From Laetiporus sulphureus 93-53 (taxonomy: Eukaryota > Basidiomycota > Agaricomycetes > Polyporales > Laetiporaceae): 58,710 bases of DNA. The stretch lies in assembly GCF_001632365.1 (NCBI RefSeq), contig NW_024468518.1, positions 19,566-78,275 of the forward strand. Reading direction: 5' to 3'. A program made the position numbers and the translations under genes. The notes under the pieces are model-generated. The model was not told where the DNA came from, searched no databases, and saw only the letters and a program-made list of their open reading frames with translations. Of the stretch, positions 1 through 58,710 are shown piece after piece; positions within the stretch are counted from its first letter, which is position 1, and each line of letters opens with the position of its first letter.

Positions 1-189
1 CAACCGATTCGCGGTGAGAGGCTCATCGAGGACATATACAACCACGGCAGAGCTGCCCCGACCGCCTCCCTAGGATTCCCCGGAGGCGGAGGTCTTCGCG
101 GCGCCATCCAAGCCCCGTCCCTACAAGCAGCCACAGAGAGACTTACCTCCTCTCCAGGTATGCTGCTTTCGCGTCGGAACTCCGCGTAG
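1..189 (+). other. Open frame of unknown origin at the left edge
   Basis: Frame 1 stays open from the first base to the TAG at 187-189. It could be the 5' end of the COA1 gene that follows, because mitochondrial proteins often have such a leader, but the frames do not match and the only obvious intron between them would be about 31 bases, too short for a normal fungal intron. It could equally be the tail of another gene cut by the window edge. I do not recognise it. Confidence 0.25.
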
Positions 190-769
190 ACTTGGCTGAT
201 TCCCCGAATCCCATAAAGAGGCGGTGGCCCATCATCCTCGCGTTCAGCACCGTCGGCGTCGCCTCCTGGGGCGCGTTCCTCGCATGGAGCCATAACCAGG
301 AGAGGCTTCATAGCTCAATCGTCCGGCAGATACTGGAGAACCTGCGTGACAGTCCTGAGCTGAACGCGGTGCTGGGCGACGCGATCCGCCCCGAGCCCAT
401 CTGGTGGCTGAACGGCGACCCCTGGATCAACGGTTCGGTGAGTCGCCCGTGAGCGTACCGGGGTATATGGGCTGTGTTGATGCGGCGGCGACAGGTCCAT
501 ATGATGCAGGGCAACATTGATGTGAGCTTCAGGATCAAGGGCCACAGGGGCATGTGTGCTTTAATTCCTATATGACGAAGTACTCACCCATATGCAGGCT
601 CAGGAACATTATATTTCACAAGCATACGTAAAGCCAAAGGCGAACCATTCACCATCAGTGCGTAGTGCCCACTTGTCCTTATGCTTCCGGGTCTCAACTC
701 CGTGCAGTTCGTTATAAGGTCATAGCCGACGATGGCACTGAGGTTGACATTCCGTCACAATCACACTAA
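190..769 (+). CDS. COA1: Cytochrome c oxidase assembly factor Coa1 (5' end uncertain)
   Basis: Four exons (about 190-437, 495-549, 598-657, 708-769) splice into one frame ending at TAA 767-769. The protein has one hydrophobic helix near its N-terminus (WPIILAFSTVGVASWGAF), then the conserved Coa1 segments NLRDSPEL, IRPEPIWWLNGDPWING, NIDVSFRIKG and GTLYFTSIRKAKGEPFTI, and ends in ADDGTEVDIPSQSH. Coa1 is an inner-mitochondrial-membrane protein that acts early in Cox1 and complex IV assembly. The second intron begins with GC (gcatgt at 550) rather than GT, and only this reading keeps the frame. The true start and targeting leader are not resolved. All visible exons are open, unlike most genes further right. 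Confidence 0.85.
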
Positions 770-1120
770 GCTTACAGGTACCATACTTCCGATAGAAGTT
801 TAATGACTGATGGACATAGAATACCACCCCAATGTAGACCTTCCGCCATGACATTCGGAGGCCTCAGCGAGTAGCGACAGTCAGATCGGACTTTTAACAA
901 GCAGTCTGCTTCATACGCGTCATGTCGCCCACGAAAAATCATCCACGGCTTCGCGTCGCGGACGGTGAAGTAATGTCACGCTACACTAGCACAGGCCATC
1001 TAATACTGTACTGTACGGCCATCCGTCAAAACACTATAAGAATCGAATCACGCTCAAACTCTTACGCATCAACGGGAGCTCAGAACCGGTGCCCCTGCAG
1101 TGACGTCAGTTTCGTATCCC
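770..1120. other. Convergent intergenic spacer COA1/PDA1
   Basis: Lies between the stops of two convergent genes. It presumably carries both 3' ends. No further coding signal is seen. Confidence 0.5.
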
Positions 1121-2682
1121 TCAGAGCGAGGACTCGAAACGACCCACCTCCTCACGCTCCCGACCACGCAGGAAAGGCGGCTCATGGCCCTCGGCATAGA
1201 CAGAAGCCCAGAGGTCCGAATCGGGAGGGAAGGGCGCCTTCTTGGCTTCCTCAACAGCAGCATCAACCTCTGCTTTCGCGTCCTTGTCGAGTTTCTATGG
1301 CACAATGCGTTAGTGAGATGCGTGAGTATATAAGTAGAGCGCGGCGTGCCTTCAGACCCTCCTCAGTCGCCAGACCCCAGTCCGCCAGATAGCTCTGCAG
1401 GCCACGGATAGGGTCGTTTGTACTGCGTACGCGCTGGATTTCCTCACGCGTACGATAACTCGTTCCAGGGTCGGACATCCTGAACATTAACGATCCATCA
1501 TTTGGGTTGTGAGAGATAGTGAGGGCGCGACGTACGAGTGACCGCCGTAGCGATACGTGACGAATTCAAGTATTATAGGGCCCTTTCCATCCAGAACCCA
1601 CTGCTTGGTGTGCTCCACAGCCTTCACGACCGCGAGGACGTCCATACCATTCGCCTAGATACAGGGTTTAGTACTGGTCTAGAGTGCTGCAAGGAATACG
1701 TTACCTGAATGCCTGGGATCTGGTCACCACGAGTATAATACTGAGTGTTGGACGAGCTCCGCTCCGCCGAGGTACCCATCCCGTACTTGTTGTTCTCGCA
1801 GACGAACACGCATGGCAGGTTCCATAGCTTGGCCTATCATCACATATTTGTATGGCATAGTGAGCTTTAGGTTGGATTGTGAGTAACGACAAACGCACCA
1901 TGTTGAAAGCCTCGAACACCTGTCCCTGGTTACTCGCGCCATCGCCATACATCGTGTACGTCGCGATTGGCTTTTCCAGGTACTTCGCTGCGAATGCGAG
2001 GCCAGCACCAAGCGGGACTTGCGCGCCAACGATACCGTGCCCGCCCTGGAAGGACTCCGTAAAGACGTGCATGGAGCCACCCTTGCCCTTCGAGATACCG
2101 GTTTTGCGGCCGAGAAGCTCGCTGATGAGCGCAAAGACGCTCCCACCGCGCAAGACGGCGAACGGATGTGTGCGATAGGCCGAGATGATGTTGTCCTGGG
2201 GCGTCAGCACGTGCGTCATGCCGACCGAGACAGCTTCCTGATTGCAGGTAGCCGCCAGACACGCGTCAGAATGCGCGCGACGGGGGAGCTATGCGGGCTG
2301 CGCACCTGTCCGATTGCGAGATGACAGAAACCGCGGATGAGCTTCTGCTTGTAGAGGGCGTCCGCGGCTTGCTCCATACGGCGCATGGTGCTCATGAGCT
2401 TGTACATTTTGAGGAGGCCATCCTTGGTCACCTCGAGATCACGCGTCGGGGGGTCGGTCTTGAACCCATGGAAGGACTCCTCGTGAAGCGTGACCATGAA
2501 GGGCTCGGAGTGCGACGCCTCCTCCTTCAACTGCGTCGTGTCCGCTGCCGTCTGGAGCGCGCGGACTAGAGGCTATGTAACGCGGACAGTGAGTCTGGGA
2601 AGAGTAAGAGACGACGTCCGGCATCCCTTACAGTTTTGCGAGTGCGAGGAAGGCTAGCGCGTAACCGGGCGAGGGAGGCCAT
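1121..2682 (-). CDS. PDA1: Pyruvate dehydrogenase E1 component subunit alpha
   Basis: The gene starts at 2682 ([16 protein letters not shown], a mitochondrial-type leader) and ends at 1121. Exons encode the E1-alpha landmarks in order: [74 protein letters not shown], the thiamine-diphosphate segment [40 protein letters not shown], then the regulatory loop [15 protein letters not shown] and a C-terminal [10 protein letters not shown]. The protein decarboxylates pyruvate in the mitochondrial matrix as half of the E1 heterotetramer. Introns are short, with GT-AG ends where checked. All exons are open, so this copy looks functional. A near-identical but nonsense-mutated copy lies inverted at the right end of the window (57959-58710). 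Confidence 0.93.
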
Positions 2683-2942
2683 GGTGGATAGAGAAAAGAT
2701 GAGCAAGCGCGTCGCTGGCGATGGGGATGGGCATTCATGAGGGACGCGGGCCGGCTCGTCACGCCACTTGCTGGTCAGTCCACACATGCTTCATCATGCA
2801 TTGGAATTCACACATCACTGAGAACGATGAGCAAGCATTCTTTGGACCTCAGTCGTTCTGCTTTAATCTAGGGACAGCTAATATACAAGATCATGGTTTC
2901 CTGCTATTCACACTCATCTGCATCATTTTAGTGAATAACAAA

Positions 2943-3486
2943 TTATGCCTTCTGATCGCGCGCAAGAATGTCCTCGACCCGCTTGACCTTGCCTTCGTTG
3001 CCTGTGCCCAGCTCGATCTTCTTGTCGACTCGCGTGCCAATGCGAATGTCAGTCGCAATGCGCGACGTGCCCTTCGCGTGCACCGCGGCGTGACAATCAT
3101 GAATGGCTTGCATAACGGCGGACCATGGGCCCTCTGGTACTCGCGCTAGCTCTCATGAGGCTCGTCGACTCGGTGGACTTGCCTATATTGGTTCCATAAC
3201 CACTAAATAGTGATCAGTTAGATGGGCTGTCCTACCCTGCATGTTCAACGAAGCACCACTTACTGCATCTGAGAATGTCGCAGTACTTTCTGAGCTGTAA
3301 TTTCTGCTAGCAGCTATCCAAGATATACCTTGTGCTTTAATCTGGTCTTGTCAAGCACGCGAGCGCACTCCGCAACATATTCTGCAACCTGTATAATGAT
3401 GTTTTAATCAGCGACACTGCAAATGTTAGATATTCACGTACGGATGGTTCTCCGATGCCCATTGGCACCAGGCAGAAATCTATCAT
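2943..3486 (-). CDS. ECM15: Ecm15/UPF0045 (MTH1187-type) small thiamine-binding family protein
   Basis: Five exons on the minus strand: 3442-3486, 3329-3388, 3264-3268, 3183-3202 and 2943-3133. They splice to about 105 residues beginning MIDFCLVPMG and containing EPSVAEYVAECARVL, KMHGYGTNIEGPW, MQAIHDCHAAVH and IATDIRIGTRVDKK. These are the hallmarks of the UPF0045/DUF77 ferredoxin-like fold; its members form oligomers and some bind thiamine. The third exon is only 5 nt (ATGCA), and the GYGTN motif reads correctly only if it is included. The last intron (3134-3182) has GC-AG ends. The start is the first ATG before the conserved FCLVPMG strand. No lesions are seen. Function is inferred from the family only. 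Confidence 0.88.
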
Positions 3487-3888
3487 GTCACACCATCAGC
3501 TTCTGTGGTACGCTATATTCGCCGTTGTGCACCTGCAACAGCATAGAGATCGTCTGTCTTCTGAGCCATTGGCGTAAGAGAATGATATCCGGAAGAGCTT
3601 TGGCTTGCCCGGAGCGTTTATCGAGGCACGCGGGGTAATTTGGCACACCGCGGCGCATGCTTTTGGACATGCATCCTCCTCGACCTCTCCAGGCCACCGC
3701 TTGCGTCCTTCTCTCATTTACCAACTGTCGACTGATTGCACCGTCTCGATTGCATTACCTCTCTCTTGAACTTGGACAGGCTGTCAGCCAGTAGGCTATC
3801 TCCTAGAACCCAAAGCTCCCAGGTGGGCTCCTAGTGGTCACCCTTGTATTATGAACATTACAGTGCAGGCTATCTGCATTCTACCACC
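3487..3888. other. Intergenic stretch, nothing recognised
   Basis: Upstream of the ECM15 start on one side and of the armadillo pseudogene on the other. It is likely the promoter region of ECM15, but no clear element is visible. Confidence 0.4.
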
Positions 3889-5150
3889 ATGACAATCGAA
3901 GCAATGAGTCTCTCTGCCTTGAAAAAGGCCAAGAACACAATCATAGGCAACCCCACCGCTAAACACGCCATGGCCAACGATGAGGCGTTCATCGGAACAT
4001 AAGCATGCAGTGCAGCGTCTATGGCTTCTACGCATTGACCGGCGACCAGCCTCGTCGACTTCATCAACAACCCGCCCCTGATATTAGAGGACCCTTCATC
4101 GTCGCAGGACGATATCCGCATCGAGGCCGCACATGTTATTGCCTCGCTGTCCTATGGTGCGTACTTCCTTTACATGCGCCCTCCTTACGTCCGGCCTGAA
4201 CGCACTACGGCCCAGGCTCCGAGGGTGCGCTCAAGACTCTTATGAGATACAATGCCCACCAAGCCTTCGTCTACGCAATAGTCAGCTTCCGACCACCTGA
4301 GTCGCCCAAGTTTCGTGCAGCCTTTGCACGCGCCCTGCGTGCGCTGGCGGCATCCATTGCCAATGCAGTCGGACCGTCGCAATAGGGCTTGCATACCGCT
4401 TCTTTAGAGGTGCGCAACGGAGCCAAGGTTGCGCTGGACTACCTCTTCCAGGTAATATGCTCTATCCTGATACACACGACTTTGTTCAATGACATGTTCA
4501 CCCCATTTGTTGCCCAGCCGGAAGTATTGGACACCTTTTTGCCTCTACTCGCGGACTCCTCTGCGCAAACTGTGATATCGATAGCACAACTCCTTGCAAA
4601 TGCAATTCGGGTGCCAATCCATCATGTGGCAGTATCAGATTGGTTGCCGGTGGCAGATCGCCTGAAGGAGGTGAAAGGCAAGAGAGCGTGGGAGAAGCCT
4701 GGCTTATCGAGCTCTTCCAGCAGACGAAACGGCCGGGTCATGCGAAGTTTGATTGCTCTGCTGCAGAAGAAAGATATCAAGGTAGGCAATCCCAAAATAT
4801 CGACCGAAGGCATGACTATATGCGCGTCCCGCAGTCACAAGAAGCTGCCCTTTCTGCACTCGCTTATCTGGCAAAGGACAATCCTCAAGTGGCATCGAAG
4901 TTGACCAAGGCCATTCTAGACCGAGAAGGTATTGACATGAGCACGGAACAGTCACACTGACTGACGTCTCCATTCATCACAGCGCCGCTCTCACAAGTGC
5001 TCACCTATTGCACATCACGTTGCACTGACCTTCAGCTCGCCGCATGTCTATGGCAAGTTATCCGTAGACTACGGCACATATCACCATACTCATCATTTTC
5101 CTAGCGCAATGCAGATAATCCGCTCCGGGTTCCCCCACCTGGTGTGTCAT
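3889..5150 (+). pseudogene. Armadillo-repeat protein of the GID5/Vid28/ARMC8 type, broken
   Basis: The start at 3889 gives a helical N-terminus (SALKKAKNTIIGNPTAKH). Later exons encode armadillo-like segments: DDIRIEAAHVIASLSY, TLMRYNAHQAFVYAI, FRAAFARALRALAASI, EVLDTFLPLLADSSAQTV, SLIALLQKKDIK and EAALSALAYLAKDNPQVA. This order matches Gid5/ARMC8, the scaffold armadillo subunit of the GID/CTLH ubiquitin ligase that degrades gluconeogenic enzymes. Lesions: the first intron donor reads AT instead of GT (3999-4000), so the frame runs into TAA. A TAG at 4383-4385 sits where the family has a tryptophan. The 3' end past about 5000 cannot be joined to a normal ending. Both clear lesions are G-to-A changes. 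Family assignment is moderate, pseudogene status good. Confidence 0.65.
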
Positions 5151-5296
5151 CGGAAATTATTTCTACATCCGACAGTGGGGATCCTCTCTCCTCTTTGCCG
5201 CTAGCTGACTATACACTCCCACATAACTTTCTTCCACCCCCACTCTGTCATAGCCTCGACGCTGGCAGCTAGGATACGTTTGCAAATTTTCACATC

Positions 5297-5533
5297 CTAG
5301 CCGGCGAGCTCCGGTATCGTCACGTTCGCATCCCCCCGGCGTGCCCTTCCCAGTCTCTTCGCAATGCGTCTGAGAATGCCGAGCATAGATGCTCTCTGAG
5401 CAGGCACGGTGGAACGAGACAGGAGCAATATGTCCTTGAGGGTATACCCCGCTCGATCACCTTCAGCATGATGATGCAATCTGAGTGTGGGTCGGTAGCC
5501 ATATAATAAGATACGACTTTCGGTGTTGCTCAC
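5297..5533 (-). pseudogene. RPAP1 internal fragment
   Basis: The segment reads LRLHHHAEGDRAGYTLKDIL and then LLLSRSTVPAQRASMLGILR. This is the conserved core of RNA polymerase II-associated protein 1, a factor for polymerase II assembly and nuclear import. It stops at once after about 50 conserved residues (stop at 5297), where the family continues for hundreds more. The downstream half of an RPAP1 gene lies on the same strand at 23092-25290, about 18 kb away. Either this is a separate truncated copy, or one locus was split by later insertions or rearrangement. No intact N-terminal RPAP1 region is visible just upstream. Confidence 0.7.
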
Positions 5534-5799
5534 TTGCCTTGCTCAGACCGCAATACAGCATTGAGGTCCATACACTTTAGTTTGCATACAGGGGTTTCAT
5601 ATGAAACAACAGAACACCCGTTGCGAATTACAATGTACAGTAGCGTCCTCAAGTGTGCTGAGCCAGGATGCAGGTGCAATAACCTCGATGATCTGCGAGT
5701 TCCGTCCGCCGAATTCCACGTATCCGCGTCACTCACGCGTTCAAATTCATCAAGGTGCATGCGCAACAAAAACGTCTATCTGCACGGTCGTTCGCTTAC

Positions 5800-6620
5800 T
5801 CGGCTTGTAGATGGTGGTACAAAGGGAATTGTTGGAATGCTTTTGTGCTCATCGCTCATCGCACTCGTTGGTGCCGCCGATCAACTACAATCACAATCTA
5901 GCCCACGCAAGTTGCAGGTTGTGAACACGAAGGTATGCCCATCGCGTCCAAATCTTGCACCTCTGTGATGATAATGGTCAGTTTTTGTGTTCCTCGCTAT
6001 CCGCTTGCAGCGACAATCCATGATCTGCGAATTCCTTTTCCCATCCTCCATCCTTGCCGTTAAGATGAACCGCAAGACGCTGGTCATCGTCCTCGAAATA
6101 GAGATCTGCATATACGACATTTCGAACATGCGGCTCATGCGCGTTGTAGAGACCACACCGAACCCTGAAGGTGAGTACTTTCGCCCCCTGTTTACTCACA
6201 GCGCACAACTCGGCTTGTCTGCGCAGCCATCGTCGCTCTCTCTCCCTCCACCGACAGTTCCCACCTTGCATACTCTTCTCCAGTCCCCTCTCCCACCTCA
6301 TGAGTCACCGCTCGCTCGGCCATCTGTCCAGCCCGCCACACCTCCTTGTCAGCGCAGCAGACAGGTGATGTGCTCATCTTCTCGACATGCTCGCTGACCG
6401 TCGCAAACGTCATTCAGGCGCACAAAAACCAATTTACTTCCTCTCGATCAACTTGACGGGGACCCTGCTTGCGACCTCATCGGAGAAGGGCACCGTCATC
6501 GCAAGTCCTGTCTGGCCGACTCTGCGGTAGAAAGCGTCCCTCATACACGTGCGCGAGTAGCGCGCACCGCATCTGTCTCGCAGATTTGTGCTTTTCGTTC
6601 CTCTCAAACGCTTGCGAGAG
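5800..6620 (+). pseudogene. Atg18/PROPPIN WD-repeat protein, degenerate
   Basis: Exon segments read [32 protein letters not shown], then [90 protein letters not shown] and LTGTLLATSSEKGTVI. This is the Atg18 beta-propeller order; Atg18 binds PI3P through an FRRG motif and acts in autophagosome formation. The copy has a TGA at 6301-6303, at least one frameshift near 6428, and stops just before the FRRG position, where the sequence has decayed and the motif is lost. The remaining blades are absent. Introns (starting near 5934 and 6171) are kept, so this is not a retrocopy. Confidence 0.85.
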
Positions 6621-7210
6621 TAGCTTGAAGTTGGTGCTTGTCTCGGAGATCGCACGTGGCGTCAGCTTCGGCTATTCTCTGCTGAAGCTCTGCAGTGTAT
6701 GCGAGTGCGGGCGTATACTGTCCCTCGACCTTCTCGCGTGCTGCACGCTCCGCCTCCATCTCCGTCTTCATGTCGGGCACTGCCACAGTCTGCAGTTGCG
6801 CAGTTTCCAGCTCTTGCATCTGCTTGTAGGTGCGATGCAGCTCCTCTTCGACTGCAGCCTGAGCTCGATGCTGTGCATCAATCTCAGCCACCTCCGACTC
6901 TGTCAGAGCTTTTGCATTCTCGAACGGACGTGCGATCATCGTCAGTCCAAGCATGATCATCGTGCGCTAGAATGCTCACCTCCCTTTGCACAGCCGCGAA
7001 TCCGTTCAGCATCTCGTGGAGCTCAGCTCGCGTCGAAGCAAGCCATTGTCGTGTGCTGAAGAGCTCCTCCTGGGCCCTTACTTTTGATTCCTCAGCAGTC
7101 ATGTTGGCCTCTTCGGCTTCCAGCAGAGCAGAATTCTGAAGCTCGACCATCGCTGATGATGCGTATCTGCTCTTCCAGAGAATGAACAGTTTGAGTTCGG
7201 CTCTCAATTA
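6604..7210 (-). CDS. Coiled-coil protein fragment, unidentified
   Basis: Two exons joined by a GT-AG intron (about 6922-6980) encode one continuous heptad-rich stretch. The first has LQNSALLEAEEANMTAEESK and RAELHEMLNGFAAVQRE; the second has TESEVAEIDAQHRAQAAVEE and LHRTYKQMQELETAQL. It resembles the stalk region of kinesin- or SMC-like proteins, but no motor or ATPase head is visible nearby, so I cannot name it. The end at 6604 is a plain stop in frame and may be premature. It could be another gene fragment like its neighbours. Confidence 0.35.
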
Positions 7211-7619
7211 TGAGTGCAGCTCTTCGAGCTAGCTCGCCCCACGTCAAAGAAGGCCTGCACTTCATGAAAAGTATCACGCCTTGCGATGGAGATCTGCGAT
7301 CTCTTGCATTCATCTGCTACGGACAACCTACCGGGAGGACTCGATCCTTTCGTTACAGATATGGAATCTTGGAGCGATATGGAGCCTCAAGGTGTGTAAA
7401 ACTTCGCAGCGTTGACTGAGCGGATACTGGCTCGTTTTGCCTTCGAAGCGGTGGAGACCAGAATTACGCTGGTCCATCCTGATCACGCTTGTTTTATGCT
7501 GGTCGTTCCAGGGACAGGGAAACCATATGGAGCAGAGAATAGAAATGACGACAACTCAACACCAATAAATGCAAAGCTCACAAGCATGTGAGGCCAACCG
7601 CGATCGGTCTCAATCTCAG

Positions 7620-8186
7620 GACTCCATGTAACTACTCGCCGTCTACGACCGCCTAGTCCGCAGAACGAGACGCCCGAATCACCTCCCACGTCCATTGGAC
7701 ATGCAACGTTGCATCGTTCAACGTCTTCGCTGGCAACCGCACCTGAGGCTCCTTCATCGCCGGATTCAGACTCATCGGACATGGATGAAGACACTCAGAC
7801 GTTAATGTCACAATCCGTTGCAGTCTTTCCTCCGCGTCTAGCATCCCCATCTAGCCACAGCAGAGGCCATGCTGTTCCTTGAGGAGATCGCCACGCCTGA
7901 CGAGATGGAGCACAATGAACAATCACCGGACCAGCATTACAATGCCGGGGATGATCAGATCACGGACGAGGAGGATGAGCACGCGCCGCCTGTGACACCT
8001 CAGGCACTGCGTCTGTCGGCGGAGAGCGAGCGAGAGCGTGAGAGACGTCGGTTAGAGCGCATCGTTTTGAAAGTCCTCGATCTAGGATTTGACTACCGCC
8101 AAGAGGTTCTCCAGGCTGCTAGTGTTCAGGCTGCTTTGAAGGCACAGTCTTGGTGGAAAGTAAGCAAGATTATACCCCACCTCTAG
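7620..8186 (+). pseudogene. Ser/Pro-rich and acidic hypothetical protein, probably broken
   Basis: A frame from about 7640 encodes a Ser/Pro/Thr-rich, low-complexity stretch (HRSTSSLATAPEAPSSPDSD) that meets a stop near 7880. A second frame from 7869 encodes an acidic stretch and ends in a charged helix (ESERERERRRLERIVLKVLD) and a tail KAQSWWKVSKIIPHL. The two read like consecutive parts of one protein, but no clean intron joins them. I do not recognise a family. It directly abuts the dispersed repeat that begins about 8187. Confidence 0.3.
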
Positions 8187-8590
8187 TAGATTACTGTAGC
8201 CTCACCGTAGACGTAATATAGATGTAGCGTACCATACCGTACTTCATCTCTCATCTCATACATACATATGGTAGCCACTCTCATGCTATACCGATGATCG
8301 CATAGAATACCTGCTAGATACAATACTTACTAGACACTTACGACACATGATGCCTACCTAGTACCTAGACCCAATACCTATTAGACACGATCCCCCCATT
8401 ACGTACTATATACTGTACCTACCGTACGCGCATTGCGCCTGCCTCTTGCACTTGTACCATAGCGTAACATATAGCTTTCGATACCATAGCACACAGAACA
8501 GATAACACATGTTGCTAGAGAAGTCCTGCATGAATTTTTGTGAGCTGCTAAGTGGCCATGTCGTCGAAAGAGCCGCATGGCCCGACATTC
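8187..8590 (-). repeat. Dispersed repeat, copy 1 (inverted relative to copy 2)
   Basis: Rich in short GTACGG/CCGTAC and TAGCGTA words. Its sequence matches the reverse complement of 35930-36310 over about 380-400 bases. Landmarks shared in order: a CTCATCTCATACATA block, ATGCGCATTGCGCC-like block, TTGTACC.TAGCGTA, and GTGAGTTG.GAAGTGGCC.TGTCGTC. No protein or clear LTR ends are seen. It may be a non-autonomous element. Confidence 0.7.
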
Positions 8591-9546
8591 CACTCCATGC
8601 ATAACAATTTCAGACTTTTATTCTTTGGGTGAAATTGGTGATTAAGCAGGTGAACATCTACTGGGGGAGGGGGGAGAGAAATCGTTCAACCTGGGGTAGT
8701 ATGATCATAAGAGGGCAAAGGATGCATACTAACGCCGTCGATGGCTAACCACACATAGGCCAGCCAAGCTAATACATCTTCTAAGATGGCTATGAGATAT
8801 CCATCGCCATCGCCAAAATGCTCAAACGATGTTGCATAGAGTGTGCACATGTCGCATCGTGGCGGAACAAATTATCGAGACAGCACATCTGCCGGCTGGC
8901 TGGTGGGACAGAGATGTACGCAAGAGGTAGGCCACACGCCGCACTGGGAGACACCCAGACAAGATGGCACGTCAAATGGAGGCAAGTTTGATGCTGCGTC
9001 TGATCGCACTTAGGCCTGGGGGCACATGAATGTTGCAGTGGTGATTGGCACGAGCATCTCTAGGAAATCCTGGTGCGGCAAGGGTGTTAGCCAGCCGGCA
9101 CCTTCCCATCTCATGAGGCCACAAACAACTGGGGCCTATGAACTACAGGTGCGTACTTACATGCTTTTCCACCCTTCCGTACTGGCCCGCTCCGTTTCCA
9201 GGTACTGCCCTGCAACGCGTTTCAGCCGTCGCTTGGCGCTGGTCCCTCCCGACACATTGAGCGCGTTCTACTGAAAGTGCCATCGGTCGGCCACTTCCAA
9301 CAGCATCCCATTACGGAAAACAATGATGTACGTATATGTACATGCAGACAGTGTCGTGAGTGGAATTAATCAGGCATGCTCTCGACTTTCAGACTCAACG
9401 GCTGCGAGGACGCACTACACGAAGCCCATTCTAAGCTCCAGCAAAAACTCTTTGTAGTTCCCCTATTCGGTAGTGGCCGAAGAGGAAAGCACTTATTTTA
9501 ACATGTTTCGGGGGCAATACCTCCCAAACAACCACATATCTTATTG
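8591..9546. other. Gene-poor stretch, nothing recognised
   Basis: Only short chance frames on both strands; no family motif, repeat boundary or RNA gene recognised. Confidence 0.4.
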
Positions 9547-10169
9547 CTACGCGCTACCAGCCAGCCGGTTTAGTAATTCACAGCACATCGACATTTCCCG
9601 TACCAAATCCTCACGAAGCTGACAGACCTCCCCATCCAACTTAATCACCTCTTGTGAGAGGAGAGCGGCAGTATTTCTGAAATCATCGATTTGAGCTTCT
9701 TGCATTCTGACGGACGAATAAAGGGCGGTAGTTTCAGGTTGCAGGTTAGATGAATATTCTTCAATGAGCTGCTGCTCCGTCTTCAATAAAGTCATTGACC
9801 TGTGGGAGACAGAGTCATTGCATATGTAGATTATAGGACAAAATAAAGTTGTACCTATTGATGTATGATTGAAGATCCTTCTTCTCACCAGCTGTTTCAA
9901 ACACCAAGGCGACAACGGTGAGATCATGTTCTTCAATTTGTTGCTCAGAATCCTTCAGGGGACAGGTTGAGCCATCCGAGATCAACGTGTGAGCGCAAGA
10001 AGCACAAAGTATGTGACCTAGCAGAGACGTCATCAGAAAGACTAGAACAAGAGTACGAGAAATACAAGGGGATATGCTTGCCACATGCCAAAGCCACGGG
10101 ATGAGTATTTTCATCATCGTAGCAATTGGGCCCAAAGTCATCAAAACACACAGGGCACCTGGGATGCAT
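9547..10169 (-). CDS. RING-type finger/coiled-coil protein 1
   Basis: Starts at 10169 (MHPRCPVCFDDFGPN). A GC-AG intron after GCATGTG restores the RING pattern: C-P-V-C, then LACGH-ILCASC, then STCPLK. A second intron joins LQSYINR to SMTLLKTEQQ, followed by a coiled coil (QEAQIDDFRNTAALLSQEVI) and a stop at 9547. RING proteins with C-terminal coiled coils are usually ubiquitin ligases. The last zinc ligand is odd: the final CPxC is CPLK here, so the second zinc site may be incomplete. The neighbouring gene at 10756-11486 has the same layout with a complete RING, which suggests a tandem duplicate pair. Confidence 0.7.
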
Positions 10170-10755
10170 GAGGAAGAATAAATGTTGGATGGCAAAGCGA
10201 TGGAGGGCTGTTCGATGGAAGCGTGGTAGAGGTGCTGGATCATCAACCCATCAATATAAATGCGCCGATGAGAATATGATTAGCCGGATTTAAGATGATT
10301 TGAGATGGCTATAGACAAATCGGATTGGCTTGCAGTGACCATTACACTCATCAAGTCGAAGAACACCGCCTTTGGGTCCATCTTTGCTGTTACTCTCTAA
10401 ACCCATCACACCATGCGGCTACATGACCTGTCTAGCTGTAAGCAATGCGGGAAGAATCGTTGTGATTCAACGTGCACATCAACATTATGATCTGTGCCAA
10501 TATTGCGAGGGTGGCGAGCAACCGTAAATATTCACGGACCGACAATTGACACATGTTGGCCATGCCGAGTCTTGCGCTTCAATTCAGCGCCACACTCTCT
10601 GAGCACTACTCGAAGGGGTGAAATATGTGCCGCCACGAACTTGCAGCGCAGGACAAAACAGGACCGAATTCGCAGCAACCGTGATTGCGCTTCCTACAGA
10701 GCAAATGACCAGATCAATTCTCAATTGTAAGGAAAACATGCTGAGGATACGGCAA

Positions 10756-11486
10756 TCATCTGAATTGAAAGTCTTCATGAGAGCCTGTGGCAATCTAATG
10801 AAACATGAGAAAACATTGAGATGCCTCTGATCTCTGATACTGGAGCAGGCTTACATCATGATCCATGAGGCCGATTTGACTCTGCAGTCGCATCCGTTGG
10901 CCATGGTATCTCTCCAACAGCTTCTTGAGTTCATCTCTGGTATTCTCAGCAGCTCGTTTCCTTTCATTCCCAACATCTATCTCATGCTCGAGATCGTTCA
11001 GCAGCTGTACCTTCAGATCACGCTGTTTGGTAAGCAGTTCATGGCATTCGTTGAGGATGTCCCTGCTATCGGCCAGTGTGCGAAGTCTCATAATCTCCAC
11101 GGCAATCATTGGGTCTCTGCGGAGGAAGTTAACCAAGGCTTACAATGGACCATGAGAAATCACACATACGCAGCCACTCGCTGTCTAGAATGTGTGTCCG
11201 TGTCATCCTCCGTGCCAGCCAGAAAAATTCTCTTCATGCTTTGCATATCAACAATAGAAGCGCATTCTGGGCATTTATATTCTGCTTCCAGACGGCTGTC
11301 ATAGAGTTGTTGCGCCAAGCAGTGATGACAAAAGACGTGACCTGCCACAAGGAGCATCTCGAATGATGAATGGTAGGGCATTGAATACAGAGATATCTCA
11401 CCACAAGATCCGAGAATCACTATTTCCGCAAGGATAGACGTGCTCTCCGCGAGCCTGCCTCCACATATACGGCAGAGGACATGCAT
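10756..11486 (-). CDS. RING-type finger/coiled-coil protein 2
   Basis: Starts at 11486 (MHVLCRICGGRLAES). Removing a GT-AG intron after the codons for GSC gives a full C3HC4 RING: CRIC, then SCGHVFCHHC, then KCPEC, followed by MQSMKRIFLAGTEDD. The next exon is a coiled coil (IMRLRTLADSRDILNECHEL, then TRDELKKLLERYHGQRMRL). A last intron leads to a short exon ending at 10756. The layout is RING followed by coiled coil, about 200 residues, as in gene 1 beside it. It is a likely E3 ubiquitin ligase or scaffold. All exons read open, so it is one of the few intact-looking genes in the 3.8-28 kb part. Confidence 0.72.
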
Positions 11487-11579
11487 AGTATGATGCGCGA
11501 CTCACCAATGAAGGGTAATGGTTTCCTCGTGACGTGGACAAGTGTACAAATAGCTGCCAATAAAGTTGTCAAGCTCAGC

Positions 11580-12850
11580 CTCAGCGTCGGCATTGCAACG
11601 CAACTCCACTCCCTCGGTGCATCGGCGACTTATGACACCACCTCACGACTGGGCTCTAGTGAAGAGGACACGATTCTCGTCACCACCAATGAACCAAATC
11701 GCGATCTCTTCCTCCAACGACGAACGACAGCAGGCACTAATTCGAACAGTGCAGCGAATGAGCAGTCTTGAAGCTCCCATCGTCAGTCTCAGCGGATCGC
11801 ATGGGTTAGTATGCACAGTATAGAGCATCGAAGGCGTGTCATTTATGAGCGTGTTGACCTGAACATACAGGCAGAGATTCTAAGCTGTAGGTTCGACCCT
11901 ACTGGCCAAAATATCACAGCTTGCAGTGCAGATCGAAGCGTTTGTGCTTCTACATACTGCTCCTCGGTGCATGAGCAAACAGTTTTGATGAATATTTTCT
12001 AGCTCTTTGGCAAAGATATGCGCCGAATACCAACTATGGACTACTCGCGAACCTACACAAAGCTCCCATCCTCGACCTTCAATGGTCGCTTTTCTCTCCT
12101 TTGCTGTATACCGTTTCAGCGGATCACACCCTGAACGTGACAGACCTCACTACTGGTCAGCGCATACGCAATCTATGCGCTCACCGAGGCATTATCAACT
12201 CACTTGACAGGACAATGCCGGTGGAGCAGGCACTGAGTTGGTGGTGACGGGTGCCGATGATGGGACGGTGAGAGTCTGGGAGGGTGGAGATGAAGGTCCT
12301 AAGACACCGATAAGCATGTTCGAGCTCAGCTGTCCAGTCACGTCTGTGTGCTGTAGTGCAGATGGCATGAACATCTATGGAGGCGCGCTGGACAATAAAA
12401 TCCATGTAAGCGCTGTGCATCGTCGTCGCCTCATTGTGTTGCTAATTCTATTCGCATAGGTTCTGGACTTGTGCAAAAATGAGCAGGTGTACAGCCTCAC
12501 AGGACACACGGACATGCCGACCTCGCTGTCTCTGTCACCTAACCGGTCCTTCCTGCTCTCCCCTTCATTCTCTTCCCAGACCATCATCCACAACGTCCGG
12601 CCGTTCTCGCCGTCGCCTGCGCATATCCACCGCGTGTTGATGAGTGCGCCCGCCGGTCTTGAGAACATCTTGTTGAGAGGCGTGTGGAGCAAAGATGATA
12701 ACGGTCGGCACGTCGCCGTTGGAGGAGTAGACCGCACAGTCTGCATGTGGGATGTCGAGAGCGGCAAAGTGCTGTACAAGGTCCGCCTTGTCGTCTGTCA
12801 TCACAGCACCCAAAATCTCATGGTTGCTCTGGCTACCTGGTCACAAAGGC
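11580..12850 (+). pseudogene. U5 snRNP 40-kDa WD-repeat protein (SNRNP40/Prp8-binding), broken and truncated
   Basis: Segments in order: LVKRTRFSSPPMNQIAISSS, SSLEAPIVSLSG, EILSCRFDPTGQNITACSAD, APILDLQWSLFSPLLYTVSA, DHTLNVTDLTTGQRIR, TELVVTGADDGTVRVWEGG, PVTSVCCSADGMNIYGGALD, EQVYSLTGHTD, RGVWSKDDNG, and VGGVDRTVCMWDVESGKVLY. This is the beta-propeller of the U5 snRNP 40K spliceosome subunit. Lesions: a one-base deletion near 12215 shifts the frame in the middle of the propeller. The last repeat stops after LPGHKGTV (about 12850), where the sequence jumps into an unrelated protein without a 3' end of its own. The acceptor of the last intron is also lost. Introns are otherwise kept. Confidence 0.85.
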
Positions 12851-13217
12851 ACTGTGAAGGAAGGCGCAGCGCAGCCTTCACCTGCCCATCCATCTCTATC
12901 CGCTTCCGACACCGCGATTCCCCCTGTTCCAGCATTTATCGCTTCGGAACCTACCGTCGCATCACTCACCTCCCACATCGCCTCCATCCCCGCAAAGACA
13001 CTGCACTCCTACGTCCTGTCTCACCTCCAGGATGCCCCCGAACCCATCCTCGCTGCGTTCGCGACATTCTTCGCCGAGCTCGTTCTGCCTCCGCGGCTTC
13101 ATTGCGTGCGCTGCTACAAAGACTATGTGGAAGTCGAGAACAACGATATGAGCTGTCTGGTACCACATAACGACGAGAGCGCCGAGGTCGAGCGCGTCGG
13201 GAGGATCGCGAGAAGCG

Positions 13218-13317
13218 NNNNNNNNNNNNNNNNNNNNNNNNNNNNNNNNNNNNNNNNNNNNNNNNNNNNNNNNNNNNNNNNNNNNNNNNNNNNNNNNNNN
13301 NNNNNNNNNNNNNNNNN
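13218..13317. other. Assembly gap (100 N)
   Basis: One hundred undetermined bases inside the zinc-finger/AT-hook gene. The round number suggests a scaffold join of unknown true size, so part of the zinc domain is missing and the order across it is inferred by the assembler. Confidence 0.99.
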
Positions 13318-13639
13318 GGCAGGCTCGCGATCGATCCTTGGACGACATACGAGACGCTGTGGAGATGCTGCGGTAAACTCACCGAGGGAGACAGGGACCA
13401 GGGCCCACCCGATTGGCCGGTGCTATGAGGGCAAGCATACGGTGTGTACTCTAATCTTTCCTCATGTTTCTTCATGACGTCCTCACGGGCTCCTGCCGCA
13501 GACTGACATAAAGCGAGCCCGCTTCCGTGCTGACTCGACTCACCAAGACGACAAGTTCACCTCGTGCATCCGACTCAATGGCCACGGTGTCCGCAACCAG
13601 CTCCCGTGCACGAACCTGCGCAAGCGGAAGCGCACTGTG

Positions 13640-13935
13640 AATTTCCGGATACATCCGCATCTGCGTCCGTCATCTCCACAAGCTGCACTGGTTTGGGCTT
13701 CAGCGGGCGGCCCCTGCTTTTGGGAGCAGGAGCTCCGGCGTTGGCTTGAGAGACGGGTGCGACGGAGGCCCTGGACTTCTTGCGAGCAGCGGGGGTGCAT
13801 CCACGTGCGCTGATGCTGAGACTGACGTTCTCGGTCTCCTCGTGCTCACGTTGGTCCACACCCATATGCTCGGCCTCTGTAGCAGTGGCCTTCGCCTTGC
13901 CCTTGCCCTTGCCCGCCGCCTTTCCTTTGCTCTTC
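13640..13935 (-). other. AT-hook coding segment in inverted orientation
   Basis: On the minus strand this segment reads KGKGKAKATATEAEHMGVD, then AARKKSRASVAPVSQANAGA, an AT-hook PKSRGRPLKPKP and an acidic run EMTDADADVS. The same style (AT-hook followed by acidic residues) continues on the plus strand from about 13995 (RPGRKPKSK). The piece sits between plus-strand parts of the zinc-finger/AT-hook gene. The simplest reading is a small internal inversion that flipped one exon. Confidence 0.5.
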
Positions 13936-15576
13936 GCGCGTCATGCGATTTCCTCCATCCCGCTGTCCGGCTTGCCCTCGCTCGCGTCTTCGTCGATACC
14001 GGGCTCCCAGTGCGTCAGCGCAAGTGAAGCGGCCCGGGCGGAAGCCGAAAAGCAAGATGTATGTGGAGGAGTCGGATGAGACGCAGGATGTGGACATGGA
14101 TGGGGAGCAGGGTCCGAGAAATGCACTCGCAGAGTCGGACACGTCAGGCGACCATCGGTGTGCAAGCGGGAAAATCCAAGTCACCCATGAAGAAGGGGAA
14201 GGAGAAGAAGGTATGGTGCCGAAGAAGAAGAGGAGATTCTCTACGTAGAATCAACACTACGCTGGTATGCTCAAGACACCGAAAACGCTGTCTGGTCTCT
14301 CTGGTTGATCTTCATCTGGGCAAACTACCATCATAACAGATGAAGAGAAGGAGCGTGCACATGAGCTGCGAGACAATTTCCTCGAGGCGAAAGATCTGCG
14401 TATGGACAACTTCTTGAACGACGCGGAGAAGAACATCAAGATATTCTTGTCATCTCATTTCCGCGACGAAGGCCTTATATGGTACGTGACTATATGCATA
14501 ACCAGCCTTTCAACACTTATCACTGGCGAGCAGGTCTGAGCAGCGCGTACGCGAGAAACCCATCCTCATCGGCTTTTTCCTCGAGTTCCTGCTTCGAAAC
14601 CGTGTTTTCCCGGAATCTGAACAGGAAAAAGGCCTCCGACGTGCTCTGCAAGTGATACACCTGGCTCGCAAGGAGCTTCCGGCCACGTTCATTATCGGCA
14701 AAGCCTTGCCCGATAGCCTCGGCGTAGGCTGCGAAAACTATTTGGAAGTATGGCGGAGATCGCGTGTATCAACATTGACTTCGGGGACAATACACAGGCA
14801 GATGTCACTGAGGACCAAGAGGATAAAGGCGAGCCCGAGGCCAAGAGATGCAAAGTCAAGGAGAAGGAGGAAGATCTTGCATTTGAGGAGGCCATCGGCG
14901 AGGTAGACACAGAAGTCATCACTCCCGAAGTCGTCGAGAGCCTCGGAAAGGCCGTGCAGCAAGAACGCGAGGCAGCCGATGCCGACGTGGGTGGAACGGG
15001 TGTCTTGGCCTGAGGCAACGCCTTCGCTGACAGCGGCTGGGACACGGGAGGATGGGGTGCTGGAAACGCGAGCTCAGAGCCTCACGACCCCTGGGCGCAG
15101 CCGGGGAGCACCTGGGATGAAAAAACCACTAACGAGCCGAACCTAATTATGGCCTTCCTCGGTCCGACCATCTTCCTGCTCACGCCTATAACGGGTGTAG
15201 CAGAGGCTCCACACGGCGCATCCTATCACTCATTCCTGTACAAGCCGCATCTACCGCTCCTGGCAAGGCAGCAAGGAAGAACCAGAGCGGGACCAAGATG
15301 GACGTCGAGAGCGGTGCGACGCCACACGACCCGTTCAAGGACGAGATCACAGTGCTGTTCGAGCCGGCGGTGGCGGAGAAGCTCATCATCGGCATGGGCC
15401 TTGCCGGGACATGGGTGCAGCTCGCTCGTCAAGACCTCAGCGCTGGATCCTGGACGGATGAACACGCTGGTGGGAAGCAGCAAAGAGACGAGAAAGGTGA
15501 GTTTGGGGTGCCCACCAAATTGTGGTACATGGAGCACCTGGCCTCCATCATTCCGAGCTACCACACCGAGCCATGA

Positions 15577-16543
15577 TCCTGTTACTTTGTTCAGCTGTTG
15601 TAAACTGTCTCTGCTGTTGATGACGCCTCGCGCTGTCGTGCTCTGTTTCTGATCATTGAAATGTACTAATACTGCTGTATATGGACAGTGCGATCACTTA
15701 CTGATGGGCTCCTTTGGATGGAAGTCAACCGCAGTTAAAGTCCTTCACAGATACACGCGCCATGCATCATCACGGTGAGTCGCGATTTGCGTTGTGCATC
15801 ATGCCACTTCATCATTGGCGATGCAATCTGTGCAGTGGCGACACGAACGCAATTTGCACTCCTGTTCGTTCCCGAAAATTCAAGAAAATCGTGAATAATA
15901 TGTGAAATCTAAATCTAATCACCTCAGGTTTCTGTTTTGTACGTAAGGAGATACTTCCGCCTCGCGGAGGGGCCGCGAACTCGTCCTCCACTCGTCGTAA
16001 TGTGCATGCCTCATCCGTCGTGAGTTGCTGGGTTGCTGGGTCTCAACGTATTCATAGGACTGGGAAGGCTCGGGTACAGAATTCATTTGGCGTTGCCGTG
16101 TGCATTCACAATGGCACTATCTTTAATGCATCGGGGCAGGCAGGCAGGGGGGAGTACATGCATACCCGTTAGTAGTAACAACTGCTGTTAGACTGTATTT
16201 TTTCATCCTTTCCGAGCGTACTCATCTGCCTGGCCTACAGGACAGTGACAGTAGATCGTCGTATGTTATTACTAGCTTATCCAATGCCCTACTGCTCGGA
16301 CATTGAACAATCTCTCATTTTTCTCATGATCACGTCCACCGTCTGCCGTCGGGCGATCTTACCCATGCTCAACGATACTTAGGACAAACATAAGCACGGC
16401 AATGATGGCATGTGTTGCCGACGGGCCGAAGGGTCAAAAATCCAGTAGGAAGCGCGGGCTGCCGGATCATCCACTGTCAAAATTGTCAATGCCTATTGCT
16501 GCAATCTCAAAAACCTACCCAGCAATGGACCGATGGCTTGGCC
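15577..16543. other. Gene-poor stretch, nothing recognised
   Basis: Downstream of the AT-hook pseudogene. Contains only short frames and AT-rich parts; no motif or repeat boundary recognised. Confidence 0.4.
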
Positions 16544-17184
16544 CTATTGACCTAATGAGCGAAAGTGGCCTAAGGTTTTGCCCTTGCCCAGCTCCGGGTG
16601 CTCCTCGATGGGCTTGCCGGTGTATTGGAGGGAGGCGTATAACATGAAAGAATTGACGACTTGACGACGGTCGTTGATGTGAACGCCATGCAGACCACGG
16701 TGCCTTGCAGGAGCCTCACCGCTACCGTGATATGATCCGAGACAGTGGGACGAGCGTGAGAAGGACGAAGCCGAGCGAGCAGCTCAAGATTCCACGGCGA
16801 GCCATGGTGCCTTCGCCGACTTCAGGGATCGTGCGGTGAACGTATCCGCCCATGCAGGAGCGCACTGATGGTGCCGATGGTGCCGATGAGTGCACCATTA
16901 TGTCTGGTGTTCCAATCGAACACTGCGATGCGCAGTCAGCGTATGATGTATCGTCCCCTTTCCCTGACCATTGATGTTGTGGCAAGAACTTATGGCCGAA
17001 TGTGAGAAAAACCAGTGCGAACTCCATCTGGAGAAGACTCCCAGGTATAGGAAATGGAGTCGCCGCAGCATTTAAGAACGCTGATGCGCTGCTCGACACT
17101 GGCTTCAAAAGCAGCAGTTGATGCTTCATGTTTACTCTTCTCCGCCATCTTCCCGGTTTGAGGCGCACTAGCAGGCATCGGCAC
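16544..17184 (-). pseudogene. Small fungal membrane protein, broken
   Basis: Starts MPMPASAPQTGKMAEKSKHE at 17184, followed by EASVEQRISVLKCCGDSISY. Two hydrophobic stretches follow (MEFALVFLTFGHKFLP and GILSCSLGFVLLTLVPLS) with CMGGYVHRTIPEVGEG between them. The C-terminal part reads NDRRQVVNSFMLYASLQYTG and ends in GKTLGHFRSLGQ at 16544. The three parts lie in three different frames: one shift falls near 16742 (after SRIIS) and another near 16690. It looks like a conserved fungal membrane protein of unknown function that has lost its frame; I cannot name the family. Confidence 0.5.
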
Positions 17185-17488
17185 CTAAATTCTCTAGATC
17201 TTGCCTCGAGTCTTTGGCAGTGCCACAGCTTGAAATATCGTCTCGAAAATTAAGAGGGTGGGAGGAGAGGCTCAAGGCTGCTTACGTTCACTGACGTCGG
17301 CATTTCTCTTTCGATGGTTGGTCTTTTACTTGAATAGCAATGCTATTGGATATACTTGTAGACAGAACACGCTGTAAGCTGTATGCATTGGTACGAATAC
17401 AAACTACCCGGAAGGTGAAGTGTTAACTTATGATCAAAACCCGGATCGGCAAGAAACAAAATAATGATGATCACACCGAAGGCTGGCC

Positions 17489-19643
17489 TCAATGTGCAGA
17501 TTCCCGGATATACGGCGTCATGAGAAGAGGACATTTGCTACCCTCCAAATGCTTGCCCACCACATACAGCCTTGTCAGCACACTGCGTTTACAGATTTGA
17601 GCCGGTGGTCGTGTAAGTCTAGGAGAAGATTACATACACGTTGGCCTTGCCGACTTGCTCGTCGCTCTCAGCGAACGTGAAGCTTGTAAGGAGGATGAAG
17701 AGGAATGTCTTCATCTCGATAACGGAAAAGTGCATTCCTATGCACGACTAACGTCAAGTCAGTGACTTGTTCACTAGGCGATAATATCATGAAAACAGCA
17801 CTTACTCTTGGCCCAGCCGAGAACGTGAGGGTGTTGTTATACAAACCAGGCTGTGACTTCATGGCTTCGGGAAGATTATCCCAACGGTCCGGGCTTGTCC
17901 GAAAGTCAGTACTGGCGAACTGGAAGATCGAGCGGTCCACATACTTAAACGCCCAACCGTCAGTTTCCCACACCTCCCTATCTAGATTGAATCCCTCCAT
18001 GGGTACATGTATGAGCGCCCCCTTCGGCACTCTAATGCTCATCACCTCCTGCACGCTCCCATCTGGCATCCGCGTGCGCACAGGCACACTCGTCGGCAGC
18101 ACATCATCCCGCGTCGCTACGCGGATCGACGAGTGCACGGGCGGGATAAGGCGCAGTGTCTCACGCATGACGTTCTCGAGGTACGGCATCTCCGCGACGG
18201 CGTCCTATAGCGAGGCGACTTCGTCCGGCGTGAGCGTGGAGAGCGGCATGAGTGGAGCGATGGTAAGGAGCTCGCGGCGAAGGCGGGTCTGGATGGCGGG
18301 GTACTTGGCAAGGAGATGGAGCATCCAGGTGATCGCGAGTGAGCTTGTGTTGGAGCTGGTGAACATGAAGGTGTTGATGTTGTGGAGAATATCTTCGTCG
18401 GATATGCGTTGTTCCGGAGGAAGATCTGCTGCACCGTTCGAGTTGACTGTAAGAATGTATGAGTGAGAAGAAGGGAAAGAAGAGAACCCAAGGCATACAG
18501 AGCAGCGTGAGCAGGTCCTTGCCCTGATAAATGCTTCCGCTCCGTTCAGCCTCCGCTGTTTTATGCTTTTTCTCTTGTACAAGCTGACCAGCGACGTGAC
18601 GGATCACTTCCTGACATCTCCGCACAGTCAACGCGGCTTTATCCGGCTGAACCAGCAGGTCAGATGAGAGACGCAGTGAAATGATGCATATACAAAAAGA
18701 GTATTGATGATTGGGAAGTGAAGGGCCACTAGACTGCGGAGAGAACCCTCTTGTTGCGAAACGCCGATCTCGAACATCTCTTCGTACGCACTGAAGAGCT
18801 CGTTTGTCTCGTCCTGAATGGCGTTGAATTGGTAGTCGAAGCCTGCATTAGATTTAATTTTGAATGTGAGCAGGTAAAAGTCATAGACATCCGCAACCTA
18901 CCCGCTGATCCTATGACATCAAAGGTAGCCCGGCTCACCCAGTGACACACATCAAGCTTTGCACCGTTCATCGCCTTCTCACTTGTATCGTGGCTCTATG
19001 ACTGTGCGATGAGTGCTCCATCGTTCCTTCAACTCATTCCCCTTCACGAATACAAGCAGGACCAAGGCACGCATGTTCTGCACAGAGAACGCCGGGATGG
19101 CCACTCGACGTTGTCGCTTATGCACCTGACCTTCTACTGCAAGCATACCGCATCCAGTGAGGCCGATAATAAGCCAGCGGGAGTGCCATGGTTTCTCATA
19201 CACGTGCGAGTTTTCATAACGTGCGAGAGGGTAACGGGGTCAAGAGTGAAAAGGCGTTGATCTCACTGCAAATTGAAGCACGATGAGGGTAGGATGGGTT
19301 CTCATGCAGAGAGTGAACGCACAGGCAAGATGCCTCGAATCATCACATTTCGTCCGTACTGTTTCACGAATGCCTCCTGGACTTGAGGTGAGATGGACGC
19401 TGTAGACACACTCAACTCGTCAATGTCTAGAAGAGAAAGCACGGTACAATGCACCCGTTTCAAGCTTACTCCGTAACAAGACCTAGTTGGTCCTTGAATA
19501 GCCCTCTTGCTAGGCGGGCCAGGCAGGTTTCTAAGCGGATTGAACCATGGCTCGACAAAGGCTAGGTAGATGAAGAAGATGGAGAGTGTTGTCAGAACGG
19601 CACGAAGAATGCTGACAGACAACGTAGACAGCTTGTACTCCAT
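17489..19643 (-). pseudogene. Cytochrome P450 (basidiomycete, CYP5150-like), broken
   Basis: Starts at 19643 with a membrane anchor (SVSILRAVLTTLSIFFIYLA) and the hinge LRNLPGPP. Later parts: TLDPVTLSHVMK, HKRQRRVAIPAFS, CHWVSRATFDVIGSAG, FDYQFNAIQDETNELFSAYE, the I-helix FTSSNTSSLAITWMLHLL, the K-helix ExxR in YLENVMRETLRL, and the heme loop FSAGPR/SCIGMHF split by an intron before the Ser-Cys. The end is MTPYIRESAH at 17489. Lesions: a frameshift just after the proline hinge (about 19520), a one-base deletion near 19213, and a TAG at 18205-18207 that fits CAG to TAG. The heme-binding cysteine and ExxR are still present, so decay looks recent. The substrate cannot be inferred. Confidence 0.85.
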
Positions 19644-20133
19644 CGTCAGAGGAGAGCTTAGAGCGAAAGCAGCCTTCAGCTCCCACTCTTAAATATGTGA
19701 TTCCGAGAACAATAACAATAAGGGAGTTTCATTGATCTCGGGCTATCTCGGGCATCCAGGTTGACCTTGCTCTGTCTAGACAAGCATATCGTAGACATAG
19801 AATTCATTAGACGGAAACTGCACAAAAGACCTGCGTGACAACATGTCGCCGGCGTCCTGACCAAGTCAAAAAAGTCCTTCACGGAGTCGTCCACAACTAG
19901 AGCTGCGCGCTTGAGAAATGGCACCGTAAGCGCCCGCCTCTGGTATAAGCGCCCGCCTACAGGCGCAGATCTAGAACGCGTCTGGAATGCGTGCTATCCA
20001 CGTAGCACCGCGTCATCACCACGTGACCGAGATTCACGATTTCAGCGGAAGGCCTAGAGTCGCAAAGCTCGCATACCATCTCTCCCATCGACCACCATGT
20101 TCTTCGCTATTTCTGCGTCTGGCGACTCCAGCG
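19644..20133. other. Divergent spacer between P450 and PRMT3
   Basis: The two genes point away from each other, so this holds both former promoters. It contains a short direct duplication AAGCGCCCGCCT at about 19928-19957. No other element recognised. Confidence 0.45.
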
Positions 20134-22890
20134 ATGTCTCTACATTTACCTGCGGATCAGTTGCATCTATCGGGATCTGAATCGGACCGCACACAATCTT
20201 CTGAGGATGAAGAGGAAGAGACCTGGGAAGACCGGGTCTCTGATTCCATGGATAATCGACCGTGCAAGTCACTTTTTGACAACGAGAAGACATTTACGTC
20301 CGTTCCAGAAGCTGTGAACCACGACAAGCTCGTTCACGGAGTGGATTTGAATGCGATTTGCTCTCGGCTGGGTGGGTCTAATTCCCGCGTTCGTGTGTAT
20401 CCTGCGTAGACAGGTTCTTCCTGCTTCCGTTTTGCCCGTACTGCTTCCCACCAACTTTTTGGCCCGTGATGTTACCTCATGACTATATCGTGCCCGTTGT
20501 AGAACTCGTACGCAACGGAGATGAATGGACTTGTCAAAAATTGTCTCGCAGACAAGCATGCCTCAGCTCGGACGTTGTCCAGATGCTCACGATGGTGGGA
20601 CCGTGATGTGAGCACCCAATATTAACTGGATTGACACGACGTTCTGCATGCTGCCACATCTCCACATGAGGAGGGTGTTCTCTTTGTGCGACGGACATTG
20701 CAATTTGATTGCCGAATGATGGATATGCTCAGTATATGTCTCTTTTTTCATTGGCACCACCGATACGTTAGGCTTAGTGCTTTTTGCCTAAAGGACACAT
20801 ACGCGGTTACGGCTGCGGTCTACAGCACCCGTAACTCATGGCCGGGACTGTTCTGACCACGAACGAGAATTTCCAGTCCGGGGGCTTGTTCGGTCGGTCG
20901 TGTATTCATCTATGTTCAGTGAGAATGCGCTCTATATCAAGATCAGTGCTCATCTATCCCTTCTAGCTCTTGATCCGTATCAGCGAATCCGTTTGGTCAA
21001 CTGGATAAGAAAGGAGGTGTGTCCCCAGATGCTCGCGATTGATAACGGACCACTGACTTTCACTCAGAAACCCGCGCCGTCTGAGGTCCTCGCATTGAAA
21101 GGAGACGAATCGTTCTTCTCATCAGATGAGTACCTCCCTCCTGTGTTGGAGGATGACCCATTGCTGCGTGAGTTCTCGAAGGTCTGCAATGACCTGCAAT
21201 CGATGACGATGGAATACTATTGCAGAGACACAGTCTGCGGCATGGTCGGATTACGAGGATGAGCAATCCCCACCCACCGACCTGGCAACCGCTATACGTC
21301 GTATCCATATTCTCGAGAAGAAAGTGCAGCAGGCGAAGCAGGACTTGGCAGAGTATCGCACCTTCGTCGGCGAGTGACTGAGCCAGTCTGCATTTGGCGA
21401 AGTCCTAACAGACCCTGTTGCATCATCTTCAACCACTCATCTTGGAAGGCCCCTGCGTGACGATGACTCCCACTACTTCCAAAGCTACGGCGAGAATGGT
21501 ACGAGGTCGTCCTGGTCTATCTCACATCTTGTTCACGTTCTGATCCTTCTCATACGCATACACTCCATCATGATTCAGGACAAAGTGTGCACAGCGACGT
21601 ACGCAAAGTTCATTATGTCCAGCACCGAGCTTTTCCGCGACGCGATTGTTCTCGATGTCGGCTGTGGAACTGGCATCTTATCCCTCTTTGCTGCACGAGC
21701 AGGCGCAAGACGCGTGTTTGCTGTTGATGCAAGTGACATTGCGGACAAGGCACGACAGATTGTCAAGGACAACAAGCTGGACGATGTCATCACGTCAGTG
21801 TCACTATCTGCACGCTATCGTGGGACGCTCATCATATCTTTGCTCTTCACATCTTCAGGGTTATCCGCGACAAGATTGAAGACATTAAATTGCCTGATGA
21901 CGTCGAGCATGTCGATGTGATCATCTCTGAGTGGATGGGATACGCATTACTCTATGAATTCATGTTAGATTCGGTGCTACGTGCGAGAGACAGGTTCTTG
22001 GACCCAGAGCAGGGTGTTATGGCCCCTAGCCAATGTAGGATGACGCTTGGTCTTTGCGAGGCTAGTGAGGTCTTCAAGGAACGCGTTGGCTTCTGGAGTG
22101 ACATCTATGGTATGTAAGATTACCACCGGCGAGCCGGGTCAGCTCATAATGCTCGCACAGGTTTCGATCTATCGGCAATGGGGAATGACGTCTATGAGGA
22201 TGCAACAGTCGACGTTGTCGGACCTGAAACTATGCTCAGCGAACCTTGCATGATAAAAGTCAGTCGGGCTAGATGCTGTCAGTGAAAGTGAGTCTGATCT
22301 CACTGTCTTGCCGCAGGATCTCTACCTCCCGAACATCAACCCGAAACAGCTCGACTTCTCCGTACCTTTCAAGCTAGTCTCTATTGCCGACCGGTGCACG
22401 AAGGTACATGCTCTCCTAGTGTACTTTGATGTCTTCTTTGCCGAGGACGGGCAGCCCGTCCCACCGGATACCGAGGCATATGTCGTATGTGAGGGCGATC
22501 CGGTCCTGGCGGAGGTCTGGCCCCTCGGAGGAAGACCTCATCCATCGCGGAGGATGAGCTCCGGCGAGGGTCTCCGGGGCAAGGTCAGGCCGAAGGTCAC
22601 AAACTTCAGCACGAGCCCGCAGTCCATGCCGACACATTGGAAGCAGACGATCTTCCTGCTGAGGGATCCAATCACCGTGCACGAAGGTCTGTTTGCTTGT
22701 AGATTTCGGGAGAGTATACTATTCTGACTTTGGGCGCTCCATAGGGACGACCGTGCATGGAACCTTCAAGTGCCGGAAGAGTGAAGGTAACTCGAGAGAG
22801 TTGGACGTTGAAATCCACTACGTCGTCAAAGCTCCAGCAGATGAGCAAGCTATAGGTGACGCTGTTGTGCAGATTTACAAAGTGCGGTAA
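20134..22890 (+). pseudogene. Protein arginine N-methyltransferase 3 (PRMT3/Rmt3), broken by one stop
   Basis: Starts MSLHLPADQLHLSGSESD at 20134. An acidic N-terminus and a C2H2-like segment (PCKSLFDN to HDKLVHGVDL) lead, through introns, to RIRLVNWIRKE, SAAWSDYEDEQSPP and a coiled coil. The catalytic core follows: motif I VLDVGCGTGILSLFAARAG, VFAVDAS, the double-E loop SEWMGYALLYEFML with both glutamates, the THW loop MPTHWKQTIFLL, and the C-terminal barrel ELDVEIHYVVK, with TAA at 22888-22890. This type methylates ribosomal protein S2 in the cytoplasm. The only clear lesion is TGA at 21375-21377 (GE-stop-LSQS), which fits CGA to TGA. The second intron is about 600 bases, ten times the local norm. 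All catalytic residues remain. Confidence 0.87.
20372..20968 (+). other. Unusually long intron of PRMT3
   Basis: The splice from CGGCTGG to GCTCTTGATCC keeps the PRMT3 frame but removes about 600 bases, where neighbouring introns are 45-60. The inside carries a short open stretch (ELVRNGDEWTCQKLSRRQA) and no recognised element. An inserted sequence of unknown kind is the simplest explanation. Confidence 0.5.
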
Positions 22891-23091
22891 TTTATTGCAG
22901 CATCACAAATGCAAAGAGACGGACGATGCAAATGTTGTAGTACTCATATTTTACTATAAAATAGAGCAGGTGCTTTTTTGTGTAAATGTTTGGAGGCTTG
23001 GTCATGATATAGTGAGCGACATAGGTTTATAGTATTACTATCGGTGAAAACGATTTTCTCGAGAGTTATACAGGACCTATCGATACACAGA

Positions 23092-25290
23092 TCAGCTACA
23101 TGAATATATGTTACATTGAAATGCTTCTAGGTAGCTTGAACTCTTCTGCAATAAGCCTTCCAATCGCTCTCGCAAAGCGTCACCCCCATGCTGCTGTACG
23201 AAAGCCAATCTTGATATATGCCAGTCGCCCTCCTGCGAATAGCAAGCAGGAGGGAGGAGAATTGTGCCTTCCTTCACTTGCCAATAGCGCACTACTTCGC
23301 GGACCACCTCCAATCCAGTGTGGTCAACGACCACCAGGAGCAGCCTTTCCGCTTTTTCATCTTCTCCCTCTTGAAGATCAGGCCAAATATTGCATGCGAT
23401 ATGATGGATTGCTTTCAGACGGACGAATCCGTCCAATGAACCATTCATAAGAGCACGTTAATAATCTCAACCGGCCAAAGGTATTCACCCAAATTCGCCG
23501 TGATGACTGCCTCAGGAGGCGTACGGATGGTCTTTACTATGTGGTTGTAATCGGCCCACAGGTGCTTGCGAAAGTCTGGAGGATACCGCATTGACACTGG
23601 CGCAGGAGCAGGCGAGCAAACAGAGGGTGCAAGAAGGATATAGCATCGTACAAGCTCACGAAATCAGTGTAGAACTGATAGAATGGCGTCGACAGCCCGA
23701 GGAAGCGAGCTGCTATCGACTCTAAAGTTGGCTGCGCGAACGTGTCCGAAGCTGGGGGCAGTGAGAGCGATGCCGTCGAAGCAGCGGCCACAAATGGGGC
23801 GACTAAACCTTCCATGGCCTGCTCAACGAGCCTATCACGGAAGACTTCCTCCGTTGAATCGTTTTGCTGTTGGCCATGCACGCAAATATAGTTTCCTCGC
23901 AGTTCATGACGAAGTTGGTCAGCGAATTCAGGTGCAGCACCTCACGGCCTATTCTCGCTAGGAGCAATGTGACCCTGACAACCTCTGTTTCCGATGCATC
24001 CCACCACGATGGCATAGATTTGAGGACCTCGGACTCACCCGAACGCAAGAGGTGATCAAGAGGGCTGAACATCCAATCCCGAGGTAGAGGTAGTGGGACT
24101 TCGCGTCGACTGTCGGGAGAAACAATCGGTGCAGGTGGCAATCTCTGAGTCATAGCGGTCGAGATCGAGTGGGGGGACATCCATATAGGACCAACGCAGA
24201 AGTCGTTCTTCGGCTGAAGGGCGAACATCAAGAAGGGCTTGATCACCTTAAGACCGCCCTTCGCCCAGATCACAGGAGGGACGGTCCATCCGCGGGGGTT
24301 CACGAATTCAGATCTCTGAGACGGCATGCTGAGCCAGCTCCTCGTCGCCAGGCATCAATCTGCGGAGGATAGCGAACGCCTGGGCAGTCCAGAGGTCTTC
24401 GGTCATGCCGGGTACCCTCCTAGACAGCTCCAGATAGCACGCCAGCACCCTCGACAGTGGTCTGCAAAATACGTGGGCATACAAAATTGATCCTTGCATG
24501 AAGACAGATTGCCAAATCGCATGCGTTGTAACCCGGGCGCATAGCTCGAAGAGCTGAGCAAATGGTAATAGGAAAGGGGGAGACTCCAAAGGTCCAGGTA
24601 TATGGGACGGGACGCACGAGCGCAGCCGCAAGGACATCTGCATGCTCCACAAGCGTCTGGAGATTTAATATGTCTGTGACCAAAAGGGGACGAGCGCCGG
24701 CATTGCCCAAATCCACTAGCACATTGCTCAACGTCGTGCCGGATCTTTCCACTATGACTGGGCCATCCGGATGGAAGCCATCACGGACGGCGAGGATGCC
24801 AGCTGCTCGCTCGTCTTCGCCACTCCGCATCCCATTCACTCTTGCGCCTTCGAGCCACGCAGCTTCTGCTCTCTACAAAGCCACCCATAGTAATGTGTCC
24901 TGCTCTGCGATGTCGTCGGACCAGCCCCATCCTACGACCTGACTCCATAAAATTTCATGGCTAGGCATCGTATGGTGCGGGTCCCTCGAACACACCATCC
25001 ACGCCTCTAGAAGCCGGAGCCAAACCTCTATGAGCTGTCTTGAGCGGCATTCCTCCGATAGTACGTGCCACCTGAGAAGGGAGAAATGCTCCGAGGCAGT
25101 GATACTAATGTGGGCGTATAGACCATATGATGCGAATATAATGAATAGCTGGAGCATTCCCATGAGCAAAGCAGTGGCAAGAAGAAGGGAGAAAGGCGAT
25201 CACACAGGAGGAAGAATGATTATGAAGCGGAGCAGGGCGTCTGTCGCAAGGTGTGCCGCCGGCGCTTCTCGAGTCAACATCTGTCCTTGA
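23092..25290 (-). pseudogene. RPAP1, C-terminal half, broken
   Basis: From high to low coordinates: DALLRFIIILPPV, FASYGLYAHISITASEHFS, LIEVWLRLLEAWMVCSRDPH, ILWSQVVGWGWSDDI, AWLEGARVNG, RPLLVTDILNLQTLVEHADV, RPLSRVLACYLELSRRVPG, LRRLMPGDEELAQHAVSEI, PRGWTVPPVIWAKGGLKVIK, DWMFSPLDHLLRSGES, SWWDASETEVVRVTLLLARI, AARFLGLSTPFYQFYTDFVS, ISFLHPLFARLLL and FVRLKAIHHIACNIWPDLQE. This is the C-terminal region of RPAP1. Lesions: TGA at 25200-25202 (on the minus strand), frame changes near 23560 and 23450, and no upstream core. The missing core motif (GYTLxDIxLLSRSTVPAQR) is found separately at 5297-5533, same strand. Confidence 0.8.
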
Positions 25291-26419
25291 AATGCGATTA
25301 TCGGTTCTAAAACGATGCAAAGCGCCAGATGCGAACAAGGGGGCACAATAGCTTTGTAGACAGACGGCGGTTGGTGGTCTCGAAGTATGTACGATCTGCG
25401 TATTGTTTAGTAATGTCCGTCGGCTGATCATCTAGTAGTGCTATCTCGTGAGACTCAGGTAATCTTCGCACATCGAGTGCAAGGCGCTCCGAAGTGAATC
25501 CATGTCTTCCACCGACGCGTCCTGCTTCATGTTCCAAGACAAGCCTCTCGTATCCAAGACCATAATGCAACGGTCACTGGTGCGGTGGCTGCACGCCTAG
25601 GTAGGAATATTGAGCTATGCGGACTCTATGTGGACACCATACCACGCACTCCTCACGGTCCGTCGAGGATGGGATGTGCCCTTCCGGAATGGTGTGCAGA
25701 GCGAATGGGCCATAATGAGTACGGTTCAACGCCCTTGCCTGTACAAACAGTTACACACTGCGACTCTACAGCATTCCTGACGTTACTCACAAGGTGATTC
25801 ATCCATGGGTGGCCGGATCTACGTTGGTTGGAGACAATCCTCGGGCCCTGCCCGAAGTGCATTTCTTGAATCCCATCAAATGGTATATTGAATGACGTGC
25901 AAGCCGATCAATTGCAAGGAACGTTTGCAGCCCTATATCAAAGTCTACGGTCCGTGTCGATGCAGGTCCCTTGATCACCGCATACTCTGGGTCAAGATCT
26001 CCTCTGATGCGCTCCTGAACATGCTCTTCGCACCCCCAGTGTAGTATCCGGCGTAGTGGACATGCATTATCGCGGACGTGGACGGAGATCACGTATCAGT
26101 AAAAAGGACAACAGCATGTAGACAATGTGGATGATCGACCTACGATATAAATGATTACATGATGATGAGGAGCATGAAGGAGAAGAAGCGCGTGCGGTAA
26201 TGTCTGTGCATGAACTGATGTATACGCAGGACGAAGACATGCGACGTGACAATATCATTCCATGTCATGAAATGGCACAAGGAATCTCAGAGATTGGCCT
26301 TTGACAACAGGGTACGATGAAGACATGGGTAATCGGGTCAATACAAGGCAGAGCACTCTGGCGTCAACATAGAAAGTCCCGAACATCAAGCCTGTCAAGA
26401 GGTCAGTACCTCCGTGAGT
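25291..26419. other. Unassigned stretch
   Basis: Several frames of 60-97 codons exist on the minus strand (for example DIGLQTFLAIDRLARHSIYH near 25900) but none matches a family I know. Could contain remains of another decayed gene. Confidence 0.35.
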
Positions 26420-28078
26420 AGAGGGCGCAAAAGGCTACTCACAGGAAGATATCATGGTCCCACACACCACCGAGCTCATAATAACTAACCATCCGATTAT
26501 CGGTCATCCTCAGTGCATCCGCAACCTCCGCTGCTGCTCTGCCGGAAAAAGAATATCGCTCTGGATGCTCAAAATCAGTGTCGGCTTGTTCAACAGAGAG
26601 TGAAGACCCTCCGCAAGGTCAGGCAAATGTCTTGGCGGGTTTGATGGTGGCGGATGTGACTTCGAGTGAAATAACGACCAATGGTAGTAAGAATGTGAAG
26701 GCGAGGGCGGGTGGGAGGACATCGAATGCGGGAGGCGAGGAGGAGGGCTGCACGGCACCGGAGGAGTGAGATGGATCTCGGGAAATGTAGAGCGCGTGAG
26801 ATCGAAGACGTCCATGGCCTTGGAAATGTAAATCAAAGAATTTATGTCATACTACAGGTAGAAGGACTCACCAGGAAGGCATCCCCGTAAGTCATGCTGT
26901 ACGTTTGATCAGAGGAAGGACGATATATCACGAACCTGGTAGTCAAGAAAGGTCAATCAAGAAATCAGGGCAAAGTGCTGGTGAGCGGGGCAATGACGAT
27001 TCATCCGGCGTTATTGCTAACTCAGGAAGCGGCTTCAATTTACAGCTGAATCTCTGATCCCGTTCAGCACTTGAGCGATATGTGACAGCTGCAATCTCTG
27101 ATGATTTCATGTCAGCACTACATGTCAGATGAACACGTACGTCGAGCCAGCTTCATGCCCGTATGTGGTGGTAACAGAACCCATTCTTCCAGTTCCAGTT
27201 GGGATCTGCCATTAACACTGATACCCGAGTGAGCGAAGCTATAAATCACTCCACCCTCATAGGACGTACCACTATGCTGGGCAAATCGCATAGCGATCGC
27301 GCTTGGGCTGCTTCTCGCGGTCTCGCTGATGCTAACGACCTTTCCCATATGCTCAGGATACAGCCATCCTGCTGCCAAACTTTGCATAGCACCCACTGAT
27401 GATCCCATGCTCACGTAGAGTTTGTCAATCTCAAGATGAATGAGCAAGCAGAACTGTGCGCGAACCCTATCGAAGATCGAGATCACAGGGAAATTGTGTG
27501 GCATACGGCTTCCCCGTAGAAGGATCAACTGACGAGGGACCGGTTGAGCCATAGCATCCTCCGAGGACATTTGTGCATATGATGAACTTCTCCCACCAGC
27601 CTTCAGAAGAGTTCAAATCCGTCAATACGGCATGAGAGGACGCCGACAAGCCAGTATGGAGCAGGATGACGTTGTCCTTCGCAGGCGACAACTCTCCCCA
27701 TGTCTCGTACGTGATATCGAATCCAAGAAGAGTGGGGCCATACGTCAGCGATATGGGCTTCGAGTAGCGGTAAATTTTGTAGGATGCAGGATTCGGTCTC
27801 GCATACGGCGGCTCCGGTCCTGAGTGCAGAGTGGGAGAGGTCAGTGTGTCAGTGTGCGTGGGTAATTGCGAGGCGTGGAGCCGTGACTCCCGGGCGGCAT
27901 GGGCTTTGACACAAGAAGGGACTATCGTGCGGTCTTGTTGAGGCGATAGACGACTGGACGGTGGCTGCGTGAGTGGATGGCTTGTTACGTATGAGAGTGT
28001 GCGGGAGCTTGAGGCGTCGCTGCGCGACCCTCGCAAGATGTCTAGGAACACCAGGCATGACGCTATCCATATGACCAT
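26420..28078 (-). pseudogene. Homoserine O-acetyltransferase (Met2), broken
   Basis: Starts at 28078 with a leader, then [90 protein letters not shown], the nucleophile elbow SMGSSVGAMQSLAAGWLYPE, VVSISETARSSPSAIAMR, PPHTGMKLARR, INSLIYISKAMDVFDLTRS, LILSIQSDILFPAEQQ, VADALRMTD and YYELGGVWDHDIFL. Met2 acetylates homoserine for methionine synthesis with an alpha/beta-hydrolase fold. Lesions: about 12 residues missing between WWEKFI and ICTNV, a one-base insertion near 27498, a one-base deletion near 26535, and loss of the last exon. The elbow is unusual too (G-A-M where the family has G-G-M). Confidence 0.85.
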
Positions 28079-29147
28079 CCCATGTCAGTTCTCATCATGA
28101 TTGATTTATTTCTCGATAGCACTCGCCTTTAATCGTATATACAATGGGAGAGCTGACGCTGGCGGGAGATCAGGTAGCAGAATGTGGGTAGAGGACCGTA
28201 TGGGGCAAGAGCAGGCAGATCTCTCCCAAAGACAGGAAGATATAAGAGGGAGAAGTCGTCAGGGACATATTCGGGCCTTCGTTCATTTGGATAGGGCACC
28301 ACCATGGTCCGCAGTCCACAGAATTTGCACCTTGCGTGCAATCGCACATGCCTGCACGCGACCACGTGCGCTTCTGACGTGCGCCATGGCGGGGGGTACT
28401 CATTCTAGAACTCATTCTAGAAGATCTGATGCGAAGCACTCGCAGGGCTTACGTAATCTATCAGCCCCTTTTCGGGAAACATGTCGTTGCTTCTGTGGGC
28501 CGGGCGGCCACTTATAATGGATGGCGGATCAATCGATCACGATGCACGTTGTGGACTATGCTATGCGACCGTCGCATTCCGAGTCCACGAGACCAGGAAA
28601 GAATTCAACGACCATCTTCACGGGATGGACAGTAGTGTTGCACCTGGAATTTATGTTGTCTGTTATTTGGAACCGGCGCCGCCATGCCAACTAAGAATTC
28701 TTCGTGACTCGGGATGCATCACATCACGTGCACCGGGGTCGGTGGACCAATCGGCGTGGTTACGCCCACATTCGTGAGCAGATAGACTCTCCTCTTCGCA
28801 GAATCCAGATATTCTTCTCTGATAGGTACGCGCATGCTCTGAAAAATTACAACGCCAGCGTGTGCTCATCTTGATCGATAGAATACGGTGCAAGAGCTGC
28901 TTCAGTGCTAGTTAATAGCAATTCCCACAAGACGCAGGTACGTGGTGACCGCTGAGGTTCGTCATAGATAGTCTCATTTTGTCACAGTCTTCCCCCCGCG
29001 CTCTGAGCATTGTCAGTTTCTGTCAGGGTTGAGTGGTGAGTTTGCACACCTCAGAAGGCTGCTTCAGCGTAATGTCCACCCATCTTATATTATAAGGGTA
29101 TCAGCGTATTGATTTCATATGCGCCTACAGAATTTCTATATCTGGAC
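28079..29147. other. Region upstream of the transposase gene
   Basis: Contains a frame with a Cys/His cluster (CGLCYATVAFRVHETRKEFND near 28550) that I cannot assign. No clear terminal inverted repeat of a DNA transposon was found by eye. Likely includes the promoter and 5' end of the element. Confidence 0.35.
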
Positions 29148-32100
29148 ATGAACTATCATTTACATAAGATTAAACGACGCTTTCGACGATGGCAGGAACT
29201 TAAGCGAGCAGAAAGAGCACAAGTAACATATCGGACGGTGGTATTTGCCTCATTCTACTTTCTGTTCTCATTTATGCTTTTCGTGGCATGTCTCCTATGT
29301 CCAGCAGTGGGAATAGAGCTTCCCATTGCAGCCATCATTTGTTTTGTTGATTTTGCCGCAATCCTTGAGTTATCAAGTTGTACGTCGAGTAGATTTGCTT
29401 CTGCTTCTGACAGTGTCTGGCTCATTATGATGAATTTATAGTTCTCGTTCTCCAGTGCGAACGTGCCGCGCTGCGATCAAGGCGTCTTTCAACATCATTT
29501 GGGGCCTATACTGTCACCATAGTCATTTTGGTCTTCCTCGGCTCACTCAATGCGTCAATGCTCATGGTGGTGTTCATGTGCGGACTTGACACATGCATGA
29601 TGTATTCGCTGCTGCTGTTGCTATGCTTCACCGATTCAGATAACTGCAGACGCGGCAACTCTGTAGCTCCCACTCAAAGGATCGCTCAAAGAACGGGCTC
29701 AGAATCCACCATGAGACAGGGCAAGGCCGTGACCATATTCATACAGGGTACTAATCTCAAAGCAGTTCAGATTGGTAAGTATCTCATACATATACGCAAA
29801 ATGCTGCAAGCTTACTGGCGCAGTTATCAATCAGCAAACGTCCGCTGCAGATGTCATGCACATCTTATCTCAACGACATCTTATCCCCAGCCTCCGGAGA
29901 TTGCAACCTGCTCTCTACTACAAGTCATCACCTCTCGAAAATGACGCTAATCTGTTCAGCCTCGGAGTACGAGATCTGTCAACACTTCATTGCAGGTTCC
30001 GAGTCTTAGGAGGATCTAGAAATGGTAAGCTAAGTAATCTTGTTTGAACTCGAGGTCTTGTCTCTAACAGAAAGATTGTCTATCGGAATTGCAGCAGGGC
30101 CAGGCCCAATGACATTTCAACCTTTGGCAATCTCTGAGCAGAAGCTTGGTACGATGTGTCTCCAGTTCTTAGCATTCGACCTGACGTAACTCTCAGCATC
30201 GACAACAGACAGGAGAAATGCCAAAAGCCGTAGAACAGATCAACGCAAACTGCAGCATAAACTGATGCTGGAATCTCTGGAATCTGAGGGATTGGATGAA
30301 TATGGACAAGCAGTTAACCCTGCAAGTGCGCAGGACTCACCGAGTCTCCCGGCTGTGACACACCATGAAACGGATCGCCATGGGCGCACAGTCAAGCCAG
30401 CCCTCATAACATCAGAAACCTTTCCGTCTTCAGCGGCAGCACCCACGACTCCAGATAATTCCAGTGCGGGCTCATCCACACAACACGAGGATCAAAAGAT
30501 TATCGAGGAAGGACGAGCATGGGCAGACCTTCTGCACCTCATCTCATACGTGGACCATTACTTGTCTTTACTCAAGCTGGACGAGCCTCTAAAGTTCATT
30601 CTCATCAAGGCTACGACGGCCGTTGGGAGTTCAAGTGATGGCACCTCTCGCCCACCTTACGATAACTATGCATTGGATACCACCAGTAAAAGTGTGCGCC
30701 TATTCCTCCAACATGAGAAATGGCTTTGTTCCATGCTTGGAGACGTGCAGGAACTACCATTCCTGGATGATCCTAGGTATCAGCAGCAACGCGATGTGCT
30801 GGAGAGCCGAATACGCAGTGAAATAAACCTATTGCAAGATCGCCGATTGCGTGATTGGTGCAAACAGACACCCCCTACAGCTGATCACAGTGCGCCGCAA
30901 GCGGAGCATTATGTGGACACAAGTGAGTGATACATAGAAATGGGGCTGCCGCATTGCATAAGTTTAATCATGACCATATAGATGAATACTTCACGATGTT
31001 CGACCATCGCCTGAAACCAGTGGTATTGGCATATCATATGGTCGCATTGACCATGAATCTGTTGCAACGCCTGCCTCTCAGGGGAAGCAAGATTCTGCTA
31101 TCGGGGCTTCGGACAATCATCCGCCTATCAACAACATTTGCTCGGGGCGGATTCGGTAGCACTGAAGACGACTCACTGCTGAATGAGTTACCAAAGGATA
31201 TTCGAACCATTTACCGCCACTTCAATCTTGATCCCCACACACGTGCGTACGCATGTTGTCCAAAGTGCTTCGCACTATATGTGCGTCACGCTTGCCCCGA
31301 ATTCTGCTTACACCGAGAACTGCCCGAGAGCGAACCATGCAGAGAAAAATTGTGGCGGATCCGCACGATCCGGGGCAAACAATTTGCATATCCATTGAAA
31401 GTATTCCTGTACCAGGACATGAAGCATTGGATGGCTCGGCTTTTGTCTCGCCCTGGCATGGAGGACATTATGAGCAGCGCAAATCGGCATGCCGAAACAG
31501 TGCCAAAGGAGAAGCAACGAGACATATGGGACGCTCCGCTCTTCCAGAACTTCAAGGGCCCTGATGGCATCTCCTCATTTGCGCATGGCCCCTCCCATGA
31601 ATCGCGGTACTTGTTCAGTCTATCTATCGACGGCTTTAATCCTTTTTACACAAAGGTGGCAAAGCAGAATGTATCTGTTACAGGAATCTACATGGTTTGC
31701 CTGAACCTCCCTCCCCACCTGCGATACTTGCCAGAAAATACATATCTAGTTGGCATCATTCCCGGTCCCTCTAAACCGTCACTCAATCAAGTGAACCATT
31801 TTCTAGAGCCCCTCATTGATGACCTTTTGGCATTCTGGGACCCAGGAGTTTTCTTCAGTCGCACCGCATCATATCCTAAGGGACGATTGGTTCACTGTGC
31901 AGTCATACCTTTAGTGTGTGATCTACCAGCAGCACGGCAGGTTTCTGGTCATGGCTCCTACAGTGCCTCATTCTTCTGCAGCTTCTGCAAGCTCAGACTT
32001 GAAGATATCGAAAATTTTGACAGTAACACGTGGCCGAAACGCGATCCTATGGAGCACCGTAAGCATGCAGAAGAATGGAGAAAAGCAAATTCCTATGAGG

Positions 32101-34529
32101 CTCGTGCAAGCATATTCAAAGCGCATGGTGTAAGATGGTCCCAGTTGCTTAAACTTCCTTATTGGGATCCCATAGCATTCACCGTCGTGGACACAATGCA
32201 TAATCAATACCTGGGTCTCATCAGAACTCATTGCAAAGAGATCTGGGGCATGAACATTGAAGTGGAAGATGGGGATGGGATGTATGTTCATGCTCGCAAT
32301 GTTCCACCACGACCGTCCGACACTGACATGCAAGAGGGTAAGCATCTCTTGTATGGAGGCTCAATGTCACAACTGGCAAAATGTACGAAGGCAGTGCTAT
32401 GGCATCTTTGTTTTGAGCATGACCTTCGCTGTGCAAGAACCAAAAAACAGCTGCTAGCTTCCTTGGTTCATTGGGTGAGTATCACATTACTTGGTCGGTA
32501 TCTTTCGTTCTGATGTACAAGTCGGACGCAGCGCATACAAGAGGGCTTTGAAGTAGACACATCCTCTGCCATGGATGTGACTTCCAAGTCTAATAATTCA
32601 ACATCCACCTTACCCATGATGGAGGAACGTGTGAGAAAGGCGGAGGCATCATTGGCGCGAGGCAGTCAAGCAAAGACACTGGCCACCCATTGTAAGCCGG
32701 CGTTGATAGCTATGTGCGAATCCCGACATCTCGAATCCACTGGCGTGAAAGCTGTTCTCGCTGAGAGGCTTATCACATGGGTAAGATATGAGCTATTGCT
32801 GGTCGTACGAACACTTATATTGGAGTTCTGGCGCATTTAGCAGTTACAATTAGCCAATGGACAGCAGAATAAGCCAGTGGGTGCATCGTAGCTTCATTTG
32901 CTATATGCAATGAATTGATACTGTATTTATTAGCAGAACACTCATGCGACTGCCGTCGATGTTAGTACTCTTTTCTGCTTCTTTATCAAGAATTACTCAC
33001 GATCTAATCAGCCTCCACGTCTGTCACATGAACAGCACGAAGAAGGAAAAACCAGGAATGCTTCCACTGTTGTATTGGGTCGAAACACACTCGCACAAGT
33101 TCACGCAGACATGGAGCAGACAGAACTTCCATCCTGGGTCAGTCCCGCACCATGCAATTTTGGCACTGAAACAAGGGGCAAGCTGCATGCAGATCAATGG
33201 CTGGCAGCCTGCTCTATTAACCTTCCTATAACGCTTGTGCGTCTATGGGGAAAAGAGCAAGGTAGAAAGCAGAAAATGCTGCAGAACTTCATGGACCTCC
33301 TCACTGCTGTCACGATAAGCAGCATGCTCGAGATTTCTCATCAGCATATTCAGATCTACGAGAGGTCTTTGTTGCGATACCTGCAAACTTTGCGGGAGCT
33401 CTACAAGGAAGCGGTCATCAAACCTAACCATCACTTGGCTTTGCATGTCGGTGAATCCCTCCGAATATTTGGTCCTGCTCACTCCACGCGTACATTCTCC
33501 ACCGAGAGAATGAACTACCTCCTCATGCAGACAAATACTAATGGAAAATTTGGTATGTTACGTCCTGAAATACTGTGTCTGTATCAATGATGACCCAGTC
33601 CCCATATAGGCGAGCTTGAATTGACTTATATGACACACACGTGCCGAGCGGCGAACCTCCGTGCTTTGCTACGGCATGATAAAATCCGCGGTATAATGGA
33701 CGAGTTCATGACTTGTTATGATGGCATTTACAACGAGGATAGACGAGGAACACGGCTGCGAGAGTCAACAACACTAGATGCACAACCGCAAGGCATACCC
33801 GGGAAGAATAGCAAGGTCACTTCTTTGGAGAAAAATCAATTTATGGCTTTGCTCCAGCTGCTCAACGCCGAGATAGGACATGACATGTACGTTGATGCCA
33901 GGGACGTTAGAAGGACTCCTGGTTGTCAACAGCTGTCCAACAAGGGCACAAACTGTCCGAAAATCATGATCGGAGGTATCACATATCGTCCTCATAATGT
34001 GGCACCAAAGGATAGCAACATCATCTTTTCCTCACCTCATACTGCGCATACTCAAGCAGGAAGGATCATCAATATCTTCTTGCATCAACATCGCGATGTA
34101 CATGGAAAGCTTGTCGAAGAATCATTTGTAAGTATTGAGAGCCTGCAAGAGCTCACTGAGCTAGATCGTCTCAGTGATCCATACTCCAATTTTCCTGGGG
34201 TCGGTGGCAAGCTCTATTACAATGCATATTCTTCAGATATAAATGTCGTCAGGCCAAGCAACATTATATCTCACTTTGCAAAGACCCCTATGGAGGTTCA
34301 AGGCATCAAGAGATCTTGCATACATGTGCTACCACTGGATCGTGTACGCTTTTTCTTCACTGCTGTGGGTACTTGAAAAAATCTGATTTAAGTTAACGCA
34401 CAGATGATGCACTTGGCAGATTCATTTGCTGATGATGAGGAAACAGAGATGGAGGAAAGCCTCACCAATGACTCCTCAGAGTTGCCTAGTGGCGTATTAG
34501 ATGATTTCTTCCACCAGCATGGAAGATAA
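29148..34529 (+). CDS. Tnp2/CACTA-like transposase fused to membrane helices, a ubiquitin-like domain and SAP-like segments
   Basis: Twelve exons: 29148-29376, 29442-29774, 29824-30024, 30071-30148, 30197-30922, 30982-32474, 32532-32780, 32841-32876, 32937-32960, 33012-33552, 33610-34364, 34404-34529. They sum to 4791 nt, exactly 1597 codons with the stop. Residues 28-142 hold three or four hydrophobic helices. Residues 172-252 look ubiquitin-like, from KAVTIFIQGTNLKAVQI to LSTLHCRFRVLGG. A cysteine-rich segment (CCPKCFALY, CPEFCLH) precedes the transposase core: SLSIDGFNPF, PENTYLVGIIPGPSKP, VCDLPAARQVSGHGSY, FTVVDTMHNQYLG, SWVSPAPCNFGTETRGKLHA, DQWLAACSINLPITLVRLWG. SAP-like segments lie near 986-1020 and 1072-1103. 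No stop or frameshift is seen. The start could instead be at 29711 if the membrane part is a separate product, but exon 2 carries both in one frame. Confidence 0.85.
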
Positions 34530-34694
34530 TGCTTACATCTTAGTCATGAATGATAATATCGTGGTAACGCGTTCGATGACCCAATAATCGGCCACGTAGC
34601 CTTCATCATTCCCTTGCCTCTCTTCCCTCGCATCATTGAATGGTATACCAAGGTGAGCACTGGCTAACGAAAAGCGCAGTGCTACCGGCCGCGC

Positions 34695-35560
34695 TCACTT
34701 GACGTAGTCCCCGGCGGTGACCACTTCGTACTTGGGCGGCCGATCTTCGGAGACACAGCTCGGAATCGGCTACAAGAACCTGACTCAATAATCTGCAAGT
34801 TCAGCTTGTCGGACACTGTACCTCGAGCTTGACATTATATAATCTGTGCGAAAGAAGAGCGGGATTGAGTAGCGACAGACGCCACTGCGGTTTATCGCAC
34901 GATGCACGGTCGATTTGAAGACATCGTCTGCACAAGTGTCAGCTGGTTCTGTTCAACGCAGAACTTCTTCCGATGACCCACTCGTCCACCGAGCAAATTG
35001 GTCACCGAGGCTGATGTAATTCGATGTGAGCAGAGGGGCGCCAAGGGAGAGTTCGGAAAATACTTGATGACCAGTGTGCCGGAAATGGGCGGTGCCTCTA
35101 TCCACTGCTTCTGCTTGTTCAGAACTTGCAAGGCCTGGATGCCGGGTTCTTGCCATCAGATGGTGAAGCACTGCATTGCACATCGTGAGCGGCAAGAATC
35201 AGCCACCTCCTATCGCCAGATAAGCTGACCTCAAAACTGCAGACGTAACACTAAGAAATTAAAACAATAAGTCAAGACAGGTGCTGGCTTACTCGGTGTG
35301 TGCGCCGATACCGATGACGCGGTCGTCCACCAGAACTGTCTAGGGTGGATAATGTAGGACATGCATGATGGCGGCAGAGTTCTTCGTCTGGAAAGTAGAC
35401 ATCGTGCATCATCTATGCTGCTGAACTGACTGATTTCACCTTATCATCGAAGTAGTCCTCTGGAAGATTCAATGCCAGAGCGAACAGGGGGAACATTTTC
35501 TTGCCTAGCTCGACAGCGGCATGACTGCAGTCAAAATATGAACTGATGCACTAGTCCTTT
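34695..35560 (-). pseudogene. 2-oxoglutarate/Fe(II) oxygenase (isopenicillin-N-synthase-like), broken
   Basis: Exons on the minus strand: GKKMFPLFALALNLPEDYFD, then NSAAIMHVLHYPP, DDRVIGIGAHTDFE (first iron ligands HTD), CFTI, IQALQVLNKQKQWIEAPPIS, GTLVI, GDQFARWT, DDVFKSTVHRAINRSG (distal His), RYSIPLFF (the Arg-x-Ser that binds 2-oxoglutarate) and SCVSEDRPPKYEVVTAGDYV with stop at 34695. This is the double-stranded beta-helix family used in secondary metabolism and oxidative tailoring. Lesions: a TAG after HYPP fits CAG to TAG, a TGA after CFTI, and two extra bases in the DY/NVKLE stretch. The metal and 2-oxoglutarate residues are still recognisable. The N-terminal part above 35560 is not clear. 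Confidence 0.8.
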
Positions 35561-35929
35561 ATATGGAACACCGTCGAGATCTATCGAATTCGCGTCAGTT
35601 AAGAGCCCGCAGAAGACATGTGCGCGTGTCGCAATCATGCTCAACCGTCGCATCGCCAGTTTCAAGAGAACATGTCCGGAATACTTCCCATTATCAAGGC
35701 AGAAAGGATAAGCCCCCTGCTCATAGCGGGCGAGATGCAGCTCACGGGTGTGGGAGTAAGGAGGACCCTGCGGACGGTTATGAGCTGTGACATGGTACGA
35801 ATGTAGCGCAGGATCATTTCATCATTATACAATGCCGGGTTGAATATATTTATTGCCCTTGCAATGGACGTTCGCCTGCTTGTTCACACATTTTCACCGC
35901 AAGAACTCAAATTTCGAAGTCATCAAGCA

Positions 35930-36310
35930 CTGTCCGGTCGCGCGGTTTTGACGACACGGCCACTTCGCAACTCACACAAATTCACGCAGATCTTCTCTAA
36001 CAACGTTTGTATTCTATTTTCTACACTACGCGATGGTAAACTATGGGGTACGCTACGCTACGGTACAAATGCGAGATGCGGGCGCAATGCGCATACGGTA
36101 CGGTACAGTAGCGAGTACGTATGCGAGGTATGGTACTACGTAACGGCTATCGTGTCTAATAGGTATCGTATCTAGCGGGTATTCTATGCGATGGGTATAC
36201 TACGAGAGCGGCTACCGTATGTATGAGATGAGAGACGGAGTACGGTACGCTATGCTACGGCTATGGTACGTCTACGGTAAGGCTACATGAAATCTACACT
36301 AGCGGTGTGT
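35930..36310 (+). repeat. Dispersed repeat, copy 2
   Basis: Matches the reverse complement of 8187-8590 across its length, with many point differences. Dense in GGTACG, TACGGTA and ACTACG words. It sits about 370 bases beyond the 2OG-oxygenase pseudogene. Confidence 0.7.
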
Positions 36311-37509
36311 ATCTTTATGACTGCACTACGCTACAACTACACTACAACTAAACTACGCTGGACCTTGAGCTTGAGGAGCTGTGGGGGGAGACAATAAGTA
36401 AGGTCACCGAGAAGAGAGAGAGAAACAGAGAAAAAGAAACAGAAAAAAAAGAAACTGATTCCCCGGAACCCTTTCGTTCCGCCAGTTGCCCTTACACCCT
36501 CTTGACGTTACCCTCCACATCCACACACCGCAACCCTCCCCTCCGGATCCCCCGTCTGTTCAGGGTACCCCGGAGAACCCGCCCTGGACAACCCATCTAG
36601 GTGCTGCCAGAGCTGGGATGATCCCTGCCCCGCCTGGATCCCCCGCGTCCGGGATCACCACAGCAGGACATTGAAACATTTGGGTGCCCAGATTCCCCTG
36701 TGTAGGGTCCTCCGGAGTGAATGTTTATCGATGTCCATCCACCTCTGAATTCCCCGCGCTGGGTTTCCAAAGTCGAATGGTTGACGTTCCGCGATCCGCT
36801 TCGCGTTCCCTGCGTCCAGGGCTTCGTCCGAAGCTGGAACGTCTGCGTTTGTTTGCATATTGCACGCTCTGCATTCCCGGGCCCAGGGACCTCAGAGCGG
36901 ATAAATATGAGGAATGAGGAATAGACCGTTTTGCATATAAATATAAGCTGAAACCGCGATAGTCGAGAGCATAGACGAGAGCACGATAGGAAGATGAGAT
37001 GAGAGCATGAGAACAGGATGACGAGATAGCATGAGAGAAGGATGATGAGATAGCACGAGAGCAGGATGATGAGATGCGCGAGAGCAGGACGACGAGAAAA
37101 CACGACGAGAGTGCCGAGATAGCCGAATGGAATTATGTTGTAGATGCAATGATGTGATGTGAGAGTGCTGTCGATGATAATGATAACAAAAGTGCCGTAC
37201 CCAGAGAAGTCGCCAGTTGCGACGTGTTGCCGTACACGTCGATGAGAGAACCGCCACCAAGATGAACAAGATGTCAGGCCTTCGGAGCAAGTCAGCGATA
37301 ACAACAACGTTTACACAACGAAATGACGCACCAAATAACATACCACTGGCCGCTAGTCCACGAAATAGCGGAATCACGAGACACGAAGTCCGTGGGCAGT
37401 GCATAAGCCCGCCTTAATGCATACGAGATAACGTTTCACCTGTTGAACACATCAACAAGGAATTGTGGGCTTAGAAGTCGGTGCGATTGCTCACCATATT
37501 GACCACCAG
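36311..37509. other. Low-complexity stretch with minisatellite
   Basis: A purine run (AGAAACAGAGAAAAAGAAAC near 36420), a C-rich part and the minisatellite listed separately. No protein recognised. Confidence 0.4.
36985..37115 (+). repeat. Minisatellite, units of about 24-27 bases
   Basis: Repeated words GAGAGCA.GA.AGGATGA.GAGATAGCA in about five imperfect copies. Confidence 0.65.
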
Positions 37510-38245
37510 CCCCTGTTCCACGAACTTGTCAAGTTGCGAGACACGCGAAGTCTCGTAACAGCCCATCGCCAGTCTTGAGATCACAAGATAACGCAAAGCC
37601 CTGACAAATAGTCAGCAACTGATTCATTCGATCATACAGAAAAACACTCACCACGCTGATTGCCAGCCGACACTGGGAATAGAGAACCCTACTAGATACC
37701 AAAGCCCCAAGCCATAGACCTCTCCATGTCCATGATGCCGATTGATCTTGCACCTGCATGACGGATGTCGCAGATGTGCAACGAAAGTCCATGTTGCTTG
37801 TCATCCCCCTTGATGATGTCCGTGATGATCAGTCATTTTATGCGAGAAATGCACGAATTGCGAAGAGCCTCTACTCACGCGCCTAACGAACGGGTGAGGC
37901 GCTGCCCGCAGTGCAATAATCTCGTAATATATGACGATTGTCGACTGAGGTTGGAATGCTGGTGATTACTAGAAGCGCAACGTGCGTACGGGCCTCAACT
38001 CCCGCGTCGTGGACGCGAGAGGCGCTACCTCGTGACGTGCTATCCGAAAGACTCGCAGCGGCGCAGGAGCGTCAACTCCCGCATCATAGATGCAAGAGGT
38101 GCTACCTTGCTGTGCGATGCCTCGTATTCACGTGCATATTCGACTGATGGTATGAATTATCCTGGCGGGAAGATGTTTTTCCCAAGCATTTGGAAGGTAT
38201 GGACTTCATTGATGATCTGGTCTGATTTGCTAATCCGCGGCTGAC
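37510..38245 (+). repeat. Direct duplication, copy A
   Basis: Corresponds in order and direction to 38710-39440. Shared landmarks include TTCCACGAA, CTCGTAACAGCCCAT, CACCACGCTGATT, CATGATGCCGATT, CTTGATGATGTCCG and a GGTCTGATTTGCT-like block near the end. The copies differ at many sites, so the duplication is old. No protein identified. Confidence 0.75.
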
Positions 38246-39320
38246 AATTTCGGGTTCATGCAAGAAATGTGGCAAAGAGCTTCGACTCTCGAGTCACAAT
38301 CGACGCGAGAGGCGCTACTTCACGGCACAGCATCCTGGCAGAGTCAGTGTAAGTCCAGAGTGAGCAGCGGGGCATCCTAGAGGTGTATGAGCACAGCTAG
38401 ATCTTGAAGCGCGTCGTCTGCTATCACAGTCCACTTTAATGACTTCGACCTGCACATTGAAAACTCGCAACAGGCGTGAGGGCCTCAACTCCCGCGTCAT
38501 GGACGCGAGAGGCGCTACCTCGCCGGGCGGTCTTGTCGTGGCAGATAAAGGTCAATACGGTGAAAGTGCCTGCAAATGGGGACTCGCAACTTGCGTAAGA
38601 GGTGCTACCTTGCAGGACAATGTCCTAATGGTAGAAGTACGTCGACTGGCGATCTGGACTTGATGATGGTGCATGACAGAGGAATCGTGCTGGGACCCGG
38701 CTCCCACTGGCCACTTTTCCACGAAGTCGTCGACTTGCGAGAGATGCAAAGTCTTGTAACAGCCCATTTGCCAACCTTGAGATTACCAGATATTGCGAAG
38801 CCTTGATAACTAATCAGTAATTAATTCATTCAAGTCTACATAACCTGCTCACCACGCTGATTTCTAGCCAACATTAGAGGTCAAGAATCCTTCTAAACGC
38901 GAGAGCCTCAAGCATTAGACCCTTCTCCGTGCTCATGATGCCGATTAGTCCTGCACCTGCACCACAGTGGCACAGCCTTGCGACGAAAATCCAGGTTGTT
39001 TGTCATCTCCCTTGATGATGTCCGCGATGGGTGACCATCCTATACGAGAAACGCGCGACCGCCAAAGAGCATCAACTCACGCGCCTGATGCATGCGTGAG
39101 GTGCGCCACGCTACCTGCAGCGCGATAGTCTCGTAAAGCATGATAATCATCGACTTTAGTGAATGCCTGTGACTGCCGAAATCGCAACGTGTGTAAGAGC
39201 TTCAACTCCCACGTCGTGGATGCGAGAGGCGCTCCCTCACAGCCTGCTATCCGGTGGACTCGCAGCAGCATGAGAGCCTCAACTCTCGCGTTACAGGCGC
39301 GAGAGGCGCTTCCTCGCCAT
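37865..39320 (+). repeat. Family of short hairpin-forming units
   Basis: A unit of about 45 bases occurs at least eight times (near 37868, 37995, 38060, 38275, 38477, 39067, 39195 and 39270). The clearest form reads CTCAACTCCCGCGTC, three to four bases, GACGCGAGAGGCGCTACC. The GCGTC/GACGC arms, flanked by further pairing CTC/GAG and GCCT/AGGC, can fold into a hairpin. Several units are preceded by GACTCGCAAC or similar. Some changes in one arm look matched in the other (for example GCATC with GATGC at 38070). It fits no class I know. Confidence 0.6.
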
Positions 39321-39440
39321 GCGATGTCTTGTATTCACGTGGTAGTCAAGGACGGTACGAAATATCTGAGGATGGAGAAGGGAGGTGTTCTGAGCATTTG
39401 GAGGGTATGAACTTCGTTAAACGATCTGGTCCGATTTGCT
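38710..39440 (+). repeat. Direct duplication, copy B
   Basis: Second copy of the 37510-38245 unit, about 1.2 kb further on. It carries its own set of the short hairpin motif. Confidence 0.75.
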
Positions 39441-41659
39441 GATAGCATTTGGTCGAAGATACGCATTGACCCTTCAATCAGCCTGAAGACAGGGCACTTG
39501 GTGGGCATGGTTAGCAGGGGGCAGTACGATGGTGTTCGCATACATAAAGACTGCGTGGGCTTCTGATAGCATCTTCAGCAACGTGAGTAAACCGGGAGCG
39601 TTACGTTGATATTGGAGCTGGAAGCGGCGGCTCGAATTGCTGATGTAAGAATGCGACGAGTAGTGTGCGATGATATTAGGGCGGAGACTGCTGAACGTGT
39701 TCATTCATCTTGACGGCAATAGTTTCGACAGAAGAATGGATGAGAGATTGCGGTGCAGCTGAGCGCTAGGAACAAATGACGTTTCAAAGTGATAAGGCGA
39801 TTGGTGGTAGTCGGTTCAGATGACAATCGGAGGATTGATGCTGCAAATATCGAAGTTGACGCTTCAGCAGCATGTACGAGTGCAATGGGATGAAGAGGAC
39901 TCGTGTCCAACAGTGGTTACGATGATGTTTTGATGACAAGATGTTGAATTGGAGACGGCGCTCTCCATTGAGAGCAATTACGCTCAAATGCGACTGTTAC
40001 GACCGCGGCCATGCTGAGCGGTGGAGCGTATGGTCTTCCGACGCAAAGTCAATAATGCGATTGATTCGGCTCCCCACGGACTACTCACCGAGTGGATGCG
40101 CTGTCTCTTGGTAGTAGACCGCTCTAACGGATGAATCGACTTTGTCCCAGAGACAGGATCAGCATCGACATCCTGCCTTTTCTGTTTCATCGACGGTCTT
40201 TCTTGGTCATGTTCAGCATTAACGACCGGATTGAGGCGTCGAGAGGAAAGCGGTTGATCAGCGATCTATACAAGCAAGCGAACAAGTGAGGGTGGGTTGT
40301 AAGACAGCGGAACAGATACTCACGACAGCAGTACGCTTTTTCGATATGCCGCTCATTCTTGCTAAGAATTTCATTGGAGCAGCACGCATCTTGTCCGCGT
40401 ACTTGTTGGAAATAGATATCAGCGGGTTCCCCAGAAGGCTGCATGGGTTCACGTATTTCTCTCGACGTATCAGAAGACTGTGGAGAAGAGCACTGAGGAT
40501 CAATGAATGATTCCCAAATCACATTGTCAAATGCCGCACCTGAACGAAAGGTCGTCGCTTCTTGGGAACAAGAGGTCTTGTTAACCGGTTGGATTCAAGA
40601 GCTTTAACCACGAATTTTGAGCGCATGGGCTGTGTGACAGGATCATTTACAAATGTTCAATTAGCGAAACAGGGGATGGCCTATGTAGTCAGTACGTTGC
40701 CTTTTTGACAAGAACGGCGTCACTGATGAACGATGCACAGAATCGTCGTATTCGAGATCGAACTGAAAGAAACGATGATTACCGACCGATATAGCATGCT
40801 GCGAAAAATGGTGACGTACATCGACGCCGCGCTTCCTCTTCAGGGCCGGCCCACGAATGGATTGCTGGTCGATATCTAAAGGACCGAGTTGAGAACCGAG
40901 CGACGAAGAAATTTGTCTCATCGGCCGGGCTGGTGCGTCGGTGAATCGAACGTGAGCTGACGATTTTCCAGGCTAGCAGGTTTCCACCGACTGTCAGAAC
41001 TACAAAGAAAGCAGCTAGAAAATGAACTTATGGGATCTACGCGTTGCTCAATGGGCAACGTGGACGGCAGAGGTGCGCGAACAAGCCGAACCCCGAGGTA
41101 TCGATCGATTTTCCTTACCACTAATGAACCAGACGTTCGTTTGATGACGATCTTGCTACCTTGAGCGAGGCTATCGCATTTCGAGGTCTGATCAACAATC
41201 TGAACGACAGAATGATGTTGTTCAACGATGTGGAGCGATGGGCAACGGACAAAGGTGAAGCACACACCGAGTCCATGTTCTGTTTTGCGATCGATGACCC
41301 ATGTCCTTGTCTTTCGTCAGTTTGGTTCTCAGAGTTCAATCTTACAGACTAACCGACAGGAGCAAGCATCAGCATATTTATCTAGGAAGCTGCAATAGAT
41401 CTCACCGATTCTATGCACTGCGGCTCAGATGATGAGGGCAATGTTATCCTGAAAGATTCGGTATCCAGCACTGTGTTGATGTTCCGGTTGGAGAAAATAG
41501 CCTGAGCATCAGGAGTTTTGTGACCGGCTATGACTGGGCCTGCAGAATCTGCTGGAGGAGCCCGGTCAAGGGGCGTTGACGAGGGCGCCTGCATAAATAA
41601 GATCAGCTCAACTTTATTAGGGGAAAAGAAGAGAAAGGAAAAAGGAAACGGACGGATAC
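39441..41659 (-). other. Decayed coding remains, unassigned
   Basis: The minus strand holds short frames such as APGLLTLLKMLSEAHAVFMY near 39560 and segments with basic KRQR words (near 40110 and 40690). These resemble the KRQR-bearing exons of the large gene above 41660, so the stretch may hold further degenerate exons or copies of it. No full model can be built. Confidence 0.35.
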
Positions 41660-44600
41660 TTACAGTAAACAATGTCTCCTGAGTATGAACATTATCAGTT
41701 TCCATGGGCGGTGAGATGGGAGGAGATGCAGGAACCTCAGCATTGGGCTGCATAGGAAAACATGAGACATCACGCCTGGTGTGACCAACTGCCAGGACAA
41801 AAAAGGACGTACCACGTTAATACGTTGCCTTTTGAATGAAGGCGACTGCACGTCTCTTCGTATCCTAACAACTTCAGGCTCATCGGCAGATGTCCTCTGT
41901 CTCTTGCCGAGCACGCTGATTGTTTCGAAGTGCCCCGAGCGATCAGGATCAAACAATACTATGCCTTCCTCGGAAACAGTTGCTTTGCTGGGCAGTGAGG
42001 CTTGAATAAGATGAAGTGCTGTGCACGAGGCATCATCCGCGGGAATAGATGGAACAGCCAGAATTCGTTCCTCATGTGGTGGCATTGTCGATGCCGCCGC
42101 GTCCAGACAAAGTGCGCGTTCTTTGTCTGGACGCGTTGTCTCCGACGTGTTTGCCTGACTTTGAAGAGGAACATCCATCTTCTCATCTGAAGGGGCATGC
42201 TCCTTTACCTGATTCCTTCTCGGGTAGTTCGGGAAGCGTCTGGACCAGCCCACACTTCCATAGACAACCTCTGCCCAAAGCACTCGCAGATCGTCGTCTG
42301 TAGGAGGGCTAAGGAGAAGTGGATCCGCGAGATTCGCTTCCGGGGGCTGGTCATCTTTGTCCGCGTCTGCATCCGAGTCATTGGTATCATCATCTGTGTC
42401 ATAATCTTCAGAGAAATCTTCCTCTTCAAGCGGACCGATAATAGTGCTGAGTGCTCCTGGAGGGCGTCTCTGCATGCGGAGAGGACTTGGACTGAGTTGT
42501 TGCCATGAATTTCTCGAATGCCGCGACTGAGGCGGACTGAGACTGGGCTGTCGAGGGCCAGCTGACAAACTGGGCCTCGAGCGAGGAGGACTAAGACTAA
42601 ACCTCCGAGAGCCGACACGCAAACTGGGCCTTGAACGAGGAGGACTAAGATTACTAAACCTTCGGGAGTCTGTTGGTAAACTAGGCCTCGAACGAGGAGG
42701 ACTGAGGCTGAGCCTTCGAGAGGCTGCTGGCAAATTGGACCGTGAACGAGGAGGACTACGACTGAGCTGCCGAGAGCGAGCTGGAAAACTGAACCGCGAA
42801 CAAGGAGGACTTAAACTGAGATGCCGAGGAGCAAGACGAGCGTCGTTCTGACTGAAAGGCGTAGGCATTGGATGAACATCCTTAGGAGGATGCGCGGTAG
42901 ATTCATCACAAACGACTTGGGAAGATTGCTCAGCTTCTTGAGCATTCGTATGGACTCCAGATTTGCGTTTGGGACGTCGATCTTTCCAGTATGCACATTT
43001 GCCCCAATTTGGTGCAGGCCAAGTTGAATACGTGCCCGTCGGTACAAAGGTGCTAGGGCCGTGCCATCGCGCACCTACTTTAAGGCCATTAGCTCGAATG
43101 CTAAGATGAGCGGAACCTGGAACACTTACACTCGCGAAGCACAACAACTCTCCATTTCTGCTTAATTTGCTCTACCTTTGCTTCTAGTTCGGCGTGAGCA
43201 TCAGCCTCCCTCTCTGCTTGAATAAAGTCTCGTGCTTTCGCTACACCTTCACGTAGGCTCTTCTCCCGACTTTCGTAGAATTCTCGTAGGATGGGAACAA
43301 GTGTGTAACCTCCACCGTCCCGTATGACTGCTGCGGCTGCCTGTGATTTCTTCGGGTATAAGAGTTCGACAGGGATGTGTTGATAGGGCCGGAAGCACTG
43401 ATGATACTCATCCCACTGCCTGACATGAAGGTCCCAACGCAACAGATCGAGCAAGTCCAGCTCAAGCTCCTCGTCAACATCGCATCTGATCTGAGGGTCT
43501 TCACTGACAATTTTTGCGGCAAGGTAGTCGATGAAAGCAGCTCCAACAAGGTGACAGATGCCCTGTCCTAACTCCCATAGCCTTGCTTCAGCGATAGAGA
43601 GCAGAACTTTTGCTACGATGGCCTGAAGGATCGCGCGTTCTCCTGCTTCGCGAGCGTCTATAATAATGCGATTACCGTGATCTTCTGCCCAATCCAATTG
43701 TTCAAACATCAATCCAAGCCAGTCTCGGTCTTCTGGATGCAGTGGTTGAACCACAGGATACTCGTACTTAATGGGCAAGTTGAATGGAAACGTTTGTTCG
43801 GCCAAATCGTCCTCTGAGGACCATTCATTCTCCACAATCTCCTCAGCTCATAGGTCACCAGATTCGTTACGGAAAACTCTCCGAGGAGGAGGTGGAGTCG
43901 ATGCATAGCCTGACTCAGTTACCGGAGATGCGGGACGTTCGGGCGTCAGCAGACGAGTTCGACGTGACGGATGATACTGGGAAGACAATGGCCTCAGTTG
44001 CACTTCAGGATTCGGAGCATTTGACAATGTGGGGAGGGCGAGACTGGGGGGGACTGCTCGGTGCAGACGGGTGAGCAGGGTTCCGAGCGCGTGGGCTGGA
44101 GAAAGTCGGCAAGGGCAACGGAGGAAGGGTCTGTGGGAGGTCGACATTACGCTTCGCGCGGAACGGCATCACTTGTGGCGACTGAGACCGAATGCGCAAT
44201 CGTTCAGAACGGCACAGCTGTGAGAGTGGACCAGATGGGAGTGGATGTTCGCGTGGAGAGAGGCCGACAGGCTAGGGAGAGAAAGAGTGAGAGCGCGCAC
44301 GAGGAGTCGTCTCGAGTTGTGGTGTTACTGAGCGACGTGATGAACCTGTCAGCGAGACAATATCAAGAGGCGGAGGCATGGCCGGTAAAGATGGCGGACG
44401 GTAGTCGCAATGGTTCTTAGACAATTGCCCTGCGCAAGCAGATGAGGAGCCTCGCGGAGGTGATGGTGTCCGCAGCAGCGACACTGAACGGAAGCGTCCA
44501 GGCGACATTGACGGCGGACGGGAGCGCTCCTTCGGACTCGGTGTTCATCCGCGATCAAAGAACACAGCAGCTTGACCCACCTGGCCTGAAGGCGATGCTG

Positions 44601-47469
44601 ACTCTTCGTCTTGATAGTCAAACTCTCCTTCAATGTGATTGATAGGCATCTTCCTAGTACCATGCTCGTAAGCGATCTCTGCACGACCCTCGATGCCATC
44701 CGCTTCCGATTGGAATCCGTAGTCTATTAACTCCTCATCGTATTCAATCTCAATTGCTGACAGACCATTCACAGATTTGTGGATGGCCGCTTGCTGACGA
44801 GAAGCGATATCGTCCTCTGGTGCAATGGTTTCTTCCTCCATGAGGACAGGTAGAGGAGAGACGCGTGAAAGATCTGGAGCCTTGCTCTTAATCGAGTCGG
44901 AAGCATCTTGCGGAGCGGTAGCGATAACTAGAATGTGGCGATGAGAAAACGGAACTTCGTCTCAAACCTAAGCCTTACTCTGAATGGGTTGAGATGGAGA
45001 GCGACAGCGTGCCCGCTTCGTGGGCCTAAGATCGGAGGCCAAATGCCACAGGGTTCGCCAGGATGCTTCAATGAATGTGACACGGGCTTCAACACGGCTC
45101 GAGACAGATCAAATTGGCAACGCGTACCATCCGCGGGAATACGAGGTGAACGGACGCGTGCACGTTTCTGGCACTTGGGCTCTTCAGGTGCGGCAAGCAG
45201 AGCATACCAGTCAAAAGGGGCACCTGTGATAAATGGGGTGAGCACGTAAGATATTGTACAGGACAGCCAGAGCCATCACTGACCTTTAGCAACTTCGGGA
45301 ACGGAGGCAGGTATGGGAGAACGGTGCAGCTGTTCAGGAGGCCCAGACACAATGACTGCAAGTGCTGTGGGTTCCTTCCTTTCAACTTGCGAGGCGACTA
45401 GAGATGGTTCATGAGCACATTATCATGGCCTGCAGAATCGCGGACTTACCACCTTCGGATGTGAGAGCGGGATGATCCGGCTGTTTCCGCGCCTCGACTG
45501 GGAAAATAGAAGAAGGTATAGCAACAGTGTCTTGCATTGGACTGAGAGTCTGTGAATAAAACGTGGTTCGTATATATCGCAAACATACCGTCGGCGGGAG
45601 CGAGAATGGGCGAATCATGGACCTCCTCCGTAGTCTCAATTTCGACGGCTGACGAAGGTTGAGCAACCTCATCGCAAAGGCCTTCTGGAACGACCGCGAC
45701 AGAGAATGAACACAGGCAATGTAGGGTCGTAAATGCGTACATACTATCGATCGTGGCCGGAGAAGGCACCTGAGGCAGCGAACGATGGACATGTCCACTG
45801 GATTCGACTTCATTCACTGCGGTGTGTTGATCGTGAGCTTCTGAAGGGACCCCAATGAGATAATGAGCAAGAAGTAAAAGCAAAAGGCATCAAAAGCTTG
45901 CCATGAGCCTGGTCAGATTCGCACGAATGCAAAGGCAATTGAGACGACAGTTTGATGGTCGAAGTGAGAGGATCAACGTCATCGCGAGGAGACACCGCTC
46001 CGACTATAGCGCAACAATTCAGCACACTGCAATGAGCTGTCTATATTATTACTGACCTTTACCGGATGCTGACACAACAGGGGGAGACGATAAACATTGT
46101 GACTGTGCATGAGACTTTCCTTCGACGATCGCAGCAGGGACAGAAACGTCCGAAGATTCTACGAAGTTGGAAAGGATGAGCACACCACATGCAATTTTAG
46201 AAATGACCAACAGACCATGAGCCATAGCAGGAGTCGGAGCAGACACTGAAGGCTTTAGATATGGATGCTCGCTGAATTGGACGTTGACAATCCTTGCGGA
46301 TGTGACGATCTCATACTGTGGACGATGTAGAGGCCAGTGGGCTAGAAGCATCATGTGCTGAGAAAGAGACTCAGCATGCAGAGACACGCAGAGACACGGG
46401 AGTACTTACGATTATGAAACGAGGATGCCGGACCGTAGATCTCTTCGAGAGGAGGGGAGGGGGAGGTCCATCGGGGCGCAGTTTCACAGGCGGCGAGGGC
46501 AGACGAAAGATAGCGCTGACTAAAGATCCGGTAGCTGCAACTCAACGCTCAGCATGTCATTTTCTACTCAACTGGACACGGTCTACTTACAACCTAAGAA
46601 AGCTCGTGTAGGAACAGCAGATAAGATGGACGGAGTAGATTCAACGGAGTGGAGGATAAATTCACGAGCCGGGTGAGGAACGGAGATGATAGGAGGGCGA
46701 GTGAGAGACGGTGAAGGACTGGGCGCTCAGATGAGTAGGAGGCCAGCACATGTGCGGCGACGGGGGAGATACCGAGGTAGAAGTCTCCGCCTTTGGCGAC
46801 GTGGGAACATGAGGGGGAACGGGAACAGAGACGGAAGTCGGGACACAAGGACCGTTCGGTGATGAGACAGGTAATGATGCATGGATTGACACAGAAGCTG
46901 AGACAGATACAGCTGCAGAGCTCGATGCAGTGCAAGTTTCAATGCAGAGACGCGCTTGAGAGAAGAACCGGTAAATGAGGTTGAGATGGTGCAGAAGCGG
47001 ATACTGGAGGACCTGCGCACACAGGACAAGAAGACACAACACAAGTTGTTGCAGGTGTGGATGCAGGGGCTGGAGGACGGGTGCGGGTGGCAAATGGTGA
47101 AGGAGCAGCATGCAGTAGCTCGCCTCGGCAGAGGCTTGTCACATCCCGTGGCGTCGCCAAGGGAAGAATACGCGGCTGGTCAGCAGAGTTTGATCGGTCG
47201 GTAGCGAGCTCCATCTGCAAGTGATTATGGATGTCTGATCTGTGTTTTTCGCACTTGGCCTCTGATGACTTCGACTCAGTCATTAGTTTGTCGACCTGAG
47301 TCAGTAACTCCTCGGTCTTTGTCTTCCACCTTGCACACTCGTGATTGCTTTTCTCAAGAGCATCCCGAGCTTCATTGAATTTGCTTCGCAGCTCCCCTTG
47401 GCGCACGATGAGATCTGCGATCACGATTTCCAGTTCGTCAAACTTTGTATCCCAATCCTGATTATCCAT
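41660..47469 (-). pseudogene. Large coiled-coil/Ser-Pro-Arg-rich fungal protein, with in-frame stops
   Basis: N-terminus at 47469: MDNQDWDTKFDELEIVIADL and a coiled coil (RSKFNEARDALEKSNHECAR), then long Pro/Ser-rich exons down to about 44900. From 44841 one frame runs to 43101: acidic EEETIAPEDDIAS, Ser/Arg-rich stretches, then a conserved helical domain (HPEDRDWLGLMFEQLDWAED, EARLWELGQGICHLVGAAFI, LLRWDLHVRQWDEYHQCFRP, YTLVPILREFYESREKSL). The next exon has GARWHGPSTFVPTGTYSTWP and APNWGKCAYWKDR, then six units of about 18 residues like SRRLSLSPPRSRPSLPTD, an acidic run and KRQR motifs. TGA near 44531, TAG near 44271 and TGA near 43852 interrupt the 44841-43101 frame; all three fit CGA or CAG codons with C to T. 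I do not recognise the family. Confidence 0.5.
42505..42850 (-). repeat. Tandem coding repeat, about 54 bases, six units
   Basis: Each unit encodes a variant of SRRFSLSPPRSRPSLxxx. The Ser-Pro and Arg-Ser content resembles RS domains that are phosphorylated in splicing or nuclear proteins; that role is inference. Confidence 0.8.
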
Positions 47470-47538
47470 AGAGATTGTAGGATCCTCTTCGAGGGTTGGA
47501 CTGAATCGGCTGGAGGACTAGCAGAAGAGAACCTTCAG

Positions 47539-48150
47539 CTACACAGAGTGACGATAAATCTGAAGATGTACCTGTTCCGCTTGAGAGTGGACCCACACTG
47601 TCGAGACAGCACCAACTAGCACTGAGAAAAATATGACAGCACAAATACCATATGCGAGGTGAGCATTGGTAGTGCTCTCAGATACTGTTGATACTGTTGG
47701 GGAAGGATAAATTGTTGGAAGAGATGCAGGACTCGTCTTAAATGCAGAAACCAGCTGTCCATGCCACCTGTACACAGAGTATCCGATGTCGAACTTGAAC
47801 ACAGCTGGAAATGACCTGGCACACTCCCTCCGCCACGTATGATCAACATACCAAGCCCATCTCGCAGCATCAGCATCAAGGAAGGAGGTAAAACTCCAGA
47901 AATTAGGCGTGGGTGTTGCTCCCTAGATAGATGCATAGGCATGATAGATGAAAATTTGGGTGATGTTACTTACTGGTGGGAGGTTCGTCTGGATGGGCGG
48001 GGCAAGTTGAAGGCAAGTAGCAGTGAATGAAGCTTCCTGAGCAGCTCTCGAAGAAGCTTTCCAAGAAGCTTTCAGAGAAGTACCCAATACAGATACTACA
48101 CTCCGTAATTCAAACAGTCCCAGGGCTGCATATGCAACCCCTGTCACCAT
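47539..48150 (-). CDS. Small hypothetical membrane protein
   Basis: Starts at 48150 (MVTGVAYAALGLFELRSVVS). After an intron it continues SFTSFLDADAARWAWYVDHT, RSFPAVFKFDIGYSVYRWHG, a Ser/Thr-rich linker, and one strong hydrophobic helix (AYGICAVIFFSVLVGAVSTV). Further exons near 47540 are uncertain. The layout is typical of orphan single-pass proteins of basidiomycetes. No known domain is recognised and no clear lesion is seen. Confidence 0.45.
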
Positions 48151-49329
48151 TCCAATGCAGTCTTGTAAATATGCGAGACTCTGGTACGGAGCAAAATTAA
48201 GTGTGGGCCTTCAGATCATACACTATACATACCATCTTGTGGGAGGTCTAAGGAGATGTCTTGCAGTGTATGGAACAGACAGTGAGGTGAATGTGACCAA
48301 TGAGTCAGAAGTCCAGAAGTCTGAGAAGATTGTCTTGTACGTAGGTAGGGGATGGAACAACTGAACACGTCAAGGCAACGCGTCAAGTCACGGTCACGTG
48401 CTTCACCCGGCCGCTGCACCGGGAATTAGCCTTGAACGACATCAGCAAAAAGGCCTTAGCCATATAGCGCCCACCCACCGCTATGTAGCGCTCATAGCCT
48501 CGGTAGCACCAGGTTCATGCTATGGAGGGCGCTGTACCTCTACATCATCTGCTTTGCATGCTATACACCGCTACATACCCTTAAGTGGCTGTCACTAATA
48601 TGTTACTTACCCAACAAAGACACAATGTGGTGTCTACTGAGACTCGAGAGTCAACATGCCAGAAGAGCAAATAATGGATGTATTATTCATTTTTATATAC
48701 GAGGTATCACGGGCCTGCCGCCTGTCTTCCATGTCGCAATTAATTCTAAGCTTGAAATGTGTTTTTGTAATAGTGCATTACAATGCGCCACAGCCATTGG
48801 CTAGATAGTCGCTGACTCTGTGGGAACACGCTTACGTATGCTTCGGCCATTCCCGTGGCACTTTAAAATTTCTGACTCTTCTCGCTCCTCGTTGTCGAGC
48901 TTCGTCGAGCCACAACATGCTCCTTAATATTGAATTTTCATAGCTCCAGCCCCCTCGATTGTTTATTCTCGTTCTCTCTTGCCTCTCGGATCTTTCTTGT
49001 TTTCCCTTCTCATCCTTCATCCACCCATTACAGTTTGCCTCAACTGCCAAAAAACTACACTGGTCTCGGTGAGCCTGCCTTCCGTTGTCTTGAAGCATGT
49101 TCTTCCTAATTCTACTCTACACAGCACGCAAGCGCATATTCTACTGTTTGCTACAGTCAATTTGCGCGATCTGAGGACCGGTCTCCAGAACAGCCAGTCC
49201 GAGAACGCCGCCGGTGTGCGTCCCTCCCGGTCGGCCCAACTTACAAGCAGCCCCTGGCCGAGGTCGTCGTTGCACTCGGTCGCCTTTCGATTCTCTGCAT
49301 CTACAGACCCAGCTCCTTCTCTAACTTTA
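48151..49329. other. Gene-poor stretch
   Basis: Contains only short frames. The part from about 49150 may be the decayed 3' end of the SET-type pseudogene that follows. Confidence 0.35.
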
Positions 49330-50194
49330 CAATCGCTTTTCCGACCTTGCTTGCGACGAGTCTGCCACCGTCTTCTGCCTAGTAACCTCGTCCGGCGCAA
49401 GCAACAACATCTCATACGTGAGCTTCAGGTGTGACGGACCCGACGAAGGCAATCGCTCCTTGGCCACGATCGTCGACCACGTACTCCTGTATGGATTTTC
49501 AGGCATTGCACCAAGCGTGCTCTGCACGTGGGACTGGACGACATCGAACGGGAAGGTGACGACCCAACCCTCGCAATGCCCGCAAGCGCACTGGCGAGCA
49601 GCTGCGCGTACCGCGGAGTGGTCTCCTGCCACATAAGGCCTGGCCGGCGGGTCAGCTCGTCGATCACGGGCACCTTGCCAAGTTCAGCGAGCATGACACC
49701 GCGCACCGGGTGGCCATGCGGGAGGACGGCGGTGAGCGTGACTGTAATTCTGCGCGGTACAGATCATCTCATCTAGGATATCTTGCGTAAGCGAAGAGGA
49801 TAATGACGCGATGAGCAGCTCTTTGTGCAGGCGCGTCAGTGCAAGGAGCGTATGGCAGGAGGGCGTGAGGCACGCGGAGATAAGGATGAGGAGCGTGTTA
49901 GTCGTGATGCGTTTGGCCTTCACAGGGTCTGCAGAAGTAGGGCATGATCAGAACGGCACAGGTAAGTAGCATGCGAGTGTGATACTTATCCAGCGCTTTC
50001 TGATCAACACGAATAGCGTCGGTGACAGCATTCGTGTTCGAAACGACAGGTTTGCGCTTGACACAACGACTATCAACAGTCAATGCCTTCGTGCGCAAAC
50101 AGTCAGATCGTCTCCACCGTTGCTGCGGCGTCGTCTCGTGGAACACTATCCCCCCATCGTCACCGAGAATTTCTATGCGAAGATGTTTTGACAT
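49330..50194 (-). pseudogene. SET/SMYD-like protein fragment interrupted by a mitochondrial-carrier segment
   Basis: From high to low: LTPSCHTLLALTRLHKELLI, SLTQDILDEMI, PHGHPVRGVMLAELGKVPVI and, further on, LPSSGPSHLKLTYEMLLLAP resemble the helical C-terminal repeats of SMYD-type SET proteins (protein lysine methyltransferases). Between them (about 49455-49690) the sequence reads YAQLLASALAGIA, then in another frame GWVVTFPFDVVQSHVQSTLG and ENPYRSTWSTIVA. That is a mitochondrial solute-carrier signature (P-x-[DE] with following basic or polar residues). Frames change inside the segment. The locus looks like a chimera of two gene fragments on the same strand. The SET part upstream of 49940 is not clear. 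Confidence 0.45.
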
Positions 50195-50847
50195 GCATTG
50201 TAAGTCATTATTCTTGTTGCACTTCGCAAGTCAAACTGATGTTGCATTAGTCATGCATTGGGTGCTCCGCAAGCTCTGGCGGTGACAGGCTTGTCAGACG
50301 CGTTTGCGCGAAGGCGCAAGTGGCCTTCGCGCAGTTGGAACCGGCAGCACACGCTGGTGAAATGAATAGTGACGCTTCAGACGCTAGTAGTCGGTAGACC
50401 ATTTTGTTAATGATATGATATTTTGTCGAAGCAATGCATGTTTGGTTTAAAACCTCATCATATATTGAGACAAATAGTACTGTATAGATTGGAAGGTATC
50501 TACAGGGAGCTTTATTCACAATGTACCCTATCGGTCAACAGGGCCACGGTGCCTATGGTAGAGCAATATACTGATGCTAGGCTGCTATGGGGCGCTACGT
50601 GGGTGGCACAGGCAGCTACCGCGTCTACCGTAAAGGGTAACTTACCAATAGAGCTACCATAACTATGGAAGGTACATCGCGCAATGTAGCGTGAACTTTT
50701 TTTGCTGATGGACCGCCTTCAGTGTCACGCGCTTTGATCACACATCCAGCATGCATTCTTCTGTCCCATCTCACGAACAGATGGTGTTCTGCCCCATGTT
50801 CATCACAATGACGGGTACCGCAGAATGCAACTATGAGCAGTCCATGC
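50195..50847. other. Spacer before the Copia element
   Basis: Includes the hairpin at 50305-50333. No coding signal recognised. Confidence 0.4.
50305..50333. repeat. Perfect 11-bp stem hairpin
   Basis: TGCGCGAAGGC, 7-base loop, GCCTTCGCGCA. GC-rich stem without a following T run, so not a typical terminator. Confidence 0.7.
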
Positions 50848-51073
50848 TGTTGAGAAAGCCGAACCTCACGACCGAGGCTCGGGGACAAGCCGAGGTACCG
50901 AGGCCCTCACAAACGAGAGTCCAGACCAATGTGGCTGAGGGATTAGATAATATTTCCAAATGTGTACATGTATTTATAAAGAAATGCCATATCGGGAAGA
51001 TCCGCATCATCCCGCATCCTCCTTCATCCCGGACGCTCACCCGCATTCCGTGTTCCTAATCTGAGGCTTAATA
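50848..51073 (+). repeat. 5' LTR of the Copia element
   Basis: Begins TGTTGAGAAAGCC and ends CTTAATA, so the ends are TG...TA, not the usual TG...CA. A TATTTATAAA box near 50970 may be the promoter. Confidence 0.93.
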
Positions 51074-51147
51074 GGTTATGAGCCTCGGGCTTTCGGATTA
51101 ACCTCGAACCTTATCAATCGACTACTCTGACATTATTACTTGGCAAC

Positions 51148-54100
51148 ATGGCTGAAGAGAAAGAGAGATCGTCGTACCCACGCATCGAGCCCCTAAAAGA
51201 AGACACTTGGATGCCCTGGAAGACCAAGATGGAGGCCATCCTCGACGATAAAGGGCTCTTGCCCTGGATTAAGGGCAAGAACAAGAAGCCCGAGATTCAA
51301 ATCACCGGAGACCCCGAAGAGATCCAAGCACGCGAAGATGAGATCGAAGAATGGGAAAAGAAAGACCGTTCCGCGTGCACCATTATCACGATCAATCTCG
51401 GCAATGACCAGATTGTGAATGTGACAGGTGCGACATCTGCTCGAGACATGTGGAAGAAACTCCGCATGGTTAAGGAGCAATGCGAACAAAGCGGTATCGA
51501 TTCTCTCATTCGACGTCTCTACCGTACATATGCGGGTGAAGGAGACGACATCGGGAAGCATATTAAGGAGTTATGCAAGATCCGAGAAGAACTACATGTC
51601 ATGGGAAACGAGATTGACGACAAGCAATTTCATAATGTCATCATCACCTCGTTGCCCGATAGCTGGAAGACGTTCACGGACACCTATTTCGGATTCCGAG
51701 GTGAGCTCATCGATAGTGACAATGAGGAAACGGAGGAACAGAGGCGAGAGAGAGAGAGGAAGAGGAACATAACTGTGCAACAACTCATCGGGATAGTTCT
51801 CGATGAGTGGCGCCACCGCAAAGATCGCGATCTGAGCTCAGGAACGGATCAAGCAATGATAGCCGCTCGCGGGAAGAGGAAGCGTCCGTCGGAGCGCCCG
51901 AAGAATCCTGGAGCTAAAGCTGAGTCCTCAGACAACGTGATCGTCTGTTCTAACTGCGGCAAGCTGCGTCACACCAAAGCCGAATGCTTTGCTAAGGGAG
52001 GCGGAAAGGAAGGCCAGTGGCCGCAGTGATGGAAGAGACCTGACGAAAAGAGGCAGAAAAGAGTGGATCGCACCAACAAGGGTGAAGGATCCTCGAAGGG
52101 CAAAGAACGCGCATTTGTAGCGCATGATTCTAATGAAGATCAGAACACTGTATCCCTAGGTAATTCTGACGAAGATATTTCTTCCTTTTATTCGTGGATT
52201 GCCGATACAGCGACGACCTCACATGTCACAAACCGACACGAGATCTTCACATCGTATCAAGCGCTCGAGAATCATACCATCTCCGGATTAAATCCGGGGA
52301 GCTTAGCGGCAGTTGGCCGCGGCTCTGTAGATCTCGAAAGCACATTTGGAGATCGAAAAGTGCGATTCCGACTCAATAATGTGCTATATGCGCCGCAGGC
52401 ACGCCACAACTTAATTTCGCTTGGGCGGCTGGATGCTGCAGGCGGTCGCATTGTTGCAGGAAATAAAAGAGCTATTCTCATTGATAAAAATGGGAAGACG
52501 TTGGCTACTGCCACACGTCAGGGCTATTTATATTTCACTGACAATGTGCGACCATTGTCTAAATCATCGAGCATCACCTATGCAATGCAGGAACATGCTC
52601 CGCATACATGGGCGGAGTGGCACCGTATTTATGGCCATATTGGGAAAGATGCGCTGAAGTGCCTTTATCGAGAATCACTCATTGATGGCTTCGCTGTCAT
52701 TCCGAACTCCGATGATTTCACGTGCGAAGCGTGCATCCAGGCGAAGTTCTCTCGCAAGCCATACCCGAAGAGCGCTGATCATAGAAGTGAGATCCCCGGT
52801 GAATTAACACATACTGATGTGTGGGGACCTGCTCCGACGACCGCTCTACAAGGTTGGCGATACTACATTACTTTTACTAATGATGCCACACGTCGCAGTG
52901 TTGTCCTTTTTATGAAAACAAAGGACGAGACCTCTCAGAAGGTCAAAGAATATATGATGTACCTCGATCGCTGATTCGGTCATCAGCCGAGGATGATCTG
53001 AATGGACAATGGATGTGAGTACCTCAATTCAGACCTAACTGATTGGTGTCATTCTCAGGGAATTGAGACTGGCGCTACTGCACCATATTCTCCTCCCCAG
53101 AACGGCGTTGCGGAGCGTCTCAACCGCACATTGCTTTCTTTAGCACGTGCAATGTTGTTCGCCCATGCTCTACCTCGTTTCCTATGGGCTGAAGCAGTGC
53201 GCCATGCGGTTTATATTAAAAACTGTGCACCTACACGTGCGCTCAATGGCACCACTCTGGACGGTAAATGGAATGATAAAAAACCGAATATCACTCACCT
53301 TCGAGAATTCGGTTGCGTTATATGGGTTCTTGATGAAGAACTCAACTTATCTAAGCTTGCGCCGCGAGCCAGCAAACATATCTTTGTTGGTTACATGGAC
53401 GGTCCCAAAGCAATTAGATATTATGACGCTAAAATGCGTCAAATTAAAATAACGCGTAATTATCATTTCTTACCTACACTAGAACCTGAGTTAACTGATT
53501 CCCCATTTGGAGAGTCGCATCCGCCTGCGAATACGCAGCACGCGGGGGAGTCCGAGAGTAATAGTGACACACAGATATTAGCATTAGGTGATGATCTGTC
53601 CTGAGACCTTGATCCGGCTCGAGGAAGCGATCAAAATTCTCGGAAGAGAAAAAGACGAGAATATGACGCACCTGTTGAGCCCAGAAGGACGAGCAGAAGA
53701 ACCATTCGACAAGATTATCGATTGCTGAATGATCCGAGCGCCGATGATCCGTCCTCAGAAGATGACGACACACCGGAACCGGAAGAAGCTCGGAGTGTTG
53801 AAGCTCGGAGTGCCGGTGATCTTGATCCGAGCGTGAACGATGAATGCATTGCGGATCAAGCGTCGTTTGCAGAGCTTGTCTATATAGCCATGAACGCTCC
53901 CAGAAACATGAAAGCGAATGAGCCTAAGACACTAGCCGATGCAAAGCAATCTTCTGAATGGCTAAGCTGGGAGAAGGCTGTCCAAGCTGAACTTGAACAA
54001 TTGCATAACATGGAAACATGGGATCTGGTAAATCTCCCTCCCGATTGCAAACCTATCAGAAACAGATGGGTCCTTGTCAAGAAGACAAACAAAGAAGGCG

Positions 54101-55500
54101 AAATAATTAAATATAAAGCACGTCTGGTAGCGAAAGGGTACTCTCAGATTCCTGGAATGGATTTTTCAGAGACCTTTGCGCCGGTTGTGCGTCTCGAAAC
54201 GATTCGTGCAGTCCTAAGCTTGGCAGCAGTCCTCGATTGGGAAATCCAACAAATGGACGTCAAAGGAGCGTACCTGAATGGATCCCTTAAAGAGGAAATA
54301 TATATGCGCCAACCCGAAGGATATAGCGACGGAACAAATCGAGTATGTCGCCTTAGAAAAACTTTGTATGGACTCAAACAAGCAGGTCGCGAGTGGAATA
54401 TTGAATTAAATCAACGTTTATTAAACGTGAGTTTCAAACGTTTACTCGCAGATCCATGCGCATACATCCGAATCTGAGGGAATAAAATAGAAATTGTCAC
54501 CGTTTGGGTAGACGATCTATTATTATTCACCAACGATCCGAGCGTTATGGGACTCCTTAAAAAGGAACTTCAAAATATGTTTGAAGTCACCGACTTAGGA
54601 GAACCTCATAAGATCATTGGTATTGAAATTACGAGAGATCGCGCTAAATGCACGATTAAAATCTCTCAATCTCAATACATACAGGCTTTATTATTCAAAA
54701 ACGGATTAGCAAACGCTAATTCCGTTGGAATGCCTCTTGATCTGAACATAACGCTCAAGAAGGAAGAAGATAATGATGATAGCGTGCCTGATCGAAGCAA
54801 CGCATATGCGTCATTAATCGGTTCCTTAATGTATGCCGCTGTAGCGACCCGTCCCAATATCGCATTTGCCGTGCAACGCCTCAGCTCGTTCACAGCAAAC
54901 CCAGTGTTAGCGCATTGGACAGCTGCTAAACGCGTGCTCCGATATCTCGCAGAAATGCGCGATGCTGGAATAACTTATGGCCTTGAAAATCAGGCCGACA
55001 CACGCGCTCAATCCGAGCATCGCGTGTATTTCCATGGATTCTCCGACGCTGATTACGCAAATGACGTATGCGATCGAAAATCCATCTCCGGCTTCGTGTT
55101 CCGCCTCGGATCAGGCGCGATAACGTGGAGTGCCAAGAAGCAAACCACAGTCGCATTGTCTACAACCGAGGCAGAATACATCGCATCTGCGGCAGCAGCC
55201 CGCGAAGCCATGTGGCTGCAAAGTTTATTTAAACAAATAGGCTTCAATCAGTCCCAACCTACCCTGTTGTATGAGGATAATAATTCTGCAATTGCAATTG
55301 CAAAAGATCCTCAGTTTCATGCGCGTTCCAAACATTTTGATGTAAAATATCATTATGTGCGCAAACAGCAATAAAGAGGATGTATTAATATTGTTTATTG
55401 TCCTACTGAAGATATGATTGCGGACATTTTTACGAAAGCACTCCCCAAACCGCGACATCAAAAGCTATCTCGTTTGCTTGGGATGTCCATCGGCTTGCGG
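51148..55500 (+). pseudogene. Copia Gag-Pol polyprotein, one frame broken only by stop codons
   Basis: Gag (51148-52026) has UBN2-type helices (WKTKMEAILDDKGLLPWI, ATSARDMWKKLRMV) and a zinc knuckle CSNCGKLRHTKAEC. Pol continues in the same frame: protease WIADTATTSHV, GAG-pre-integrase H/H/C/C (WHRIYGHIGK, CEACIQAKF), integrase D-D-E (HTDVWGPAP, MDNGCEYLN, PPQNGVAERLNRTL), reverse transcriptase (NRWVLVKKTN, ARLVAKGYSQIPGMDFSETF, QMDVKGAYLNG, VWVDDLLLF) and RNase H (FSDADYANDV, LSTTEAEYIA). Stops lie at 52027 (TGA), 52972 (TGA), 52999 (TGA), 53602 (TGA), 54475 (TGA) and 55372 (TAA). No frameshift is present over about 4.3 kb. The TGAs fit CGA to TGA. The element cannot make full Pol now. Confidence 0.93.
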
Positions 55501-55505
55501 GGGAG

Positions 55506-55731
55506 TGTTGAGAAAGCCGAACCTCACGACCGAGGCTCGGGGACAAGCCGAGGTACCGAGGCCCTCACAAACGAGAGTCGGGACCAATGTGGCTGAGGGA
55601 TTAGATAATATTTCCAAATGTGTACATGTATTTATAAAGGAATGCCATATCGGGAAGATCCGCATCATCCCGCATCCTCCTTCATCCCGGACGCTCACTC
55701 GCGTTCCGTGTTCCTAATCTGAGGCTTAATA
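55506..55731 (+). repeat. 3' LTR of the Copia element
   Basis: Same length as the 5' LTR (226 bp) with about five point differences, for example GTCGGGACC against GTCCAGACC. Confidence 0.93.
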
Positions 55732-55736
55732 CATGC

Positions 55737-55862
55737 AATTATTGAGCTGGAGATTAAGGGGCGGAACACGGGTGAGCATTCGGGATGAAGGAGAATTCGG
55801 AAAGATGCAGATTTTCCCGATAAAGCATTTCCTTATATATTCATGACATATTAAGAACTCGA
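55737..55862 (-). repeat. Degenerate, inverted copy of the LTR end
   Basis: Matches the reverse complement of the LTR 3' part: GGAACACGGGTGAGC, CGGGATGAAGGA, TTTCCCGATA and CATTTCCTTATA occur in order with many changes. It abuts the 3' target duplication, so the younger element landed beside or inside an older relative. Confidence 0.65.
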
Positions 55863-57204
55863 GAAGTGCTGCCCTTGGCGGCAGATCCCTTGCTCACCTT
55901 AGATGCCCTGTAACAAGTGCACAATGTGTCAATGTTAACCGGTGTCATCTTTGAGAAAAAATTGCCTCCATTGCATTTGCAATCAGTGTTGCATGCCCTA
56001 GATTTCAAACTTGGGTTAGCCACTATGAAAAACTATATATATCAATTATTTAATCAATATATCACGCAAGAATTGTTCAAGCGACACACAGAACATGGCA
56101 CTGCCATAAACATGCTTGTGATTTCAGGAGCAGAAGGGTATATGACAGAATCTGATATACTGCCATAGCATCTGGATAGCAACAATGAAAGGAAATGAAG
56201 GAATGAAATCTCAGAGACTGTCACAAACTGTAATATTCCACATTATTTTATTGCTCGCTTTGTGATCACGTGACTATTCACGTGCTCACTCACGTGTATA
56301 TCTTAAGCGCACATATCACGTGCCAGACCTCATACATCATAGAACAGGTACTAACTATTCTGCCTAATAGATAAGGTGCCATATCCGAAGACTCAAGATC
56401 TGGTTGCCTATCCACCAACAGGATAAGCTCCTACAACACCGTGGGATACGGAGCTCCGCCACCTGGGAAGGTGGTCCTATAGTTAGAATAGTTATGGTCA
56501 GGAGGCATAGCCCTTGACCCTGTAGCTGCATGGCAAGGTCTCATGATAGCATTGTATGACTTCGTAGATTAATGCTATTGGCTTATCTCAAGATAGCTCG
56601 CAGGTAACACCGAGCTTCACCTATCTTTAGAACGTGTGCTGAGTCACCGTTCACATGGACCCACTGTAGGCATGTCCATGGTCCCGGTAGACAGTGTATC
56701 AGGGGTCTGACCCTGCTTGTATATATACTGGGGTCATCTGGGTTTACACCCCCAGACTTATCTACCTTCGTCAATACTCGATACACTTGACTGCAGCTGC
56801 GACTTCCCCTACAAGTCCAGCTCACCTCTTATAGTCTGCGACCTCCGTCACTTCACCTTATCCAACATAAGCAAGTAAGACACTTTGGACTTTGCCTGAT
56901 ATTGGGTCTCCGTGACAGAGACTGAGGTTGAATTGAGATGAGCTTTGACAGTGGACATCCAGCAGATGAGAAGATGGCAAAACAGATACTATGCATGATG
57001 CCTCAGGGCATGGTTAAGACAAACATCATGAAGTAGATCCGACAGCGACGAATTGAAGAACACGAAGGAATATAAATTGAACAGCAGAGAATGATAAGCC
57101 ACTCTGAGCAAATACTGCCAAATAGTGGAAAGCGCCTGGCGTTCATTTCGAGCCTGAGAGCCTTGCTCTGGTGAGCAAGGGATCTTATGTAACCTTTTTG
57201 CCAC
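55863..57204. other. Repeat-like stretch without recognised gene
   Basis: Contains the E-box cluster and, at about 56640-56880, a sequence with a TATATATA box and CT-rich words that resembles LTRs of Gypsy type. No partner LTR or Pol is seen, so this is only a suggestion. Confidence 0.3.
56267..56322. promoter_or_regulatory. Cluster of four CACGTG E-boxes
   Basis: CACGTG occurs at 56267, 56279, 56291 and 56317. The first three starts are exactly 12 bases apart. Such sites bind bHLH factors (Pho4 or Cbf1 type). No gene directly beside it is recognised, so its role is open. Confidence 0.6.
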
Positions 57205-57280
57205 ATGAGTCCGGACTCTCTTTTGGGAGAGTCCGTACCTCGGCTTGTCCCCAAGCCTCCGATCGGTGGCTCGGTGATCT
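57205..57280 (-). repeat. Second inverted LTR remnant with hairpin
   Basis: GTACCTCGGCTTGTCCCCAAGCCTC matches the reverse complement of the first 50 bases of the Copia LTR. Next to it CGGACTCTC-TTTTGG-GAGAGTCCG forms a perfect 9-bp hairpin (57212-57235). Confidence 0.6.
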
Positions 57281-57958
57281 CAATAGCATTGTAATCATGC
57301 TTAACTTATGCGTCAAATTCACTTATTATCAACTACAGCCGAATTCGTAGCAACAGCAGTGCACACGAGGTGGTAGGACGAGAATTTGGGACATCGTGTT
57401 CCTGCCAGTCGAATGTGTTTGAGTACGTGCTGATTGAGGCTCGCGCTGACCTCGAGGCGTCGCGGTTGACGGCAACGCGTTGGCTTTGTCAGACTTAGAG
57501 AAAGAACGTCACATCGATTCGATTCGATTCGTCTCTCCAACAGACTACATGACACGTTTCCAACTAATGCTTTGTCAATACTAATAGTACAGGAATATTC
57601 TCCGGGACGCCGGGCTGGAAGAAGTGCTCGTCGCAATCGATAGTCGTCAGCCGAGTGTACATTTCCCATCGACATAGCAAGGGCAGTGCACTCATGATGT
57701 CATGCATATCACAGGAGCCTCTATCACACATACCTTCCACTCAACCTACACGAGTCCAAGCTGCGCTGCATCGCTTCTCAGACTGGCTTTCCGGACTGGG
57801 AGTCGTGGAATCTCCGCGGCTGGCTCAGCTGATGGTGCAGAGTCTCACGGCGCGCGTGCACCAGGCAGCACTGCAGCGGCTGGCGGGAGCATACCGACGT
57901 CTATGCGAGGAGGTTCGGAGGCCGGAGAACAGATACCAGGCGGCGGCAACACTAGTTT
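57281..57958. other. Stretch between LTR remnant and PDA1 copy
   Basis: Two overlapping frames of over 100 codons on the plus strand run into the PDA1 copy but match no family; likely chance. Confidence 0.35.
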
Positions 57959-58710
57959 CAATCAGGAAGCTGTATCGGTCGGCATGACGCACGTGCTGAC
58001 GCCCCAGGACAACATCATCTCGTCCTATCGCACACATCCGTTCGCCGTCTTGCGCGGTGGGAGCGTCTTTGCGCTCGTCAGCGAGCTTCTCAGCCGCAAA
58101 ACCGGTATCTCGAAGGGCAAGGGTGGCTCCATGCATGTCTTTATGGAGTCCTTCCAGGGCGGGCACGGTATCGTTGGCGTGCAAGTCCCGCTTGGTGCTG
58201 GCCTCGCGTTCGCAGCGAAGTACCTGGAAAAGCCAATCGCGACGTAGACGATGTATGGCGATGGCGCGAGTAACCAGGGACAGGTGTTCGAGGCTTTCAA
58301 CATGGTGCGTTTGTCGTTACTCACAATCCAATCTAAAGCTCACTATGCCATACATATCTGTGATGATAGGCCAAGCTATGGAACCTGCCATGCGTGTTCG
58401 TCTGCGAGAATAACAAGTACGGGATGGGTACCCCGGCAGAGCGGAGCTCGTCCAACACTCAGTATTATACTCGTGGTGACCAGATCCCAGGCATTCAGGT
58501 AACATATTCCTTGCAGCACCCTAGATCAGTACTAACCCTGTATCTAGGTGAATGGCATGGACGTCCTCTCGGTCGTGAAGGCTGTGGAGCACACCAAGCA
58601 GTGGGTTCTGGATGGAAAGGGCCCTATAATACTTGAATTCGTCACGTACCGCTACGGTGGTCACTCGTACGTCGCGCCCTCACTATCTCTCACAACCACA
58701 ATGATGGATC
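57959..58710 (+). pseudogene. Second PDA1 copy, inverted, nonsense-mutated, cut by the window edge
   Basis: Homology to the minus-strand PDA1 at 1121-2682 begins abruptly at CAATCAGG, the last bases of an intron, and continues through exon [16 protein letters not shown] to the right edge. Exons and introns are both nearly identical to the first copy, so the duplication is recent and at DNA level. The first two exons are missing. TAG at 58245-58247 (TAC in the intact copy) interrupts the protein just before [11 protein letters not shown], the thiamine-diphosphate site. Other changes include SELLSRKTG for SELLGRKTG and GVQVPL for GAQVPL. It cannot make active E1 alpha. Confidence 0.92.

What the first reader, a model, noticed from the sequence alone, without database searches (positions are those of the whole stretch)
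29148..34529. Single intact gene joining membrane helices, a ubiquitin-like domain, a Tnp2 transposase and SAP-like segments
Twelve exons splice to exactly 1597 codons including the stop, with every intron obeying GT-AG and every junction keeping the frame. I know Tnp2/CACTA-type transposases, but not one with an N-terminal membrane domain plus a ubiquitin fold. Such a layout could place the transposase at the nuclear or ER membrane and release it by cleavage behind the ubiquitin-like GG. The release idea is inference.
Basis: partly seen in the sequence, partly recalled or inferred. Interest (0 to 1): 0.88.

Follow-up and report, generated by a model that had tools for sequence, protein, structure and literature searches.

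The report
Transposase with membrane and ubiquitin-like front
A fungal jumping-gene enzyme related to the antibody-gene recombinase RAG1 carries, at its front end, four predicted membrane helices and a ubiquitin-like domain, and the same order recurs in other copies in the same genome, which hints that the enzyme may be held on a membrane before it acts on DNA.

Summary
The core is a Tnp2 (Transposase_21), RAG1-like DDE transposase of the fungal Plavaka/CMCT kind, with catalytic and zinc residues present. The SAP-like segment is below the Pfam cut-off and also seen in relatives. The membrane and ubiquitin-like (UBL) front is not a chance read-through: a copy 53% identical overall on contig C51 has it from the same start methionine, and three decayed copies keep the UBL with membrane-type exons before it. 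In 5 of 5 copies the UBL ends in Gly-Gly. Seven more distant transposases of the genome lack it; six show a cysteine motif there. None of 20 public relatives found shows it, and two dedicated protein searches found none. Best reading: a Plavaka-like transposon subfamily whose transposase gained a membrane anchor and UBL. Membrane holding, and release behind Gly-Gly, are inference. UBL similarity is weak by score. No transposon ends were found; expression was not testable.

The parts
29148..29379 (+). exon 1: start Met, basic N-terminus, first hydrophobic hairpin (TM1-2)
   Evidence: Splice search; hydropathy; aligned with C51 copy from Met1
29442..29774 (+). exon 2: second hydrophobic hairpin (TM3-4), spacer, first part of the ubiquitin-like domain
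   Evidence: hairpin homology between copies (6 of 13 pairs reached by 0-3 of 2000 shuffles)
29824..30024 (+). exon 3: rest of the ubiquitin-like domain
   Evidence: Pfam ubiquitin/Rad60-SLD sub-threshold; profile alignment to ubiquitin; copies
30009..30014 (+). Gly251-Gly252 at the end of the UBL, present in 5 of 5 copies
30095..30148 (+). exon 4, linker
30197..30922 (+). exon 5: linker with basic cluster RRNAKSRRTDQRK and conserved GLDEYGQ; similarity to the public transposases found begins at residue 323 or later
30982..32474 (+). exon 6: RAG1-like transposase core with D732, D829 and CxxC 848/851
31629..31631 (+). catalytic Asp 1 (D732)
   Evidence: Asp in 20 of 21 rows, one gap
31920..31922 (+). 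catalytic Asp 2 (D829)
   Evidence: Asp in 18 of 21 rows
32532..32780 (+). exon 7: SAP-like segment (residues 1070-1096) at its end
   Evidence: below Pfam cut-off
32841..32876 (+). exon 8 (short; boundaries least certain)
32934..33552 (+). exon 9: H1275-x3-H1279 and catalytic Glu E1299 (33504-33506); may hold one more 51-base intron near 32961-33011
33610..34343 (+). exon 10: C-terminal part, found again at several loci
34404..34529 (+). exon 11: acidic tail and stop (last intron donor 34344 or 34365)
34556..34659 (+). stretch 91% identical to part of an MFS transporter-like locus on C1 (read as a decayed exon), directly behind the gene and also behind the C106 copy
   Evidence: MFS_1 match of a downstream ORF of the C1 locus, below cut-off

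Best explanation
The gene encodes the transposase of a fungal Plavaka-like DNA transposon subfamily (Tnp2/CMCT, RAG1-like DDE core) that carries an N-terminal module of four membrane helices and a ubiquitin-like domain at the place where six of seven more distant transposases examined in this genome have a short cysteine (zinc-type) motif. Shown by sequence: the core with D732, D829, E1299, CxxC and HxxxH; the module; its recurrence in copies. Most likely mechanism (inferred): the basic N-terminus and loops keep both ends of the helix bundle on the cytosolic side, so the protein is made as an ER or outer-nuclear-envelope membrane protein with the UBL and transposase facing the cytosol. The UBL is there for host ubiquitin-type machinery: cleavage behind Gly-Gly by a UBL-specific protease, or extraction by a UBL-binding unfoldase, frees the transposase, whose new N-terminus carries a basic, NLS-like cluster, to enter the nucleus and cut DNA. 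Membrane holding would limit activity and protect the host.
Against: No terminal inverted repeats or target-site duplications were found. No transcript data. The UBL stays below Pfam cut-offs and only 2 of 5 members match the ubiquitin model at E <= 1; hhalign probability is 27% and a mixed ubiquitin-family profile gave a score of 13.5 only; the best PDB profile match, E 0.009, is vaccinia A47 (virus name by recall); the UBL fold model failed (pLDDT 54, all helix). First hairpin: 22% identity to the C51 copy, codon positions 0.61/0.51/0.61, 70 of 2000 shuffles reach the score; of the six hairpin pairs with the window only one is reached by fewer than 19 of 2000. The TM profile gave no hit in L020. 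L023, 55% identical, lacks the module and has CpG 0.85. RAG TM-scores are low (query-normalised 0.32-0.39). Nothing here shows membrane insertion, cleavage, or nuclear entry.
Confidence: 0.55

Rival explanations
1. The membrane-UBL module stays on the transposase and serves tethering rather than release: the enzyme works at the inner nuclear membrane or targets insertion near the nuclear periphery, and the UBL is a docking domain.
For: Module found together with the transposase linker at the five loci; Gly-Gly could be structural, as these are two of 17 invariant UBL columns.
Against: No targeting or location data; the linker behind Gly-Gly is poorly conserved (31%) and basic, which suits a processed junction as well.
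Confidence: 0.2
2. Exons 1-3 make a separate regulatory protein from the same element (by alternative splicing or polyadenylation), for example a membrane inhibitor, and the transposase starts at an internal Met.
For: All 20 public relatives found align only from query residue 323 or later; TE proteins can be made from overlapping transcripts (general knowledge).
Against: Frame stays open through GT-AG introns in the window and in the C51 copy from the UBL into the transposase; no stop behind the UBL in either.
Confidence: 0.15
3. The gene is a domesticated, immobile host gene rather than an element protein.
For: Of the five copies with the UBL it is the only one without stops, apparent frameshift or interruption; no ends found; coding-type substitution pattern.
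Against: Same family present as decayed, CpG-poor copies at several loci, and mildly lowered CpG in the window gene itself (0.74); neighbours are duplicated gene fragments.
Confidence: 0.15
4. The N-terminal exons are chance open frames read into the gene model.
For: UBL match is below the Pfam cut-off; the first hairpin shows no coding-type substitution pattern against the C51 copy.
Against: Start Met, hairpins, UBL and intron positions recur in a copy 53% identical overall.
Confidence: 0.03

Closest known systems
Plavaka DNA transposons (CMCT clade: CACTA/EnSpm-Mirage-Chapaev-Transib) of Agaricomycotina, as described in PMC12730594 (passages seen)
   Same: DDE with CxxC and HxxxH between second D and E; Agaricomycete relatives
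   Different: Membrane-UBL front; the words ubiquitin and transmembrane do not occur in that paper's main text; its terminal motifs and target duplications were not found here
RAG1 / RAG-like / Transib transposases
   Same: Fold of the exon 6 core, zinc residues
   Different: 9-13% identity in the matches listed down to BbRAGL, low TM-scores; N-terminal module different
Public Tnp2 relatives P0001-P0020 (Grifola, Hericium, Lentinus, Phlebia, Ganoderma, Pleurotus and others)
   Same: Core and C-terminal part; SAP name in some
   Different: None of the 20 aligns before query residue 323; 5 of 20 (P0007, P0010, P0011, P0012, P0016) have CxCxx[CH] in the first 150 residues
Membrane proteins with UBL domains (Dsc3, HERP, TMUB1; recalled) and UBL fusions such as FUBI-eS30 (weak profile hits)
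   Same: UBL near membrane helices, or UBL ending in Gly-Gly in front of another protein
   Different: No sequence relation shown beyond the weak UBL similarity; order and partner differ

Membership tests
Tnp2 / Plavaka-like CMCT transposase | Transposase_21 domain | tested here: met
   57.5 bits, cut-off 28.6
Tnp2 / Plavaka-like CMCT transposase | DDE triad with C(2)C and H(3-4)H between second D and E | tested here: met
   D732, D829, C848, C851, H1275, H1279, E1299
Tnp2 / Plavaka-like CMCT transposase | RAG1/Transib-type core fold | tested here: met
Tnp2 / Plavaka-like CMCT transposase | Termini TGT..ACA or CATCA..TGATG with 2-3 base target duplication | tested here: inconclusive
   no inverted ends above shuffles between 28340-29147 and 34530-34720; ends may lie elsewhere or be lost
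Plavaka proper (against EnSpm) | Placement in a transposase tree with named reference elements | not tested
   no named Plavaka references were fetched; label rests on motifs and host range
Ubiquitin-like (beta-grasp) domain | Similarity to ubiquitin over the whole domain | tested here: met
   weak but consistent: E 1.3e-4 for the window member, 2 of 5 members matching; hhalign over 75 columns above 30 shuffles; PDB profile hits mostly ISG15 or FUBI at E 0.018-1.8, best hit A47 not of this kind
Ubiquitin-like (beta-grasp) domain | Pfam ubiquitin score over the curated cut-off (a scoring bar, not a trait) | tested here: not met
   22.1 bits for the window member, cut-off 25.4
Ubiquitin-like (beta-grasp) domain | Predicted beta-grasp fold | tested here: inconclusive
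   exon 3 alone, without alignment, gave a poor model
Ubiquitin-like (beta-grasp) domain | C-terminal Gly-Gly | tested here: met
   5 of 5 copies
Ubiquitin-type precursor | Cleavage behind Gly-Gly | not testable with these tools
   needs protein
Multi-pass membrane protein | Several hydrophobic helices with flanking positive charge | tested here: met
   hydropathy and charge counts only
SAP domain | Pfam SAP over cut-off | tested here: not met
   18.5 of 23.9 bits; called SAP-like only

The most novel reading that the evidence does not exclude
A RAG1-like transposase made as a latent, membrane-anchored precursor: a four-helix anchor holds it at the ER or nuclear envelope and a built-in ubiquitin-like domain hands it to host UBL proteases or unfoldases, whose cut behind Gly-Gly frees the enzyme for the nucleus. 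Transposition would thus be gated by membrane proteolysis, as in membrane-bound transcription factors.
Probability: 0.2. Interest if true: 0.88.

Novelty: new variant of a known kind. Interest (0 to 1): 0.6.

Why it matters
Transposases act on nuclear DNA, and I know of none built behind several membrane helices (recall; none turned up in the paper listings). If the module works, it shows a way for an element to throttle or time its own enzyme through membrane holding and ubiquitin-type processing, and it makes the question testable with one construct. It also adds a membrane-UBL domain pair for which two public protein searches gave no relative.

Tried and rejected
Terminal inverted repeats: the repeat finder on window 27000-36500 and on L019 and a dedicated comparison (best score 9.5, reached by 2 of 6 shuffles) gave nothing convincing. 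The idea that 34659 is the element's 3' end was dropped: the matching C106 and C1 loci go on alike beyond it, and the C1 locus is an MFS transporter-like gene.

Public relatives with the module: residues 1-300 of the full protein (1811 candidates) and N-terminal alignment A1 (7996 candidates scored): none at E <= 1. This does not prove absence in other fungi: gene models of transposons are often cut, candidates are limited by length and shared words, and only proteins could be searched.

Internal repeat of the two hairpins (exon duplication): each recovered hairpin has [CS]xxD (8 of 8; one with a stop inside, written X), and phase-1 introns lie about 10 codons behind it in L019 and L022, but hairpin 1 against hairpin 2 does not beat shuffles in 9 of 10 pairs. 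Left as an idea.

UBL fold by structure prediction failed. Literature searches for a membrane or ubiquitin-like transposase listed no such paper; the library holds open-licence PMC papers only. PF13796 'Sensor' match of the membrane part (E 3e-4, below cut-off, 1 of 2 members) was taken as hydrophobic-composition noise.

L023, 55% identical in the transposase part from residue 285 on, lacks the module: its first reading frame has no ATG before that point, so it looks cut at the 5' end and is not counted as a contrary case; a reader may see it as one. C106 and C81 copies were found by their C-terminal part; no UBL or membrane match in L031 or L036. Of the 16 Tnp2 places, five (C26, C3, C71, C50, C6) were not examined.
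Full report
What was checked. The window lies at 19566-78275 of contig C9 of an unnamed fungal genome of 38.6 Mb. I re-derived the gene from the raw sequence with a splice-aware search. ATG 29148 connects to the stop ending at 34529 in one open frame with GT-AG introns. This uncertainty does not touch the membrane part or the UBL.

The front. Hydropathy shows two long hydrophobic stretches, residues about 26-84 and 92-142, most simply four helices, with basic N-terminus (10 Lys/Arg to 2 Asp/Glu), middle loop (4 to 1) and stretch behind (6 to 3). By the positive-inside rule (general knowledge) all three face the cytosol. Behind lies the UBL, which resembles ubiquitin to its end (STLHCRFRVLGG) but stays below Pfam cut-offs, with 2 of 5 members matching. 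An HMM alignment to ubiquitin from the same genome scores 23.3 (probability 27%) against 13.9 for the best of 30 shuffles by probability, while a mixed family profile gave only 13.5. A profile search of the PDB lists 26 weak matches, mostly ISG15 and FUBI-eS30, with Gly-Gly aligned in the ISG15 example shown; the first, vaccinia A47, is not a UBL as far as I know.

Recurrence. A search of the genome with residues 1-314 finds the UBL at four other loci: C51:60346, C28:459457, C28:447739 and C58:68656, plus a weak linker match in L023; a search with the C51 sequence finds the same five loci plus one weak match at C6 (E 0.66, not followed). The C51 copy (L019) aligns from Met1 to residue 1433, 744 of 1396 identical, no stop and one apparent frameshift; a matching C-terminal part lies 6 kb further on (C51:70608-70997), so this copy seems interrupted. 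The other three are decayed but keep membrane-type exons before the UBL: L021 and L022 by alignment and profile (E 0.002 and 4e-8), L020 by reading frames and the hairpin comparison only (no profile hit). The transposase core follows in L020 and L022; in L021 the linker follows, but no Tnp2 match was listed near it. Introns at codon 78-80 and at codon 189, phase 1, are shared by window, L019 and L022 and, read off the alignment, by L021. Thus at 5 of 5 loci with the UBL the order is membrane, UBL, linker.

Contrast. Eight further Tnp2 loci were fetched (L023-L030); with window, L019 and L020 that is 11 of the 16 places. None of the eight has a UBL or membrane match. L023 is close (55%) but begins at residue 285 without an ATG, apparently cut. 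Of the seven more distant ones (30-35% identity), L025-L030 have a CxC-x(2-4)-C motif in a frame near or before the start of the alignment; the L024 motif lies inside and is doubtful, and no chance control was run for this motif. So the membrane-UBL front stands where six of these seven have a cysteine motif.

Is it a mobile element? For: several decayed copies, CpG observed/expected 0.43 (L020), 0.59 (L021), 0.20 (L022), 0.05 (C106) against 0.95-1.00 in the window's flanks; window gene 0.74, L019 0.75, L023 0.85; low values are expected from methylated, silenced transposons. Against or open: no ends and no target duplication. The surroundings are a patchwork: a homoserine O-acetyltransferase-like gene (name by recall; no Pfam hit to the ORF) in a stretch 26604-28374 that is 85% identical to C1, the MFS-like fragment at 34556-34659, and 34698-35571 at 91% to C2.

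Selection. Between window and L019, fourfold sites are near saturation (differences 0.62-0.88 in regions with 15 or more such sites). Codon positions 1, 2 and 3 differ by 0.36, 0.30, 0.69 in the UBL and 0.20, 0.11, 0.58 in the Tnp2 core, by 0.47, 0.43, 0.75 in TM3-4, and by 0.61, 0.51, 0.61 in TM1-2, which shows no coding-type pattern. Hairpins of different copies are alike beyond composition for 6 of 13 pairs (0-3 of 2000 shuffles); the other seven range from 6 to 207 of 2000, and only one of the six pairs with the window is in the first group. What is kept seems mainly the hydrophobic character and the [CS]xxD motif.

How it probably works. Shown: one open frame that joins an anchor-like module, a UBL with conserved Gly-Gly, a basic linker and a complete RAG1-like active site. 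Inferred: insertion into the ER or nuclear envelope with both ends in the cytosol; handling of the UBL by host ubiquitin-type machinery; release and nuclear entry. Rivals: permanent tethering, a separately made membrane protein, and domestication. I put the identity as a Plavaka-like transposase with a conserved membrane-UBL module at about 0.85, the holding idea at about 0.4, and cleavage behind Gly-Gly at about 0.2.

Novelty. Not found: any public protein with the module or, in search listings, a paper on such a transposase (open-licence library only; Iyer et al. 2014 on fungal TET-linked transposons is recalled, not read). The core is a known kind; the front is a new variant.

Noticed in passing
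window 26604-28374: Stretch with a homoserine O-acetyltransferase-like frame (minus strand; name by recall) is 84.6% identical to C1:1431502-1433338, so a duplicated gene lies just upstream; similarity stops at 28374.
   Followed up: partly
window 34556-34659: Fragment alike to an MFS transporter-like locus on C1, directly behind the transposase gene; the C106 copy has the same junction and a longer MFS-like remnant.
   Followed up: partly
window 34698-35571: 91% identical to C2:202403-203273; nature unknown, no Pfam hit in the one ORF tried.
   Followed up: partly
window 29148-29629; L019, L020, L021, L022: Recovered membrane hairpins carry [CS]xxD in their second helix (8 of 8), and in L019 and L022 phase-1 introns lie about 10 codons behind it: possible exon duplication, not supported by shuffles.
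   Followed up: partly
L019 and C51:64580-70608: The C51 copy seems interrupted by about 6 kb before its C-terminal part.
   Followed up: no
P0001 (Grifola frondosa): Gene model joins a Tnp2 transposase with a WD40 propeller and a C-terminal hydrophobic segment; perhaps a merged gene prediction.
   Followed up: no
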